64,000 nt of DNA from positions 1,767,501-1,831,500 of the forward strand of contig NZ_CP106679.1 of NCBI RefSeq assembly GCF_025502585.1, read 5' to 3'. This DNA comes from Reichenbachiella agarivorans (lineage in GTDB: Bacteria > Bacteroidota > Bacteroidia > Cytophagales > Cyclobacteriaceae). The position numbers were made by a program, and so were the translations under genes. Numbering within the stretch: the first letter of the stretch is position 1; the number at the start of each line of letters is the position of its first letter. The notes below the pieces were generated by a model, which searched no databases, was not told the DNA's origin, and saw only the letters and a list, made by a program, of their open reading frames with translations. Positions 1-64,000 of the stretch are shown one piece after another.

Positions 1-1466
<1,466 letters not shown>

Positions 1467-1511
1467 TATAACGGTGCGCGTTTTCTTTCTTTCATGACAC
1501 AATGTCAAATC

Positions 1512-1640
1512 TAGTATTTAGTACCTAGTACTGAGTATTTGGACTTTTAGGATATTAATAGCTAAGGCAGTAGGCCGAAGCAGATTGCATGTTGCAATAA
1601 GACATTAGTCTAAGATCTAGAATCTAATCATCTAGCATCT
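1512..1640. repeat. Two heptamer-periodic patches in the 23S-5S spacer
   Basis: The spacer between 23S and 5S holds no tRNA. It has four consecutive 7-bp units at 1512-1539 (tagtatt, tagtacc, tagtact, gagtatt) and a looser set at 1611-1639 (taagatc, tagaatc, taatcatc, tagcatc). The periodicity is direct observation; no function is known to me. Similar 7-bp phasing recurs at 1831-1844, 1973-1986 and 29719-29760. Confidence 0.6.
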
Positions 1641-1651
1641 TACAAAGACAT

Positions 1652-1763
<112 letters not shown>

Positions 1764-1771
1764 TTTATCAA

Positions 1772-1805
1772 AGCCTTGTAGATTGAGTTCTGCAAGGTTT
1801 TTTTA
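1772..1805 (+). terminator. Rho-independent terminator of the rRNA operon
   Basis: A 9-bp stem, ccttgtaga paired with tctgcaagg (one G-T pair), with a 6-nt loop is followed by a run of seven T. It lies 10 nt after the 5S gene. Confidence 0.88.
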
Positions 1806-1971
1806 TGTCTATACCTCAGTAGAAGTCAATTGTCCACTGTCTTAAGAAATCTTTATTGAAGGGCTGCTTTATAGACCTCTATCGCTCGTAGTCTGGAAAA
1901 AAAATGGTCTACTATTTTTTTATTCCTTACTCCTTTTAACCAAAGGATGCATTTTCTTTTAATTTTGTGGA

Positions 1972-2003
1972 TTGTCAACTGTCAGTCATAGACAGTATAT
2001 TTG
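1972..2003 (+). promoter_or_regulatory. Predicted sigma-A promoter of gatC, with an overlapping inverted repeat
   Basis: A -7 box tatatttg (1996-2003) matches the Bacteroidota consensus TAnnTTTG exactly; a weak -33 element attg ends at 1974, giving a 21-nt spacer. The spacer contains the inverted repeat actgtc/gacagt (1978-1983 and 1991-1996), which could be an operator or chance. The predicted start point is about 10 nt before the gatC ATG. Confidence 0.55.
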
Positions 2004-2020
2004 TGTTCTGAATTGATATT

Positions 2021-2308
2021 ATGGCGGTAGAAATTAACACAGTAAAAAAGTTGGCCAATTTGGCTAAGCTTGATTTGACTCATGATCAAGAGCTCAAAAT
2101 GAGTAAGGATTTAGGTGATATTTTAGATTGGGTAGAACAATTGTCTGAGGTTGAAACTAGCGATGTTTTACCCTTGGGTAATGTCAATGAGGATTCTGTT
2201 CCACTGCGTCGAGATGTTGCCTCTAATTATTTCTCTGAAAAGGAAGCTCTTCTTAATGCGCCTAAGTCGGACGATGCTTATTTCATAGTGCCAAAAGTTC
2301 TAAGCTAA
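2021..2308 (+). CDS. gatC: Glutamyl-tRNA(Gln) amidotransferase subunit C
   Basis: This 95-aa protein is the small subunit of the GatCAB amidotransferase, which converts mischarged Glu-tRNA(Gln) or Asp-tRNA(Asn) to the amidated form in the cytoplasm; GatC stabilises the GatA-GatB interface. The N-terminus with VKKLANLAKLDL and the C-terminal part with DSVPLRRD are typical, and the length matches the family. The start is the first ATG after a good promoter. gatA and gatB are not in the window, so the complex is assembled from separate loci, which is common in this phylum. It may be co-transcribed with the next gene, one base away. Confidence 0.95.
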   Translation: MAVEINTVKKLANLAKLDLTHDQELKMSKDLGDILDWVEQLSEVETSDVLPLGNVNEDSVPLRRDVASNYFSEKEALLNAPKSDDAYFIVPKVLS

Positions 2309-2309
2309 T

Positions 2310-5036
2310 ATGCAAGATCCTTGGTTTTGGAAAGAGTGGCAAATCGTTAATCGAGTTGTATTTTATTCTTTTCTTTCGTTATTCTCTTGTCTAATTATCA
2401 CTTTGTTGGTGGTTGTACTAGCTGATGTTTCTTTCTTTTATTCGTGGAATGTCACTGGTTTTTTGACGTACCAGAGTTTACCAGTATATTCCAATCATTC
2501 GCAATTTATTGAGTCTGCCTTATCTGTAGATGTTCCCCTTATTGTTCAGAAGGCAAACGCTACCTATTCTTTACAGAATTTTTCTTCGAATGTAATACTG
2601 CCAGTTTCTGTATATGCATGTCTTGCGGTTTGTTTTGCCACTGTTACTTTCCTAAAGCGCTTTTGGTTTATTGTTTCCATGGGCGTTATTGTTGTATTGC
2701 TGGCCTTGAGTGGCATAGGTTCAACTGGTTTGTTTGGGTTGGATAGTGAGTTTATTGTAGGTGGGGTCAGTGTTTTAATTATTGCATTGGCTTATTATTT
2801 TCATGACATTAATATTAACAGAAGCTATATTGTCAGGTTGGGATGTTTTGTGTTGTTATTTTGTGTTCTTTCCTTTCTTATCACTTACTTCTCAACTGCT
2901 GATATACCTCTCCTCGCAATGGCTCAGAACGTCTATTGGATAGGAATGATTTTGGGCATCATATTTACATTTTTGGTTGGGCATGAAGTGGTTTATGGTA
3001 TTTTGGTTCTTACTACACAAGGGAATAAAAGCAATAACTCTAATGGAAATGGCCTTCACTTTTTGATTTTTTCTTTGATTTATCTACTAAATGTTGCGCT
3101 TGTCTACATGCGGAGTGCTAAATATGTGGATTGGGATATTTACTACATCAACCCTTATTTATTGCTCTCAGCATCAGCGATTCTCGGTATTCGGGGACTG
3201 AAAGGAAGAGAGGATTTGTATAGAAACACACTTTCTTTTAAGAATACATTGGTGATCTACATGGCTCTAGGCTTTATTTGTTTTTCATCAATTTTGCACT
3301 TTTCTATTTCAGGGAATGACTCTGCAATGGAAGTGATGGAGGATGCTATTATTTTCGGCCATATAGGTTTCGGAGCGATGTTTTTCATCTATGTAATGAT
3401 CAACTTCGTTACTTTGTTGCTTAAAGGATTGCCTATATACAAGATTGCTTTCAAGGAAGATAACTTTCCTTATGCCACTTCTAAATTGGCTGGAATGATT
3501 GTAGTTGCTGCCTTTTTCTTTGCTGCAGACTATGTACCCTTAAACCAAGCTATATCGGGTTATTACAATCAGTTGGGGGACATGAATTTGTCCTTGGGCA
3601 AGGAATCAGTTGCCAAAGAGAATTACCGTAGAGGTGCTATATCAGGGAATGTTTTGGCGCAATCCAACCACAATCATAAGTCCAACTATATGTATGCTCT
3701 CCTATTGGAGGACTATAATCAACAGGCCATCTGGTTGCATCATGCTACGCAACGTCATCCTAGTGAGCAAGCTTTTGTAGGTTTGGGTATGGCTTATGAG
3801 CGTGCAAATAGATTCTTTGAAGCAGTCTTTGCATACCAAGACGGGATCAGAACTTTTCCTGAAAGTTGGGCATTGAAAAATAACCTGGCGTTGCTCTACC
3901 AGCAGATCAATGAATCTGATTCAGCAGTATATTATCTCCAAAACCATGGCAATGCGAATAGTTGGCAATCTTCAGTCATGCAGTCGAATGCATTGGCTTT
4001 GGCGGTTGCTAATGGTAAGGAGGTAGACGAAACGGGGCTAAATATGGATCGAATCGATGTGCAAACCAACCTGCTTGCTAGACGGGTGTTGTATGGGAAA
4101 GCAAATGTAGAGCATGAGCCACTCGATAAGATAGAAATTCGACTCAACTTGTTTTCTTACAGTTATTTGAGAAACCTAGGATTGTCCAATATTCAAACTG
4201 GTGAGCGTCAATATTTGGATAACATCGATTTGTTTTTGCAGCATCCTGACAATGATGCTTATAGCTACGAACTGTCTTTGATCAAGGCAATGAATCTGTA
4301 TACACAAGGTATGGTAGCAGATGCATTTGTTGTGATGAACCACTTGGCTGAAAGTAATTCTGACCAAGCTTCTTTTTTGAAAATGATTCTTGGCAAGTGG
4401 AGTATGGAACTTGAATCTCCATTGTTGGCTGCCCAGTATTTTGAAATAGCTCATGAGTATGGTTATCCTCTATCCATGATTGATTTGGTGCAGGCTTATG
4501 CCCAAATTGGGAAGGGCGAGACTGCCCAATATTTGTTGTCTCAAGAGATCGAAAAATTGGATATAACAAAATCTACAGTCCTGAAACAAATGTCGCAATT
4601 AGAGCAATCAATTGCTCAAAATGAAAATCCTTGGTCAAAAAATCAATACTCTTTTGATCATGAAAATAAGTTGTTGCGTCAGGCACAAGAACTCCAATCT
4701 GATACTAGTCAGCTGTCTCCATTGTATTTGAGATTAGGAGAGATGAATCCGTTTTATGAGCAGGGTGTGATAGCTGCTGCAACCTATTTTGATCAGGAAG
4801 TCGATAATCCTGATCAGGCATATGGGATATTGGTAGATGCCATTGAGGTCAACGAATATTCAGCACCTTTGATTATGGCCTACATCGATCAGTGCTTGAA
4901 GATGGGTTTGACGAGCTATGCTGAATCTTCTGTGATTAGGTTGATAGATATACTAGATGAGTCGTCCTATCAGGCGTATGAGGTCTTGTTTGAGCAAAAA
5001 AGAAAAAGGGCGGAAGAATCATTTCAGTCCTGGTAA
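2310..5036 (+). CDS. Large polytopic membrane protein with C-terminal TPR domain
   Basis: This 908-aa protein has two halves. Residues about 15-415 contain 11-12 hydrophobic segments (for example near 15-40, 118-138, 173-195, 310-330, 345-372 and 395-412), so it is an inner-membrane protein. Residues about 420-900 are helical and read as tetratricopeptide repeats, with a recognisable unit around AFVGLGMAYERANRFFEAVF. It starts one base after gatC, suggesting co-expression, though a functional link to tRNA amidation is not evident. I do not recognise a named family. The arrangement resembles membrane-anchored TPR scaffolds, with the TPR part probably on one face of the membrane for protein binding. 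Function unknown. Confidence 0.88.
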   Translation: MQDPWFWKEWQIVNRVVFYSFLSLFSCLIITLLVVVLADVSFFYSWNVTGFLTYQSLPVYSNHSQFIESALSVDVPLIVQKANATYSLQNFSSNVILPVSVYACLAVCFATVTFLKRFWFIVSMGVIVVLLALSGIGSTGLFGLDSEFIVGGVSVLIIALAYYFHDININRSYIVRLGCFVLLFCVLSFLITYFSTADIPLLAMAQNVYWIGMILGIIFTFLVGHEVVYGILVLTTQGNKSNNSNGNGLHFLIFSLIYLLNVALVYMRSAKYVDWDIYYINPYLLLSASAILGIRGLKGREDLYRNTLSFKNTLVIYMALGFICFSSILHFSISGNDSAMEVMEDAIIFGHIGFGAMFFIYVMINFVTLLLKGLPIYKIAFKEDNFPYATSKLAGMIVVAAFFFAADYVPLNQAISGYYNQLGDMNLSLGKESVAKENYRRGAISGNVLAQSNHNHKSNYMYALLLEDYNQQAIWLHHATQRHPSEQAFVGLGMAYERANRFFEAVFAYQDGIRTFPESWALKNNLALLYQQINESDSAVYYLQNHGNANSWQSSVMQSNALALAVANGKEVDETGLNMDRIDVQTNLLARRVLYGKANVEHEPLDKIEIRLNLFSYSYLRNLGLSNIQTGERQYLDNIDLFLQHPDNDAYSYELSLIKAMNLYTQGMVADAFVVMNHLAESNSDQASFLKMILGKWSMELESPLLAAQYFEIAHEYGYPLSMIDLVQAYAQIGKGETAQYLLSQEIEKLDITKSTVLKQMSQLEQSIAQNENPWSKNQYSFDHENKLLRQAQELQSDTSQLSPLYLRLGEMNPFYEQGVIAAATYFDQEVDNPDQAYGILVDAIEVNEYSAPLIMAYIDQCLKMGLTSYAESSVIRLIDILDESSYQAYEVLFEQKRKRAEESFQSW

Positions 5037-5043
5037 GAGTGAA

Positions 5044-5646
5044 TTACTTGGAGAAATCCTTCTCTCCAGCTCTTACGGCCACATTTAGCATGTTTTCTTT
5101 CGGAGGTAGTGGGCAGGAGTAATCGTGGTTATAATTGCAATAAGGATTGTAGGCTCTATTGAAGTCAAGGGTAATCCTTTTTGCTCTGTTAAAATCCAAG
5201 TCGAGGTATCTACCTGCTCCATAGGTTTCGGATGCACTGGTCAGATCCGCAAATGCTGTAAACAGGGTTCCTTCACTTACATTTTTCAAGATCAGCAGCG
5301 TACATTCTTGATCTTGAAGATTGAAATATACATAGGCATATTGGCGATAGGTGACTTGATTGCCATCAGAACTCCCCAATGTAAGTAATCTATTTTCTTC
5401 TATCAATTCTACTCTAGCAATGACCTTGTAAGTCTCATCTATGGGGTAATACTTCAAAGCTATGGTACTATCTCTATGGTTATAAAAGGGGGAATTGGAA
5501 GAAGTATTCATGAATTGGTCTTTTTCTATTCGCTCCTTGGTGATAGATTCTATGTAAGACGAAGTAGAGGATTCGTCGCTGTTGACTTGGGTGAAAATAT
5601 AAAAAATCAATACAGAGAGAAGGAGGGCAAGTAAGATTCGTTTCAT
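5044..5646 (-). CDS. DUF1684 family protein, membrane-anchored or exported
   Basis: The 200-aa product has one N-terminal hydrophobic segment (residues 3-20) and a body matching DUF1684, with the family-typical block ETYGAGRYLDL followed by FNRAYNPYC (163-170) and the conserved YSCPLPPKEN segment (176-185). Members are usually annotated as hypothetical; no reaction is established. The two Cys in the conserved block (170, 178) are family features. It converges with the upstream membrane-TPR gene (7-nt gap) and lies 3 nt downstream of radC on the same strand, so the two are probably co-transcribed. Confidence 0.88.
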   Translation of the reverse strand: MKRILLALLLSVLIFYIFTQVNSDESSTSSYIESITKERIEKDQFMNTSSNSPFYNHRDSTIALKYYPIDETYKVIARVELIEENRLLTLGSSDGNQVTYRQYAYVYFNLQDQECTLLILKNVSEGTLFTAFADLTSASETYGAGRYLDLDFNRAKRITLDFNRAYNPYCNYNHDYSCPLPPKENMLNVAVRAGEKDFSK

Positions 5647-5649
5647 TGT

Positions 5650-6345
5650 TTACATCATGGATTCGTCTGCGAAGCTAAAGTAAGCATGATCCGTAAATAT
5701 TACATGATCTAATACAGGTATCTCTAGGACTCTTCCAGCTTCTTGTAGTTTTTTGGTGAGGGTGATGTCCTCTTGGCTAGGGTTGAGGTTGCCCGAAGGG
5801 TGGTTGTGTACCAAAATGACTGATGAAGCTAACACTTCCAAAGCTTTTTTGAACAGGAGTTTGCTATCTACCACTGTTCCACTCACACCGCCAGAGCTTA
5901 TTTGCTCCTTGTGAATGACGAAATTGCCTCTGTTGAGATAAACTGCCCAAAACTCTTCGTGGTTTAGATCCAAAAGGTGAGCCTTCATGAGCGCAAAAAC
6001 GTCATCGGATCCAGTGATTTTAGGTTTTCTTTCTGGTTCGGATTCCTTTCTTCGTCTTCCTAACTCAAGTGCGCTGATGATGGAGATAGCTTTGGCCTCT
6101 CCTATGCCGCTGAATTTTTTGAGATCATTCAGTGAAAGCTTCGCCAGTTCGTTGAGATTGTTGTGAGTGCTAGATAGTATATTTTGTGCCACCTGTACTG
6201 CTGTCAGACTCTTGGTACCACTGCCTATTAATATAGCGATCAATTCTGCCTCTGATAGTGAGGCTTTCCCTTTTAAAATTAATTTTTCTCTAGGCCGATC
6301 TTCTTCTGCCCATTTCTTGATGGTCAGATTGCTTGAATATTGCAT
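5650..6345 (-). CDS. radC: RadC family JAB/MPN domain protein
   Basis: A 231-aa RadC homologue. The N-terminal part contains a helix-hairpin-helix segment (KFSGIGEAKA, 77-86). The C-terminal JAB1/MPN metal-binding fold carries HNHPSG (180-185) followed by D193, the JAMM zinc ligand pattern. Despite its historical name the family has no proven role in DNA repair; a metal-dependent hydrolase or DNA-associated function has been suggested. Length is standard. The gene sits between rpsT and the DUF1684 gene on the minus strand. Confidence 0.95.
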   Translation of the reverse strand: MQYSSNLTIKKWAEEDRPREKLILKGKASLSEAELIAILIGSGTKSLTAVQVAQNILSSTHNNLNELAKLSLNDLKKFSGIGEAKAISIISALELGRRRKESEPERKPKITGSDDVFALMKAHLLDLNHEEFWAVYLNRGNFVIHKEQISSGGVSGTVVDSKLLFKKALEVLASSVILVHNHPSGNLNPSQEDITLTKKLQEAGRVLEIPVLDHVIFTDHAYFSFADESMM

Positions 6346-6404
6346 AGAGTTATGTTTTGCTGTTCTTAAATTTATCTCATTTCCAGATAAGAACTAGCAA
6401 GACA

Positions 6405-6437
6405 CAAAAAAAAGTCCAAACAACTAAGTCAGGACTT
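6405..6437 (-). terminator. Terminator downstream of rpsT
   Basis: On the minus strand aagtcc and ggactt (6432-6437 and 6412-6417 on the plus strand) form a 6-bp stem with a 14-nt loop, directly followed by a run of T. It lies 28 nt after the rpsT stop. Confidence 0.6.
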
Positions 6438-6464
6438 ACAAAGTCTTTCAGAACTTGCTAATGC

Positions 6465-6716
6465 TTATAGAGAAGCTACTAGCTTGGTCAATTTTGACTT
6501 TTGGTTAGAAGCATTATTCTTGTGAATAATGTTGTTCTTAGCCAATTTGTCAATCATGCCAACTACTGTCTTCAATAATTCTTGCGCTTCAGCTTTGTCA
6601 GCAGTGTTTTTCAACCTTTTAACAAAAGTACGAGTTGTCTTGTGCTGATATCTGTTTCTCAATCTTTTAGCCTCGTTAGACCTGATTCTCTTTAAAGCCG
6701 ATTTATGATTCGCCAT
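6465..6716 (-). CDS. rpsT: 30S ribosomal protein S20
   Basis: The 83-aa product is Lys/Arg rich and entirely helical, beginning [21 protein letters not shown], the typical S20 N-terminus that binds the 16S rRNA 5' domain. Length is as expected (80-90 aa). It is a monocistronic gene, with a -7 element upstream and a terminator downstream. Confidence 0.97.
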
Positions 6717-6749
6717 TATATAAAATTGTTATTTTCTAATTTTGGACTG

Positions 6750-6757
6750 CAAATTTA
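6750..6757 (-). promoter_or_regulatory. Predicted -7 box for rpsT
   Basis: On the minus strand the sequence taaatttg fits TAnnTTTG exactly and lies 34 nt before the rpsT start. About 19 nt further upstream there is only a T-rich stretch, not a clear TTTG, so the call rests on the -7 match and the position. Confidence 0.45.
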
Positions 6758-6880
6758 GGTTTTATATGTAGAAATAAAAACCCTTTGCTCATAAATTATT
6801 GTAGAATTTTATCTGTTGATATAGAGGCATTTGATAGACATAAAGTACATCTTTGAGTTAATAAATCAAGGTGTTTGTAC

Positions 6881-8203
6881 ATGCGAAGGATTACGTTTTG
6901 CTTATTGCTCTCACTGCTGTCGGCAGTGTCATATGCCCAGCCGATATTCGATACCCATCGATCTGTGGATTCGTTGATCTATGTTTCTCCCAATTACTTA
7001 TTTGTAGATTCGATTGCATTGCATACTGGGATAGATTCGATAGTTCATCGAGCTATATCCGAAGGAGCATTTCCAGGGTGTCAAATATTGTTGGCTCAGC
7101 ATGGCCAGGTTTTTTATCATCAGTCTTTTGGGTACCATACTTATGACAGTATGATTGCGGTTGATAATGCGCACTTGTACGATTTGGCATCAGTCACTAA
7201 AATAGCTGCGACCACTTTGGCACTGATGAAACTTCATGATGAAGGTCAATTGGATTTGGATCAAACTTTAGCATACTATTTTCCCTATCTCAAACGATCC
7301 AACAAAGGTGACATCACCTTGCGTAAGGTATTGGCTCACCAGTCGCGCATTAGAAGTTGGATACCGTATTATGAAGAGTCACAACGTCGCAATGGACATT
7401 ACCGACGAAAGACCATCAGTCAGGATTCATCTGTTAACTATCCCTATCGGATTCCTGGTTCTGATTTGTTTCTACATAAGGATTATTATGAAAGGAAGCT
7501 TAAACGGATGATCAAGAGGTCTAAACTGTACAAGGAAGAAGGCTATGTATATTCTGGCTTGGCATTTTATTTATTTCCTGAATTGATAGAGCGGTTGTCG
7601 GGACAGGGTTTTGAGGAATATTTGACTGCCAATTTTTATCTACCAATCGGATCGACTTCATTGGGTTTTACGCCACTCCATAAATATGCTTTGGATCAAA
7701 TCGTACCTACTGAAATTGATTCTTTTTTCAGAATGGCTCCTCTACATGGTGTGGTGCATGACGAAGGAGCTGCGGTGATGCAGGGCGTATCTGGCAATGC
7801 AGGTTTGTTTAGCAACTCATGGGATTTGGCCAAGGTGATGCAAATGTGGTTGAATGATGGGGTCTATGCCGGACAACGATATTTGTCTGACAGTGTGATT
7901 CATGAGTTTACCAGATGTCAGTATTGTGAGCAGGGCAACAGACGAGGTTTGGGTTTTGATAAGCCACTCATTGAATATGATCAAATCAAGAGTAGTGTGG
8001 CCAAAGATGCCAGCCCAAATAGCTATGGACATTCGGGATTTACAGGGACTTTGGTCTGGATGGATCCTGACAATGGATTGCTTTTTGTATTTTTATCCAA
8101 TCGTGTGTATCCCACCAGAGATAATAAGAAAATATATGAACTGAACGTAAGGCCTGATATTCACAATTTGGTATATGAATTGCTGAAAAAGCAAAAATCC
8201 TGA
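6881..8203 (+). CDS. Serine hydrolase of the beta-lactamase / penicillin-binding family (exported)
   Basis: The product from the ATG at 6881 is 440 aa. It starts with a signal peptide (MRRITFCLLLSLLSAVSYAQ). An ATG rather than the TTG six bases upstream is preferred because it gives a clean signal peptide. The class C beta-lactamase-like fold is shown by the SVTK tetrad (S104, K107, nucleophile and general base), a YSG motif at about 224 in place of YxN, and GHSGFTG near the C-terminus in place of the KTG box. Such proteins are periplasmic or surface esterases, D-peptidases or beta-lactamase relatives; the substrate cannot be told from sequence. In some Bacteroidota this domain is fused to a family 3 glycosidase; here it stands alone. 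Confidence 0.9.
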   Translation: MRRITFCLLLSLLSAVSYAQPIFDTHRSVDSLIYVSPNYLFVDSIALHTGIDSIVHRAISEGAFPGCQILLAQHGQVFYHQSFGYHTYDSMIAVDNAHLYDLASVTKIAATTLALMKLHDEGQLDLDQTLAYYFPYLKRSNKGDITLRKVLAHQSRIRSWIPYYEESQRRNGHYRRKTISQDSSVNYPYRIPGSDLFLHKDYYERKLKRMIKRSKLYKEEGYVYSGLAFYLFPELIERLSGQGFEEYLTANFYLPIGSTSLGFTPLHKYALDQIVPTEIDSFFRMAPLHGVVHDEGAAVMQGVSGNAGLFSNSWDLAKVMQMWLNDGVYAGQRYLSDSVIHEFTRCQYCEQGNRRGLGFDKPLIEYDQIKSSVAKDASPNSYGHSGFTGTLVWMDPDNGLLFVFLSNRVYPTRDNKKIYELNVRPDIHNLVYELLKKQKS

Positions 8204-8411
8204 ATGGGCTTCAGGATTTAAGTATTCATACACCTAAGTTTATATTAGATGATTGCTATGTTCGGGATAAAAATATAGAAATATTAAGTTTACTAAAAGG
8301 TAAAATGCAATTATTTCTAAAAATAATCACAAAATACAATCAACGGCTATAAGATAGAATTGGAATTGACTTGAGAGAATGGCATTTTTACGATGTAACA
8401 CTTACATGACT

Positions 8412-9947
8412 ATGAGTAAAAGATTTTTGGTAGTGATTGGTTTGATATGTGCACTGAACAGTAGGGCTCAAATACAGGTATTCAGCGAGCAAGAATCGAT
8501 CGGCTATGGGTTGAATACTACCTCAGACGAGAGTGATGTGGTGATCAGTCCTGACGAGAGCCAATTGTATTTTACACGAAAAAATCATCCTGACAATGTA
8601 GGTGGAGTGCAGGATCCAGGTGATGTATGGATGAGTGAGCACCAGGTAGATGGGTCTTGGTCTGCGCCAATCAATCTCAAGGAGATCAATACTGCTGGAT
8701 TGAATCAATTCATTGGTTTTTTGGATATCGAAAGAAGAATTTTGATCAATACAGACAATGGATTGATTTCTTATTTTAGAGTGAGTGGCAAGTGGTTTGA
8801 GTCTGACCCAATAGAGGTAGCATATTTTAAGAATCAAGGTGAAATGTTCACGGCTAGTTTGTCCAATGATGCTAAAATCATGCTGTTTGGGATGGAGTCA
8901 TTTGGGACCTATGGTGTAGAGGACATCTATGTCAGCAAGTTGCAAAGTGATGGAAAATGGAGCTCTCCTAAGAATCTCGGTTCGAAAATTAATACCGCCA
9001 ATCAAGAAATCACCCCGTTTCTAGCTTCTGATAATAAGACTTTGTTTTTTTCTTCCAATGGACTGGGGGGTGAGGGTAGCTTTGATGTATTTATGAGCAC
9101 CAGACTGGATGACACATGGCAGAACTGGTCTACGCCAGTCAACTTGGGTCCCAAGGTAAATACTGTAGGAAGGGAAAGTTCTTTTGTCCTACCTATAGAG
9201 AAGGAATTTGCTTTTCTCATCAGTACCCAAAACAGTGATGGATATGGAGATATAAAAATGGTGCGTGTAGCCCAAGAGATAGAAAAGGCTGAGGTGGTCG
9301 AAGAAGTAGTAAAGGTGCAGAAGACCGAAGATAAGCTGGCTATACTGACTGGAGAGGCGAGAGATATCGTAACGAAGAAAGTAATCGTAGGAGCAGAAGT
9401 CGAGGCGAAAGTATTGCCAAGTGGGATAGTAAAAAAGGGCCGTACCAATCGTATGGGGCAGTTTACGCTGCACATACCAGAAGGGGAATCCTATGAGATC
9501 AAAGTCAGAGCATATTTGTATATGACTGCAGAGCTGGATCTGAATAAAACGCAAGCCGCCCAAAATCAATTGCATGCTTTTGCCTTGAATCCGATCATCG
9601 AGGGGAATACAATTTCGTTGGATCATGTTTTATTCATCCAGGGTAAAAGTGAGTTGGTAGCTGGGTCAGAAAAGGAGCTGGATCTAGTGGTAGAGATGAT
9701 GAAGTACAATCCTGACATCAATATCTTTTTGTCTGGACATACTGATAACCAAGGCAACTCTGATCTGAATCTAAAATTGAGTGAGGACAGAGTTGAGACT
9801 GTGAAAAAGTACCTCTTGAAAAGTGGGGTTGCAGCTGATCGAATCGCAGGTCAGGGATTCGGTGGTACCAAGCCTAGAGCAAGCAATGCCAACGAAGAAT
9901 CAAGGAAACTCAACCGAAGAGTTGAGTTTACCATTCACAAAAAGTAA
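8412..9947 (+). CDS. OmpA family protein with PD40/WD40-like propeller repeats
   Basis: A 511-aa envelope protein. The signal peptide begins at the ATG at 8412 (MSKRFLVVIGLICALNSRAQ); upstream in-frame ATGs would add a non-hydrophobic leader and are less likely. Residues about 40-270 contain PD40-type repeats (patterns such as LYFTRK and LFFSSNGLGGEG). A short Ig-like regulatory domain (from about GEARDIVTKK) follows. The C-terminal OmpA domain carries SGHTDNQG and ESRKLNRRVEF, the peptidoglycan-binding signature. It is therefore predicted to be in the periplasm or outer membrane, attached to peptidoglycan. Proteins of this plan are common near gliding and T9SS loci (PorE-like), but PorE normally has further TPRs that are absent here. 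Confidence 0.9.
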   Translation: MSKRFLVVIGLICALNSRAQIQVFSEQESIGYGLNTTSDESDVVISPDESQLYFTRKNHPDNVGGVQDPGDVWMSEHQVDGSWSAPINLKEINTAGLNQFIGFLDIERRILINTDNGLISYFRVSGKWFESDPIEVAYFKNQGEMFTASLSNDAKIMLFGMESFGTYGVEDIYVSKLQSDGKWSSPKNLGSKINTANQEITPFLASDNKTLFFSSNGLGGEGSFDVFMSTRLDDTWQNWSTPVNLGPKVNTVGRESSFVLPIEKEFAFLISTQNSDGYGDIKMVRVAQEIEKAEVVEEVVKVQKTEDKLAILTGEARDIVTKKVIVGAEVEAKVLPSGIVKKGRTNRMGQFTLHIPEGESYEIKVRAYLYMTAELDLNKTQAAQNQLHAFALNPIIEGNTISLDHVLFIQGKSELVAGSEKELDLVVEMMKYNPDINIFLSGHTDNQGNSDLNLKLSEDRVETVKKYLLKSGVAADRIAGQGFGGTKPRASNANEESRKLNRRVEFTIHKK

Positions 9948-9951
9948 ATAT

Positions 9952-11121
9952 TTATAGCCTGTCGAAGAGTTGGTCTACATCTTCGATCGTGTGGTACATA
10001 CCAAAACCAAATCTGAGTCGATCCTCTCGGCTGTCGGTGAGGATTCCTAATAGACTTAATTTCTGTTGAATTTGCTGGGCTATGGCTGTGCGGAAAGTTA
10101 AGAAATGACCGAAGGATTTCACGCCTTCTTGTTCATGGATCAAATCTGATGTTGTCAATCCAAAGATGGATTGAGATTCTAGCTTGGAAAGAAAGTGGTT
10201 TTGCAATGCGACTACATGGCTGTGAATCTGTCTAATATTAATGTTGTTTTTTTCCCATACATCAAAGACACTTTTCATTCTGTAGAGACCCGAAGGATCA
10301 GTTGTCGCTCCCAAGAAACGACTGGCATCTGGTGCATAATTTACAATTCTTTTATGATCGTCTAATTCGTTGAATTCCGCAAACCAACCTGTGTACAATG
10401 GTCGATATTTGTCTGAGTCGGTAGGTACACTCATGAAGCAGACACCTTCGCCTGACTGGAGATATTTGTATCCTCCTGCCAAATAAAAAAGTCTATCGTG
10501 TACCTTGGATAGGTCGGTAGGAATGGCTCCAAAAGCATGGTAGCCATCTATTATGATCATTGTGTCAGGAGAAGCGTGCAGTATGATCTCGTCTATGAAA
10601 TCCATAACCAAACCAGAGTTGAAGAACACTTGACTGATGTAGATCATGTCGTAGGTGTTTTCTTTGATCTCCACAATGAATCTATCTTTGAAATCTACAA
10701 ATGGTATCGTGTTTAGTTCTTTAATCGAGATATTGTCATACTCACTGAGTCTCAAGGCTTGCCTCGAAAAACTGTAGAACTCCGAATCAGTTGACAGGAT
10801 TTTTAAGGGCTTTCTCAGGTCAAAGCAGCTGACCAATCTAAAGAACAGGGTATGAACATTGGAGGCAAAACAAATCTGATTGGGATTGGGAATGCACAGG
10901 AAGTCTGCCAAGCTGGCTTTGACACTGTTTTCTACAGGCTTGATGGCTGCTTCCCATTTTTGATCCGCGAGTCGATAGGCATCTTGCACATATTGATTTT
11001 GACCATCTGCTACACAGTCAGGCCAAAGGTGATGACTGTGAGCCGCAAAATGCAACTTGTCCCCCATGCCTTTCAGGCTGTGACTGTACAGATGTTTTAG
11101 ATTCATTTTTTGCCCTGTCAA
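9952..11121 (-). CDS. PLP-dependent aminotransferase class V-fold protein (kynureninase-like)
   Basis: The 389-aa cytoplasmic protein has a fold-type I PLP-enzyme layout. The acidic residue that pairs with the pyridine nitrogen is in IIDGYHAFGAIP (D192, H195), and the Schiff-base lysine is K219 in GGYKYLQSG. This placement resembles kynureninase and related class V enzymes rather than cysteine desulfurase, which would need a catalytic Cys loop. The gene converges with the OmpA-like gene and lies 3 nt downstream of the lipoprotein gene. The neighbourhood contains no tryptophan-degradation genes, so the substrate is undetermined. Confidence 0.85.
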   Translation of the reverse strand: MTGQKMNLKHLYSHSLKGMGDKLHFAAHSHHLWPDCVADGQNQYVQDAYRLADQKWEAAIKPVENSVKASLADFLCIPNPNQICFASNVHTLFFRLVSCFDLRKPLKILSTDSEFYSFSRQALRLSEYDNISIKELNTIPFVDFKDRFIVEIKENTYDMIYISQVFFNSGLVMDFIDEIILHASPDTMIIIDGYHAFGAIPTDLSKVHDRLFYLAGGYKYLQSGEGVCFMSVPTDSDKYRPLYTGWFAEFNELDDHKRIVNYAPDASRFLGATTDPSGLYRMKSVFDVWEKNNINIRQIHSHVVALQNHFLSKLESQSIFGLTTSDLIHEQEGVKSFGHFLTFRTAIAQQIQQKLSLLGILTDSREDRLRFGFGMYHTIEDVDQLFDRL

Positions 11122-11124
11122 ATG

Positions 11125-11754
11125 TTACTTGATGATGTTGTCATCGATTAGTCCTTTGATGAGGACTCGTGCATAGGCTTTGGTAGTGGCATTGGATGGG
11201 TCTGTGATTTGACTCTGTGACGCCCATAGCAATGCATCCTCTTTGGATGAATTGTCAGCACTTAGTTCATAGAAGTGATTTTCTAGTAGGAAGGAAGTTG
11301 ACTCTTGGTAATAACCTGGCTGATAATAGGCTGGGCCATACCTGTAGCCATAGTATCCACCGAATCCACCGTAATAACCATAAGATGCAGAACCTTGAAC
11401 ATAGTTGGTCGATTTTTGACTGTCAATGACTACTGTGGAGATGACAGCATCTACACCTTCTTTGAGTAGGATTCGCTTGACATCATCAGCATTGAGGTCT
11501 TTCATTTGAATCGGGTTGATAATTGACATCCCTGATACAGCAGTGAATCCTTCGGCGGCCAGAAACTGAACCATATAGTCTTGAAATGTACTGGATATTT
11601 CTAGGTTTTTACCTGCTGAAAAGACAGCGATCTTCTTGTATTTGGCTCCTTGGTAATCCGCTTTGGTCCAAGTGAAGGATAATTTGGGAGCACATGACAT
11701 GCAAGTAAAAATCAGTGTAGCTACTACGAGTATATTTTTCATCAATAGATTCAT
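11125..11754 (-). CDS. Putative lipoprotein with Gly/Tyr-rich segment
   Basis: From the ATG at 11754 the product is 209 aa. It has a lipoprotein signal (MKNILVVATLIFTCMSC, lipobox Cys at about residue 21). A longer reading frame to 11874 overlaps the neighbouring gene and has no signal peptide at its start, so it is rejected. The body (VDAVISTVVID and neighbours) resembles DUF4136-like periplasmic domains, interrupted at about residue 130-160 by a low-complexity Gly/Tyr segment (GYYGGFGGYYGYRYG). It is the last gene of the sigma-factor operon and is probably exported to the outer membrane. Function unknown. Confidence 0.78.
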   Translation of the reverse strand: MNLLMKNILVVATLIFTCMSCAPKLSFTWTKADYQGAKYKKIAVFSAGKNLEISSTFQDYMVQFLAAEGFTAVSGMSIINPIQMKDLNADDVKRILLKEGVDAVISTVVIDSQKSTNYVQGSASYGYYGGFGGYYGYRYGPAYYQPGYYQESTSFLLENHFYELSADNSSKEDALLWASQSQITDPSNATTKAYARVLIKGLIDDNIIK

Positions 11755-11831
11755 TTGTGTTTGAGGATGAAAGATATAAAATCTACCTGGCGTGAAACAG
11801 CATTTTGGACTGTATTGTTTCCGTTTGTGCT

Positions 11832-13106
11832 TTAAAACTTGATGTTGCTCAACAATTGCAATTTGTCCTGACAATCGTAGGCGTATTGGTAAAAGCCATC
11901 TTCTCCGACCATCAATAAGGTACCGTCTAATGGAATGACATCAAAGGCGTTGACATTTTTGTGGTGTTTGATCAGGTTTTCGTGAATTTTGAGTGGGTCA
12001 TTGGCATTGTATAGTTTCAATCCTTGATCACCCTCTGCGATGAACAAGCAATCTCCGTTGAGTCCTAATCCATGTGGGTTGAGCATCTGGTGAGAAATCA
12101 CCAGCGAAGGATTGCTGAGATCAGAGATGTCTATCACATCCAGTTGATTGGTGAAGTTTTGGCATTCGGTACCAGATCGCAAAGTGACATAGGCGTATTG
12201 GCCTTGTACTGCCACTGGGTCACAAGCATTGATGTGTTCGTAGGTTGAGAGGTGGGTTGGGAGTGCTGGGTTGGAATTGTCATAGATGTGCATGCCGCTT
12301 TGTGCACCTAGAAATAGATTTCCCTGATAAGGAAAAATGGTTTCAATTCCCCATCCTAGATCAATCGTGTTTCCCTGAATGGGACTGTCCAATGTCTTGA
12401 TGTCAAAGAGTTTCATTTGATACTCGTTGATCGTGTAGAGATAATCGCTGGCTATGGTGAATCGTGCCATCGAACCTCCGATGCCTGCTCCTGCGCTACT
12501 GGCTTGGGTTGAGGACAGTGAAACGTCAAACTCTCTACCCCAACTATCCGTAAATCTCATATCTTCTCCACAGGCTACATCATATTCTCGCTCGACAACA
12601 TTGTAATCGATCATGACGCCCATCTCTGAGTCGATGTAGTAGTACTGATCAAACACATTTTCGAGCCGGTTTACTTCCATGATGTTGCTCTTGTCACTGA
12701 TATCTAAGATGACCAAATCCATGTAGTTGTCGGCGTAGAGGAAGTCACCTTTGGCAGCCAAGTCCTTGTTGCCTGGCAGATTGATAAAACCGATTTTGAT
12801 AGGATTGCTAGGGTTGGTGTTGTTGATGACATGGATGCCTTTGTTGATTTCGCTGATAAAAATATGGTTGTCTTTGAAGTAAATTTTGCCAGGTGCATCT
12901 AGTTCTTGAGGGCTGATATAGTCTGCGGTGACCCTTACTTCGTTGATCGGGGCATAGACAGGTTCATAAGAGATGTAAGTAGGTATGTCACAAGTTTCTT
13001 GACAGCCCTGTGCCATGATGGACAAAAGGATGACGATCAACGTAGTGAAGAAAATGATCTTCTTTACGGCTTTTTGTTCCTGTCGAATTTGTGCTAGGGT
13101 TTTCAT
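11832..13106 (-). CDS. LVIVD repeat-containing lipoprotein
   Basis: The 424-aa product starts at the ATG at 13106 (MKTLAQIRQEQ). It has a TM-like signal region (IIFFTTLIVILLSIMAQGC) with a lipobox-like Cys. The rest is a beta-propeller built of LVIVD-type repeats, recognisable in DLVILDISDKSNIMEV, LDVIDISDLSNPS and IHVINNTNPSNP. Such propellers are usually surface-exposed or periplasmic and of unknown ligand. The gene starts 5 nt after the stop of the beta-barrel gene 13111-14454, so it belongs to the same operon and is likely controlled by that sigma factor. Confidence 0.87.
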   Translation of the reverse strand: MKTLAQIRQEQKAVKKIIFFTTLIVILLSIMAQGCQETCDIPTYISYEPVYAPINEVRVTADYISPQELDAPGKIYFKDNHIFISEINKGIHVINNTNPSNPIKIGFINLPGNKDLAAKGDFLYADNYMDLVILDISDKSNIMEVNRLENVFDQYYYIDSEMGVMIDYNVVEREYDVACGEDMRFTDSWGREFDVSLSSTQASSAGAGIGGSMARFTIASDYLYTINEYQMKLFDIKTLDSPIQGNTIDLGWGIETIFPYQGNLFLGAQSGMHIYDNSNPALPTHLSTYEHINACDPVAVQGQYAYVTLRSGTECQNFTNQLDVIDISDLSNPSLVISHQMLNPHGLGLNGDCLFIAEGDQGLKLYNANDPLKIHENLIKHHKNVNAFDVIPLDGTLLMVGEDGFYQYAYDCQDKLQLLSNIKF

Positions 13107-13110
13107 AGTG

Positions 13111-14454
13111 TTAGAAGTTGTATTTGAGTCCAAAGGCTACCCCGATGTTCTGTGGTTTGCCTTGGCTCTCATTGTTGGAGTTAGTGAAATTGGTCAATGC
13201 TTGGTTGTAATTTGGTTCCAATGTGATTTGGTACTTGTGCCATACCACATAGCCAAACTCTACACTGGTGAGAAAATTGAAATAAATGCTTTCGTATTCT
13301 GCACGTGTATTGAGATCGTTGCTTAGTTTTTGATCCGAATCCTTGTTGACGAGCTGTGCATCCAGTAAGAAGTTGGATGAGAGGCCAGTATTGAGCACGA
13401 TGTTGAACCGTCTGTCCAAAATGACATACCCTGCTTTGATAGGGACGCTCATGTATCGGTACTCATTGCTCAGGCTGGCTTCTGTGGATTCAAAATTCAA
13501 CACACTGTTTTCGGTGGCTTCATTCAATGCTTGATCGTTTGAGTTTCTCGTGAGCGCATAGAATTCATGGCCATCCGATACGACAGAGGTCTGTGCATCT
13601 GCCGTGTTGAACGCTTGATAGTGCAGACCTGTACTGAAGATCAGCCTGTTTTTCAATTTCGTGCCTACATTGATACCACCAGAGATGGCATAACCAGGAT
13701 CGTATTGGAGCTGTGAGTTGTTGAGAGATTTGGCTGAGGATTGTGAGACAAATTCCATGCTTTGATCACTCATCAATGAGGCAGATGATGAACTTCCCGA
13801 ATGGAAAGAAGGATCAAAACTACCTGAAGACATACTGACCCCAGCCCATAGCTCTGCATGCTTTTGGTCGATGATGTAGGCGGTATTGGGCACACCATAT
13901 AGGAAGTCTGGTATCGCACTGGCCGTGAGTCGAAAGTCATCAGGACTCAAGTGCTCAATGGAAATTTCAGCTAAAAACAACTCATAGGTTTGTTTTCTAG
14001 ATCTAAGACCTGCTTTGACCTCATAGTTGGGGTCGTTTGTTGCAGGGAGTGTCAATGCTGGTTGATCCAAGGGAGTCAAGGAGGATTTGTTACCCTTCTT
14101 TGTAGTCACATTTTCTAGAGGTTGTGGAGATTCTTCTTTTGTCTCCGCGAGAGAATTGGTCGAAGAGCGGACACGGTTGTACTCAGCAGGTGTCGTCACT
14201 TGATGTGCATTTTGAGTTGGTTGTGTAGTGTTTCTATAGTCGTGAGACCAATATCCAAGCCCAAAAACCATCAGTAGGAAGACGCACGCGGCAGCCACCC
14301 ATTGGTAGATCACGAGTCGTTTTTTATACTCCTTGGCCGTCGCGTTGGCCAGTTGTCCGTCAATAGCGACCCATACGTGTGCAGGGGGAGTTTGCTCCGC
14401 TTGATCAAAGGCATCCGCCCATTGTTGCTCGAATGAAAAATCAGCCTCTTCCAT
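13111..14454 (-). CDS. Putative dual-membrane anti-sigma factor: cytoplasmic N-terminus, single TM, C-terminal beta-barrel
   Basis: The 447-aa protein has no signal peptide. Residues 1-45 are acidic and probably cytoplasmic. A single TM helix lies at about 48-68 (VAAACVFLLMVFGLGYW). It is followed by a Pro/Thr/Asn-rich periplasmic stretch (70-190) and a C-terminal region of alternating strands (about 200-447) ending in GVAFGLKYNF, the terminal aromatic of an outer-membrane barrel. Its start overlaps the end of the ECF sigma gene by 14 bp, which is typical of sigma/anti-sigma pairs. The layout resembles the dual membrane-spanning anti-sigma factors (Dma) described in Bacteroides thetaiotaomicron. 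The anti-sigma role is inferred from context and topology; no zinc-finger motif is visible. Confidence 0.8.
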   Translation of the reverse strand: MEEADFSFEQQWADAFDQAEQTPPAHVWVAIDGQLANATAKEYKKRLVIYQWVAAACVFLLMVFGLGYWSHDYRNTTQPTQNAHQVTTPAEYNRVRSSTNSLAETKEESPQPLENVTTKKGNKSSLTPLDQPALTLPATNDPNYEVKAGLRSRKQTYELFLAEISIEHLSPDDFRLTASAIPDFLYGVPNTAYIIDQKHAELWAGVSMSSGSFDPSFHSGSSSSASLMSDQSMEFVSQSSAKSLNNSQLQYDPGYAISGGINVGTKLKNRLIFSTGLHYQAFNTADAQTSVVSDGHEFYALTRNSNDQALNEATENSVLNFESTEASLSNEYRYMSVPIKAGYVILDRRFNIVLNTGLSSNFLLDAQLVNKDSDQKLSNDLNTRAEYESIYFNFLTSVEFGYVVWHKYQITLEPNYNQALTNFTNSNNESQGKPQNIGVAFGLKYNF

Positions 14455-14989
14455 AGTTTTTCTTCGTTTCTTGCATTCTGTTTTGAAGCAGTTGTTTGGC
14501 TCTCGCGAACTGGGATTTTGATGTTCCTTCGCTGATTTCCAGCATCTCTGCTATTTCCTTGTGTTTGTATCCCTCTATCGCATACAGGTTAAAAATCACC
14601 TGGCTGCTTTGTGGTAGTTCTCTGATCATGTTGAGCAGCTCATCCATGCTGTACTCTGAGATTTTGAAGCTTTGACTCGGGGTGTTTTTCATATCCTCGA
14701 TATCTACCATGGGATAGAGATACAGTTTGCTGCGCTGATAGTTGAGCGCGGTATTGATTACTATCCTTTTGATCCAATAGAACAAAGAAGAATTCCCTTG
14801 AAATCCTTTCAATTCCTTGAACACCTTGACAAACGCATCTTGTAGGATGTCTTCGGCTTCTTGCTGCGCTTTGGAATAGCGCAGACAGATCGCATACATC
14901 TTGGAGGCATACTGATGATACAGCTCCTCTTGTGCATGTCGGTCTCCCTTTAGACAACCTTTGATTAGTTTGCTTTCATCTTGCTGCAT
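14441..14989 (-). CDS. ECF RNA polymerase sigma factor
   Basis: A 182-aa sigma-70 family protein of the extracytoplasmic-function type, counted from the ATG at 14989 (MQQDESKLIKGC); a longer form to 15028 is possible. Region 2 includes YAICLRYSKAQQEAEDILQD and FYWIKRIVINTALNY, which bind the -10 element and the core enzyme. Region 4 is the helix-turn-helix YKHKEIAEMLEISEGTSKSQ with the usual QLLQNRM tail, which reads the -35 element. It is the first gene of a minus-strand operon whose second gene, overlapping by 14 bp, encodes the putative trans-envelope anti-sigma protein. Confidence 0.93.
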   Translation of the reverse strand: MQQDESKLIKGCLKGDRHAQEELYHQYASKMYAICLRYSKAQQEAEDILQDAFVKVFKELKGFQGNSSLFYWIKRIVINTALNYQRSKLYLYPMVDIEDMKNTPSQSFKISEYSMDELLNMIRELPQSSQVIFNLYAIEGYKHKEIAEMLEISEGTSKSQFARAKQLLQNRMQETKKNYGRG

Positions 14990-15161
14990 GCAGATGTGTA
15001 GTTTTCTTTTTGTTCTCTCCTTAGACACAGTGTCGTTCGCTTTGGTTGGAACGCACTAGAATTTTTATCTGTTATACAGATTACTCATGAAATGTAAATT
15101 TCAACTTAAATTATTTGTGAATAATCACTGTGCCATCCTTAAGGCTGATTATTATTGAAAG

Positions 15162-16445
15162 ATGAAAATAGACTACATAGGTAATAGGTTGAAAATGTGT
15201 GGGTTGATCATGCTGTGCTTTGTTATGTGCTGCCAGCATGTCCGTGCTCAGAGCGGCAAAGTATATGAGAATCAAAAGTTTCATGATCAAGTCGGAGTGG
15301 TACAGCTCTATCCTGTACTCAATGTAGGTAATGAGGAAATGGAGACTCCAATCATTCCGATCGGACAAACGACAGACTTGATGCTTCGTTTTGATATGCT
15401 GACTGTAGAATACGAAAACTTGCAGGCCAAAATCATTCATTGCAATGCAGATTGGACACAATCAGTACTCAACGACATGGAGTTTATGTATGATTACAAT
15501 GTTTTCGATATCCGGGATTATGAATATTCGATCAACACTGTGGAACTTTATGTCAACTATTGGATGACACTTCCCAAAGTTAAGCGATCTGGTAATTACA
15601 TCATCCAAGTATATCGGGACAGCAGACCAGACAAGGTGTTGTTTAATCGTCGTTTTGTAGTATTCGAGCAAGGTGTCAATATCCAACCTAAGATGCGGTC
15701 TTCTACTAGCGTCCAATACAGAGTCAACAACCAGCAGATAGATTTTGAAATAGCATACTCAGGCCTACAGGTCAACAATCCGATGGCGGAGTTCAAAGTA
15801 GTATTGAGGCAAAACAATCGCTGGGACAACGCCATTGTCAATCTTCGGCCTACCAATGTCAATCGTGCAGCATCAAAACTGGAATACAGACATTTCAACT
15901 CTGAGAATAATTTCAAAGGAGGAAATGAATTCAGGTTTTTTGATATTCGAGTCCATACCTTCAGAGGGATGAATGTAGCAGCTGTCAAGAATGAAGAAAA
16001 GCGCCTTGATGCTTTTTTGGTGAGAGACAAAATCAGAAGCCAAGCGGTCTATTCGCAGGTACGAGACATGAATGGAGCCTTCTTCATTGCCACCAATGAG
16101 TCAGGTGCGAGATACTTGGAAGCCGACTACATTCACGTTCATTTTGATCTGATTTCCCCAGAAACCAACGATGAAGTCTATGTCATCGGTGCGTTCAATG
16201 ACTGGCGAAAGGATGACAAAAGTCGAATGATTTACAACCGACAAACTCTGTCATATCAAGCATCTGCTTTGTTAAAACAGGGTTTTTATGACTATATGTA
16301 TTGGGTGGATAGTGACAATCCTTATTGGTTTGAGAACTCCTACTACCAGACGGAAAACAAATATGAGATCATTGTCTATTATAGAGGGTTTACCGATTTG
16401 GCAGATAAAGTGGTGGGCTACACTTCCTTTACTTCAGAATTCTGA
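15162..16445 (+). CDS. DUF5103 family protein (type IX secretion system plug protein)
   Basis: The 427-aa product has an N-terminal signal segment (MCGLIMLCFVMCCQHVRAQ). It then contains the DUF5103 body, with family-typical stretches YENLQAKIIHCNADW, DMEFMYDYNVFDIRDYEYS and SGNYIIQVYRDSRPD. The C-terminal part has an early-set/CBM48-like segment (VYVIGAFNDWR). In the T9SS of Flavobacterium the homologous Plug protein closes the SprA translocon in the outer membrane. This is evidence that the organism has a T9SS, although no other core component is in the window. The gene runs opposite to the sigma operon and overlaps the 3' end of the hydroxylase gene on the other strand by 28 bp. Confidence 0.9.
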   Translation: MKIDYIGNRLKMCGLIMLCFVMCCQHVRAQSGKVYENQKFHDQVGVVQLYPVLNVGNEEMETPIIPIGQTTDLMLRFDMLTVEYENLQAKIIHCNADWTQSVLNDMEFMYDYNVFDIRDYEYSINTVELYVNYWMTLPKVKRSGNYIIQVYRDSRPDKVLFNRRFVVFEQGVNIQPKMRSSTSVQYRVNNQQIDFEIAYSGLQVNNPMAEFKVVLRQNNRWDNAIVNLRPTNVNRAASKLEYRHFNSENNFKGGNEFRFFDIRVHTFRGMNVAAVKNEEKRLDAFLVRDKIRSQAVYSQVRDMNGAFFIATNESGARYLEADYIHVHFDLISPETNDEVYVIGAFNDWRKDDKSRMIYNRQTLSYQASALLKQGFYDYMYWVDSDNPYWFENSYYQTENKYEIIVYYRGFTDLADKVVGYTSFTSEF

Positions 16446-17266
16446 TTCAGAGGTTGACGGTATTTTTGGAAGGGGATGACCAAAATATTGCTGAGACTTT
16501 CGTTTTCTTCGGGTGCCATATGCGTGTCGATACCATATTTCAATTGACTCATATCTGGTACATAAGCGAAAGTCCCAAATAGCCGATCCCAGATTGAAAA
16601 GATGTTGCCATAGTTGCTATCTGTCCATGGTTGGCGGTAGTGATGGTGTACTTTGTGCATGTCAGGTGTGACAAGGATGTAACTCATCAGTCGATCATAC
16701 TTGCCAAATAGCGATACATTGGCATGAGTGAGATGTGCAAATAACACGGACAAACTCTGATAAAGCATCACCACAGAGATGGGTGCACCGATGACCAATA
16801 CCGCCAAAATCGTGAACCCTATGCGAAATACCGTTTCTCCAGGATGATGTCTCAGACCAGAAGTCACGTCAATATGAGTGTCTGTATGATGTACGAGATG
16901 AAATTTCCACATCCATCGTACTTTGTGCTCTATGAGGTGAACGAGATATGCTCCTATCGCATCCATCAACAATATTCCTAACAACACTTGAAGCCAAAGA
17001 GGCATTTTGACAAGGTATAGCAGACCTATTTGGTGAGACGAGACATAGTCTGAGGCCATCAAAAGCAGTCCAGCCATACCAAAACCGATTACCATGGTAG
17101 TGAGTGTAAGAAATAAGTTGAGTCCAGCATGTTTGAATTTTTTGTATTCAAATTGAAAGAGAGGTATGACTCCTTCCAATAGCCAAAAGATCATCAAGCC
17201 TCCTACCAAGATCGAGGCTCTAAACCAGGTAGGCACCTGTGCAAAGAAATCCAATAGTGCTTCCAT
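16418..17266 (-). CDS. Sterol desaturase / fatty acid hydroxylase family protein
   Basis: The 282-aa integral membrane protein has about four hydrophobic segments. It carries the histidine clusters of the di-iron hydroxylase superfamily: HLIEH (110-114), HLVHH (123-127), RHH near 140, H181 and HKVHHH (204-209). The enzymes use O2 to hydroxylate or desaturate lipids at the membrane. The natural substrate is not inferable; bacterial members act on ornithine lipids, carotenoids or fatty acids. The gene lies tail to tail with the DUF5103 gene, overlapping by 28 bp. Confidence 0.93.
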   Translation of the reverse strand: MEALLDFFAQVPTWFRASILVGGLMIFWLLEGVIPLFQFEYKKFKHAGLNLFLTLTTMVIGFGMAGLLLMASDYVSSHQIGLLYLVKMPLWLQVLLGILLMDAIGAYLVHLIEHKVRWMWKFHLVHHTDTHIDVTSGLRHHPGETVFRIGFTILAVLVIGAPISVVMLYQSLSVLFAHLTHANVSLFGKYDRLMSYILVTPDMHKVHHHYRQPWTDSNYGNIFSIWDRLFGTFAYVPDMSQLKYGIDTHMAPEENESLSNILVIPFQKYRQPLNQNSEVKEV

Positions 17267-17392
17267 TCGTCAATGCTGTTTGTATAAATCTAAGCAATTA
17301 TTGTCTTGATTAGCAAAAACTTGAAATGATCTCCGTCAATTTGTATTCATTCACTGGTTGACTATATTATCTTTATCAACCTAAAATCTGTT

Positions 17393-18784
17393 ATGGCTAC
17401 ACTCAAGATATTTTCCCCGTTCGATCAATCCTTGATCAAAGAAATTCCTTTCAATACAGCAGAAGAAGTGTTAGGAGCATTGGATAGAGCACATCGACTG
17501 TTTCATGATCGATCTCAGTGGTTGGGCAAACACGAGAGAGTTAAGATTCTTGAGAATATAATATTCTTAATGGAGGAACGCTACGATGAATTGGTCTTTC
17601 AGTCGGCACAAGAGGGAGGAAAGCCACTCATTGATACGAAAGTAGAAATGGATCGAGCCATCAATGGGGTCAAATTGGCGATTCAATATATCGGGCAGCA
17701 AGGAGGGTACGAAGTGCCAATGGGTCAAACAGCCTCCTCAGTCAACCGCATGGCATACACCATGCGTGAACCCATAGGGGTAGTGGCATCCATCAGTGCC
17801 TTCAATCATCCGATCAATCTGATGATTCATCAAACTATCCCCGCGATTGCAGTGGGCGCCCCAGTGATTTACAAACCTGCCAGTGTTACACCACTGACCG
17901 CTCTGTTGATGCAGGAGATATATGATGCGGCAGGTTTGCCCAAGGGCTGGTGTACTACGATAGTGTGTGAGCGTGAAGTGACGGAGCAACTTGTGTCAAG
18001 TGAAAAAATAAACTTTATGTCCTTCATTGGGTCAGCACAGGTAGGTTGGTCACTGCGGTCAAAATTGGCTCCAGGGACACGCTGTGCCTTGGAACACGGA
18101 GGTGCCGCGCCCGTGATCGTGGAGCCAGATGCAGATAGAAAAGAAATGATTCCAGCTTTGACCAAAGGAGGGTTTTATCACGCAGGTCAGGTATGTGTGT
18201 CGGTTCAGAAAATCTTCGTACATGAGTCCATCATGGAGGAAGTGCTCGAAGAACTAGATGGAGCAGCTAGAAGCTTGATTGTAGGTGATCCTCTGCTGGA
18301 AGAAACCGAAGTAGGTCCCCTCATTCAGCCTCAAGAGGTAGAGAGGATTGAGACCTGGATTCTGGAAGCAAAGAAGTTGGGAGCCAAAGTAGTATGTGGA
18401 GGAGAAAGAATTTCAGATACCTGTTTTGCACCCACTATATTGCTCAATCCTAGTGAAGATAGCAAGGTCTCTACCGAGGAGATTTTCGGGCCTGTCATTT
18501 GTCTCTACAGCTATACAGATCGCAATGAAGCCATCAGCAGAGCTAATGGATTGAGGTATGCCTTCCAAGCAGCGGTGTTTACCAAGGAGCTCAATGTCGC
18601 ACTAGATACAGTCAAAAAATTGAATGCAACAACCGTGATGGTCAATGACCATACGGCTTTCAGAGTGGATTGGATGCCGTTTGGGGGACGTGATCAGTCT
18701 GGCTTGGGTTTGGGAAGTATCCCCCATACCATGCTAGATATGACCAGAGAAAAGCTCATGGTCATAAAAAGTGCTGTTTTATAG
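17393..18784 (+). CDS. NAD(P)-dependent aldehyde dehydrogenase
   Basis: The 463-aa product is a full-length ALDH superfamily enzyme oxidising an aldehyde to its acid in the cytoplasm. Catalytic residues are present: the general base E234 in LEHGGAAP and the nucleophile C268 in AGQVCVS, spaced 34 residues as in ALDH2. The cofactor-binding region includes SAFNHPINL and YKPASVTPLT, and the C-terminal EEIFGPV and PFGGRDQSG motifs are intact. Similarity in style is to the lactaldehyde/non-phosphorylating GAPDH-like branch, but the substrate is uncertain. The next gene starts 4 nt after its stop, suggesting an operon with a porin. Confidence 0.93.
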   Translation: MATLKIFSPFDQSLIKEIPFNTAEEVLGALDRAHRLFHDRSQWLGKHERVKILENIIFLMEERYDELVFQSAQEGGKPLIDTKVEMDRAINGVKLAIQYIGQQGGYEVPMGQTASSVNRMAYTMREPIGVVASISAFNHPINLMIHQTIPAIAVGAPVIYKPASVTPLTALLMQEIYDAAGLPKGWCTTIVCEREVTEQLVSSEKINFMSFIGSAQVGWSLRSKLAPGTRCALEHGGAAPVIVEPDADRKEMIPALTKGGFYHAGQVCVSVQKIFVHESIMEEVLEELDGAARSLIVGDPLLEETEVGPLIQPQEVERIETWILEAKKLGAKVVCGGERISDTCFAPTILLNPSEDSKVSTEEIFGPVICLYSYTDRNEAISRANGLRYAFQAAVFTKELNVALDTVKKLNATTVMVNDHTAFRVDWMPFGGRDQSGLGLGSIPHTMLDMTREKLMVIKSAVL

Positions 18785-18788
18785 ATGG

Positions 18789-19964
18789 ATGTCAATGAAG
18801 CAGGCTTTTACACTTACTGTATTGTACTTTCTTTTGCAAGGCTTTTATGTCATTGGTCAGGATAGCACCAAAGTACTTGTGGACTATGGACTCCAGGGAC
18901 TGTCGTTTACTTATGGAGATTATTATAAAATGAACATGCAGTGGCATCTACAGTTTAGATACGCCAACCTGACTGGAGCCAATCCCGATTTTTATGTAGA
19001 CGATGAGGATAACCTCAACGGTTCATTCAACATTCAGAGAGCTCGAATAAAAGTATCAGGACATGCATTCAAACCTTATGTGGAATACTATCTGATGTAT
19101 GATTTTCCTAGTAATAAATTCCTCAACTGGGATGTGACAATCAAAAAAATGCCTGAGTTGCAGTTTAGGTTGGGACAATGGAAAGTTAACTACAATACAG
19201 AACGATATGTCTCCGCAGACAAGCAACTCATGGTGGATCGATCGCTGGTCAATCGTTTTTTTACATTTGATCGCCAAATCGGAATGATGGTTATGGGAGA
19301 TATATTTGAGGGTAAAAGAGGGTCTAGTAGGTACCAAGTCAGTCTGTATAATGGCGAAGGACTCAATACTGATAATGAAAATCGATTCTATCTATGGACA
19401 ATTAGGTATCAGTGGAATTTTTCACGAACCAATCCCAAAATGTTTTTTGCAGATATCGAACGATCTCAAAAGGTCACTGGTTTTTTGGCGGCAGCTATAG
19501 CCGAAAATACCTCGGGATATACTCAGTTTTCGAGTGAAGGTGGTGGGCAGCTCCTTGGTTTTGCAGCAGGTACAAAAAATCAATATCGATTGAGACAGGC
19601 AACCGTTCAGATGATGCTGAAGCACAAAGGTTTTTCGATGATGACAGAGGCACACCTCAAGAATGTCTATGACAATGAATCGGATGAAGTCACGGAAATA
19701 CACGGTGGGTATATTCAAGGGGGATATTTTCTCAATGAGATTTTGGATTGGATACCCAAGCCATTGCAATTGGCAGGACGTATAGGTGTCGTGCATCAGG
19801 ATAATTTCTCTTTAGATCAAAGAGAGTGGACGATTGGAGCCAATTGGTTTCTTATTGGACACAACAATAAACTAACTTTTGATTTTTCTCGATTGGACAA
19901 TGTGGATTTTGAAGATACGGGAGACGAGTATAGAATGAGGGTTCAGTGGAATTTTTCTTTTTAA
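18789..19964 (+). CDS. Outer-membrane porin, OprO/OprP-like
   Basis: The 391-aa protein starts at the ATG at 18789 (MSMKQAFTLTV) with a signal peptide ending near IGQ. A longer frame overlaps the ALDH gene and would bury the signal peptide. The body is rich in alternating aromatic strands (WHLQFRYANL, FRLGQWKVNYNTER, KLTFDFSRLDNVDFED) and ends in RVQWNFSF, the terminal Phe of an outer-membrane barrel. The pattern, including the FNIQRARIKVSG segment and the region around GQWK, fits the phosphate-selective porin O/P family. Ion selectivity cannot be inferred. Confidence 0.87.
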   Translation: MSMKQAFTLTVLYFLLQGFYVIGQDSTKVLVDYGLQGLSFTYGDYYKMNMQWHLQFRYANLTGANPDFYVDDEDNLNGSFNIQRARIKVSGHAFKPYVEYYLMYDFPSNKFLNWDVTIKKMPELQFRLGQWKVNYNTERYVSADKQLMVDRSLVNRFFTFDRQIGMMVMGDIFEGKRGSSRYQVSLYNGEGLNTDNENRFYLWTIRYQWNFSRTNPKMFFADIERSQKVTGFLAAAIAENTSGYTQFSSEGGGQLLGFAAGTKNQYRLRQATVQMMLKHKGFSMMTEAHLKNVYDNESDEVTEIHGGYIQGGYFLNEILDWIPKPLQLAGRIGVVHQDNFSLDQREWTIGANWFLIGHNNKLTFDFSRLDNVDFEDTGDEYRMRVQWNFSF

Positions 19965-20041
19965 CTCACCTTCTGTTGCTAGAATCTTTGTTCCTATAAA
20001 GAATGACTTTATTATCGCATAATAAAATAAATGGTGAAAGT

Positions 20042-20368
20042 ATGAATAAGGATAAAACGAAGAATTTTTCGCACAGCGTATTGTTTTGGTTGAAAGAACC
20101 TGAGATCGCCACTGTACGAGCAAAGTTCGAATCAGAAGCCAAGAAACTCATAGCCGAATCGAGGTACGCACACTTTAGTCATTTTGGAGTGCCAGCTGGT
20201 ACGGATAGAGCGGTGGTGGACAACAGTTATACCTACTCGATGATTGTGACTTTTGAGACTGTAGCCGACCATGATGCTTATCAGACCGAAGATGCACACC
20301 TTCACTTCATCAAAGAGTGCAAAGAACTCTGGACAAAAGTTGTGATTTATGATGTTTTGAGTCTCTAG
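20042..20368 (+). CDS. Dabb family (stress-responsive alpha/beta-barrel) protein
   Basis: From the ATG at 20042 the product is 108 aa, the usual length of a single dimeric alpha/beta barrel. The start is chosen because the family-typical HSVLFWLKEPE begins about 11 residues in. The C-terminal DHDAYQTEDAHLHFIKEC is also typical. These small dimeric ferredoxin-like proteins are found in stress response and polyketide or aromatic metabolism; no specific substrate is indicated. The next gene starts directly after the stop codon, so the two are probably co-transcribed. Confidence 0.88.
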   Translation: MNKDKTKNFSHSVLFWLKEPEIATVRAKFESEAKKLIAESRYAHFSHFGVPAGTDRAVVDNSYTYSMIVTFETVADHDAYQTEDAHLHFIKECKELWTKVVIYDVLSL

Positions 20369-20842
20369 ATGCGTTTGTTCGAAAAGAAATTTTCAGAGAT
20401 CAGTCCTTGGAGTCTACTTTGGCTTCTCGCGACTATTTTTGGCAATCCCATCTACAACGTCATCGTGTATCTGATTCTCATTCAGGTAGGTGCATACATA
20501 GAGGTCAGTACCAATGTGACTTTGGTGTCTCAGTCGTATTTTATATTGTTCTTGCTGATCATCTTTGGTGTGCGCTATGTGGCATATCGAATCTTCTATG
20601 TCGTCAGACTCAAGGACCAAATGAATACGGCCTTCTTTGTAGAGGCATTTTTAGAGAGACACAAGTTTCAGGTCGTAGGTATGGTTACATTCCTGATGTG
20701 GACTCATGAGGTGGAGGGAAACATTGCTGGGTTCATTTATTTTCCAGTCACCATCCTCTTGACGCTCTCTGTGTCAATTGTGACGCTGAATCGACTTCTA
20801 AAAATGCGTAAGTATTTAGACAAGTTTAAAGCAAGGACTTAA
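20369..20842 (+). CDS. Small integral membrane protein of unknown function
   Basis: The 157-aa product has four hydrophobic segments (about 15-38, 48-72, 98-112 and 116-138), with both termini basic and therefore probably cytoplasmic. I recognise no family. It begins in the base after the Dabb stop codon, so it is likely translated from the same mRNA. Its 3' end overlaps the DUF4421 gene on the other strand by 17 bp. Confidence 0.7.
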   Translation: MRLFEKKFSEISPWSLLWLLATIFGNPIYNVIVYLILIQVGAYIEVSTNVTLVSQSYFILFLLIIFGVRYVAYRIFYVVRLKDQMNTAFFVEAFLERHKFQVVGMVTFLMWTHEVEGNIAGFIYFPVTILLTLSVSIVTLNRLLKMRKYLDKFKART

Positions 20843-21890
20843 AGAGTTTGTTTTTTGGTTTATCCAAAAAATTGGGCTGTATGAAACGCCTACCAAAATA
20901 AATTTTGAAATTATTTACACCCCGTTCTAAGTAGGCCGCTTCCTTCTCTTTGGCACCTGAAGAAGTGGCAAACGCAGATAAACCTCCATAATAAGTTGTT
21001 CCGTTATAACCCAGTGCGACTCGAATCGCAATAAACTCATCTAAGACAGTATTGGAATAAGGTTCCCTTTGATCTGTAGATTTTGCTTTCTCTATTTCTG
21101 GCCCAATGCCCAAGGTGCATGTCATCGACAAGAATACTCGTTTAAAGACCACCAAGTTGTAAGCATACCCTCCAGTAATACCGAAGTTGTAGTAATCAGT
21201 GTTTCTAAAGTCATTTTGATAATTGGCTCTGGCATTTAGTTCGTTAGGGATTAGAGTAGAATCGGCAGTCATCGTAAAATAGTTGAAAAAGATACCACTG
21301 ACCCATGATCCTGCACTCTTAACCTGACGTTCGGTTTGTGTAAAGGCTGCTCGATAAGAAAAATTTTCATGATTGAATACATATAGACCAGAAATTCCCG
21401 CGTTGATTGTTTTTAAATCTGGGCGCTGAGGATAATTCGTTAGATTGTATTGTTGAATGTAGGATTCAGGGTTGCTGATGTAATAGCCTTTATATTGTTG
21501 TAGAACTAAATCAATGGCTAAATATCTAAGGAAAACATTAGACTGAATATCTAAGGCCTTAGTTTTTCCATATTTCGCATCATCATTATTCAACAGAGGC
21601 CAGTTAAATGCAATGTTGAGAGAAAACCAATCAGTACTCGCTCCCAAACCCATTTTTATATTCTCATTGGGTTTGTAGGTAATGGACTTTCTTGTGTAAT
21701 CATCATGGTGTGAAATGGCGGTTGACCTAATTGAGGCAAACCCTCTGACAGATAACTGATCAGAATAATCAATGATGTAATTGGGGTTGTAGTCAATAGA
21801 GTCTCTCCATTCGTTGGGTTGTCCTCTCATTTCGGTGATCACTGTTCCCCAAAGCGAAATAAAGAAAAGCCAAAATACTCTTTTGCCCAT
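20826..21890 (-). CDS. DUF4421 family protein, probable outer-membrane barrel
   Basis: The 354-aa product has a signal-like N-terminus (MGKRVFWLFFISLWGTVI). It shows the DUF4421 pattern: a tyrosine-rich early part (DYNPNYIIDYSDQLSVRGF), KSITYKPNENIKMGLGAS, then amphipathic strands and a long DLVLQQYKGYYI region. Members occur almost only in Bacteroidota and are predicted outer-membrane proteins without assigned function. It stands alone on the minus strand. Its 3' end overlaps the small membrane protein gene by 17 bp. Confidence 0.82.
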   Translation of the reverse strand: MGKRVFWLFFISLWGTVITEMRGQPNEWRDSIDYNPNYIIDYSDQLSVRGFASIRSTAISHHDDYTRKSITYKPNENIKMGLGASTDWFSLNIAFNWPLLNNDDAKYGKTKALDIQSNVFLRYLAIDLVLQQYKGYYISNPESYIQQYNLTNYPQRPDLKTINAGISGLYVFNHENFSYRAAFTQTERQVKSAGSWVSGIFFNYFTMTADSTLIPNELNARANYQNDFRNTDYYNFGITGGYAYNLVVFKRVFLSMTCTLGIGPEIEKAKSTDQREPYSNTVLDEFIAIRVALGYNGTTYYGGLSAFATSSGAKEKEAAYLERGVNNFKIYFGRRFIQPNFLDKPKNKLFKSLL

Positions 21891-21939
21891 GTTCTAAATT
21901 AATAGAACGAAACCGTAAAGAAAAATCGAGAGAACGTTA

Positions 21940-22533
21940 TTACAAATACTGGGTTACATCTATGACATGCATACCCGCTGTTTTAGCTGCGGTCATACCA
22001 GGTTTGCCATCCTCGAATACTATGCAATCTTTGGGATCTACTTGGATCAATTCCGAGCAGCGCAAAAAGGTCTCAGGGTGAGGTTTGAAATGAGTCACAT
22101 CGGTGGCGGTCACCACATGATGAAAATATTCTTGTAATCCGAACATATTAAACATGCGTGTTACAGTGTCTCGATTACTCCCTGTCCCTACTGCCATGGG
22201 CAATTTGCCATGAAAGGCACGAACGATATCCATGATAGGTTCGATCAGCGTGATTTGATCCAGCTTGTCATCTACATAATTTCGTTTTCGCTCCAGAGCC
22301 AGCTCCACATCAAAATTCACAATGCCATGCTCCTCTTCGATCATGAGCATCGTGTCTTTGGTGGGAATACCACCTCTACTCAGGAAGACAGCTTGTGGAT
22401 AAGTAACTCCCCATGGCTCAAGGCTGTAATTGTATGCTTTGAGATGCAGTGGCATAGAGTCAATTACCGTCCCATCCAAATCAAATATTAATCCTTTTAT
22501 TCCTGCTGGTATCGGTATCGTTACTGCTTGCAT
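21940..22533 (-). CDS. HAD superfamily hydrolase, beta-phosphoglucomutase-like
   Basis: A 197-aa haloacid dehalogenase-type phosphatase. Motif I is FDLDGTVIDS (nucleophile D18, acid/base D20), motif II is the Ser/Thr in VGTGSNRD, motif III is the Lys in THFKPHPETF and motif IV is VFEDGKPG. A helical cap after motif I makes it subfamily I with beta-phosphoglucomutase-like similarity, so it acts on a sugar phosphate or small phosphomonoester. It is monocistronic by spacing, and the true substrate is unknown. Confidence 0.92.
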   Translation of the reverse strand: MQAVTIPIPAGIKGLIFDLDGTVIDSMPLHLKAYNYSLEPWGVTYPQAVFLSRGGIPTKDTMLMIEEEHGIVNFDVELALERKRNYVDDKLDQITLIEPIMDIVRAFHGKLPMAVGTGSNRDTVTRMFNMFGLQEYFHHVVTATDVTHFKPHPETFLRCSELIQVDPKDCIVFEDGKPGMTAAKTAGMHVIDVTQYL

Positions 22534-22646
22534 TTCTTTACTTTTTGTGGCAAACTTAAAGCATAGATATTTCTCATGAAGGACTGAAAATGTAAATAAT
22601 AGGCTATTTTGGTGAATCTTTTTCCATCACAATAGGTTGACTAGAT

Positions 22647-22871
22647 ATGTTTATCATCAAGACTCCAAAATCGTATCCCGAACTTGAAACCATCGAAAAG
22701 CCGTTTCGGGATTTGTCCTTGTCCTACCGGGTAGAGCAGGACGATGCACTTAGCGAACCTCTCATCGTCGAGGGAAAGAGAGAGCATGTAGGAAAGCAAG
22801 CTATAGAAGGATTGATCCAAGAGCTGCGAGATTACTACGGAGCTCATTACAACTGCAGCTGTGCCAGATGA
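22647..22871 (+). CDS. Small hypothetical protein, coupled to a GNAT gene
   Basis: The 74-aa product has no recognisable domain. It is mixed helix/strand in composition and ends in HYNCSCAR, two cysteines separated by one residue. Its stop codon overlaps the start of the acetyltransferase gene (ATGA), which suggests translational coupling and supports it being a real gene. Function unknown. Confidence 0.65.
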   Translation: MFIIKTPKSYPELETIEKPFRDLSLSYRVEQDDALSEPLIVEGKREHVGKQAIEGLIQELRDYYGAHYNCSCAR

Positions 22872-23422
22872 TAGAAGAGATGCTTTACAATTACAAGGAT
22901 GGTTTGGAATCCGAAAGGTTAATCACACGATTGCTCACCAAAGCAGATATTGACGTTTGGGAAGCATATTATTTGAGTGGAGGTCGAGAAAAGTATTTGC
23001 TGGATTTTGGAGGAAACACACCCAAAGAAAATGCCCGTTTGGCAGTGGAGCGTCAACTCAGACGATATGAGAGCAAAACTTACGGTTTGCAAGCATTGAT
23101 CGAAAAGGATTCAGGTTTATTGATTGGACAGTGTGGTCTATTGGTAGAAGAACTGGACGGAGAGACTCAATTAGAGTTAGGGTATCAGCTGTTCAACGAC
23201 TACTGGGGAAAGGGATATGCGACAGAAGCTGCTAGGATGTTTATCGACTATGGATTTGCCGTGCTGGATGCGACTTCCATAGTGGCGATCATCAATGTGG
23301 ACAATATCAGTTCTCAAAAAGTAGCATCACGGAATGCTATGAAACAAGAAAAGCAAATGGCGTACATGGGGTCTCAGGTGTTTGTGTATCGTCTTGTGAG
23401 ACAAGATTGGGTAAAGTTGTAA
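22868..23422 (+). CDS. GNAT family N-acetyltransferase
   Basis: A 184-aa acetyltransferase of the RimJ/RimL type. It begins with the typical ESERLITRLLTKADIDVWE segment. The acetyl-CoA binding part follows (LELGYQLFNDYWGKGYATEA, with GKGYATEA forming the pyrophosphate loop). The C-terminal NVDNISSQKVASRNAM is also family-typical. It transfers an acetyl group from acetyl-CoA to an amino group, either a protein N-terminus or a small molecule. Its ATG overlaps the stop of the 74-aa gene upstream. Confidence 0.92.
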   Translation: MIEEMLYNYKDGLESERLITRLLTKADIDVWEAYYLSGGREKYLLDFGGNTPKENARLAVERQLRRYESKTYGLQALIEKDSGLLIGQCGLLVEELDGETQLELGYQLFNDYWGKGYATEAARMFIDYGFAVLDATSIVAIINVDNISSQKVASRNAMKQEKQMAYMGSQVFVYRLVRQDWVKL

Positions 23423-23453
23423 TAAATCAATATTGCCTGCATACTAATGCTGC

Positions 23454-23831
23454 ATGAGAACAATAGGAAATGTTATTTGGTTAGTTTTTGGAGGAGTGTT
23501 CATTGCCATAGAGTATTTGGTCAGCAGTATTGTGATGATGATTACGATCATCGGCATCCCTTTTGGGATTCAAACTTTGAAACTAGCGATGCTTGCCCTT
23601 TGGCCTTTTGGGAGTGAAATCAGAGAAGTGCCTCAATCGGTAGGTTGTCTGTCCATCATCATGAATATTTTGTGGTTCTTTGTTGGCGGTATCTGGATTT
23701 GCCTATCTCATTTAGGTTTTGGGATTCTCTTTGCCATTACGATCATCGGCCTACCTTTTGCCAAGCAGCATTTCAAATTAGCCTCTTTGGCTTTGACTCC
23801 CTTTGGTAGGGAGGTAGTGGATAGAAGATGA
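23454..23831 (+). CDS. YccF domain-containing inner membrane protein
   Basis: The 125-aa product carries two copies of the YccF unit. Each has a hydrophobic helix and the motif ITIIGIPFGIQ (about 31-41) or ITIIGLPFAKQ (about 93-103), followed by LA.LA.(W/T)PFG. This internal duplication is normal for the family. It is an inner-membrane protein without established function; in proteobacteria the family sits beside a mechanosensitive-channel-like partner. A terminator follows. Confidence 0.93.
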   Translation: MRTIGNVIWLVFGGVFIAIEYLVSSIVMMITIIGIPFGIQTLKLAMLALWPFGSEIREVPQSVGCLSIIMNILWFFVGGIWICLSHLGFGILFAITIIGLPFAKQHFKLASLALTPFGREVVDRR

Positions 23832-23865
23832 TACATGGATTCAATAGTAATTTAACCGAGTCAAG

Positions 23866-23891
23866 AGTTCTGTCAATGCAGGACTTTTTTT
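23866..23891 (+). terminator. Terminator after the YccF gene
   Basis: The 7-bp stem agttctg/caggact (one G-T pair) with a 6-nt loop is followed directly by seven T. It lies 35 nt after the stop codon. Confidence 0.75.
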
Positions 23892-23910
23892 GTGTCTGGA
23901 GAGTCTTTCT

Positions 23911-23944
23911 ACAAAATAAAGTATGCGCGCATACTTTATTTTGT
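23911..23944. repeat. Perfect 34-bp palindrome
   Basis: Starting at acaaaataaagtatgcg, the sequence is an uninterrupted inverted repeat centred between 23927 and 23928 with no mismatch and no loop. It lies between two terminators that face each other (YccF on plus, tRNA-Phe on minus), outside both hairpins. It has no T-run. A binding site for a dimeric protein or a cruciform-forming site is possible; function unknown. Confidence 0.85.
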
Positions 23945-23969
23945 GGATTCTTTTGTACTTTAGAAGGCA

Positions 23970-23999
23970 TAAAAAAAGGGTTTCTGTTGAGAAACCCTT
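23970..23999 (-). terminator. Terminator of tRNA-Phe
   Basis: On the minus strand a perfect 10-bp stem (aagggtttct/agaaaccctt, 4-nt loop) is followed by seven or more T. It begins 15 nt after the 3' end of tRNA-Phe. Confidence 0.9.
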
Positions 24000-24013
24000 C
24001 TGTTAATGAGGTG

Positions 24014-24086
24014 TGGTGATGAGTGGATTCGAACCACCGACTCACGGATTTTCAGTCCGATGCTCTACCAACTGAGCTACATCACC
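24014..24086 (-). tRNA. tRNA-Phe (anticodon GAA)
   Basis: The 73-nt cloverleaf on the minus strand has a perfect acceptor stem ggtgatg/catcacc with discriminator A, a D-arm with agttggtaga, an anticodon loop ctgaaaa with GAA, and a T-loop ttcgaat. CCA is not encoded and must be added after transcription. It is flanked by its own promoter and terminator, so it is a single-gene transcript. Confidence 0.97.
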
Positions 24087-24100
24087 CCGTTAACGAGGCA

Positions 24101-24131
24101 CAAAAGTATAAAAGTTTAGCAAGGCTGCAAA
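24101..24131 (-). promoter_or_regulatory. Promoter of tRNA-Phe, full consensus match
   Basis: On the minus strand the -33 element tttg (24128-24131) and the -7 box tacttttg (24101-24108) are separated by 19 nt. This is an exact match to the Bacteroidota sigma-A consensus TTTG-N19-21-TAnnTTTG. The predicted start lies a few bases before the tRNA 5' end. Confidence 0.8.
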
Positions 24132-24171
24132 CGAATTGAACAATATTTGAAAATAAAAAATAACAATTTTT

Positions 24172-25482
24172 ATGACCCTGATCACTCAAGTAATTTTTGT
24201 CGTAGTGATGGCTATCCCGACCTATTTGATAGTCAAGAGAATACGACAAATCAGAGGCAATATCCTCCGAGGAAAACCATTGGATCGCTCTGATCAACCT
24301 GCTGCCAGATGGAAGTCCATGTTGTTGGTTGCATTTGGCCAACAGAAGATGTTTAAGAAACCGATCCCTGCATTTTTACACTTGTTGATCTATGTGGGGT
24401 TCTTGGTGATCAATTTGGAAGTAATGGAGTTTATGATTGATGGCCTACTAGGAACTCATCGAACCTTTGCTCCATACCTTGGTTCATTTTACAATGTCGC
24501 GATGAACTTCTTTGAGTTCTTGGCTTTGGGCGTTTTGATTAGTTGTGTAACTTTCTTGATTAGGAGAAACGTGATCAAAGTGCCACGTTTTACCAAGCCA
24601 GAGATGAAAGGCTGGCCTGCGATGGATGGCAATTTGATTTTGATTATTGAGATTGCCTTGATGATGGCGATTTTTAAAATGAACGCTGCGGATCAGGTCT
24701 TGCAGGCTCGGGGTGTGGAGGGGTATCATGACACAGGTAGGCTTCTAATCTCCTCTTCTTTGATTCCTATATTTAATCTTTTCGGGACGGGTCTTTTGGT
24801 GTTTACTGAGCGGGCTGCTTGGTGGTTCCATATCGTGGGCATCATGGCGTTTGCGTTGTATGTGACCTATTCTAAGCACCTCCATATCTTTTTGGCCTTC
24901 CCAAATACCTACTATTCTAATTTGAATGCCAAAGGCAAGATTCAAAACATGGATGCTGTGACCAACGAGGTGAAATCCATGCTTGGGTTGCCTGTAGAGG
25001 CAGCACCTGCCAACCCTGAGGAGATCGGTAGGTTTGGAGCGAAGGATGCACCAGATCTGAGTTGGAAGAGTCTCATGGAGTCCTATACCTGCACCGAGTG
25101 TGGTAGATGCACCGCAGAGTGTCCCGCTAACCTCACGGGCAAGACTTTGTCACCTCGCAAGATCATGATGGACACCCGGGATCGAATCGAAGAGATCGGT
25201 CAGGGCAAAGGAGAAGGAAAATCTTTGTTGGGAGATTACATCACCAAAGAGGAAATCAATGCTTGTACCAGTTGCAATGCTTGTACAGAAGCTTGCCCGA
25301 TCAATATCGATCCGCTGGCGATTATCCTAGAGATGAAACGCTATGTAGCGATGGAGGAATCTGGGTCACCTGCCTCATGGAACGCCATGTTTGCCAACAT
25401 AGAAACCAATTTTGCACCGTGGAAATTTGCGCCTAGCGATAGGTTCAAGTGGGCGGAGGAATTAAACAACGAAAAGAAATAA
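24172..25482 (+). CDS. Membrane Fe-S oxidoreductase subunit with two 4Fe-4S clusters
   Basis: A 436-aa protein whose N-terminal two thirds contain about five to six TM helices similar to the NarI/HdrE heme-binding membrane domain. The C-terminal part is a two-cluster ferredoxin domain with CTECGRCTAECP (C307, 310, 313, 317) and CTSCNACTEACP (C365, 368, 371, 375). It pairs with the CCG-domain protein encoded 4 nt downstream, an arrangement like HdrDE or GlpC-type modules that move electrons between the quinone pool and a soluble donor. The true donor is unknown. The pair is widespread in aerobic Bacteroidota. Confidence 0.9.
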   Translation: MTLITQVIFVVVMAIPTYLIVKRIRQIRGNILRGKPLDRSDQPAARWKSMLLVAFGQQKMFKKPIPAFLHLLIYVGFLVINLEVMEFMIDGLLGTHRTFAPYLGSFYNVAMNFFEFLALGVLISCVTFLIRRNVIKVPRFTKPEMKGWPAMDGNLILIIEIALMMAIFKMNAADQVLQARGVEGYHDTGRLLISSSLIPIFNLFGTGLLVFTERAAWWFHIVGIMAFALYVTYSKHLHIFLAFPNTYYSNLNAKGKIQNMDAVTNEVKSMLGLPVEAAPANPEEIGRFGAKDAPDLSWKSLMESYTCTECGRCTAECPANLTGKTLSPRKIMMDTRDRIEEIGQGKGEGKSLLGDYITKEEINACTSCNACTEACPINIDPLAIILEMKRYVAMEESGSPASWNAMFANIETNFAPWKFAPSDRFKWAEELNNEKK

Positions 25483-25486
25483 GAAG

Positions 25487-26278
25487 ATGAGCGAAACGAC
25501 GATAAAAGCACCTACAGTAGCAGAACTTCAATCCAAAGGCGAGAGTCCCGAAATCCTGTTTTGGGTGGGCTGTGCTGGGTCATTTGACGATAGATACAAA
25601 AGAGTGACGATTGCCTTTACAAAAATATTGAATCATCTGGGCGTGAATTTCGCTGTGCTGGGGCCAGAGGAAAGCTGCACTGGCGATCCTGCTCGCCGTG
25701 CAGGCAATGAGTTTCTTTTCCAGATGCAAGCCATGTCCAACATCCAATTGTTGGATATGTACCAAGTCAAGAAAATAGTGACAGCTTGCCCTCATTGTTT
25801 CAATACCCTGAAAAATGAATATCCAGACTTAGGAGGCAATTATGAAGTGATTCATCACACGACTTTCCTCCAAGAGATGCTCAACAATGGTCGCTTGAAA
25901 ATAGCAGGTGGAGACTACAAAGGTCAGAAAATCACTTACCACGACTCCTGCTATCTCGGCAGAGCCAATGGTGTGTACGAAGCGCCAAGAGAGCTGCTTA
26001 AATCTCTGGATGCGGATCTGGTTGAGATGAAACGCTGCAAGACCAAAGGTCTCTGCTGTGGTGCTGGCGGAGGACAGATGTTCAAAGATGCTGAGAAGGG
26101 TAACAAAGAAATCAACATCGCACGTACCGAGGAGGCACTAGATACAGGTGCAAAAGTGATTGCTGCAGCTTGTCCATTTTGCATGACTATGATGTCCGAT
26201 GGCGTCAAGAACAAAGAGAAGGAACAAGATGTCAAAGTCAAAGACATTGCGGAGCTGATACAGGAGTCTATGGGCTAG
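25487..26278 (+). CDS. CCG (cysteine-rich) domain Fe-S oxidoreductase subunit, HdrB-like
   Basis: The 263-aa soluble protein has two cysteine-rich CCG domains. The first includes FWVGCAGSFD, EESCTGDPARRAG and TACPHCFNTLKNEYP; the second includes DSCYLGRANG, LCCGAGGGQMF and AACPFCMTMM. In HdrB and related proteins these cysteines bind an unusual 4Fe-4S cluster at the catalytic site. It is co-transcribed with the membrane Fe-S subunit (4-nt gap) and presumably forms a complex with it on the cytoplasmic face. The substrate is unknown. Confidence 0.92.
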   Translation: MSETTIKAPTVAELQSKGESPEILFWVGCAGSFDDRYKRVTIAFTKILNHLGVNFAVLGPEESCTGDPARRAGNEFLFQMQAMSNIQLLDMYQVKKIVTACPHCFNTLKNEYPDLGGNYEVIHHTTFLQEMLNNGRLKIAGGDYKGQKITYHDSCYLGRANGVYEAPRELLKSLDADLVEMKRCKTKGLCCGAGGGQMFKDAEKGNKEINIARTEEALDTGAKVIAAACPFCMTMMSDGVKNKEKEQDVKVKDIAELIQESMG

Positions 26279-26317
26279 GGACTCTTTTTAGACAATATTT
26301 TTTATTAGCTTCGGATC

Positions 26318-27037
26318 ATGGGTTCGAAGCTAATTTTGTTTTTGGGATGTCTGCTTTTGATCAGCGGGTCTGGTCATGCGCAGAGTGTGGAAGAAGTGCT
26401 GCAGCGACATTTTGCTGCGGTGGGAGAAGAATCTTTGGCACCCATGCGTTCCGTGCATATAGAAATGATCGAGCGAGATGGGTCGGGCAATACCCGCATC
26501 TACCAGATCACTAAAAAGCGCCCCAACAAGATCCGCAAAGAGACAGAGGTCAAAGGTTTTCGTTACGTTGCGGTATTTGATGGGGAGTATGGGCAAGTCC
26601 TGGAGGGCTGGCTGGAAGATTCGATTCGGGATCTATCGGTCCAGGAACAGGCAGTGCTTGAGATAGAATCTGCCATTGGTTCGCCCTTACAGCTCGGAAG
26701 TCTGCCCGATCATGAGATCAGCTCGATGGGGTTTCCTCAGATAGCGGGGCAGCGATATGCCAAGTTACGCTTGACGTTTTATGACAACTACTTTGTGGAT
26801 TTCTATCTAGATCAGCAGACACACATGATCTACAAGTATGTAGTGTTTGATGAGAAGAGCGAAAAGGTTGCCTACGAACTATTCTATGCCAACTACAAGA
26901 ATCTTGGAGGTTTTGTACTGCCGTACTCCTTCGAAAAGCGGATCGATGACTACAACAAAGTTTCCTACAGCATGAAGGACATTGTATTTGGCGCAGGGGC
27001 TGCCAATTCATTATTCAGTTTAGAACAGGAACCCTAA
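26318..27037 (+). CDS. LolA-like outer membrane lipoprotein-sorting family protein
   Basis: The 239-aa product begins with a signal peptide (MGSKLILFLGCLLLISGSGHAQ). The body fits the LolA/LolB-like half-barrel: residues 25-60 with VLQRHFAAVGEE, the RPNKIRKETEVKG strand and YVAVFDGEYGQVL. It is a periplasmic lipid- or lipoprotein-binding protein by family. It is not the canonical LolA of the Lol pathway necessarily, as Bacteroidota carry several such paralogues. It lies 39 nt after the Fe-S pair and ends at a terminator. Confidence 0.85.
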   Translation: MGSKLILFLGCLLLISGSGHAQSVEEVLQRHFAAVGEESLAPMRSVHIEMIERDGSGNTRIYQITKKRPNKIRKETEVKGFRYVAVFDGEYGQVLEGWLEDSIRDLSVQEQAVLEIESAIGSPLQLGSLPDHEISSMGFPQIAGQRYAKLRLTFYDNYFVDFYLDQQTHMIYKYVVFDEKSEKVAYELFYANYKNLGGFVLPYSFEKRIDDYNKVSYSMKDIVFGAGAANSLFSLEQEP

Positions 27038-27038
27038 C

Positions 27039-27062
27039 ATCCGATGCTTATCGGATTTTTTT
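27039..27062 (+). terminator. Terminator after the LolA-like gene
   Basis: A perfect 7-bp stem atccgat/atcggat with a 4-nt loop gctt is followed by six or seven T. It starts 1 nt after the stop codon. Confidence 0.85.
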
Positions 27063-27086
27063 CTATGCCTATAGGAATTATTTTTA

Positions 27087-27282
27087 TAAGCATAGAAATA
27101 TTTTTTATGCTTACAACTTTCCATTCTATAAGCATCGCTTTATCAAAGTGTAGGCATGGGTTTGCAGATAACCCTAACAGGGTTGTTAACACCAAGAAAA
27201 AAACAACTGTCTGAATCAAGATGTTGTTTCTCAGAGAATAGATATAATTATTACAGCTACCCTAAACCCTGTTAGGGTTTTT
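27087..27282. repeat. Hairpin cluster in the 27063-27397 spacer
   Basis: The 335-nt gene-free spacer holds three perfect hairpins: taagcata/tatgctta (27087-27113, 11-nt loop), aaccct-aac-agggtt (27170-27184) and aaaccct-gtt-agggttt followed by two more T (27264-27282). The last two are reverse complements of each other over 15 bases, so they can also pair with each other over 80 nt. Promoter elements for the following gene were not recognised. Confidence 0.7.
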
Positions 27283-27397
27283 AATTAACCCATTCATGAC
27301 TCAAATCACTTTGTTATATGGAGAGCATTGACTAATATTAGAGTGCAGCTCGAGATAAACTACTTGTTTATTTTTTTAACTTAATTAACTAATTATT

Positions 27398-27778
27398 ATG
27401 TCGACAATTCATGTCACGTTGGTGGTAGACCCCACCTTATTACCCTCAGACCCTAATACATCACCAGAGGCAGCTTGTTTATTGTATGATTCTAATCTGG
27501 ATCCAGACGATACGGGAGCAACTAACTTTCAGATCAATGCTAAGGAAGGAGATACAGTGATTTTTCATATCAGTGCCAGTGACAATGTCACGGTGATGAG
27601 CTTGATAGCAATCGAAGCGAAACCAGGGCAGTCCAACTTGTTTAGTACCACACCTTCGTCGCCTAGTTGGAAAGGTACAGTAGGTGCTGTAGATGGTACA
27701 GAAGCATTTAATGTCCAGTTTTCAGTTGGTGGGACTACTTATACTTTGGATCCTGAAATCAGGGTACGACCAGCTTAA
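27398..27778 (+). CDS. Small beta-rich protein of unknown function, coupled to a histidine kinase gene
   Basis: The 126-aa protein has no signal peptide or TM helix. It looks like a single Ig-like or cupredoxin-like beta-sandwich (TIHVTLVVDP, FQINAKEGDTVIFHISASD, NVQFSVGGTTYTLDPEIRV). Its DP at residues about 11-12 and the C-terminal LDPEIRVRPA recall small proteins annotated DP-EP family, but I am not sure of that assignment. It shares one base (the A of TAATG) with the start of the kinase gene, so the two are translationally coupled. This suggests it could be a ligand, cofactor or modulator of that kinase, which is inference. Confidence 0.78.
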   Translation: MSTIHVTLVVDPTLLPSDPNTSPEAACLLYDSNLDPDDTGATNFQINAKEGDTVIFHISASDNVTVMSLIAIEAKPGQSNLFSTTPSSPSWKGTVGAVDGTEAFNVQFSVGGTTYTLDPEIRVRPA

Positions 27779-29733
27779 TGATTTTTCAATCTCAAAATTG
27801 TTTTCAATCATGGACCTATTTAATTATAGGTCTTTTTGTTTTGCCATTTTTTTCTGTCTTTGGCCAAAATCAATCTATATCGGACAGTTTGAAATACAGA
27901 CTTGAAGAAGGAAACTACAAGTCTGTATTTAGAATTCTGGAAAGTATTGCTGCTTATGAGACGGATCCAGAAGAACTTTTGAAATATTCGGAAATATTAA
28001 TAGTTAAGGCGCAAGATTTAAATAATGACAGCACGAATTACTGGCTAGTTCATGGATATGTGCAAAAAGGGAATGCTTTGAGATTACAGGGAAATTTGGA
28101 TCACGCGATAGCTGCTTACTTCAAGAGTGCTGAAGCTGCTAAGAAAATAAACTATCAGGGAGGGCTTGGTACTGCACTTTTATCTATTGGTGCCATTTAT
28201 GCGAATAATAATGATCATGAAAAAGGGATCAAGTATAGGAAACAGGCTATTTCAGTTTTGCGAGAAACTGCAGATTCAATTTCCTTGGCCGCAGCTTTAA
28301 TGAATACGGGATATGGGTATTATTTGATTGATCAGTATGACAGTGCATTGCTTCATTATGAAGAATCTGGAAGTATTTATGAGAGAAAGAATTATGTATT
28401 GGGCAAAGCCTATAACCTAGGGAACGCAGGTCTGGTCTATGCCAAGCAAGGAAAAACCAAGGAGGCAGAAGAGCAATTGAATGAAGCAATCAAAATATTA
28501 AAGGAACTAGAGGACTCTTATGCCATCACGGAGTTTGAGATTGAGATGGCCAACATCTATGTCCAAAAGGGAGACAAAATTACCGCAGAGAGGTACTTGC
28601 ACAGTGCCCTGTCCTATGCACAGCAGGACGGACTGAAAGAGAGAATCCGAGACGCCAGCCTCCAGCTCTCTGAGCTATACAGCAGCCAAAAGAAATACGA
28701 ACAAGCCTACTACTACCAGAGCCAATACATCACCTACCGCGACAGCATCAACAACGAAGAGACCATCCGCAAGATGGCGGATCTCCGTACGGAGTTTGAG
28801 GTCGGACAAAAGCAAGCAGAGATAGACCTCAAGCAAAAGGAAGTTGACTTGCTCAACCAAGAGGCCTACATCAACCGAATCTTCATCTGGTCGGCAGTAG
28901 CGGTGGTCACCTTGCTATTGATCTTGACCTTTGTGCTCTACAAGCTCTACCGACTCAAAGTACGAACTGTAGAGGTTATCAGAGAAAATAGACAATTGAT
29001 TGAGGATCAGCGCGACGAGCTAGAGAGACTCAATATGACCAAGGATCGTTTCTTCTCTATCATTTCACATGATTTGCGTGGGCCGGTTTCCAATTTCAGT
29101 GGGGTAGCCAGTTTGATCCAGATGTACATCGAGAGTGGCGAATATGATGAGCTTCAACGGATTGGGGGGATTTTAGAAGACTCTTCATATGAACTGTCAT
29201 CTCTCTTGGACAATCTGCTTGACTGGGCGATGAGTCAGCAGGGGCATTTTCCTTACAATCCTGAGGAGGTCAGTCTGGAGGATATCTGCAATCCCTCCCT
29301 CAGGGTACTGAGCAACTCCGCTAAGGCCAAGAAGATCAACATGACAGAGGAGGTCTGGTCCGAGTATATGCTGTATGTAGATCAAAACTCCGCCACCACC
29401 ATCATCAGAAATCTCCTGAGTAACTCACTGAAGTTTACACCAGAGGGAGGTGAGGTGACGCTCAGTGTCGATCAAGTCGATGACATGGCAGTCATATGCG
29501 TGCGAGACACAGGTATCGGTATCCCGCAGGACAAGATGGAGACGCTTTTTGGTTTCGAGGGCTCAAGGAAGCGCTGGGGCACCAAGGGAGAGAAAGGTGT
29601 AGGTCTGGGATTGAATCTCGTCCAAGAGTTCATCGCACTCAACAAAGGCCGTATCGAGGTAGATAGCGAGGAGGGCAAAGGCACAGAGTTTAGGGTCTAT
29701 CTGCCGTTGTTTGTTGAGAAAGTTGAAAGTTGA
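27778..29733 (+). CDS. TPR-containing sensor histidine kinase (complete)
   Basis: A 651-aa membrane kinase. An N-terminal signal or TM segment (SWTYLIIGLFVLPFFSVFG) precedes TPR repeats over about 50-330, a coiled coil, and a TM helix at about 365-388. A second coiled coil leads to a HisKA domain with the phosphoacceptor H431 (FFSIISHDLRGP). The HATPase domain has the N box LLSNSLKF, G1 DTGIGIP and G2 GVGLGLNLV. It should autophosphorylate in response to a periplasmic signal sensed by the TPRs. No response regulator is adjacent, so it is an orphan. Base composition changes from AT-rich to clearly more GC-rich near 28500-28560, inside the TPR part, which suggests a mosaic gene. Confidence 0.92.
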   Translation: MIFQSQNCFQSWTYLIIGLFVLPFFSVFGQNQSISDSLKYRLEEGNYKSVFRILESIAAYETDPEELLKYSEILIVKAQDLNNDSTNYWLVHGYVQKGNALRLQGNLDHAIAAYFKSAEAAKKINYQGGLGTALLSIGAIYANNNDHEKGIKYRKQAISVLRETADSISLAAALMNTGYGYYLIDQYDSALLHYEESGSIYERKNYVLGKAYNLGNAGLVYAKQGKTKEAEEQLNEAIKILKELEDSYAITEFEIEMANIYVQKGDKITAERYLHSALSYAQQDGLKERIRDASLQLSELYSSQKKYEQAYYYQSQYITYRDSINNEETIRKMADLRTEFEVGQKQAEIDLKQKEVDLLNQEAYINRIFIWSAVAVVTLLLILTFVLYKLYRLKVRTVEVIRENRQLIEDQRDELERLNMTKDRFFSIISHDLRGPVSNFSGVASLIQMYIESGEYDELQRIGGILEDSSYELSSLLDNLLDWAMSQQGHFPYNPEEVSLEDICNPSLRVLSNSAKAKKINMTEEVWSEYMLYVDQNSATTIIRNLLSNSLKFTPEGGEVTLSVDQVDDMAVICVRDTGIGIPQDKMETLFGFEGSRKRWGTKGEKGVGLGLNLVQEFIALNKGRIEVDSEEGKGTEFRVYLPLFVEKVES

Positions 29734-29760
29734 AAGTTGAAAGTTGAAAGTTGAAAGTTT
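29719..29760. repeat. Heptanucleotide tandem repeat overlapping a stop codon
   Basis: Five exact copies of aaagttg (29719-29753) are followed by a sixth, degenerate copy running into T. The kinase stop codon (29731-29733) lies within the second unit, so the last residues (EKVES) are encoded by the repeat. Changes in copy number downstream of the stop would not alter the protein. A hairpin with a perfect 9-bp stem (29761-29789) follows. Confidence 0.9.
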
Positions 29761-29842
29761 TTTTGTAGAGGGTTTTTATTTCTACAAAACGATATCTGAC
29801 ATTAGGTGTCAAGATTTTAGAACCCATGTTGAGTTACGGGGT

Positions 29843-30094
29843 TCGCTAACCATCGACTAAAACTCGCTGACCATCCACTACGACTCGTTATTGTATCACT
29901 AAGACTCGCTAATCATCGACTATGACTCGTTGATCATTCACTACGACTCGCTAGGCATTGGCTAAGACTCGTTATTGTATCACTAAGGTTCGTTAGTCAT
30001 TGGCTATTTCTCGCTAAGTATTCACTACGACTCGCTGGTTATTCACGACGGGTAGTTCACCACTAACGAAAGATCGCTGAGAGTTACCGAATGC
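29843..30094 (-). repeat. 21-bp tandem repeat array, copy 1
   Basis: The anchor tcgct/tcgtt recurs at 29843, 29864, 29885, 29906, 29927, 29948, 29969, 29990, 30011, 30032 and 30074, with one degenerate unit at 30053: twelve units with exact 21-bp phasing. On the minus strand the unit reads like tagtgaatgatcaacgagt plus 2 nt. The array fills the space between convergent genes (kinase and coaE). All frames contain stops, for example gattag in several units, so it is non-coding. The minus-strand unit is alike in sequence to the array at 52640. Confidence 0.9.
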
Positions 30095-30100
30095 TATATC

Positions 30101-30679
30101 TCACAAGAATTTCTCGTGCAGTGCCAATACTTGCGGTATGAGCAATTGCTGTTCGTCGTTGTGGAGGATGTAGTCGGCGATGCGGTTGCGCTCTTCGTCG
30201 GAGAGTTGTTTGTTGATGATGCCTTTGATTTCTTCTTCGCTGCGGAAACTGTCTCTTTTTTTGATTCTGGCGATACGGATCTCCATCGGTGAGGTGACAT
30301 TGATCAAGGCGTCCAAGCTTTGGTAAGAACCAGACTCTATGAGTAGAGCTGCTTCTTTGATGACATAAGGGCTGTTTTGCTCACTAGCCCAGGCTTCAAA
30401 ATCTTTCCCAACTGCAGGATGTACAATGGAGTTGAGCACTTGTGTGTTTTCTCCCTTGGTGAATACCTGGTCAGCGAGGTAGGCTCGGTTCAGTACACCA
30501 TCTTGATAGGCCTCTTCACCAAAAGCAGCGATGATCTGGGTTTTGATGAGAGGGTTTTCGTTCATGAGCGCTTTGGCTCGGGTATCAGCATCATAGGTTG
30601 GAATCCCCAGCGAACGGAAGATTTCGCAAACCGTACTTTTGCCAGATCCTATGCCGCCCGTGACACCTATTTTTTTCAT
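30101..30679 (-). CDS. coaE: Dephospho-CoA kinase
   Basis: A 192-aa P-loop kinase catalysing the last step of coenzyme A synthesis, the ATP-dependent phosphorylation of dephospho-CoA on the 3'-hydroxyl. The Walker A motif GGIGSGKST (8-16) is at the N-terminus, followed by PTYDADTRAKAL with the family-typical aspartate, and the lid region RIARIKKRDSFRSEEE. The length is normal. The start overlaps the end of the YbbR gene by 4 nt (ATGA type), so it is the last gene of that operon. Confidence 0.96.
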   Translation of the reverse strand: MKKIGVTGGIGSGKSTVCEIFRSLGIPTYDADTRAKALMNENPLIKTQIIAAFGEEAYQDGVLNRAYLADQVFTKGENTQVLNSIVHPAVGKDFEAWASEQNSPYVIKEAALLIESGSYQSLDALINVTSPMEIRIARIKKRDSFRSEEEIKGIINKQLSDEERNRIADYILHNDEQQLLIPQVLALHEKFL

Positions 30680-31626
30680 GGTCTTTTGTCTTGGTATTCT
30701 ACCTTGATATAGTCAGTAGCCAATACAATGTCCAACGCTTTCTCATGCGCGTACATCAGGATGGGAGAAATTGTAGAGTCACGCTTATTGAGCATGCTGT
30801 AGTCCACCGTCACACTAAAATCCGATTTTAATACCTCATCCACTTCCTTCTCATTGATGGTGTAATATATTTTGATGTCTTTTTGCCTTGGCACGATGGA
30901 TGAGTCCACCGGGAAATTCAAGAACTCGATAGGTATGGTCACATCCTTGTAGAGGAATCTTGAGACCGAAAACTGAATATTTGTTTCTTTGGGTTCAGCT
31001 GTGATGATTTTTTCGGTCTGATATCCGAGTTCTTCGTCATAGTTGCTGGAGATGTTTTTGTCTTTGAATGCCAGCAAAACGGGGCTGGAGAGTTGTGTCA
31101 TCAGTGATCTTGGTCCTGTGAAGGTCACAGAGTCATTGGCTATTTTGATAGGAGAGGTGATTCTATAGCTTTCTTTGAGAGGGACATTGATGCTGTCTAT
31201 CATGATGGGCAGCCTTTTGATTACTTTTTCTTCTATGTGAAAAAATATGGTGTCTGTGACTACATAGGTCAGCTTCAATCCGTCCAGTTGATCAGAAATC
31301 ATGGGTATGAGACTAGCACGTGTCAAGAAACGGATTTCTGTCGGGTTGTCTAGTCTAACTTGGATAGGGCGAGCATTGATGCGCAAGGTTTTGCGTAGGA
31401 GGTTCCATCCACCACTGGATACCACAATCTTTACGTTTTGGGTGAGGGGCTCTACCACCACTACACTGTCTCTTTTGAATAGGTAATTGATTGGATAATC
31501 TAGGCGGGTATCGTAGTTTTTGTTCATGGCGTTGAAAAACCAGAAGGTAGCCGCTCCCAATACTGAGAGTAGGACTACCTTCCAATTTTTTCTTAATCCA
31601 GGTGCAAAAAACCTAAAGAAACCCAT
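30676..31626 (-). CDS. YbbR-like domain protein (CdaR-like), membrane anchored
   Basis: The 316-aa protein has a TM helix at about 15-33 (WKVVLLSVLGAATFWFFNAM). Beyond it are YbbR-type beta domains facing the periplasm (VEPLTQNVKIVVSSGG, YRITSPIKIANDSVTFTGP, NIQFSVSRFLYKDVTIPIEF). In Firmicutes YbbR/CdaR regulates the c-di-AMP cyclase CdaA; that partnership is not established here and no cyclase lies in the window. The position between yajC and coaE is conserved in Bacteroidota. The stop overlaps the coaE start by 4 nt. Confidence 0.88.
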   Translation of the reverse strand: MGFFRFFAPGLRKNWKVVLLSVLGAATFWFFNAMNKNYDTRLDYPINYLFKRDSVVVVEPLTQNVKIVVSSGGWNLLRKTLRINARPIQVRLDNPTEIRFLTRASLIPMISDQLDGLKLTYVVTDTIFFHIEEKVIKRLPIMIDSINVPLKESYRITSPIKIANDSVTFTGPRSLMTQLSSPVLLAFKDKNISSNYDEELGYQTEKIITAEPKETNIQFSVSRFLYKDVTIPIEFLNFPVDSSIVPRQKDIKIYYTINEKEVDEVLKSDFSVTVDYSMLNKRDSTISPILMYAHEKALDIVLATDYIKVEYQDKRP

Positions 31627-31632
31627 ATGTAA

Positions 31633-31944
31633 TTAGGCTTGATTGGCTTTTTTACTCAATTCCATGGAGATTGAACTTTTTTCTATCACCAACTTGGTAC
31701 CTCTGTCGATATCCAAAGTGATGGTAGAATCAGTAATTTCTACGATTTTGCCATGGATTCCACCGATGGTTACAGCTTGATCTCCTTTTTTCACTTCTTC
31801 AGTGAATTTTTTCTGATCTTTTTGTTTTTTCTGCTGTGGTCTGATGAAGAACATGTAGAAAACTACAGCCATCACACCTAGCATGATGTATTGCGTATAA
31901 TCAGTGCCACTAGCAGCTGCTTGTAATAATATTAGATTTAGCAT
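31633..31944 (-). CDS. yajC: Preprotein translocase subunit YajC
   Basis: A 103-aa protein with one TM helix (QYIMLGVMAVVFYMFFIRP, about 18-37). It has the YajC signature FIRPQQKKQKDQKKF and then KKGDQAVTIGGIHGKIVEI. YajC is an accessory subunit of the SecDF-YajC complex at the inner membrane, assisting Sec-dependent export. It lies 6 nt upstream of the YbbR gene and downstream of the DUF1573 lipoprotein gene. Confidence 0.95.
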   Translation of the reverse strand: MLNLILLQAAASGTDYTQYIMLGVMAVVFYMFFIRPQQKKQKDQKKFTEEVKKGDQAVTIGGIHGKIVEITDSTITLDIDRGTKLVIEKSSISMELSKKANQA

Positions 31945-31977
31945 TTATTGATCTGTATAAGATTGTTTTCGTTTGTC

Positions 31978-32511
31978 TTATTCTGCTGATGCAGCTGGAG
32001 TTACGTCTGCCTTGATTTTGATCCTAGATTGTTTAGGAAAAGTATTGGCAGTGATAGTAACGGTTTTGTTTTGGATACCAGGCTTTTTGCTACTGTTGAA
32101 TTTGACTTTGATTTGACCTTTTTCACCAATGCCAATTGGTTCTTTTGGCCATTCTGGTACAGTACATCCGCATGACCCTTTGGCATCAGAGATGATCAAT
32201 GGAGCATCTCCAGTGTTTGTGAACTGGAATACGTGCTCTACCTCATCACCTTCATTTATTTTTCCAAAATCATAGTCTTCTTCTGTAAAAGTAAACACGG
32301 GTAACGGACCATCAGGTTTCATTTCAGGTTCGTTGGTAGCTGCTGGCTGAGTTGTAGCAGTTGCTCTGGTGTTTGCCACACCTTTTCCTTCTAGTTCTGC
32401 CACTCGGCCTTCTAGTCTTGTTACTCTGCTTTCCAAATCTGAATTAGAGCATCCTGCTACTGCCAATCCCAATACAGCGATGGTGGCTGATAATAATGTT
32501 ATGTTTTTCAT
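31978..32511 (-). CDS. DUF1573 domain lipoprotein
   Basis: From the ATG at 32511 the product is 177 aa. It starts with a lipoprotein signal (MKNITLLSATIAVLGLAVAGC), followed by a short coiled coil (SRVTRLEGRVAELEG). The DUF1573 Ig-like domain then follows (VFTFTEEDYDFGKINEGDEV, VFQFTNTGDAPLIISDAKGSCGCTVPEWP). The longer frame to 32577 lacks a signal peptide at its start and is rejected. This family is abundant in Bacteroidota and secreted; the conserved CGCT motif is typical. Function unknown. The downstream yajC is 33 nt away and may be co-transcribed. Confidence 0.9.
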   Translation of the reverse strand: MKNITLLSATIAVLGLAVAGCSNSDLESRVTRLEGRVAELEGKGVANTRATATTQPAATNEPEMKPDGPLPVFTFTEEDYDFGKINEGDEVEHVFQFTNTGDAPLIISDAKGSCGCTVPEWPKEPIGIGEKGQIKVKFNSSKKPGIQNKTVTITANTFPKQSRIKIKADVTPAASAE

Positions 32512-32678
32512 TTTAATAAAAATTGTGTTGATTAAAGTGTGAAATCTGTGACTGAGTGTCAGAGTCTCACAATCCATAATTTTTTAATTGATCAAATATC
32601 GAACAAATGTAATAAAGTCAACCGAATGGTTGTAACTCAGCGGACTTGTTAACAAGCCCTTAACAAGCTGGGCATGTT

Positions 32679-32990
32679 TTATTTTGGTGAAACTTCCTCT
32701 CCTTTGATTTGACTAATTAGTCCGTTGACATCATCGAGGAGTCTTTCGGCTTTTTCTTTGGCGTCTTTGACGATCTTTTGTCCTTCGGTTTTGGCGTGAT
32801 TGTCAGTCAACTCTTTGCCATCTATGAACTCCTGAATGGCTACATCTAATTTTTTTCTATATTTATCTAGCTGGTAACTGAGTTTGTCTCGGGTATTTTC
32901 TCCCTTGTCTGGAGCATATAATACTCCCAAGACTGCGCCTGTAGCAGCTCCAATGATAAATGCGAATAGTGAATTTGAATTGTTGCTCAT
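32679..32990 (-). CDS. YtxH domain-containing protein
   Basis: The 103-aa product has an N-terminal hydrophobic segment (FAFIIGAATGAVLGVLYAPDKGENTR), the YtxH hallmark LLYAPxxG being present as VLYAPDKG. A charged helical tail follows (residues 30-100). YtxH proteins are membrane-associated general-stress proteins of unknown activity. It lies 1 nt after the nusB stop codon and is presumably co-transcribed with nusB. Confidence 0.9.
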   Translation of the reverse strand: MSNNSNSLFAFIIGAATGAVLGVLYAPDKGENTRDKLSYQLDKYRKKLDVAIQEFIDGKELTDNHAKTEGQKIVKDAKEKAERLLDDVNGLISQIKGEEVSPK

Positions 32991-32991
32991 A

Positions 32992-34134
32992 TTATTTGTT
33001 ATCTAAAAGTCCTCTTCCACTCTTTTTAATGCGACCTTGCTCTTGTAAATCTACAGAAAGTACATCAAGCAAGCCATTTACAAACTGTTTACTTTTCGGA
33101 GTACTGTACTGTTTTGACAGTTCGATATACTCGTTGATAGTCACCTTTACGGGGATCGATGGAAAATGTGTCATTTCAGCTATCGCCATCTCCAGTATGA
33201 TTCGATCTGTGAGTGCCACTCTATCGATTTCCCAGTTTTGAGATTTCTCCTTGATCAGTACGGATAGCTCTTCTTCATTGTCGATGGTCAAGTCATACAA
33301 TTCTTTGAGGAAATCTAAATCTTCCTCCCAGTTTTTGGATAATTCCATCAGCAACGGTTCATCTCCTTCTTTTTCTATGGATTTGATGGTTTTGAGCACC
33401 ATGCTTTTTAGGATCGGCTTGTCTTCTGTCCATCCTATATCCAGGGACTCAAAATAATCATTGATGTTGTCATGTTTGAATATGACGTTTTTATAGATGT
33501 CGAGACATAGTTCCAAATCATCTTCATATTTGGCCTGAGAGAGGTTATCATACTCTTCGTAGAATTCTTGGCTTTTGATATACTCCTTGTGCCAAGCACG
33601 AATCAGGTCGCTGTCCCAAGAAATATTCTTTCGAGACTTTTCATTCTGAAAAGGCTCGTATTTTTTGAGAGCAGTGATAATGATATTTTTCTTGAAGTTG
33701 TTGTGCTCTATCCCTTTTTTTCTTTTTTGGGCATCTATGAGTTCTTCGATTTCGATGATCAATGAGAGCAGTTTGATGTAGTCATCATAGATGGCAGACA
33801 AGTCAGCAATCATTCTTTTTTTGAAATGAATTTTGTTCTCTGGCAGTCTGTTTTGCCAATCACGACGAAAGTGCTTGACTTCTTTGATGATGTCAGGTTT
33901 GATGTCTTCGCCTATACTATCGAAACCTCCCTGATTGACTTGGTCGAAGACCTTGCCAGTAGTCTCTCTGTCTTGGCTGAGCATCTTCTTGTCCTGAACC
34001 TCCATAGAGTTGAGGTCTGGCAAGAATTGATCTTGCGCTTTTTGTTTACAAATATTGTAATCTGCCTCTTTGGCTGTGAGATATGCAAATATGGCTTGCA
34101 TTCCCTTGATACGTAAAGAACGTCTGTTGAGCAT
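32992..34134 (-). CDS. nusB: Transcription antitermination protein NusB, long Bacteroidota form
   Basis: The 380-aa product is much longer than the 130-150 aa of E. coli NusB. The NusB fold is at the C-terminus (about 235-365), with DRVALTDRIILEMAIAEM and FPSIPVKVTINEYIELSKQYS. The start has the family's LNRRSLRIKGMQAIFAY. The middle (100-230) is an insertion or duplicated helical region usual in this phylum. NusB with NusE (S10) binds boxA RNA in rRNA operons to prevent Rho termination. The gene starts the minus-strand operon nusB-ytxH. Confidence 0.93.
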   Translation of the reverse strand: MLNRRSLRIKGMQAIFAYLTAKEADYNICKQKAQDQFLPDLNSMEVQDKKMLSQDRETTGKVFDQVNQGGFDSIGEDIKPDIIKEVKHFRRDWQNRLPENKIHFKKRMIADLSAIYDDYIKLLSLIIEIEELIDAQKRKKGIEHNNFKKNIIITALKKYEPFQNEKSRKNISWDSDLIRAWHKEYIKSQEFYEEYDNLSQAKYEDDLELCLDIYKNVIFKHDNINDYFESLDIGWTEDKPILKSMVLKTIKSIEKEGDEPLLMELSKNWEEDLDFLKELYDLTIDNEEELSVLIKEKSQNWEIDRVALTDRIILEMAIAEMTHFPSIPVKVTINEYIELSKQYSTPKSKQFVNGLLDVLSVDLQEQGRIKKSGRGLLDNK

Positions 34135-34155
34135 TGTATCCTATCCCCGAATGAT

Positions 34156-35259
34156 TTATGAGGGTAATTTAATATTACCTATTGATTTAATTCTGTCTTC
34201 TGCAATTTTTATGGCCGATTGATGAGGAGTTTGTGCTGATTTTTGACTCATCTCAAAAACTCTCAAAGTCGTATCGTAGATCAATTCCGTCTGTGCCATT
34301 ACTCTTTCTCTGCTATGATTGCCTGCATATTCGTAATATACGTTGGTGATCCCACCTCCGTTGATCAAGAAGTCTGGTGCGTACAATATTCCTTTGTCTA
34401 CGAGTGCTTGACCGTCCGAGATTTCGTGGAGTAATTGATTGTTGGCAGCTCCTGCAACAATGTCACAATGTAGCAATGCGATGCTATCATGGTTGAGCGT
34501 GCCTCCCAAGGCACAAGGAGCGTAGATGTCTACATTGGCTCCAGCGACTTGATCGGGAGCGATGATTTCTACCTTGTATCTGTCAGTGACTCGTTTGATT
34601 TTGTCTTCGAATATATCAGAGATTGTGACTAGCGCACCTTCTTTGATGAGCAGGTCAATCAAGTTGATACCCACATTGCCTGTGCCTTGCACCAATACTT
34701 TTTTCCCAGTCAGGGAGTCCAAACCATAGGCTTCTTTAGCAGCAGCCTTCATGCCCATATACACACCGTATGCGGTGTATGGTGATGGGTCGCCTGCTCC
34801 ACCTACATACTCTGGTAGCCCCGTGACGTAGGGAGTTTCCATCCGAATGTACTCCATGTCGCGAGTAGTCATATTGACATCTTCGGCGGTATAGTATCGG
34901 CCACTGACACTATGGACAAACTTGCCAAAACGTCTCATCAATGCTTCATTTTTGATTTTGGAGGCATCTCCGATGATGACAGCTTTGCCACCTCCGATAT
35001 TTAGTCCAGCGATGGAGTTTTTTAGGGTCATGCCTCTGGACAATCTGAGCGCATCGGTCAGGGCCTCTTGATCAGTAGCATAATTCCACATCCTGGTGCC
35101 GCCCATAGCTGGGCCTAGCACAGTGTTGTGAATGGCGATGATTGCTTTCAAACCTGTTTCTTTGTCATGGCAAAGTACGACTTGCTCATGATTCATGTCT
35201 TCTATTTCTGTGAAAATGGAGACAGTTTCTTTGTGCGTAGCTTCTGTCAATTCTATCAT
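34156..35259 (-). CDS. Leucine dehydrogenase (Glu/Leu/Phe/Val dehydrogenase family)
   Basis: A 367-aa NAD-dependent amino-acid dehydrogenase. It oxidatively deaminates branched-chain amino acids such as leucine to 2-oxo acids. The N-terminal catalytic domain includes GPAMGGTRMWNY, the substrate-lysine region MTLKNSIAGLNIGGGKAVI, and AEDVNMTTRDM. The Rossmann domain has VLVQGTGNVGINL (GxGxxG) and the C-terminal NGGGITNVYYEY is typical of the leucine/phenylalanine dehydrogenase branch. It is a single gene, divergent from the ABC exporter, with a -7 box upstream. Confidence 0.93.
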   Translation of the reverse strand: MIELTEATHKETVSIFTEIEDMNHEQVVLCHDKETGLKAIIAIHNTVLGPAMGGTRMWNYATDQEALTDALRLSRGMTLKNSIAGLNIGGGKAVIIGDASKIKNEALMRRFGKFVHSVSGRYYTAEDVNMTTRDMEYIRMETPYVTGLPEYVGGAGDPSPYTAYGVYMGMKAAAKEAYGLDSLTGKKVLVQGTGNVGINLIDLLIKEGALVTISDIFEDKIKRVTDRYKVEIIAPDQVAGANVDIYAPCALGGTLNHDSIALLHCDIVAGAANNQLLHEISDGQALVDKGILYAPDFLINGGGITNVYYEYAGNHSRERVMAQTELIYDTTLRVFEMSQKSAQTPHQSAIKIAEDRIKSIGNIKLPS

Positions 35260-35298
35260 TTTGGGTATCGAATTTTTATGGGTTAAAAATTACGGACG

Positions 35299-35306
35299 CA
35301 AATTTA
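35299..35306 (-). promoter_or_regulatory. Predicted -7 box for leucine dehydrogenase
   Basis: The minus-strand sequence taaatttg matches TAnnTTTG exactly, 40 nt upstream of the start codon. No TTTG is found about 19-21 nt further upstream, so the promoter call is provisional. Confidence 0.38.
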
Positions 35307-35452
35307 GACGTTTTTTGGTCAGAATTTGCGCTGGGGTTCGGTATTAATGTTATCCTTATGTTTCTCTCAATATAACAGGCCAACTTTCCAAAAACAATAC
35401 CGTTTGATTCGTAATATTGCAATTCTGACAAAAAACATACAGAGTCGATTGA

Positions 35453-37246
35453 ATGAGAGATCTCGCGCACATCAATAAATACCTCCTGAAATACAAGTAT
35501 CATCTGCTGCTGGGCACTGTCTTCATCATCATTGCCAATTTGTTTGGGGTGGTACCTGCGGTAATCGTACGACATTCATTCGATCTGATTCAGGAGAGCT
35601 ATCAGTTGCACAACCTGTTTGACGGGCTCAATCTTCAACAGACGACTTATGATTCTTTCATCCTGAGTATTTTCGTGTTTGCTGCCATTATCATAGCTTC
35701 TGCACTGCTCAAAGGTGTTTTTATGTTCTTTATGAGGCAGACTATTATTGTGATGTCACGATTGGTGGAATTCGATCTTAAAAACGAGATTTATGAGCAC
35801 TACCAAACTCTGCCGTTGAGTTTTTATCGCCGCAACAACACGGGTGACCTGATGAACAGGATTTCTGAAGATGTGAGCAAGGTGCGGATGTACATAGGTC
35901 CAGCGATCATGTATGGAATTAACCTAGCCACGATGTTTATCATCATGATTCCTTTCATGTTGTCTATCGATGTGGAACTGACACTGTATTCATTGATTCC
36001 TCTCCCTTTTTTGTCGTTCAGCATCTATTTTGTCAACAACATCATCAATCAGCGTTCTGAAGAAATCCAAAGAAGCCAGTCAGGTCTATCGACTTTTGTG
36101 CAGGAAGCATTTTCTGGTATCCGTGTGATCAAATCGTTTGTCCGAGAAATGGATTACGATAAGTCATTTAACGCAGCGAGTGATGATTACAAGAAAAAAT
36201 CTTTGCGCTTAGCTTTTGTACAGGCTTTGTTTTTCCCACTGATTATGAGTTTGATTGGACTCAGTGTGATTTTGACAGTGTATGTCGGGTCGACAGGCGT
36301 ATTGAAAGGAGAATTGAGTACTGGTAACATTGCTGAATTTATTATTTATGTGAATATGTTGACATGGCCTGTGACATCTTTGGGATGGATCACGAGCATT
36401 ATCCAAAGTGCTGCTGCGTCACAAAAGCGTATCAATGAATTTTTGGAAGTAAAAAATGACATCATCTCAGAGAAAAATATCCAAAAGGAGATTACAGGGG
36501 ATTTGAAATTCAGCCATGTTAGTTTTACTTATCCAGACTCTGGAATCCAAGCATTGAAGGATATCTCATTTGAAGTTTCATCAGGGCAATCGATTGCGAT
36601 CATCGGGACGACGGGTTCGGGCAAAAGCACCATTGCCAATTTGATCTGTAGGATGTATGATGCGACGACAGGAGAGGTGCGTTTGGACGGTATTTCGATC
36701 AAAGATTTTCATATCCCTAACATTCGAAGGGCGATCGGTTATGTGCCTCAAGATGTGTTTTTATTCTCCGAAAGTATCAAGGCAAATATTGCGTTTGGTA
36801 ACTCACAAATTACGGACGAACAAATCATGGAAGCTGCTGATCATGCCGATCTGACCGAGAACATGTCACGGTTTCCTGAAGGGATGGATACGGTACTAGG
36901 AGAACGTGGAATTACCCTGTCAGGAGGGCAAAAACAGCGTGTCTCAATAGCGCGCGCGATAGCTAGATCTCCCAAGATATTGATATTTGACGATTGTCTG
37001 TCAGCGGTCGACACCAAGACTGAAAATAGTATCCTCAACAGCATGAAAAGGATCATGGTCGACAAGACAACGGTGATCATTTCGCACCGGGTATCCAGTG
37101 CACAACTGGCTGACAAAATCATTGTTTTGGACGATGGGATGATTAAAGAACAAGGCAGCCATCAAGAGCTCATCTCCCAAAATGGCATCTACAAAAGTCT
37201 CTACGACAAGCAAATTCAAGGAGAAGAGAGCGTCTCTGAATTTTAA
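35453..37246 (+). CDS. ABC exporter half-transporter (permease fused to ATPase)
   Basis: The 597-aa protein combines six TM helices (about 18-320) with a C-terminal ATPase. Walker A is GTTGSGKS (385-392), the signature LSGGQKQR lies near 490, and Walker B reads ILIFDDCLSAVD. The residue after the Walker B Asp (D513) is D514 instead of the usual catalytic Glu. That substitution is typical of the degenerate site in heterodimeric exporters (BmrC-type), which implies a partner half-transporter elsewhere, or reduced activity as a homodimer. Substrates of the family are lipids, drugs or peptides. The gene is divergent from leucine dehydrogenase. Confidence 0.93.
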   Translation: MRDLAHINKYLLKYKYHLLLGTVFIIIANLFGVVPAVIVRHSFDLIQESYQLHNLFDGLNLQQTTYDSFILSIFVFAAIIIASALLKGVFMFFMRQTIIVMSRLVEFDLKNEIYEHYQTLPLSFYRRNNTGDLMNRISEDVSKVRMYIGPAIMYGINLATMFIIMIPFMLSIDVELTLYSLIPLPFLSFSIYFVNNIINQRSEEIQRSQSGLSTFVQEAFSGIRVIKSFVREMDYDKSFNAASDDYKKKSLRLAFVQALFFPLIMSLIGLSVILTVYVGSTGVLKGELSTGNIAEFIIYVNMLTWPVTSLGWITSIIQSAAASQKRINEFLEVKNDIISEKNIQKEITGDLKFSHVSFTYPDSGIQALKDISFEVSSGQSIAIIGTTGSGKSTIANLICRMYDATTGEVRLDGISIKDFHIPNIRRAIGYVPQDVFLFSESIKANIAFGNSQITDEQIMEAADHADLTENMSRFPEGMDTVLGERGITLSGGQKQRVSIARAIARSPKILIFDDCLSAVDTKTENSILNSMKRIMVDKTTVIISHRVSSAQLADKIIVLDDGMIKEQGSHQELISQNGIYKSLYDKQIQGEESVSEF

Positions 37247-37510
37247 TTCACAATTATTTTTCAATCCTGAACATTTGCCTTTTATGCCCTGGGTCGTGGG
37301 ATGCATTTGATGGAGAATGGTTGATAAAGTGCCTTTTTTGTTCATTAAGGGGTGATTTTTACTATCATTCCAATTAGAATATTTCACCATTATTGATCCA
37401 GCTTTTTTGTTGGTATTCTCCCTACTTTTCGTTTTTCTTTTGTCTCACATACAACTTTGAGAGACTGATCTGAATTTCTGTTTCAAACACGAATGATGAT
37501 TTGGATGAGA

Positions 37511-38836
37511 ATGAAAAAACGAAAACCAATTGTTTTTGTCTGGTTGACACTGGTTGCTTTGGCGGGGATTTGGTTGTCTACGATGAGTGGTTGCTCGCAG
37601 GTAGATCCTGAGATTGGCTCGGATTTTTTTGATGAGGTTTCTTTCGAATTGGTGACATGGGATACACTCACCATGGAGATGTCCACTGTGCAATTGGATA
37701 GTGTAATCACCAATGCTCCAGTTAGACTTTTGGTCGGTGAGGCAGTACAGGAGGACTTGGGAGAGATGTCTGCCGAAACGTATTTTCAATTGGGAGGAGA
37801 TGTGCTTACAGATTTTCCAACGGGCTCCCGTTTTGATTATTCTAGGGTGACTATGACACTCTATTTTGATGATTATTACTATGGAGATACGACGAAGCTG
37901 ATGACTCTGGAAGTACAGGAATTGTCGGAGGATCTGGAGCTCGATGAGGATGGATATTTGTATAACTCTTCATCTTTTGGGACCAAGACAGACTTCTCAG
38001 GCCAGCCTATCATTTATGGAACTACGTCTTTCTATCCTAAACCTACACAAAAAGACTCTATTGAGATAGATTTATTGACAGAACGGGGGTTAGAGATTTT
38101 TAATTTTCTGGCTGATGGTGAAATCGCTGCGAGCGATTTTAAAGATTACCTCAAGGGCTTCAAAATTGTCTCTAAAGATGCTCATTGCATATTAGGCTTC
38201 ACAATTAGCCCTTCTTTGAAAATATACTATGACGATCGATCCGACGAGGACTCTGAGGAGCAAACCTTAGAATTCAATACAAGTGTTGATGATATATATT
38301 TCAATCACTTGGTTGCATCTACATACAATGAAGCGTTTTTGACTTTGGATTCCGAAGATCGATTGTCATCCGAGTTGACCAATAATCAAAGCTATGTACA
38401 ATCAGGAATCGGCAGGGCAGTTAGGATAGATTTGCCCCATATCAGGAACATCTTGTCAGGAGATGACGAGCTGCTTTTGGATAAGGTAGAGCTAGTGCTC
38501 ATGATAGAAAACGAAATTCCCGAAGAGACCTACATGCTTCAAAATCTATCGGTGTACCGAGTAGATAAAAACAATGATTTTTTGGCAGTCTATGACCTGC
38601 CTTACACGCTGAGTGTGGATTCAGAATATGGTTATGGCCGATCATATACGATAGATATCACAGATTTTGTAGAAGAGCAAATCGCACTAAATACTGTCAT
38701 CAACGAAGATGGAATTTTGCTCAGGTTTGAAACAGAGCAATTTTTTGGAACATTGGATCATCTCATCCTGGCAGACCAACATAGTGACAAAGAAAAAAGC
38801 ATAATCAAGTTAAACGTAGTAAAAATCAAACAATGA
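37511..38836 (+). CDS. DUF4270 family lipoprotein
   Basis: The 441-aa product starts at about MKKRKPIVF (37511; an in-frame ATG at 37493 is an alternative). It has a lipoprotein signal (LVALAGIWLSTMSGC). The DUF4270 body begins with VDPEIGSDFFDEVSFELVTW, where the family typically has GS(N/D)FFD. These proteins are restricted to Bacteroidota, are predicted to be surface lipoproteins, and lack known function. The gene forms an operon with the kelch protein (4-nt overlap) and the outer-membrane protein. Confidence 0.87.
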   Translation: MKKRKPIVFVWLTLVALAGIWLSTMSGCSQVDPEIGSDFFDEVSFELVTWDTLTMEMSTVQLDSVITNAPVRLLVGEAVQEDLGEMSAETYFQLGGDVLTDFPTGSRFDYSRVTMTLYFDDYYYGDTTKLMTLEVQELSEDLELDEDGYLYNSSSFGTKTDFSGQPIIYGTTSFYPKPTQKDSIEIDLLTERGLEIFNFLADGEIAASDFKDYLKGFKIVSKDAHCILGFTISPSLKIYYDDRSDEDSEEQTLEFNTSVDDIYFNHLVASTYNEAFLTLDSEDRLSSELTNNQSYVQSGIGRAVRIDLPHIRNILSGDDELLLDKVELVLMIENEIPEETYMLQNLSVYRVDKNNDFLAVYDLPYTLSVDSEYGYGRSYTIDITDFVEEQIALNTVINEDGILLRFETEQFFGTLDHLILADQHSDKEKSIIKLNVVKIKQ

Positions 38837-39831
38837 AAAGTAAGATAGGAATATGGATTTCAATTGCCCTGTTTGGGCTCATGATGTCGTGTACTACAGA
38901 AGAGGACTCTACTGTAGAAGAAGGCAACTGGATCAAAAGGTCTTCATTTGATGGGGTAGGTAGATCAGGAGCAGTGTCCTTTGTGATAGGAGATAAGGCT
39001 TATATAGGTTTGGGTTTTGATGGAGATGATTATCTCACTGATTTTTGGACCTATGATCCAGATCAAAACTATTGGCAAAAGGCGGCTGAATTTCCTGGAG
39101 TTGCTAGATCAGGTGCGGTGGCTTTTTCGATCGGAGACAAAGGCTATGTCACGACAGGATACAATGACGATGAGCTTGTGGAAGAGCTAGGTGATACTTG
39201 GGAATACAATAGTGCGACAGACACATGGACTCAGCTGGCTGATTTTGGCGGTAGTGCCCGATATAAGGCTGTGGGTTTTGCTACTGGAGGATATGGCTAT
39301 GTAGGGACTGGGTATGACGGGAGTCATTTGAAAGATTTTTGGCGATTGGACCCGGCGTCTGGAGAGTGGACTCAAATCGTCAGTCTCACGGGGGAGAAGA
39401 GAAAGGGAGCGGTTTCTTTCGTCATAGATTCTTATACCTATGTCTGTACGGGTAGCAACAATGGGCTTTATGAAGCTGACCTTTTGGCATTTGATCCATC
39501 TGAAGCTGGCTGGAGTCAATTGGAAGATGTAAACGAAGATGATGATGATCAAGATGCGATTCTAAGAGAGGATGGTGTTGCCTTTGTTTTGGATGGCAAA
39601 GGTTATGTGACAGTAGGCTCGCTGGGATCCAACCAGAATACAACTTGGGAATATACCCCTGGTAGTGGTGTATGGACAGAAAAGACGGCATTTGAAGGTA
39701 CAGGTAGAACGGGTGCGGTGGCATTTACGATCAATGGACGTGCATTTGTAGCTTTGGGTCAGAGCGGTTCTTCTCGTTGGGATGATATTTGGGAATTTGT
39801 ACCAACTGAAACCTATGACGAGGATGATTGA
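38833..39831 (+). CDS. Kelch-repeat lipoprotein
   Basis: A 332-aa lipoprotein (MKSKIGIWISIALFGLMMSC, Cys at 20). It consists of at least five kelch repeats, each with a GR(S/T)GAV-F element followed by GYVGTGYDG or similar and a W about 17 residues later (FWTYDPDQNYWQK, TWEYNSATDTWTQ, FWRLDPASGEWTQ). This gives a beta-propeller, probably exposed at the cell surface. It overlaps the DUF4270 gene by 4 nt and the barrel gene by 8 nt, so the three are likely one operon. Confidence 0.9.
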   Translation: MKSKIGIWISIALFGLMMSCTTEEDSTVEEGNWIKRSSFDGVGRSGAVSFVIGDKAYIGLGFDGDDYLTDFWTYDPDQNYWQKAAEFPGVARSGAVAFSIGDKGYVTTGYNDDELVEELGDTWEYNSATDTWTQLADFGGSARYKAVGFATGGYGYVGTGYDGSHLKDFWRLDPASGEWTQIVSLTGEKRKGAVSFVIDSYTYVCTGSNNGLYEADLLAFDPSEAGWSQLEDVNEDDDDQDAILREDGVAFVLDGKGYVTVGSLGSNQNTTWEYTPGSGVWTEKTAFEGTGRTGAVAFTINGRAFVALGQSGSSRWDDIWEFVPTETYDEDD

Positions 39832-41104
39832 TAGGGCGAGCGTTGAATTGAAACCTAGTAAAATAACTATTTTGCTAGGTTTGGTTCTCCTGTTGGTTTC
39901 TTTTCACTCGTTTGGGCAAAATGCATCTGGGTCAGTTTATTCTATGTTTGGGATTGGAGAGCTGAATCAGACGACCTCTGTGCAATCCAGAGGAATGGGC
40001 TATGCTTCGATAGGTCTGTCATCTAAATACGATGTGAATTTGGTCAATCCAGCTGCCAATGATCAGTTGGGGTACTATTTTAATCACATGACCAACATTG
40101 GGTTTTATTATGCCAGTACCAATTACAAAACGGATGATGCGTCCGAAAATGGATCGTACGGAGGAATTTCTAACTTCAATTTTTGGTTCAAAATTGGAAA
40201 TAAATGGAGCAGTATAGTAGGTCTAGGTCAGTACAGTAATGTTGGATACAATATCAATCAAAGGGATGTCAACTCATTTCAGTCCAGTGATTACAGTGTA
40301 TTGCATCAGGGCAGTGGAGGACTCAATGAGTTTTATTTTTCCAACGGATATTCGATTGTTGATAACCTGTCCTTGGGATTGAAACTGGCCTTTGTCTTTG
40401 GGAATATTGAGCATACAGAATGGGCTGCCAGTAGTCAAAATTCACAGCAATTTTATATCTCAGACCAAGTAAACATCAAGGACGTCTATGCTGAGTACAG
40501 TTTGAATTATCGAATCCAAAGACCCAAATTTGATGTCAATTTTGGTCTCATCTTCAAAAACGAGAATACATTGAAGGGAAGTACTAGTTCACAGATTACA
40601 TCTCAAAACACGACCAGCGGAGAAGTTGATTTGATATATGAAGATCAAGAAAGTACGGATGACTATGTATTGCCTCGAAAATATGGTTTTGGCTTTTCTG
40701 TGAATACGGAAAAAATATTGCTGGCAGGAGACGTGGAGTATAATCAATGGAGTCAAGCGCATATACCTGACTATGAAAATGATTTGAATGATACATGGCG
40801 CTATTCTTTGGGGTTGGAACTGACACCTAATCGTGCAAGTGAGTCTTATATGAGTAGGGTGAGTTATCGAATAGGCGGATATACCGAAAATTCTTATTTG
40901 AAGATCGATGGGACGACATTTTCTCAATATGGAATCACTGGTGGATTGAGTATGCCCTTGAGGACAGGGAGTGCTGTAAATGTCGCATACCAACGAAAGC
41001 TGAATGGAACTGTGCAAAACAATCTGATCTATGAATCTACTAATGAGATTTCTATCAATTTGACGATTAGAAACCGATGGTTCCAGCAGCGAAAGTTCAA
41101 TTAA
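39824..41104 (+). CDS. Outer-membrane beta-barrel protein (FadL/OmpP1-like)
   Basis: From the ATG at 39824, which overlaps the kelch stop, the product is 426 aa. A signal peptide (ITILLGLVLLLVSFHSFGQ) leads to a plug-like segment SVYSMFGIGELNQ and many amphipathic strands. The early SRGMGYASIGLSSKYDVNLVNPA resembles FadL-type outer-membrane channels of this phylum. The terminus RNRWFQQRKFN is not a classic terminal aromatic, so the barrel closure is uncertain. The role is unknown; it could be the transport partner of the DUF4270 and kelch surface lipoproteins. Confidence 0.8.
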   Translation: MIDRASVELKPSKITILLGLVLLLVSFHSFGQNASGSVYSMFGIGELNQTTSVQSRGMGYASIGLSSKYDVNLVNPAANDQLGYYFNHMTNIGFYYASTNYKTDDASENGSYGGISNFNFWFKIGNKWSSIVGLGQYSNVGYNINQRDVNSFQSSDYSVLHQGSGGLNEFYFSNGYSIVDNLSLGLKLAFVFGNIEHTEWAASSQNSQQFYISDQVNIKDVYAEYSLNYRIQRPKFDVNFGLIFKNENTLKGSTSSQITSQNTTSGEVDLIYEDQESTDDYVLPRKYGFGFSVNTEKILLAGDVEYNQWSQAHIPDYENDLNDTWRYSLGLELTPNRASESYMSRVSYRIGGYTENSYLKIDGTTFSQYGITGGLSMPLRTGSAVNVAYQRKLNGTVQNNLIYESTNEISINLTIRNRWFQQRKFN

Positions 41105-41107
41105 CAA

Positions 41108-41647
41108 CTATTCTGCAAACATCTCTACAAGGATGGAATTGTCAGGGTAGAATATTTCCATGCTGAAATTTTGCAAGCTGTCACCATAGGTGGCAGCATG
41201 TTTTCTCAAAGCTGTTTCGACTTTTTGGGAATTGGGCATGACTAATGGATGCATAGACAAGGCGGCTTTGTAAGTAGCATGGGATTGCAACTCGATGACT
41301 TTGAAACCAGCAGGAATTGCCGACACATCATCTCCCAAGAGTATGCCGATGAAGCGATTGATTTCACCATCCTCCAGTGTGTCTGGTCTATAATCGATCA
41401 AGCATAGATCACCATTCAATTTTCCATTTTGGATCAAGTCTCGGATTTCTACAAATAGTTTACTTTCCACTTGATGCATTCTATGACCATGTACAAACTT
41501 GCCAGCGATGCTATAGACATTGTTGGTCGAGCGAGCTGTCACCAATGGATCAAACCCACCCATAAAAAAATAGATAGACATGGCTATTCCTGTCAAGGAG
41601 AGAAGCGACATAGTCCAATAGAGATATTTTTTTGTATTAAAGTTCAC
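41108..41647 (-). CDS. Membrane-anchored protein with possible GyrI-like domain
   Basis: The 179-aa product has one N-terminal TM helix (MSLLSLTGIAMSIYFFMGG) and a soluble C-terminal domain. The pattern RPDTLEDGEINRFIGILLG, KVIELQSHATYKAALSMHP and a late FSMEIFYPDNSILVEMF is compatible with the GyrI/AraC effector-binding fold, though I am not certain. It converges with the barrel gene, only 3 nt apart. Function unknown. Confidence 0.75.
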   Translation of the reverse strand: MNFNTKKYLYWTMSLLSLTGIAMSIYFFMGGFDPLVTARSTNNVYSIAGKFVHGHRMHQVESKLFVEIRDLIQNGKLNGDLCLIDYRPDTLEDGEINRFIGILLGDDVSAIPAGFKVIELQSHATYKAALSMHPLVMPNSQKVETALRKHAATYGDSLQNFSMEIFYPDNSILVEMFAE

Positions 41648-41733
41648 GTAGCGTACAGTTCATCATGTGGGCTAAATTAGGTACTTGCAGTCAGATTGAA
41701 CTTTGAAATCGGGAAATAAAATATCTAAATGTG

Positions 41734-43536
41734 TTAAGTCAAATTTTCTTCTTCTAGTAATTTATTCATCCTTGTGATTACTTCATCAAGACTTTTGGCA
41801 GAAAGATGAATCTTATCGATTACTTCTTCATGGTCTTGTCGGGTTATTCCGTCTGTTTTGGAGATGCTAATAAGGCCTAATAGGTTAGCTAGTGGGGCAC
41901 GCACTTCATGAGAATTAGAAAAGGCATATTCTTTGAGTTTCTTGTTTTGGGATTCTATTTTTCGAGTTCTTTCTTCTACCAGATTCTCAAGTGATTCATT
42001 CATTTTTTTCATTTCCGAATTGACTCGCTGCAGTTCATCTGCTTGATTAGAAATCTTTTCTTTCTGGCCATGTATTTCGGTATTGAGGTGTCGCAACAGA
42101 CGGATGGTTCTGATTTTCTTGATGTAATACAAATACCATAAAGTCACTGCGATAAAGGCGAAAATCAAACAGACAACCAGCGCATACTGGATAGTGTTTT
42201 GGCGTTGGATTTTCAGATTGGAGGCTTCCAATTCCTTTTGTCGCAATTGGTTTTCTTTGGTGAGTAGGTAATTGCTTTGTTCTATTTCTGTGAGTTGTCT
42301 TCGAGATTCCAGTTGAGCAATGTACTCTAACCTCTGCTGTGCGAATAGGCTGTCTTTCAAGTTGAGGTATAGTTGTGCATATTCATACAAATTCCTACCA
42401 TCTGCACTGTTGCCATAGATATGGTAGAGTATTTCCGCAGCACTGACAGCCTCTTTGAGAAGACCTATTTCTTGAGCTATTTGTAATGCTTGTTTTGCTT
42501 CCGAGAGTGCTTGATGAGGATTGTTCATTTCCAGATAGCATGAGGCAATATTAGTCAATACTTGAGATTGCCCTAATAGGTATCCTTGTTGATCATAAAG
42601 AGACTTTGCTTCTTTTAGATAGAGCATCGCTCTGTTATAATCCTTTTTTAAGATCAAGGTTTTTCCTAAAAGATTCAGTGAGCCAGCCATGTCTCCCAAA
42701 GTTTTTTGCTGCCTAAAACTTACGATGGCTTTTTCAAAATCTGCCTCGGCTTGATCAAGATTGCCAGTTTGCATGTGTAGCATCCCCATATTTTCATAAT
42801 TATTGGCAATTCCCCAAATGTCGTTTTGCTTGATGTCTAAATCCAGTGCTTTGGTCAAATATGATTCGGCTTCTTTGTAATCGCCAAGGTTCAACTTGAT
42901 CAAACCAATGTTGGTATAGGATCCTCCTATACTGGAAGAGTCTTTTAACAAAATTCGGATTTCAAGTGCTTGAAAGTAATGGTTGATAGCACTGTCATAT
43001 TCTCCCATTGTCTTAAAGAGAACACCTATGTTGTTATGAATAATAGCCTTCAAAGCTTTATTTTCTTCTTTTTCGGAGATTCTTAGTGCTTTCATATGGT
43101 GGTCAAATGCCACTGCGTATTTCCCCATGTTTCGATAAACAGAGGCAAGGTTGTTATAGGTTTGTGCAGTTTTTATATCTTCATTCAAGGATTGAAAGCT
43201 GACAAGGGCTTGATTGAGGTATTTTTCTGCACTCTTAAATTCATCTCTTTTGGAATAAATCATCCCTATTCTTCTGTATGCATTTGCTTGTCCAAGAGGA
43301 TATCCAATTTTTCTAGATATTTCTAAAGCTCTATTTGCATAGATGAGAGCAGTATCCGTATGGTTTCGATAGAGTTTGTCCGCAAGGAGGTTGAGAATGT
43401 TAGCTGAGACGAACTCATCCGTTGTCTGCTCAAGTATATTTTTGAGGCTGTCTAGTTTGTTTGCTTCTGCACACAACGGTAAGGTTGAGAGTGTAATTAT
43501 ACAGCTCACCAAACATGCTCCAACATATTTTATCAT
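41734..43536 (-). CDS. TPR-TM protein with HisKA domain but no ATPase domain
   Basis: The 600-aa product has a signal segment (CLVSCIITLSTLPLCAE), about nine TPR repeats (35-400), a coiled coil, a TM helix at about 450-470 (YALVVCLIFAFIAVTLWYLYY) and another coiled coil. It ends with a HisKA dimerisation/phosphoacceptor domain, with H543 in SNSHEVRAPLANLLGL. It stops at residue 600, so the HATPase domain that normally follows is absent. The 100 nt after the stop show no HATPase motif in any frame, so a recent frameshift is not supported. It may be a phosphotransfer or dimerisation partner of a complete kinase. Confidence 0.88.
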   Translation of the reverse strand: MIKYVGACLVSCIITLSTLPLCAEANKLDSLKNILEQTTDEFVSANILNLLADKLYRNHTDTALIYANRALEISRKIGYPLGQANAYRRIGMIYSKRDEFKSAEKYLNQALVSFQSLNEDIKTAQTYNNLASVYRNMGKYAVAFDHHMKALRISEKEENKALKAIIHNNIGVLFKTMGEYDSAINHYFQALEIRILLKDSSSIGGSYTNIGLIKLNLGDYKEAESYLTKALDLDIKQNDIWGIANNYENMGMLHMQTGNLDQAEADFEKAIVSFRQQKTLGDMAGSLNLLGKTLILKKDYNRAMLYLKEAKSLYDQQGYLLGQSQVLTNIASCYLEMNNPHQALSEAKQALQIAQEIGLLKEAVSAAEILYHIYGNSADGRNLYEYAQLYLNLKDSLFAQQRLEYIAQLESRRQLTEIEQSNYLLTKENQLRQKELEASNLKIQRQNTIQYALVVCLIFAFIAVTLWYLYYIKKIRTIRLLRHLNTEIHGQKEKISNQADELQRVNSEMKKMNESLENLVEERTRKIESQNKKLKEYAFSNSHEVRAPLANLLGLISISKTDGITRQDHEEVIDKIHLSAKSLDEVITRMNKLLEEENLT

Positions 43537-43777
43537 ATTGGTATTTAATATTAAGAAGATTAGAATATAGAAGTTTTATCAACGAGATTTTATAAAACTC
43601 TAACGGCTGCTACAGGTAGGGATTGGTAATTCAATTTAGCCATCTCAATCATTTCCTAAAGTTAAGAAATGATAACTGAATCATTAGCTTAACACTTTAA
43701 CAAGTTGTGAAAATATTTCCGTCCTGTATCGCACAATCATAGATTTCTATCAACACTTAGAGAGTGAAGAGCTCTTT

Positions 43778-43836
43778 GGCTATCGGGACTCACCTAAAAT
43801 ACTGTGCGGTATATTTTAGGGTCGAGAGTAGTAGCC
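43778..43836. other. Possible structured RNA or terminator in the 43537-43980 spacer
   Basis: The 444-nt gene-free spacer contains a nested hairpin: outer pairing ggcta/tagcc (43778-43782 and 43832-43836) around an inner perfect 9-bp stem cctaaaata/tattttagg (43793-43801 and 43812-43820). A T-run follows at 43848-43854 on the plus strand. No promoter match was recognised. The rest of the spacer shows nothing I can assign. Confidence 0.4.
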
Positions 43837-43917
43837 TTCTGATCTAATTTTTTTATTTAGGATTTAGTGGATGATGAAGGGGTATTTTTTCTCCCAATTC
43901 GATAATTAGTTGTGGAG

Positions 43918-43947
43918 AAAAAAATAGCTTGTTGCTCTAGTAGCAAT
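43918..43947 (-). terminator. Terminator of the small CsbD-like gene
   Basis: On the minus strand a stem ttgct/agcaa (extended by one G-T pair, 5-nt loop, 43931-43947) is followed after 6 nt by a run of seven T. It lies 34 nt after the stop of the 61-aa gene. Confidence 0.5.
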
Positions 43948-43980
43948 CAAAGGGATCTCTATGTGTTTTGTTTGAGCGGA

Positions 43981-44166
43981 TCAATAATTTTGAAGATCAG
44001 AAAGAATCAAATCCAGCTCGTTGCGTGATTTGTTGAGTTTGTTGCTCAATTGTACGAGGACCGTTTCTTTGTTTTCTTCATCATGTAGAAAATCCTCGTC
44101 ACTTAGGACGGGAAATTTCCATTTGAGTAATATTTTCAACTCTCTCCAACTTCGAATATTCGTCAT
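43981..44166 (-). CDS. Small CsbD-like protein (tentative)
   Basis: A 61-aa product counted from the ATG at 44166 (MTNIRSWRELK). The pattern SWRELKILLKWKFPVLSDEDF, then a charged stretch and VQLSNKLNKSRNELDLIL, resembles the CsbD/general-stress protein layout (W-x2-LK, L-T/S-DEDF, KE-x-L). Identity to the family is modest, and the usual G(K/N)-rich middle is not evident. It is a single small gene between the desaturase and the TPR-HisKA protein. Confidence 0.55.
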   Translation of the reverse strand: MTNIRSWRELKILLKWKFPVLSDEDFLHDEENKETVLVQLSNKLNKSRNELDLILSDLQNY

Positions 44167-44237
44167 ATGGCTAAGGTACAATCTAGATTGATAATTAATT
44201 CATTGATTGTCAATGAATTTGCTGTTTGAGCAAATTT

Positions 44238-45308
44238 TTATGCCCTTCCCAGCGTACGCAGATGCATCAAATGCGAACTGATGGCTTTGAGCATGGTATT
44301 GTACTCATTGTATGTGATGTTGAATTCTTCACAAGTTTCTTTGACCAATCTGCTGATTGTAGGATAATGTACGTGGCTGATACGAGGAAAGAGATGGTGT
44401 TCAATCTGGAAATTTAAACCACCCAGCATCCAATGAAGTGTCTTATTGGTAGTTGCAAAATTGGCAGTACTTCTCAATTGATGGATTGCCCACTCTATTT
44501 TACTTTCTTCTTCCTGATTGTCTATTGCGTGAAAATTGGTGTCTTCTACTACATGCGCCAGTTGGAACACCGTACTGATGATCAATCCACAGGTGACAGT
44601 GATGATACTGAACCCGATCAGCCAAGGCAACCAACCCAAAACCAAAATCGGAACTACCATATAAACACACATGTACATGATTTTAGTAAACCAAAAAATG
44701 GCGTGCTGCTTCAAAGTCATTTTTTTGGTTTTGGTGACGGGAGCAATTCTACCACTAAAGTATTTTTCGAAATCCTCGTAAAAAATCCAAGCCAGATAAG
44801 AAATACCATAGAGTACTACCCAATAGATATGTTGAAATTTGTGGTAAAATCGTCTAGGCTGTCCCTCATGTAGTCTCATAAATGGTTTGACATCAATATC
44901 AGAATCCAAACCTTCGATATTGGTAAAGGTGTGGTGGTTGATGTTGTGTTTGATACCCCAGTAATATGAGTTCCCTCCCAGGATATTGAGAAAGTAGGCA
45001 GAGATCTTATTGATCCATGAGTACTGAGAAAAACTCTGATGGCTACCTTCGTGCATCACGTTGAAACCAATCAATGCTAGATTCAATCCCAAAATCATAC
45101 AAAGCACAACAGATACAACAGGTATCGGTGTAAAGAAAACCAGTACGACGTACAAGGCTATCGCAGAAAGCACCAGCAGAATCCCTTTGTAGTACAACTT
45201 ACCATCACCAGATGGTTTTAGATTTTCAACCGTAAAATAGTTGTCTACTTTTTTCCTGAGTATGTTGAAGAATGAGTTGGTACTGGTGTCGAATGAGTAC
45301 TTCTGCAT
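44238..45308 (-). CDS. Membrane fatty acid desaturase
   Basis: From the ATG at 45308 (MQKYSFDTSTNS) the product is 356 aa. The frame upstream to 45425 lacks features of the family. The three histidine boxes of acyl-lipid/acyl-CoA desaturases are intact: HEGSHQ, HNINHH and QIEHHLFP. About four TM helices surround them. The enzyme uses O2 and reduced electron carriers to introduce a double bond in membrane acyl chains. The QIEHH form (H to Q in the third box) is typical of front-end desaturases of the linoleoyl-CoA type. Cold adaptation is a plausible role. Confidence 0.93.
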   Translation of the reverse strand: MQKYSFDTSTNSFFNILRKKVDNYFTVENLKPSGDGKLYYKGILLVLSAIALYVVLVFFTPIPVVSVVLCMILGLNLALIGFNVMHEGSHQSFSQYSWINKISAYFLNILGGNSYYWGIKHNINHHTFTNIEGLDSDIDVKPFMRLHEGQPRRFYHKFQHIYWVVLYGISYLAWIFYEDFEKYFSGRIAPVTKTKKMTLKQHAIFWFTKIMYMCVYMVVPILVLGWLPWLIGFSIITVTCGLIISTVFQLAHVVEDTNFHAIDNQEEESKIEWAIHQLRSTANFATTNKTLHWMLGGLNFQIEHHLFPRISHVHYPTISRLVKETCEEFNITYNEYNTMLKAISSHLMHLRTLGRA

Positions 45309-45544
45309 TGCACTATGTTTTGGGTAAGAATATTGTTTTCTGTTACCGATCAATTTTGATGTATGACACGACAAGTGCAGTGACGACAGTTTTTGAAAAG
45401 TAGTCGTAAATATCGGCATTCCCATTGATGGAAAAGCCTATTCTTACTTTTATTTACTCCGTAGGTCTAGAATAGTCCGATTATTTGGGATGCATGGCTT
45501 CTTGGAGATAGAATCCCACTCGACGTAGAATGTACTCAAAGGCA

Positions 45545-45660
45545 GTGACTAGGTGAAGTTACAAACTTCACTTTCTTATCATTAGGAAGCAGAAAGCAGC
45601 ATTTTCCTCCTCTGGCGGACACGTGTAAATGCGGTATTGATCAAGGACAGTATCTTGAGG
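45545..45660 (-). repeat. Structured interspersed element, copy B
   Basis: Within the 558-nt gene-free stretch before 45867, the minus strand reads a core gcatttacacgtgtccgcca (45613-45632) and continues to aatgataa. About 54 of 63 positions match the element at 52964-53026, and nearly all differences are transitions. On the 3' side a perfect 8-bp hairpin with a 3-nt loop (gtgaagtt-tgt-aacttcac, 45553-45571) occupies the place where copy A has a different 7-bp hairpin. It lies upstream of the desaturase gene in the sense orientation. No ORF is seen. Confidence 0.75.
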
Positions 45661-45866
45661 TGTAGTTATAACCAGCTGATTCGACGTTTCCATCCTGATT
45701 GCATGGCACTTTATAGGGAAGGCTACAACATACATTTATACCCGTTCCGAAATACAACAAATCCATAACACTGGCTTTTCATCCAGTACACATCAAAGGA
45801 ATAGGTTTGCGCTTTTTAGCCATTGTTTTGTTTTTGGTAAAATGGTGGTTTGATGAACTAAATGCT

Positions 45867-47540
45867 ATGCCACGTCATTTGATTTTATTTGCTTTCCTTC
45901 TTTTGCTATCAGCTTGCTCGTTGACGCACGAGGACAGCTCACCTCAAAACAATGAGACAGTTGACCAATTGCTCCATCAGATCGAATCACAACCCAAGCT
46001 GAGCCGTGACAGCACCCTTTTCTTGGCACGTCGTGGACTGATTCTCTCCCAAGAGTTAGGGTACAAATTTGGCATAGCCCGTAGCAGTCATTTGTTAGGA
46101 GCCTTGTTTTACAAGATTGGCAATTTGGATTTGGCACTCAACCATTTGCATAGTGCTATCCATGTCTACGAACAGTCAGGTGACAAAGACCACCTAGCAG
46201 AGGCTACCAGTCTAATAGGTCAGGTGTATTTGAGATCCGAAAACTACAATCAGGCACTGATTCATTTGCGAGAATCCTATGTTCTTTTCGTGGAGCTCCA
46301 TAACCACACAGGAGAGGCACGGATTCAAGGACAACTAGGCCATCTCTTTGAGAAAACTCAGCAATACGATTCTGCTCTGTACTATCAGCACGAAGCGTTG
46401 GATTACTTTATTCAATCCATGGATTCGGCAGAATTGGCAGCCATCTATGACAACATTGGTAGTATCTACGAAGACCTGGAGGTGTACGATCAGGCCTACA
46501 AAAATTTTGTCAAGGCCTATGATTATAATTTCGCATTGGGCTATCTCGACGAGGCAATTGTCAATATGAACAACATCGGGGACACCTATCGCAAGCGTGG
46601 GCAGTATGATCAAGCGATGCAAGCGACCCGCCAAGCCTACGACATGGCGCTCGTACAGCAGAATCAATATCAAATCCAGTCAGCTGCCAGAGATATTTCT
46701 TTGATCCACAGAGAAACCAATCAATTGGATAGTGCCTATTACTACCTCGATCAGAGTTATCAATTGAATGAAGTCATCTTTGGTCAGGAAATCGCCCGAA
46801 AGATCGCCAACGCACAGAGTATTTTTGATCTGGAACAAAAACAACAAACTATCCTAATGCTCGAAAATGAAAAATCTTTGAGTAGAAAAATTGCCCTGGG
46901 TGGGGTTATAGCTGCAGCAATATTGTTCCTCCTGATTGCCTATAGTTCCTATCAAAAGGTAGCCAAGACCAGCAAAGAACGAAAGCTGCTGCAAATCGAA
47001 AACGAACTGAGCAAAGCAGAACTCATCAATGCACAGCTCAACGAAGAGAAACTAAGAACAGAACTAGAAAATAAGCGCCTGCAGGAGTCCCAGCTCCAAA
47101 TGGATCTGGAAATGAAAAATAGCGCTTTGAGTAGATCTGCACTGCACCTGATTCAGAAGAATGAATTCCTAGAAACACTCCGAACCAACCTGAAGAAGAT
47201 CAAGAAAAGCGAAAAAGAAGATGTCCACCAAAAGATCCGAAAGCTCACCAAATCTATTGATCTCAATTTCAACATGGACGAAGACTGGGAAGAGTTTGAA
47301 AATATTTTTCAGCAGATACATACGGAGTTTTTTGATCGCCTGAGAGAAAAACACCCCACCCTGACCAATTCCGAAGTGCGACTTTGCGCCATGATTCATA
47401 TCAATCTGCACTCCCACGAAATCGCCTCGATCATGAATATCTCCAGCGATAGTTTGCGGATAGCTCGGTATCGCCTCCGAAAAAAGCTCGGATTAGAAAA
47501 AGGTGAAAATTTATACAACTATATCGTGAGTGTGGGTTAA
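45867..47540 (+). CDS. TPR-containing transmembrane regulator with LuxR-type HTH
   Basis: From the ATG at 45867 the product is 557 aa with a lipoprotein-like signal (HLILFAFLLLLSACS). TPRs cover about 60-300, one TM helix lies at about 340-358 (ALGGVIAAAILFLLIAY), and a long coiled coil (370-450) precedes a C-terminal helix-turn-helix (LTNSEVRLCAMIHINLHSHE, then DSLRIARYRLRKKLGL). This is a one-component membrane regulator similar in plan to other Bacteroidota TPR-HTH proteins. It sits directly upstream of the TonB receptor and phytase genes on the same strand and is the likely regulator of that locus. Confidence 0.9.
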   Translation: MPRHLILFAFLLLLSACSLTHEDSSPQNNETVDQLLHQIESQPKLSRDSTLFLARRGLILSQELGYKFGIARSSHLLGALFYKIGNLDLALNHLHSAIHVYEQSGDKDHLAEATSLIGQVYLRSENYNQALIHLRESYVLFVELHNHTGEARIQGQLGHLFEKTQQYDSALYYQHEALDYFIQSMDSAELAAIYDNIGSIYEDLEVYDQAYKNFVKAYDYNFALGYLDEAIVNMNNIGDTYRKRGQYDQAMQATRQAYDMALVQQNQYQIQSAARDISLIHRETNQLDSAYYYLDQSYQLNEVIFGQEIARKIANAQSIFDLEQKQQTILMLENEKSLSRKIALGGVIAAAILFLLIAYSSYQKVAKTSKERKLLQIENELSKAELINAQLNEEKLRTELENKRLQESQLQMDLEMKNSALSRSALHLIQKNEFLETLRTNLKKIKKSEKEDVHQKIRKLTKSIDLNFNMDEDWEEFENIFQQIHTEFFDRLREKHPTLTNSEVRLCAMIHINLHSHEIASIMNISSDSLRIARYRLRKKLGLEKGENLYNYIVSVG

Positions 47541-47671
47541 CGCTCTCGTAACATGCAACTAGCTGATAATAAAATAATTGTGTGGAGGTGCTTACGTTTG
47601 GTTGCCATGAATTTTGAATCTGATGCCATTTTGTTGATTGCCCATTTAACACCCAATTCATACTAGGAATC

Positions 47672-47693
47672 ATTATTTGCCGAGTCAAATAAT
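47672..47693. promoter_or_regulatory. Inverted repeat upstream of the TonB receptor, candidate operator
   Basis: The perfect repeat attatttg-N6-caaataat is centred 34 nt before the start codon of the receptor gene. Further upstream tacgtttg (47593-47600) fits the -7 consensus TAnnTTTG, though no -33 element is seen. A regulator such as the adjacent HTH protein could bind here; this is inference. Confidence 0.45.
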
Positions 47694-47716
47694 TCGATGA
47701 CTTCAACTAAGAAATA

Positions 47717-50455
47717 ATGAAGAAAACACTTACAATTTTACTTTTAAGTCTAATCGGTTTCGGTGCCTATAGCCAAGAGATAGTGGTGAGAGGTCTGATT
47801 ACCGAAGGGGTCAGTGGAGAGCCACTACCCGGAGCAACGGTACTCATCGAGGGTACTACACAAGGTACCATCTCGGATGTCAATGGTGAGTTTACCTTGA
47901 GGCTATTGCCAGGTAGCAAATCTATTTTGGTGAAGTACTTAGGGTACAAGGATTTTACCACGACGATAGATGCAGCGACTAGTACCAATGTGGAAGTCCA
48001 ACTCAGCGAACTCAATTCAGAATTGCTGGAAGTAACCGTTTTCGGGTCTCTACAAGGACAGCAAAAAGCACTGAATCAACAAAAAAGTGCTGGCAACATC
48101 AAAAACATCATCGCTGCTGATCAGATCAGTAGATTCCCAGACCCTAACGTCGCTGAAGCGATCCAGCGGATGCCAGGGGTGACACTGCAGAGAGATCAAG
48201 GCGAGGGACGCTACGTCATCGTGAGAGGATTGGCTCCACAGTTTACCAACATCAGCGTCAATGGCGAACAAATCCCTTCTCCTGAAGCAGGTGTGCGTTT
48301 TGTGGCACTGGATGCCATACCCGCGGATCAGCTTTCGTCTATAGAAGTATCCAAAACCTTGACTCCTGACATGGATGGTGATGCCATCGGTGGATCTGTC
48401 AACCTAGTGACCAGAAAAGCCAAAAGCAGTGACATGGAAATCCAAGGAACTGTAGTCGGTGGATACAACCACCTAATGGGTCAACCCAACGGGCAAGGGT
48501 CACTCCTCCTAGGAAAAAGATTTGGTGCGGATGAAAAATTAGGTATCCTAATCAATGGTAGCCACTTCTACACCGACAGAGGCTCGGACAACTGGGAAAG
48601 AGACGGTGATGCAATCGAACTGAGAGATTATGCACTGAGAAGAACGCGAAGTGCAATCAGCGGTACTTTGGATTACCGATTCAACGACAATAGCGAAGTG
48701 TATTTTAGAGGAATCTACAATACATTCTCTGATCGTGAACATAGAAGAGCCTATGTAATCAGCCCGAATGTGGATGATTCCCCTTTTGAGAGCAACGAGA
48801 TCGAAAGAGCGACCAAAGATCGTTTCGAACGCCAAGATATCTCTAGTTACAACCTCGGAGGCAAGCACGTATTGCCAGGTTTTTCGGTCAATTATGAAGT
48901 GTCCTATGCTGATGCAGTACAAGACACTCCTTTTGATTACGAAGTGACCTTCATCGGTGAGCCTGATGGATTGTCTACAGACTTTTCAAATTCTGACTTC
49001 CCTAGATTCATGACCAGCGAGGATTTCGACTACCTCGACAACAGCAACTATGAATATGATGAGCTAGAGGCGGGCAATACTTTCGCCAAGGATGAAAACA
49101 TCACAGGTAAGATCAACATCGCTGTTCCCTACGAAATAGCAGGCAACCAAGGGGCGATCAAATTTGGAGGTAAGTACAGAGCCAAAACAAAGAGTCTAAA
49201 AGTGACCAGTAACAAGTATGGATGGGCTGGAGGAGACGTCTCCTTCGAAGGGCAAGAAGGTGATTTCACCCTAGAGAAATTTGATGGTGGTTTGGTGGAC
49301 GACAACTTCCTAGGAGGTGAGTATGAGATAGCAGCAGCGCCAGATATGGACAAGATCGTTCGATTCTTCAATGCCAACCGAGCTGGCTTTGAGCTAGAGG
49401 CTGAAGACAAATTGGTAGATGAAAATGTAGAAAGCTACAAAGCCACAGAAGATGTATTTGCAGCCTATTTGATGACAGATGTGACTTTCAACAAACTGCA
49501 AATTGTAGGCGGTGTGCGTTTCGAGAAGACCAATGTTGACTACCAGTACCACACGGTGTTGTTTGATGACGAAGGAGATTTGGACGAAATTTTGGATGAA
49601 GAAGGATCTACGGATTATGCTTTTATCTTACCACAGATCAATTTCAGGTATGCGCTCAATGGTCTGACCAATCTAAGGTTGGCTGCTACGACTTCTTACT
49701 CTAGACCCAATTTTGAATCCATCGTGCCAGCACAAGAGATCAATCTAGGTGATAGAGAAGGTACCATCGGTAATCCAGACCTCAAGCCCGTATCTGCTGT
49801 CAACCTCGACTTGATGGTTGATCACTATTTCGGAACAGTTGGCGTGCTGTCTGCAGGTGTTTTCTACAAGAATCTCGACAACTTCATCTACAAGCGCAGG
49901 TTTGAAACAAATTCTTACGAAGGCATTGATTTCGGAACTGATGTGGATTTGATACAAGATGTCAACGGACAGTCTGCCAACATCGCAGGAGTCGAACTTT
50001 CTTATCAGCAGAATTTGACCTTCCTGCCAGGAGCTTTGGCTGGCTTGGGCATCTATGCCAACTATACCTATACGGCTTCCTCAGCTACGCTCAAAGACAG
50101 ATCTGGCATAGACGAAGAGGAAGAAATCAATCTGCCGGGTCAGGCAACGCATGTGGCCAACTTGAGCTTGTCATACAACCTGAAAGGCTTCACCGCCAGA
50201 ATCTCGGGCAACTATGCAGGAGCTTATATTGAGGAGCTGGGAGAGGATGCTGACGAAGACCGCTCGATCAAAGGACGTCTTCAAGTCGATGCTACTGCCA
50301 GCTACAGAATCAGCGATCACTTCAATGTGTTTGCCGAAATGCTCAACATCACCAACGCACCTTTCGAAGCATATTTGGGAGGAAACGAAGACCAATTGGT
50401 GCAGAGAGAATTTTACTCTTGGTGGTCTAGAGTAGGTGTCAAATTCAATTTCTAA
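47717..50455 (+). CDS. TonB-dependent outer membrane receptor
   Basis: The 912-aa product has a signal peptide (MKKTLTILLLSLIGFGAYSQ) and a CarboxypepD_reg-like domain (about 22-105, with PLPGATVLIEGT and DVNGEFTLRL). Next come the plug domain (AEAIQRMPGVTLQRDQGEG, YVIVRGLAPQFTNISVNG) and a 22-strand barrel ending SRVGVKFNF. Sequence style fits the family that transports carbohydrates and organic substrates (TIGR01782-like). The gene is followed by an acidic lipoprotein and a phytase, which points to phytate or its degradation products as the substrate. No SusD partner is visible. Confidence 0.95.
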   Translation: MKKTLTILLLSLIGFGAYSQEIVVRGLITEGVSGEPLPGATVLIEGTTQGTISDVNGEFTLRLLPGSKSILVKYLGYKDFTTTIDAATSTNVEVQLSELNSELLEVTVFGSLQGQQKALNQQKSAGNIKNIIAADQISRFPDPNVAEAIQRMPGVTLQRDQGEGRYVIVRGLAPQFTNISVNGEQIPSPEAGVRFVALDAIPADQLSSIEVSKTLTPDMDGDAIGGSVNLVTRKAKSSDMEIQGTVVGGYNHLMGQPNGQGSLLLGKRFGADEKLGILINGSHFYTDRGSDNWERDGDAIELRDYALRRTRSAISGTLDYRFNDNSEVYFRGIYNTFSDREHRRAYVISPNVDDSPFESNEIERATKDRFERQDISSYNLGGKHVLPGFSVNYEVSYADAVQDTPFDYEVTFIGEPDGLSTDFSNSDFPRFMTSEDFDYLDNSNYEYDELEAGNTFAKDENITGKINIAVPYEIAGNQGAIKFGGKYRAKTKSLKVTSNKYGWAGGDVSFEGQEGDFTLEKFDGGLVDDNFLGGEYEIAAAPDMDKIVRFFNANRAGFELEAEDKLVDENVESYKATEDVFAAYLMTDVTFNKLQIVGGVRFEKTNVDYQYHTVLFDDEGDLDEILDEEGSTDYAFILPQINFRYALNGLTNLRLAATTSYSRPNFESIVPAQEINLGDREGTIGNPDLKPVSAVNLDLMVDHYFGTVGVLSAGVFYKNLDNFIYKRRFETNSYEGIDFGTDVDLIQDVNGQSANIAGVELSYQQNLTFLPGALAGLGIYANYTYTASSATLKDRSGIDEEEEINLPGQATHVANLSLSYNLKGFTARISGNYAGAYIEELGEDADEDRSIKGRLQVDATASYRISDHFNVFAEMLNITNAPFEAYLGGNEDQLVQREFYSWWSRVGVKFNF

Positions 50456-50473
50456 TTACAAAAGAATCAAATC

Positions 50474-51454
50474 ATGAAGATTAAAAATATATTGAGTGTA
50501 GCGGTGTTGGCCTTGCTGTCAGCCTGTGCTCTCAACGAACCAGATGTAAAAATTCAGGATACTGACTTCCCTCTTCGTCTCGAAATCGACGAAGAAGGTG
50601 CCGATCTACCGGATGCCGAAGATTACACCATAACGATTTCATTCGCAGATTATTTGGGCGATTTGCCAGCTCATGCGATCACTTTGACATACGAGTTATC
50701 TGGCGAGGGAGACTTCTCTGGAGCCTTCATAGACGAGATTGTGTATGAATATGAGGATGAAGACTGTGTGTTTGTACGCGAGATTGAGTTCACTGCCACG
50801 ACTATTACCGTCCCTGTAGATGCTGATTTGGGTACTGTACCTGAAGAGTTTGAAATCGTAGTATTGATGAACGAAGCTGGTATTGATGCCACGGATGGGG
50901 AGTTCAAACTGGAGATCACGGGAGTAGAAACTCCAGACAATGTAGCATTCAGTTACACCAACACTTTCGAATATGGAATCCTAGACAATGATGTAGCAGG
51001 CGAGTGGGTGTTAGAATTGGAAGATGAAGCAGCTTTCGCTTCCTTCCAACAAGTTTTCGGACCAATATCGCCTGACTTGATGGAGCTGACTTTTGCAGAC
51101 ATCACTGGAGAGGTCAAGTTTGAGTTCGAATTTGAGGAGATGAAAATAGAAGTCGAGTTGGTCGAGGAGGAAGAAGTTACCGAATGTGAAGATGGAGAGA
51201 TCGAGACCGATACAGAGAATCTAGTGATTGAAATCGAAGCGGATTATGACGCAGAAGATGGGGAGCTTGAGCTAGAAGGCTCGCACTTCAACGAAGATGA
51301 TGAGGAGTTGGATTTTGTCATGGAGGCAGAATATGAGTTGGGAGATGATGATGACATGATCATTACCTTCAAATCCATCATCGACGAGGACAATTACGAA
51401 GAAGGTGAAGAACTCTTCTCTGGATCTATTTCATTCACCCTTATCAAAGATTAA
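50474..51454 (+). CDS. Acidic surface lipoprotein of unknown function
   Basis: The 326-aa lipoprotein (MKIKNILSVAVLALLSAC, Cys at 18) is extremely acidic, with runs such as EFEFEEMKIEVELVEEEE and YDAEDGELELEG. It contains Calx-beta-like strands in the middle (VSYTNTFEYGILDND-like segment near 150-170). It lies 19 nt after the TonB receptor and 3 nt before the phytase gene, so it belongs to the same operon. The many Asp/Glu residues could bind calcium, which beta-propeller phytases and calcium phytate need; this is inference. Confidence 0.82.
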   Translation: MKIKNILSVAVLALLSACALNEPDVKIQDTDFPLRLEIDEEGADLPDAEDYTITISFADYLGDLPAHAITLTYELSGEGDFSGAFIDEIVYEYEDEDCVFVREIEFTATTITVPVDADLGTVPEEFEIVVLMNEAGIDATDGEFKLEITGVETPDNVAFSYTNTFEYGILDNDVAGEWVLELEDEAAFASFQQVFGPISPDLMELTFADITGEVKFEFEFEEMKIEVELVEEEEVTECEDGEIETDTENLVIEIEADYDAEDGELELEGSHFNEDDEELDFVMEAEYELGDDDDMIITFKSIIDEDNYEEGEELFSGSISFTLIKD

Positions 51455-51456
51455 TT

Positions 51457-52533
51457 ATGCATCAATACACCAAATATATCGTGTTGGGCTTGCTCGCTGC
51501 ATGCAGCCAACCCCAACAACCAACAAGCACAGAAGTAACTCCTATTCAACCCAAGTACGTGACCGACACGGTCAATTTTGACAGTGACGACCCTGCGATT
51601 TGGATTCATCCGACAGACCCGAGTCAATCTTTGATTCTAGGTACGGACAAGCGTGAAAATGCAGAAGGTGGTGTTTTCGTTTTCGATCTCAAAGGAAAAG
51701 AAGACAGCACACGACGCATCACAGGAATCGACCGTCCCAACAATGTAGATATCGCTTATGGTTTCCGATTGGACAGTACGAGGACAGTAGATGTCGCAGT
51801 ATTCTCTGAGCGTGGCAAGAACAGCATCCGTGTTTTCAGCTTGCCAGATATGCAGGCCATTGACGGAGGAGGCATTCCGGTATTCGAGGACAGCCCGAGT
51901 CGTGACGTGATGGGCGTAGCACTTTACAAACGTGCCGCTGACGATTCGCTCTTTGCGATCGTGAGCCGCAAGGGTGAAAACTCACCTGCTGAGGGCTACC
52001 TCTACCAGTATGCGCTAGAGATGCAGGACAGCACAGTGGTGGGGCGACTGGTGCGCAAGTTTGGCAAGTTCAGCGGGGGAGCTGGAGAGATAGAAGCCAT
52101 CGCCGTAGATCACCAGTTGGGCTATGTTTACTACTCTGACGAGTTGTTTGGAATCAGAAAATACTATGTTGATCCAGCGATGGGCAATGAAGAATTGGCC
52201 GTGTTTGGTACCGATGGCTTCACCGAAGACCGTGAAGGTATCACCATCTACCAAAGTTCTGACACGACAGGTTACATCATGATCTCGGATCAGCAGGCAG
52301 ATGCTTTCAGGGTTTTCCCGAGAGAGGGTTCCAATGGCAACCCACATGATCATCAGTTCATCAAGAGCCTGCCAGTATCCACGCACGAAAGTGACGGGTC
52401 AGAGGTCTCACATGTAGCCTTCAACGAGGATTTCCCCAAGGGTTTTTTCGTAGCAATGTCGGACAACAAGACCTTCCAAATCTACGATTGGCGTGACCTG
52501 GAAAAAGTCTTGGTCGCTACTGACGAGAAATAG
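51457..52533 (+). CDS. Beta-propeller phytase, lipoprotein
   Basis: The 358-aa product begins with a short lipoprotein signal (YIVLGLLAACSQ). It has the beta-propeller phytase signature DSDDPAIWIHP near the N-terminus, then SLILGTDKR, ITGIDRPNNVDIAYGF, KFSGGAGEIEAIAVD, and DREGITIY with YIMISDQQADAFRVF, which provide the calcium and substrate sites. These calcium-dependent enzymes release phosphate from phytate in aquatic environments. As a lipoprotein it would act at the cell surface or in the periplasm. It is the last gene before a terminator. Confidence 0.93.
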   Translation: MHQYTKYIVLGLLAACSQPQQPTSTEVTPIQPKYVTDTVNFDSDDPAIWIHPTDPSQSLILGTDKRENAEGGVFVFDLKGKEDSTRRITGIDRPNNVDIAYGFRLDSTRTVDVAVFSERGKNSIRVFSLPDMQAIDGGGIPVFEDSPSRDVMGVALYKRAADDSLFAIVSRKGENSPAEGYLYQYALEMQDSTVVGRLVRKFGKFSGGAGEIEAIAVDHQLGYVYYSDELFGIRKYYVDPAMGNEELAVFGTDGFTEDREGITIYQSSDTTGYIMISDQQADAFRVFPREGSNGNPHDHQFIKSLPVSTHESDGSEVSHVAFNEDFPKGFFVAMSDNKTFQIYDWRDLEKVLVATDEK

Positions 52534-52574
52534 AAAATACTTTTTCATTCTGAATCAGGTCTTCGGACCGACCC

Positions 52575-52602
52575 AAGCCTTCTCGCGAGAGAGGGCTTTT
52601 TT
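52575..52602 (+). terminator. Terminator of the phytase operon
   Basis: The stem aagcc/ggctt with inner ctc/gag pairing is followed by six T. A ggtc-ttcg-gacc tetraloop hairpin (52558-52569) lies just before it. The phytase stop is 42 nt upstream. Confidence 0.8.
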
Positions 52603-52639
52603 GTTTCCGTCCAAATAGTAAGAAGCATTTCAGGAGTCA

Positions 52640-52891
52640 TGGTAGATCATCCGGTGGTAGTAGTGGATGGTCCGGGTGTGGTAGTGAAAGAATCCAGAGT
52701 GTCAGTCGATAGATCAGGAGTGATAGTGATAGAATCCGTAGCGGTAGTGAATGGTTCGGGTGTAGTAGTGGAAGAATCCGTAGCGATAGTGAATGAATCC
52801 GTGATCCTAGTCAATGGTTTCGGAGTGATAGTGAAAGAATCCGGAGTGATAGTGAATGGTTCCGGAGTTCTAGCCAATGAAAAAGGAGTTT
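52640..52891 (+). repeat. 21-bp tandem repeat array, copy 2
   Basis: The anchor tagtg (or a close variant) recurs at 52661, 52682, 52703, 52724, 52745, 52766, 52787, 52808, 52829, 52850 and 52871, with a divergent unit at 52640: twelve exact 21-bp steps. A typical unit is tagtgaatggttcgggtgta plus 1 nt. Because the unit lacks stops in one frame per strand, ORFs of 135 aa (plus) and 88 aa (minus) with 7-residue repeats appear; they are judged artefacts because the related array at 29843 is full of stops. It lies between the phytase terminator and copy A of the structured element. Confidence 0.9.
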
Positions 52892-52940
52892 GGGATGAAG
52901 TATGCAGGGTCAATTATATCATTTCTACTGCTGCATCACA

Positions 52941-53052
52941 AGATAGTACTTTTGACGAAAAAAGCATTTACACGTGTCCGCCAAAGGAGGGAAATGCTAC
53001 TTTCTACCTCCCAATGATAATAAGGCGTAGTGAATACTACGCTTAGTGGGGT
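52941..53052 (+). repeat. Structured interspersed element, copy A
   Basis: The element begins with a weak hairpin (caaga/ttttg, near 52940-52955). The core gcatttacacgtgtccgcca (52964-52983) follows, with gcattt paired to aaatgc (52992-52997), then ggagg...cctcc, and a 7-bp hairpin gcgtagt-gaat-actacgc (53025-53042) followed by gggg and six T. The same arrangement is in the minus-strand copy at 45545. It lies 74 nt before the start of a lipoprotein gene. The T-run could make the last hairpin a terminator. Confidence 0.75.
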
Positions 53053-53125
53053 TTTTTATTAGATTACGGCTTGGCATAAATAAACTTATAGTCATGTAAT
53101 TTAATTAATCACTAAAATCAAAATA

Positions 53126-54214
53126 ATGAAATCAACTACCTATTTTAAACTCCCACTTTATTTCGTGATCCTTTTAACGATTTTCTCCTGTTCGGAAAAT
53201 GATCAACTTTCAAACACTCTGGTTTCTGAATCATATTCGCTACCTGAATCTCTAAAACCTAAACTTTGTCATGAAAATGGCATTTTAGTTTTTGAAAGCA
53301 TCGAACAATTCGAACAAATCAGCAATAATTTGATGGCAGAGTCAGATAGATACTATATCAATTATATCAATGGTCTGGGAGAAAATCTGACGGAGGATGA
53401 AATAAATGATCTGATGTATGAAAATGAGTTTAATCCTTATTTAGTGTTTGAAACTTTTGAGAATTATCACGGGATTACTAGCTTAAGATCCGAGCTTCAA
53501 GCACGTAGAGAAGTTTGGTTAGATAATCAGGAATTAGTTGGAGATGACCCCAGTCAATACCCTATTTCTGATCGAACATTACCCTTTACGAACCTAGAAG
53601 GTGAATATATTATAGGGTCAACTATAATGCACATTGAAAGTTCTGGTCTTGGTTATGAGATATTGAACAAAGATTTTGAAGCTCTTGACCGAGTACGTTC
53701 AGGCTCTTTCAAACTTTCTGAAGACACCCGCTCTGGAGTTCGTCTATCCTCAAATGTGATTGTTCATAATCCTGAAGTAATGCAAAATAAAAATGCAAGA
53801 TCTTTGGCAAGTTGCCAGATTTATGCAGATGCAAATGGAACTTATAAAAACCATGATGACAGTAATTACAAGTTGTTTTGGAGATTAAATTCTAGCTATG
53901 ATGGTCTGCATACAACTATTCAAGCTAAAGTGTATGTAGAAAGAAAAAAATATGGGGTATGGCGTCCTTATATGACAAGTTTAGAAGCTTATTTTACAGC
54001 AAATGTTTATAACCCTGAGACTTGTAATTTGCATGGTGAATACAATGACTACACTAACAGAAGTTGGGCACTTTATGCAACTGCGCAAAAACAATTTTTG
54101 TTGGGAATTAAGTCAGTGAAAAGTGGTGAGTTTAAAGGGATTTTCAATAGCGGAAAACATGATGAGATAGTGAGAGTCTATGGAGTAGATAGTGGTTATT
54201 CGACTCACCGCTAA
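53126..54214 (+). CDS. Lipoprotein of unknown function
   Basis: The 362-aa product has a lipoprotein signal (LPLYFVILLTIFSC, Cys at about 22). The first half is helical and acidic (about 45-165). The second half (235-362) is beta-rich with SCQIYADANGTYKNHDD and YKLFWRLNSSYDG. I recognise no established family. The gene is AT-rich compared with its neighbours and sits between repeat elements, which could mean acquisition by transfer; this is inference. It is monocistronic. Confidence 0.75.
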   Translation: MKSTTYFKLPLYFVILLTIFSCSENDQLSNTLVSESYSLPESLKPKLCHENGILVFESIEQFEQISNNLMAESDRYYINYINGLGENLTEDEINDLMYENEFNPYLVFETFENYHGITSLRSELQARREVWLDNQELVGDDPSQYPISDRTLPFTNLEGEYIIGSTIMHIESSGLGYEILNKDFEALDRVRSGSFKLSEDTRSGVRLSSNVIVHNPEVMQNKNARSLASCQIYADANGTYKNHDDSNYKLFWRLNSSYDGLHTTIQAKVYVERKKYGVWRPYMTSLEAYFTANVYNPETCNLHGEYNDYTNRSWALYATAQKQFLLGIKSVKSGEFKGIFNSGKHDEIVRVYGVDSGYSTHR

Positions 54215-54311
54215 TAAAAATAACACACATACACAGGCTCTCCATGAAAATAGATAAGTATCTGTAACACAGCAGATCAATAGAGGTTATTATCAAATAA
54301 AAACCCGCTAG

Positions 54312-54421
54312 GTCGCAATTGCATTGCGACTTAATCTTTGGGCATTTGTAATGCCGTTAATACTACAATAAATCCACTTTCATTACCCTGCTGTTCGACT
54401 TTTGTAAAATCGAACAGCGGG
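54312..54421. repeat. REP-like cluster of three hairpins
   Basis: Three perfect or near-perfect hairpins with unrelated stems stand in a row: gtcgcaat-tgc-attgcgac (54312-54330), ggcatt-tgt-aatgcc (54341-54355) and a 12-bp stem built on gctgttcga/tcgaacagc (54387-54421, one G-T pair). The last lies 60 nt downstream of the DUF3347 stop and may end the copper operon transcript, though no T-run follows. Confidence 0.8.
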
Positions 54422-54480
54422 TAAAAAGAAGCTAGGCCTAGACAATTTCGGGATTTACACATTATCCCAAATATTTCAGT

Positions 54481-55032
54481 TTAAATCTCTTCTTTCACAG
54501 AGCCACATCGGAGCATTTGACCCCCAAAGTAAGGGTTCAAAATTTCCTTTTCACTACTGAGCCAGTAGGCACCTTGGTTGTTTTGTGCCATGGGGCAATA
54601 CTGACGATAGATGGTGTTTTCGTCCGCCAAATGCTTTTTGACCAAGGTATAGACATTGTCAGATAGGTTGGAAAAAGTGCTGCGCTGTGCAGCTATGTCA
54701 TTGGTTGTTGCGATGTATTTGGCATCTACCTTGATTTTGAGGCTTAAATCATCTTCTTCTGTCAAGAAAGAAACCATCTTGGCTGCTGCTTCTTGTGAGG
54801 CGGTGGTGTCAGTCTCTACCAAAGCATCCTTGATCTGCAAGTATGACGCTAATATCTGCTGCGCTTTGATTTTGGTCACCGTGACAGAGTCGGTGACCTC
54901 AGTCAACTCAGACATGAAATGTCCCTCACGAGCCTGAGTTTCGTCTGTAGTTTTTCTATTACCGCAAGCTGCTAGACTGAGTCCGATACTTGCTACAAGT
55001 ACCATTGACTTAATTGGATTGATATGATTCAT
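54481..55032 (-). CDS. DUF3347 domain lipoprotein of the copper-efflux operon
   Basis: The 183-aa product has a lipoprotein signal (MVLVASIGLSLAACG). The DUF3347 domain includes ILASYLQIKDALVETDT and the C-terminal motif YCPMAQNNQGAYWLSSE, then EILNPYFGGQM and a final C. The Cys-Pro-Met and Met/Cys tail could bind copper; the same motif ends the adaptor protein encoded upstream. The domain is probably a periplasmic metal-binding accessory. It is the last gene of the operon, 43 nt after the adaptor gene. Confidence 0.9.
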   Translation of the reverse strand: MNHINPIKSMVLVASIGLSLAACGNRKTTDETQAREGHFMSELTEVTDSVTVTKIKAQQILASYLQIKDALVETDTTASQEAAAKMVSFLTEEDDLSLKIKVDAKYIATTNDIAAQRSTFSNLSDNVYTLVKKHLADENTIYRQYCPMAQNNQGAYWLSSEKEILNPYFGGQMLRCGSVKEEI

Positions 55033-55075
55033 GTTTTTAGTTTTTCACAGAGATTTAAAATTAGTTGATTAATGA

Positions 55076-56833
55076 TTAAAAACGTTTGATAATCTCTCCA
55101 CATTTTGGCATCTCTGCCCCAAAGTAGGGATTAATTATTTCTTCTTCCAGACTGAGCCAAGAGGCGCCATTGTTGTGATTGGCCATGGGACATTTTTGTA
55201 CAAAGATGGCTTCCTCTACTGGAGAAAAGATTTCTATCACATTGACCATGTCCTCTGACAATGAGATAAATGCAACTCTTATTTCTTGGATGTTGGTAGC
55301 TCTATTTATCAGTGCCAGTGACTTAGTCATTGAGACTGACAAGTCCACCCACGGTTGTTGTGCTTTGCCTTTGAGTGTTTTTTTGTCTATCTGAGACAAG
55401 TCTTTGGCGAATTGTTCTCCTGCAGTTTTTGCTCCTAAATAGTTGTCTTGTGTCAAGGCATTTTTCATCTGCATATAATCGGCTAACAAAGGACGCAAGG
55501 CAGCTTTGGCATCTGCACCTACCGTGATTTCTTGTGGACTGTTAGCTGTTTTTTCCTGAGACATGTTCATGTTTCCATGCTGATGACCAGTCATGGTCGT
55601 GCCTCCTGCTTTGTTCATCATGCTGGGCTTACCAGCCAGTTGCGCCGCGGCATCCACACTGAATGTGCCATACACCACGATTTCCTCTCCCTCTGACAAT
55701 CCTGAGGACACGACATAGCTATCTCCCAGCGATGTTCCCAAGACAACTTCACGCATCATGAAGTTGCCTTGACTCAGCTTGATGTAGACAATTGACCGCT
55801 GACCCGTCCACATCACCGCAGACTTGGGTACGACAGACACTTCTCCTTGTCCGATGGGGCTTTCCAAAATCCCCGTCGCAAACATCTCTGGTTTGAGCCT
55901 GCCTGTGTTATTATTGACAATCACGCGCGCTTTGGCTACCCGAGATTTGGAGTCGATGACAGGGTCGATGAAACTCACCACACCAGTGAATGTTTCTCCG
56001 GGAAGGGATGGGATGGTGAACGAAAGTTGGTTACCTGTTTTGACCCATGCCATGTCGCGCTCATAGACATCAAAGAGCACCCAAAGTTGGGACAAATCCG
56101 CAATCTCGTAGAGTGCTTGACCCTGAGTGATGTGATCCCCGACGTTGACTTTTTTGGCTATCACGACACCATTTTGATCCGCTAGGATGGGGAAATTGTC
56201 TGCGGGTTTTCCTGAAGCGAGAATACCATCAATTTGCCTATCGGTCAGCTTCCAGTTTTTGAGTTTCTCTCTGGCAGCTTGAAACAACGTAGGTTGGGTA
56301 GCTTTGATTTTCTGCGCTTCAAACAGTTCTTTTTGTGCGGTCAATAGCTCTGGGGAATAAATGTAAGCGATGACTTGTCCGCGTTTGATGTATTCTCCAG
56401 TGAAGTTGACTTTCAGCTTTTCGATCCGACCTGTGATGTGAGACACTTGGGACGAGACATGCTGTTCGTTTGGCTGCACTTTTCCTGTCAATCGCAGTTG
56501 TTTCACAGGTTGCTGCAAGACCACTTTGGCCGTTTGCAAGCTCGCTAGTTGCATCGCTGTAGGTGACATTTGGATAGACAGGGGATCGGCATTCAACTCT
56601 TGATCCGTATCTATTGGGATCAAGTCCATGCCACAGATGGGGCACTGACCTGGTTCTGCCTGACGAATCTGTGGATGCATCGAGCAGGTCCATTCGCTAT
56701 GTGCCACCTCGCTGTGTTCGGTCTCATCTTTGGGTGCAGATGAGCCATCTCCAAATATCAACCCTCCTACCACAAAGCCTACTAGCAAAGTAGCCAAGGC
56801 TATGATTATTGTTTGTTTATCTATCTTTTTCAT
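55076..56833 (-). CDS. cusB: RND periplasmic adaptor (CusB-like) with metal-binding N-terminus and DUF3347 C-terminus
   Basis: A 585-aa membrane-fusion protein. It has a TM or signal anchor (8-27) and a heavy-metal-binding domain with CSMHPQ and CPICGMDL (C50, C64, C67). The HlyD-like adaptor core follows (barrel-sandwich, with GRIEKLKVNFTGEYIKRGQ and YIYSPELLTAQKELFEAQ) to about residue 400. A Met/His-rich linker (GHQHGNMNMS) leads to a DUF3347 domain (455-585) ending FVQKCPMANHNNGASWLS...FGAEMPKCG. It bridges the inner-membrane pump and the outer-membrane channel and probably hands over Cu(I) or Ag(I). It lies 1 nt after the TolC-like gene's stop. The symbol is given by analogy. Confidence 0.93.
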   Translation of the reverse strand: MKKIDKQTIIIALATLLVGFVVGGLIFGDGSSAPKDETEHSEVAHSEWTCSMHPQIRQAEPGQCPICGMDLIPIDTDQELNADPLSIQMSPTAMQLASLQTAKVVLQQPVKQLRLTGKVQPNEQHVSSQVSHITGRIEKLKVNFTGEYIKRGQVIAYIYSPELLTAQKELFEAQKIKATQPTLFQAAREKLKNWKLTDRQIDGILASGKPADNFPILADQNGVVIAKKVNVGDHITQGQALYEIADLSQLWVLFDVYERDMAWVKTGNQLSFTIPSLPGETFTGVVSFIDPVIDSKSRVAKARVIVNNNTGRLKPEMFATGILESPIGQGEVSVVPKSAVMWTGQRSIVYIKLSQGNFMMREVVLGTSLGDSYVVSSGLSEGEEIVVYGTFSVDAAAQLAGKPSMMNKAGGTTMTGHQHGNMNMSQEKTANSPQEITVGADAKAALRPLLADYMQMKNALTQDNYLGAKTAGEQFAKDLSQIDKKTLKGKAQQPWVDLSVSMTKSLALINRATNIQEIRVAFISLSEDMVNVIEIFSPVEEAIFVQKCPMANHNNGASWLSLEEEIINPYFGAEMPKCGEIIKRF

Positions 56834-56834
56834 C

Positions 56835-58070
56835 TTATTCTGATTTGGCGGTGAGGTAATCCAATTGTGCCTGAGCGATGTAGTAGTTTTTGATCGCCGT
56901 GGCTTTTTCCATTTCGTATTTGAGCAACTGCTGTTGCATGCGCAGGACTTCTTCGAACTCTTTTCCTGAATTGCTGTAGGCTGTGTAGAGCAAGTCTATT
57001 GCCTGTCTCGTTTTGATAATTTGTTGGTCATAGAGTTGGTAAAGCTGTGCTGCTTGGTTGACAGCATAATCGGCCATTTCGTAGTTCGATACGAGACTAT
57101 TGGTCATTTCCATTCTCCAGTGCGCCAAAGCTGTTTGTGTGAGCTGCGCTTCTTGGACAGCTGCTTTGTACTTGCCTCGGAAGATGGGGAGCGTCATGGT
57201 TATCATAGGCATGATCACATCTCGCCCGTTGTGGCTGATGTCCATGTCTTCTCTCTTGCCCACAAAGGCATAATCTAGCCCCACCCCGAACTGCGGTGCA
57301 CCACTTTTTTTTGCCATGCGTTCGTTGGCCTTGGCAGCTTCTTGTTGTAGTGTAAGTGCTTGCAATTTAGGATTCTGTACCAAGAGGCTATCTCGAATAA
57401 CAGGAGAAGTCCTCTCTATCAAGCCCAATGAATCCGAAACGATGATCGCAGCAGTGTCTACACGGTCGAGCAGACGGTTGAGAACTATCTCCAATGGAGC
57501 AACTTTTTCCTCCAATAGCTGAATCGTCATCTCGGTATCGTCCATCATGATGTCCGTCCTGATCACATCGACCATACTGCCCCTCCCGCTCGCAAAAGAA
57601 GTCGTAGACAGTGCCTTGTACGAAGCAAGAATTTCCAGATTCTTTTGTTGCCAATGGATCTGCTGCTTGACTTCATAGATAGGGTAGTAGGCTTGCTTGA
57701 CTTTGAAATACAACTCATTTTTAGCATCCAAAAAGGTTTGGTATCGCGCTTCTGCCATCTTCGCAGCGGCATCTTCTCTGGCGGGCAGTGTCCCAAACCA
57801 TGGGAACATCTGCGTCAAGGAAATCTTGGCGCGCTGTGGCCCCAACCGTGTCTCGATCGGACTGATGAAATAACCAAAGGATAGCGTAGGATCTGGCAAA
57901 GCATGGGCTTGCGAAACCCGTTGCATCGCTGCCTCGAACTCTACATAGCTGGATTTCAAACCCGGATTATTTTCCGCAGCAGTTTGTAGATAATCGTCCA
58001 GAGATTGAGCTGTCAGACTATTCGTTATCCAGAGTAAACTTGTAGTAAGGAGGAATATTTTCCTGAGCAT
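56835..58070 (-). CDS. TolC family outer membrane efflux protein (CusC-like)
   Basis: The product from the ATG at 58070 is 411 aa. The signal peptide MLRKIFLLTTSLLWITNSLTAQ starts there; a longer frame to 58235 reads through a repeat element and is rejected. The domain has the OEP/TolC helical pattern SLDDYLQTAAENNPGLKSSYVEFEAA and ending YYIAQAQLDYLTAKSE. Length fits the CusC-type exit ducts of this phylum. It lies between the RND pump gene (151 nt upstream) and the adaptor gene (1 nt downstream) and completes the tripartite pump. Confidence 0.93.
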   Translation of the reverse strand: MLRKIFLLTTSLLWITNSLTAQSLDDYLQTAAENNPGLKSSYVEFEAAMQRVSQAHALPDPTLSFGYFISPIETRLGPQRAKISLTQMFPWFGTLPAREDAAAKMAEARYQTFLDAKNELYFKVKQAYYPIYEVKQQIHWQQKNLEILASYKALSTTSFASGRGSMVDVIRTDIMMDDTEMTIQLLEEKVAPLEIVLNRLLDRVDTAAIIVSDSLGLIERTSPVIRDSLLVQNPKLQALTLQQEAAKANERMAKKSGAPQFGVGLDYAFVGKREDMDISHNGRDVIMPMITMTLPIFRGKYKAAVQEAQLTQTALAHWRMEMTNSLVSNYEMADYAVNQAAQLYQLYDQQIIKTRQAIDLLYTAYSNSGKEFEEVLRMQQQLLKYEMEKATAIKNYYIAQAQLDYLTAKSE

Positions 58071-58110
58071 TGTTTTCAATTTTATAATTCTATTGGGAGA
58101 TGGATTTTTG

Positions 58111-58148
58111 GTAACTCCTCCCCCTATCCCCCTCCAAAGGGGGAAATC
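58111..58148. repeat. GC-rich hairpin between pump and TolC genes
   Basis: The perfect 7-bp stem tccccct/agggggA with loop ccaa (58127-58144) lies within a C-rich stretch that stands out from its neighbours. It separates the pump and TolC genes and resembles the short C-rich palindromes scattered between genes in this phylum. It may influence mRNA stability within the operon. Confidence 0.65.
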
Positions 58149-58221
58149 TACACTTATGAGCCAAAGTAGTGTATTGTTTACACTGTTCTTCCTGAATAAA
58201 ATCACGTTAGGTTTCAGTGTT

Positions 58222-61200
58222 TTAAAATTCTCCATGATTGTTGATTTTATGCTGCTTTAGTTTTCTTTCCTCTCTCCAGCTGTATAGCACGGGTGTAATA
58301 AAATAAGTGATCGCCGCGACCAGCATCCCACCAAATGCAGGGATCGCCATCGGGATCATGATGTCCGAGCCCCGCCCCGTGGACGTCAATACGGGCAACA
58401 AGGCAATAATCGTTGTAGCAGAGGTCATGATGGCGGGTTTAATTCGTCGGTGACCTGCTTCTCTTATAGCCACTCTGATCGCTGAAATACTGGATGGTTT
58501 GTGTTGCGTCATGCTGTAGTCGAGATAGGTTCCGATCAGCACGCCATCATCCGTGGCGATTCCGAATAAGGCGATGAACCCGACCCAAACAGCCACACTC
58601 AGGTTGATGGTATGAATCTGAAACAGATCACGCATGTTGGTTCCCATGAGGGAAAAATCCAAAAACCAGGTTTGTCCATACAACCACAGCATCAAAAATG
58701 CCCCACTAAACGCCATCGCAATCCCGGTGAAAATCATCAGAGAAGTCGAGATGGATTTGAATTGGAAATAGAGAATCAAGAAAATGATTGCTAAGACTAA
58801 AGGAACGATGATGGCGAGCCGCTTTTCTGCGCGAATCTGATTTTCATAGCTACCAGAGAACTTGTAGCTCACACCTGCAGGTACGATCAGCTCCTTTCGA
58901 TCTATTTTGTTTTGGATGAAACGCTGTGCTTCCTCCACCACATCTACTTCGGCATAGCCTTGTTTCTTATCTAGCAGGACATAACCTAGCAGAAAAGTGT
59001 TTTCGCTTTTGATCATTTGCGGACCTTGGACGTACTCGATATCCACGAGTTCACCCATGGGGACTTGCACGCCCGTCGGTGTGGGAACGTAAATTTCTGC
59101 CAAGGCACTCGGGTCATCTCTGAGTTCACGAGGATAGCGTACCCGGATTGGGAATCGCTCACGTCCCTCCACCGTGGAACTGATTTGCATCCCGCCAATC
59201 GCCGTCTCTATCGTCTGTTGTACATCCTCTACGCTGAGGCCGTACCTGGCAATGGCTTGTCTGTCGATGTTGAGATGAATGTAGGGTTTGCCCACGATCC
59301 GATCCGCAAAGACCGCTTCGGATTTCACCGAAGGCACTTCTTTGAGGATGGCTTCCAATTGCAGACCGAACGCCTCGATGGTTTTCAAATCAGGACCGAA
59401 AACCTTGATCCCCATGGGTGCACGCATGCCAGTCTGCAACATCACCAAACGCGTCTCGATGGGTTGCAACTTGGGTGCGGAGGTCACTCCAGGGATTTTT
59501 GCTACAGCAATGATTTCTTGCCAGATATCATCGGGTGATTGGATGTGCGCCCGCCAATTGCGGAAATAGTCTCCATCTGCATCAGGAATCAGGTGCGAAG
59601 TGATCACATCAAAATTGAGAGGAAAATCCACCGATTCGACTGCTTGCATCCTGTCATCCAAGTGAATGGTGTCTTGATCCATCACCAACCAAGTTTTGTC
59701 TCTGGCCAGCACCCATCGCCTGATATTTTTGCTCTGCTGTTGGATCGCGGTGAGCAGGTAATCACCCTGATCATCGACGAGATATCTTTCTCGGTGACCC
59801 GATTCGCTGACTCGGTATTCTGATCGGTAATTGATCACAGTTTCGTACATGGAGATTGGCGCGGGATCGAGTGCCGTTTCTGCTCTCCCCATTTTCCCTA
59901 CTGCCAGTTCTACTTCTGGGATGTTGGCAAGCAGCATGTCTAGTTGCTGCACCACTCTTTTGTTTTGGGTCATTCCTGCATGAGGCATAGATGTCGGCAT
60001 CAGCAGAAAGCTCCCTTCGTCCAGCGAAGGCATGAATTCTTTCCCGATTCCGGGAAAAGTGTGATTCATCACAGACCAAACTTTGGTGGTACGGACATTG
60101 ACCCCCACAGCATCTAAGCCACGGTCGACCCACCCAAAGATGCTTGAGAAACCGATCCAAGTCATAAGTCCAAGGGAAATCAAAAGCATCGGTAGCGCGA
60201 GAAAAGTCTTTTTGTGTGCCAGACACCAGTCGAGGATGACAGAGTAGTATTTTTCTAACAAAGCAAAACCGCCCAAAATTATCACCAACAGCAGGGTCAC
60301 AAAAAGGAAGTTGAAAGCCGTACTTTCACTTGCCCCAAGAGGCATCCAATATTTAGCCAGCAGCCAAGTGACCGAGAACAATGCAATCAGTACCGAGGCA
60401 TTTCGAATAGCCCAAGCGCGATAACTGCTGTACTCATTGACAAACCACGCCACAGCAAATGCTACCAGCGTCATACCAGCCCATAACGAAACCCATAGCG
60501 CTACAACTAGTCCGCCAACCAGCATGATTCCATTGAGCACTTTGGCAACTGCCTTTTTGTTGATTTTCATCCCAAAAAACCATCGCGCAAGCGTGGGCAA
60601 AATGATCAGCGAAACAAACAGAGCAGCCAGCAGTGCGAAGGTCTTGGTAAAAGCCAAAGGACGAAACAACTTACCCTCCGCAGCTTCCATCGTGAAGACG
60701 GGAATAAAACTGACGATGGTCGTCGCAACAGCAGTGACGATGGCAGAACTCACCTCGGCAGAGGCTTTGTAGATTGTTTCTTTGAGAGCTTGTGTTTTGG
60801 GGGCTTCTTGGATGTGATTGATCACGTTTTCGGACAGGACGATGCCTAGATCGACCATGGTTCCAATCGCAATCGCAATCCCAGACAAAGCCACAATGTT
60901 GGCATCCACGCCAAAGTAACGCATCGCGATGAAGACCATCAGCACTGCAATCGGCAACAAACTAGAGATCAACAGAGAGGCCCGAAGGTTTAACACCATC
61001 ACGATCACCACCAGTATCGTAATCAGGATTTCCAGCGACAAAGCTTCCTCCAACGTACCCAAAGTCTCCTGTATCAACTGTGTCCTGTCGTAGAATGGCA
61101 CGATGGTCAACTGACTCTCTACACCATTGGCGAGGGTCTTTTTGGGTAGGCCGGGAGAGATGTCTTGGATTTTGTCCTTGACCTGGTTGATCACGGCGAG

Positions 61201-62139
61201 AGGATTGGAGCCATAGCGGGCGACTACCACGCCACCGACGACTTCTGCGCCGTCTTTGTCCAGTAAGCCTCGACGAGTCGCTGGGCCTAAACTCACCACA
61301 CCAACATCCTGCACGCGGATAGGGACATTGTCGTTGACTGTCACGACTGCCAGCGCTATGTCTTCGACGGACTTGACATACCCCAAGCCACGGACGAGGT
61401 ATTCGGCTTGGTTGATTTCTATGGTTTTAGCACCGACATCTCGGTTGGATTGGCGTACCGCAGACATGACTTGTGAGAGGGTGATGTTGTAGGCTCGGAG
61501 TGCATTGGGATTGACATCCACTTGGTATTCTTGGACAAATCCTCCAATAGAAGCGACTTCAGACACACCATCTACGGCATTTAATCCATACTTGACATAG
61601 AAGTCCTGCACCGTTCGCAGTTCGTGCAGATCCCAGCCACCCGTAGGATTGCCCTCTGGATCGCGTCCCTCCAGCGTGTACCAATATACCTGACCCAGCG
61701 CTGTGGCATCAGGCCCGAGCGAGGGTTGCACACCTTCTGGCAAAAGACCAGCCTGCAAAGAATTGAGCTTCTCCAATATCCTCGACCGAGACCAGTAAAA
61801 CTCTATGTCTTCGTTGAAGATAATGTAGATGCTGGATACACCAAAGATGGAGGAGCTTCGGATGGATTTCACGCCCGGGATTCCTAGCAAGGAAGTAGTG
61901 AGCGGGTAGGTGATTTGATCCTCGATATCCTGAGGTGATCGACCTTTCCACTCCGTGAATACGATCTGTTGGTTTTCGCCAATGTCTGGAATGGCATCCA
62001 CGGGCACGGGATCTTTGGGCAGAAAACCAGTGTCCCAACCAAAGGGCGCTGTAACCAGTCCCCAGCCCACCAATGCGACCAGCAGCAAGCTGGTGACCAA
62101 TGGATTGTCCAAAAAGTAACGGATGATTTTGTTAAGCAT
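58222..62139 (-). CDS. cusA: CusA/CzcA-type heavy-metal RND efflux pump
   Basis: The 1305-aa inner-membrane pump has 12 predicted TM helices and two large periplasmic loops. The N-terminus has DAIPDIGENQQIVFTEW and SSIFGVSSIYIIF. The proton-relay region GIAIAIGTMVDLGIVLSEN is in TM4, and the second half has FALFGIATDDGVLIG. Met-rich loop residues near LMPTSMPHAGM and the PSLDEGSFLLMPTSM segment fit monovalent-metal (Cu/Ag) transporters. It is longer than the 1047 aa of E. coli CusA; extra segments lie in the cytoplasmic or TM region after about 530. With the TolC and adaptor genes it forms the tripartite pump. Symbol by analogy. Confidence 0.93.
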   Translation of the reverse strand: MLNKIIRYFLDNPLVTSLLLVALVGWGLVTAPFGWDTGFLPKDPVPVDAIPDIGENQQIVFTEWKGRSPQDIEDQITYPLTTSLLGIPGVKSIRSSSIFGVSSIYIIFNEDIEFYWSRSRILEKLNSLQAGLLPEGVQPSLGPDATALGQVYWYTLEGRDPEGNPTGGWDLHELRTVQDFYVKYGLNAVDGVSEVASIGGFVQEYQVDVNPNALRAYNITLSQVMSAVRQSNRDVGAKTIEINQAEYLVRGLGYVKSVEDIALAVVTVNDNVPIRVQDVGVVSLGPATRRGLLDKDGAEVVGGVVVARYGSNPLAVINQVKDKIQDISPGLPKKTLANGVESQLTIVPFYDRTQLIQETLGTLEEALSLEILITILVVIVMVLNLRASLLISSLLPIAVLMVFIAMRYFGVDANIVALSGIAIAIGTMVDLGIVLSENVINHIQEAPKTQALKETIYKASAEVSSAIVTAVATTIVSFIPVFTMEAAEGKLFRPLAFTKTFALLAALFVSLIILPTLARWFFGMKINKKAVAKVLNGIMLVGGLVVALWVSLWAGMTLVAFAVAWFVNEYSSYRAWAIRNASVLIALFSVTWLLAKYWMPLGASESTAFNFLFVTLLLVIILGGFALLEKYYSVILDWCLAHKKTFLALPMLLISLGLMTWIGFSSIFGWVDRGLDAVGVNVRTTKVWSVMNHTFPGIGKEFMPSLDEGSFLLMPTSMPHAGMTQNKRVVQQLDMLLANIPEVELAVGKMGRAETALDPAPISMYETVINYRSEYRVSESGHRERYLVDDQGDYLLTAIQQQSKNIRRWVLARDKTWLVMDQDTIHLDDRMQAVESVDFPLNFDVITSHLIPDADGDYFRNWRAHIQSPDDIWQEIIAVAKIPGVTSAPKLQPIETRLVMLQTGMRAPMGIKVFGPDLKTIEAFGLQLEAILKEVPSVKSEAVFADRIVGKPYIHLNIDRQAIARYGLSVEDVQQTIETAIGGMQISSTVEGRERFPIRVRYPRELRDDPSALAEIYVPTPTGVQVPMGELVDIEYVQGPQMIKSENTFLLGYVLLDKKQGYAEVDVVEEAQRFIQNKIDRKELIVPAGVSYKFSGSYENQIRAEKRLAIIVPLVLAIIFLILYFQFKSISTSLMIFTGIAMAFSGAFLMLWLYGQTWFLDFSLMGTNMRDLFQIHTINLSVAVWVGFIALFGIATDDGVLIGTYLDYSMTQHKPSSISAIRVAIREAGHRRIKPAIMTSATTIIALLPVLTSTGRGSDIMIPMAIPAFGGMLVAAITYFITPVLYSWREERKLKQHKINNHGEF

Positions 62140-62188
62140 GTTCTTTTCTTAATGCTATGAAATAGATGAATTACGCTGTGGTAACCTT

Positions 62189-62299
62189 GATTTGTGATTC
62201 GCAAATCTTAACCATGGTTTGTGACGCACAAACCAAAATACTGCTACGGTGTTCTGTGACACACAGAACACGGGGCATTATTAAAATCCTAATAGGATT
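62189..62299. repeat. REP-like cluster of four 3-nt-loop hairpins
   Basis: Four successive perfect or near-perfect hairpins all have 3-base loops: gatttgtg-att-cgcaaatc (62189-62207), ggtttgtg-acg-cacaaacc (62216-62234), gtgttctgtg-aca-cacagaacac (62249-62271) and aatcct-aat-aggatt (62285-62299). They fill the space between the HYC_CC_PP and pump genes and may modulate operon expression or be remnants of a REP-type mobile unit. Confidence 0.85.
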
Positions 62300-62313
62300 A
62301 ACTCAGAGGAATA

Positions 62314-62724
62314 TCAAATAAGAAAAGACTGAAACAAGACGGGAATGTCCTGATGCAGTAGTGGGGGAGAGTAATCCGAGTATGCTACGAATTGGTCTAC
62401 ATCAGATAAATGAAAATCAATGAAAGTGAATGCCAATACATAGACAAAATCTAGGTTGATAGAGAAACTAGATAGTGCAAGCTTGAAGTCATCTTGCAGC
62501 TCGTAAGACAGGTAGCTGTTTTCACAGCAGTTCATGGTCTTGCTCAGTTGTGTTTGTGTGCAGACTGGAGGTAGAGTCTCCATCATGCCACAGTCCAAAT
62601 GCGCCTGACCTATCGCGAGCTGAGATTGCACCACCTTGCCTCCACAGTAGTGCGTGGAGACAGCTAGTCCCATGTTGCTGAGCAGCAAGAGCATGGAGAG
62701 CGATATGGCGATGATTCTTTTCAC
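62314..62724 (-). CDS. HYC_CC_PP family exported protein
   Basis: The 136-aa product has a signal peptide (MKRIIAISLSMLLLLSNMGLAVS). It carries the three landmarks that name the family: THYCGG (about 25-30), the CC pair in TMNCCENSYL (about 68-75) and PPLLH near the C-terminus. The family is typical of Bacteroidota and often precedes heavy-metal RND genes, as here. A periplasmic metal-binding or sensing role is plausible from the conserved His and Cys; not established. It is the first gene of the copper operon. Confidence 0.87.
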   Translation of the reverse strand: MKRIIAISLSMLLLLSNMGLAVSTHYCGGKVVQSQLAIGQAHLDCGMMETLPPVCTQTQLSKTMNCCENSYLSYELQDDFKLALSSFSINLDFVYVLAFTFIDFHLSDVDQFVAYSDYSPPLLHQDIPVLFQSFLI

Positions 62725-63029
62725 TGCTACAAATGTACGGAAATTTGCTAATTGGGATTTATAGAATTTTGATTTGCTTTTATAGCATTGAGTGGCTGCT
62801 CAAGTCAATCACCCAACCATCATGCACTAAGACCACTCCCATTAAGTGTGTTTAGTCTGTTTCTCTGATTATTATAGAAGACCTTTGATTAGAAATCCGT
62901 AAACTTGGTAAGATTTTAGATAGTAAGCTTTCGTTGAGTACAATATCTTTACATTCTAAAGCCAGATTCAAAAGGAGAAGATGAAGGGATATATGGCGTG
63001 TTCAAATAATTATATCAAAAAAATAAGCT
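62725..63029. other. Divergent 305-nt spacer without recognised features
   Basis: The spacer between the copper operon and the Cys-rich lipoprotein gene has no ORF worth calling and no clear full promoter. On the minus strand tacatttg (62730-62737) fits the -7 consensus but is only 6 nt from the start codon, with no -33 element; I do not call it a promoter. Confidence 0.4.
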
Positions 63030-63356
63030 ATGAAAAATGTTAGAATATTCGGATTGTTGTTGGTTTTTGGGCTGACGGCAGTGATGTTGACGAACTGTGA
63101 TAGCGCAGTTGATGCTCTAGAATCTTGTTCTCAGGAAGAAATTTGTCCCTCAAAGGATGTAACAGCTTGTTGCGACAATAAAGAATGTGTCTATAAATAC
63201 GATGGGAAAGAATATCCCGAAGATGACATAGATCAGTTGGCGGATGATCTTGGATGTGGTAGTTCATCCAATGCCAGAGTGGCAAGTACAGAAGGAGCTG
63301 AACTCATAGGTAGGTTACAAGACCTGCTGGCTGAAGCCAAAGCAGGGTTAAAATAA
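63030..63356 (+). CDS. Small cysteine-rich lipoprotein
   Basis: The 108-aa product has a signal with lipobox (FGLLLVFGLTAVMLTNC, Cys at about 23). It contains seven cysteines in total, arranged as SCSQEEIC, ACCDNKEC and a single GC. It ends with a helix (EGAELIGRLQDLLAEAKAGL). It is divergent from the copper operon, so a metal-related role is possible but unproven. I recognise no family. A terminator follows. Confidence 0.7.
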   Translation: MKNVRIFGLLLVFGLTAVMLTNCDSAVDALESCSQEEICPSKDVTACCDNKECVYKYDGKEYPEDDIDQLADDLGCGSSSNARVASTEGAELIGRLQDLLAEAKAGLK

Positions 63357-63383
63357 CCTGAGTAGTCAGAAGATTATAAGATC

Positions 63384-63418
63384 AAGGGTATAGAGCATTG
63401 GCTTTGCACCCTTTTTTT
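63384..63418 (+). terminator. Terminator after the Cys-rich lipoprotein
   Basis: The stem aagggt/accctt, with an extra gca/tgc pairing further in, is followed by seven T. It starts 28 nt after the stop codon. Confidence 0.75.
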
Positions 63419-63578
63419 CTGAAAGCCCTAATCTATGCTGAAGCAAAGTGTGGATCACCTTAAATGATATGGGGAGAAGGTAAATTGGTTTACATGAAAA
63501 TGATGTGGAGTAGTTTTATAGTCGAGTACAAAAATCGAATTATTTTAATAGCGTACAATTTGGCAGGGTAAAAAAAGA

Positions 63579-63774
63579 GGAGCGTTGCTCTGAAATCATA
63601 GTAGTTAAAGAGGAGTCGGAAAGACAAAGGGGCGCTAGCCCTGACACCTTAAAAAATACCTGCCTCTGCATGGTGTTTATCCCATTAGCTTTTTCTATTT
63701 TAGATGTCAGAACTAAAGTCCCTCAATCCCTCATTAATCGCACAAATTGCTACGAAGAAGGCAGGGCTACGCCC
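63579..63774. repeat. Hairpin cluster in the right-hand end spacer
   Basis: The gene-free end of the window (63357-64000) contains short perfect hairpins: gagc-gtt-gctc (63580-63590), gggc-gcta-gccc (63630-63641) and gggc-tac-gccc (63764-63774). An 81-aa ORF at 63670-63915 covers one of them and shows no coding character. Nothing else is recognisable up to the end of the window. Confidence 0.55.
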
Positions 63775-64000
63775 CTTACTTCTCTTCTAAATACAATCGA
63801 CCCAGAATATTCTCACTTGTTTCAACCACAGAAATGCATTTGCAGAATCTTTACTACTGTTACAGTTGAAAAATCAATTCGCCTCAGTAGGAGTCCTATG
63901 GACAAGTTCCCATAATTTTTCATGTGACCCCAACGTAGTCTCAAGTGGGGCTTACAAAGATTAGTTCAGGAAAGTCTACTCGTTCATAAAGAAGAAAGTT

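Follow-up and report, generated by a model that had tools for sequence, protein, structure and literature searches.

In the 64,000-nucleotide window of the Reichenbachiella agarivorans genome (the whole stretch of DNA that was analysed), two similar hairpin-bearing sequences, copies A and B, raise the question of what kind of element they belong to. They are identical at 54 of the 63 positions counted from gcattt, differing by eight transitions and one transversion; copy B is recovered at E = 6.4e-16 when the whole genome is searched with copy A, and the hairpins of both lie where the initial annotation had placed them. That annotation, which proposed a two-copy interspersed element with a conserved core, a structurally preserved flanking hairpin and perhaps a switching fold, is partly supported by the analysis presented here. 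REP/RAYT (RAYT being a REP-associated tyrosine transposase), which it had named for comparison, provides the answer: the copies are very probably fossil, non-autonomous RAYT/REP elements, acting as single-stranded DNA and not as a new RNA, with the left end and leader of a RAYT unit as their core.

When the entire genome (4.47 Mb in a single contig, 98.18% complete) was searched with a 141-base query taken around copy A, 20 matches reached E<=0.001, and a more sensitive search of 212 kb of genome stretches plus the window gives 21 rows, copies or pieces. Thus, the element is interspersed, as had been claimed, but is not limited to two copies, and the interval first assigned to copy A was too short (Table 1). 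Eight of the 21 rows are long copies with the 'acgtgtccgcc..ggagg' segment (counted at no more than one mismatch, two further places having three), seven are short copies carrying GCATTTnnnAAATGC only, five have another repeat in place of the core, fused to the same outer hairpin, and one is a RAYT 3' end. Allowing up to three mismatches, the hairpin-plus-CTAG pattern has 15 matches in the genome and none for the reversed control. The outer hairpin was found in 14 of 20 own copies tested (at most one mismatch, CT required at the foot), the twenty-first row, L009:10691, which carries a different hairpin, being outside this set.

Table 1. Positions of copies A and B and of their parts within the window
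Feature	Positions	Strand	Remarks
Element copy A	52914..53046	- (sense)	Internally deleted, right-truncated RAYT unit
Copy A outer hairpin	53024..53046	-	GGCGTAGT gaat ACTACGCT on +; sense foot CTAA (most copies CTAG)
Copy A inner hairpin	52964..52997	-	Arms gcattt/aaatgc; long-form insert in loop
Copy A long-form insert	52971..52991	-	About 21 nt, CACGTGTCCGCCnnnGGAGGG, inside inner-hairpin loop
Copy A RAYT 3'-end remnant	52914..52933	-	Codons A-V-E-M-I and stop, joined to leader at common AGC(A); 18/19 bases as in reading-frame-anchored remnant in L013
Element copy B	45519..45673	+	RAYT unit left end (upstream motif, outer hairpin, inner hairpin with insert, leader); gene lost
Copy B foot and outer hairpin	45549..45571	+	CTAG foot; GTGAAGTT aca AACTTCAC
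Copy B inner hairpin	45599..45632	+	Arms GCATTT/AAATGC; insert in loop

The exact 19-mer GCATTTRCACGTGTCCGCC has four matches in 257 billion bases (genome_contigs), in Clostridiaceae, a deltaproteobacterium, Bacteroidales and Paraburkholderia, where about 3.7 would be expected by chance (assuming even base composition, and with the window's own genome perhaps outside the scan). None of the four has an AAATGC partner or a CTAG hairpin nearby, and the candidate of a widespread conserved core was consequently rejected. Since matches elsewhere are at chance level and lack the hairpin context, the long-form insert is apparently confined, or almost confined, to this genome; it is missing from the seven short-form copies and from the RAYT leader of a same-genus genome, G002.

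Several rearranged surroundings were also recorded. A degenerate 21/42/63-nt tandem array directly adjoins copy A (window 52660-52889), and a 135-codon ORF (52639-53046), probably no gene, crosses it into copy A. The repeat that replaces the core in five copies (L009:11488, L010:9604, 9851 and 10289, L011:9606) is a second composite one, GTCATGGTGAGG...CTTCGAGAACCTCAGAGTGACAAGG, making these copies chimeric. Short-form cores at L011:7900, 9826 and 11506 adjoin the stretch GATCCAAAATG.AGAAGGGTGTCCGCCCGTTG, whose resemblance, by eye, to the leader of another RAYT subgroup of the genus (L077, L081) suggests that ends may have been exchanged between RAYT lineages; GTGTCCGCC is found in the long-form insert too. 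In the stretch L009 9840-10700, a long-form core directly adjoins a decayed RAYT from another subgroup, which has hairpins of a different type (TTTTAAGTGATCC..GGAACACTTAAAA), and in this core a hairpin of that type has taken the place of the outer one. Close by, at L009 10691-12507 (1632.7-1634.5 kb of the genome), element copies and RAYT remnants take turns with small modules of two genes each; one includes a PIN-domain protein and one a ParE-type toxin, their partner ORFs match no Pfam family, and they resemble toxin-antitoxin modules in a repeat island.

The nature of the core is revealed by what follows it elsewhere. Only one of 28 relatives searched with copy A gave a match, namely G002, where (L025/L062) the order is CTAGGTGAAGTTTGCAACTTCACC, a spacer, GCATTTTGTAAATGC and the leader, and then directly ATGGGATCAGCC..., the start of a RAYT. 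This leader contains the core in its short form together with a B-type hairpin, and its match with copy B (78%) spans 138 query bases, 30 of which lie upstream of CTAG. The G002 ORF is truncated (99 codons) and scores 61 bits with NF047646 (REP_Tyr_transpos), below the 80-bit cut-off that is passed by all five full-length family relatives scanned (88.2-103 bits). In the window's own genome, L010:10123 and L009:11742 continue into ATGGGATCAGCC with the opening codons of the RAYT, and L013:7317 runs on into a closely similar sequence. Judged from these sequences, the core is the left end and untranslated leader lying directly upstream of a RAYT gene. Because it stands before the RAYT start codon, the strand originally described is antisense to the transposase leader. 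An integron-like cassette array, the first idea to come from the clustering of copies, was dropped once the leader had been found before RAYT genes. It had been anticipated that a core belonging to a known insertion sequence end would refute a structured element; in kind this is what was found, although no named insertion sequence matched. Hairpins with a tetranucleotide foot are repeated in the genome and, in the case of the G002 leader with its truncated RAYT ORF, adjoin a RAYT-family gene. As the foot is CTAG or CTAA, and not the canonical GTAG/GTGG, only an atypical kind of REP is claimed.

RAYT matches occur in 120 of 148 same-family genomes searched, the own one included, and 30 of these loci were taken, the 14 closest and 16 more distant. 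In the closest units, which come from other genera, the left outer hairpin is typically CTAG-GTGTAGTT-tgc-AACTACAC, about 72 nt before the ATG, and the left inner hairpin (e.g., CAAATT-tgt-AATTTG) tends to lie about 38-40 nt before it. Inverted counterparts tend to follow the gene, the right inner at about +14 and the right outer at about +40 with a CAG foot; L132-L134 deviate, their right-hand hairpin being oriented as the left one. A left outer stem of at least 8 is present in 9/14 close units and 9/234 displaced windows, a left inner stem of at least 6 in 8/14 and 14/234, the right inner stem in 9/14 and the right outer in 8/14 (5/234 displaced windows each), both left hairpins in 6/14 and 4/234, and all four hairpins over threshold in 2/14 and 0/234. 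In the left outer hairpins of the close units listed, CT stands directly before A(A/G)G, in a scan that had no foot requirement. The 16 more distant loci have three left outer, one left inner, two right inner and one right outer hairpin, and both left hairpins in a single case; since they mostly lack the hairpins, the two-hairpin plan belongs to this RAYT subgroup. RAYTs of other subgroups of the genus carry hairpins of their own. When 295 family genomes were searched with the G002 leader, 27 loci outside G002 and the own genome (G000) were taken, most of the similarity lying in the outer hairpin. Only seven of them have a RAYT ORF, or part of one, in the flank (two of the seven being one gene in overlapping loci), so that most of these matches are taken as stray hairpins. 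A sequence search for relatives of the family RAYT with solved structures gave none at E<=0.01.

Preservation of the outer hairpin through compensating changes, claimed from two copies, is borne out by alignment A1 (21 sequences). In this alignment 98.0% of cells are paired, and two-sided changes are seen in 5/10 pairs (18 such cells), as many as in only 4/500 shuffles. Its covariation is 0.300 against 0.142 in shuffles, none of 500 being as high and slid versions reaching at most 0.104, while the number of pair types is unexceptional (52/500 shuffles). A1 comprises 12 of the 14 close family units (L128 and L130 are out, no left outer hairpin having been found in them; L143 was not used), together with eight of the 14 hairpins detected in own copies, the other six being near-identical; this selection favours the figure of 98% more than it affects the two-sided changes. 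The stems of copies A and B had been called entirely different, which is not the case: in register from the foot, CTAAGCGTAGT and CTAGGTGAAGT differ within the stem at C/T and T/A, and both differences are compensated on the opposite arm (columns 6-22 and 8-20). The pair of columns 4-24 is broken in copy A (A-C) and is G-T in copy B.

For the inner hairpin, 81.6% of cells are paired in alignment A3 (22 sequences, 21 distinct; 14 family units picked by loop motif only, and six own and two G002 copies by a pattern that requires the arms). Covariation amounts to 0.347 against 0.121 in shuffles (0/500 as high; slid maximum 0.103), with 22 changed cells that derive from few events, and the two-sided changes, in 3/7 pairs, are reached by 482/500 shuffles.

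The possibility that these sequences are a structured RNA (a small RNA, riboswitch or leader pseudoknot), selected as RNA through the switching or interleaving of ggagg/cctcc with gcattt/aaatgc, has to be weighed against a further alignment, A2, made of seven of the eight long copies (L015, diverged outside the core, is out). The hairpins are stable, and in A2 the proportion of paired cells is 97.6% for gcattt/aaatgc and 91.4% for ggagg/cctcc; moreover, a transposase mRNA leader could regulate translation, and REP hairpins may do so, as for IS200 transposases, according to passages of PMC3733652. However, no pair of either helix is changed on both sides, the A2 measures equal those of shuffles, and ggagg is missing from the seven short-form copies, so the switching or pseudoknotted fold of the initial annotation finds no support. 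The comparison with Rfam that it had advised returns, at gathering scores, nothing in the window but rRNA and tRNA, families outside Rfam being possible. As DNA, both strands of copies A and B fold better than dinucleotide shuffles (z -2.4 to -2.7), whereas as RNA the values are weaker (z -0.8 to -1.7). Selection as RNA is thus highly improbable, and the copies continue to be treated below as DNA elements of the RAYT/REP kind.

Where the elements begin was examined in 10 own copies (A, B and L016 left out), in which homology upstream of CTAG remains strong over about 20 nt and is lost gradually at about 27-29 nt, its outer limit being marked by a CCACTGAGCGTAG or CCACTGGTCGTAG motif. The motif CTGGGnGnAG stands at a like distance in 4/7 family RAYT units (L124, L126, L129, L140) and is not clear in L125, L131 and L134; G002 carries CTCGGCGTAG, and CTGGGTGTAG and the right-hand arm CTACACCCAG are reverse complements of each other. 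These few sequences suggest that the units may have terminal inverted repeats and an asymmetric, IS608-like layout. The outer upstream segment is missing from copy A and L016. Regarding the insertion sites, copy A was not found in the flank after the orthologous phytase gene in any of the five relatives compared (G001, G002, G004, G006, G007), homology ending at window 52602 in G007, at 52599 in G002 and earlier in G001, G004 and G006, and copy B was not found ahead of the desaturase gene in G002, the next gene there being a different one too. In the relatives compared, these places show breaks in homology only, and no clean empty site.

Copy A retains both sides of a deletion. Read in the RAYT sense, it matches the leader of L010:10123, which is still attached to ATGGGATCAGCC, at 18/18 bases up to CAGCA, and then passes into the last RAYT codons (A-V-E-M-I-stop; 18/19 bases), the two matches overlapping by AGC(A). 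The same leader/tail junction is present in L012 and L009:12965, the three junction loci lying at 1635, 1820 and 2372 kb. L012 runs on through AAGGTGTAGTTACAAACTACACCTAG, the right outer hairpin, and forms a unit about 160 nt long with CTAG at either end, whereas the right hairpin of copy A is lost and copy B is a left end only. In shuffles that preserve base content only, the tail match scores were equalled by 0/2000 in each of six comparisons and the leader match scores by 0 to 11 of 2000, the weakest leader match being that of L009:12965 (1 and 11 of 2000). Because one junction is common to three loci, the deleted form has most simply spread as a non-autonomous miniature element.

It could instead be argued that the copies were multiplied by segmental duplication and recombination between repeats, without transposition. 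They do cluster, at 1632-1635, 1885-1887 and 1930-1934 kb, and another repeat is fused to five of them; since several copies sit in such clusters, local duplication has contributed. Nevertheless, other copies are separately placed, at 637, 943, 1022, 1813, 1820, 1961 and 2372 kb, and both the recurrence of a single deletion junction at three loci and the fading of upstream homology at a common distance from CTAG speak against duplication, which as the general explanation is rather improbable beside the transposition of a RAYT unit and its deleted form.

The RAYTs of this genome are in fragments. A full-length family RAYT used as whole-genome query gave nine matches, all of them fragments, the longest covering 81 of 181 positions and all within about 1.1 kb of an element copy; another whole-genome RAYT search gave three matches, also fragments only. 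PF01797 detects one full-length IS200-type TnpA gene at 127 kb, which belongs to a different family from RAYT (NF033573, 74.4 bits), and one fragment at 1632 kb. The RAYT piece at 1021 kb has the same tail as the deletion copies. Since the RAYT matches are all partial, the elements are most likely immobile now. REPs have been reported to act as terminators or mRNA stabilisers, and the hairpins might, whatever their origin, now serve the host in such a way between genes: copy A lies between two same-strand ORFs, its hairpin followed by TTAGTGGGGTTTTTT. However, several bases separate the stem from the T run, and 6/20 own copies tested have no outer hairpin at up to one mismatch, as decay would predict rather than use by the host, so that such a role is considered unlikely in comparison with plain fossil elements.

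Taking all this into account, a full plan of the RAYT/REP unit can be proposed, assembled from several genomes: on the left an upstream motif, often CTGGGnGnAG, the CTAG foot with the outer hairpin (the REP), a spacer ending near TATC and the inner hairpin; on the right, after the RAYT gene, an inner hairpin and an outer hairpin with a CAG or CTAG foot. In single-stranded DNA, the RAYT protein would recognise the outer hairpin in its folded form together with the foot, would cut and rejoin there, the cut sites being likewise presumed, and would move in trans any DNA bounded by two such ends. Units in this genome would have lost the gene by internal deletion, the deleted form spreading as a miniature, and the RAYTs would then have decayed, leaving fossils. 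Several observations stand against this explanation: the cognate pair is pieced together, no intact RAYT of the exact lineage having been seen; several own-genome RAYT fragments (those at 1632, 1961 and 944 kb) appear on inspection by eye to be closer to other subgroups within the genus; the complete set of four hairpins is rare even among the close units, and the distant loci mostly lack it; the foot is not the GT[AG]G of canonical REPs; the leader match of L009:12965 is weak; local duplication has contributed to the clusters; and a clean empty site was not found. More tentatively, and with rather less than even confidence, the family RAYTs may have been true transposons until recently, with asymmetric, IS200/IS605-like two-hairpin ends and moved whole, copy A, L012 and L009:12965 then being the predicted intermediates leading towards REPINs, units that lost the gene by a deletion between the leader and the last codons while the ends remained mobile in trans.

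The elements are thus of a known kind, and what is new is their two-hairpin CTAG ends, the covariation that supports these, and the preservation of intermediates between a RAYT unit and a REPIN-like miniature. They resemble IS200/IS605 in having a HuH Y1 transposase and subterminal hairpins, with left homology that begins about 27 nt ahead of the hairpin foot and a right end that follows closely on its hairpin. An asymmetric end layout of that sort is known for IS608. The protein here is, by contrast, of the RAYT type, the genome's one full-length IS200-type TnpA being a different gene.

By description, the units look like those of RAYT/TnpA_REP subclass 2.6, which the available text of PMC6006769 gives as mostly from Bacteroidetes, with atypical flanking structures lacking GT[AG]G and copies elsewhere in the genome; the main-text parts of that account describe neither a CTAG foot nor the pairing of an outer with an inner hairpin, nor copies with an internal deletion. 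For TnpA_REP of E. coli, passages of PMC8266576 report cleavage of REP in single-stranded substrates, with the GTAG motif essential. TIRtrons/TIRYTs, as presented in parts of PMC3733652, likewise have RAYT-like genes with inverted repeats that are not GTAG REPs, some TIRs being self-complementary and repeated in the genome, but many TIRs there share GGGGWSAS, whereas here the ends are CTAG/CTGGG with two hairpins each. The word 'Bacteroidetes' does not occur in the main text of PMC2817692, and among titles, abstracts and open passages (subscription papers and supplements lying outside this scope) there was no closer account of Bacteroidetes RAYT ends or of internal-deletion forms.

In the sections of PMC3116915 consulted, REPINs/BIMEs consist of two inverted REP-like hairpins that bound a short non-autonomous unit, presumably mobilised by a RAYT acting in trans, and L012, with both hairpins inverted on CTAG feet, is such a unit. 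It differs in that the interior is still recognisable as RAYT leader and last codons, in a copy number of about 20 instead of hundreds, and in that the RAYT is broken, whole-genome searches having given no intact cognate gene. A sequence description (CTAG foot, outer and inner hairpin, covariation) is thereby provided for RAYT ends called only 'atypical' in the text of PMC6006769 that was available. As both the leader and the stop codon of the RAYT survive in the miniature, joined at a junction that can be traced, and close RAYTs in other genera are full length, the step from an autonomous unit to a non-autonomous hairpin pair becomes directly testable. This genome seems to preserve, in legible form, a midpoint on the path from a complete transposon to its tiny parasitic copies, left by an element that seems to have died out in this bacterium.
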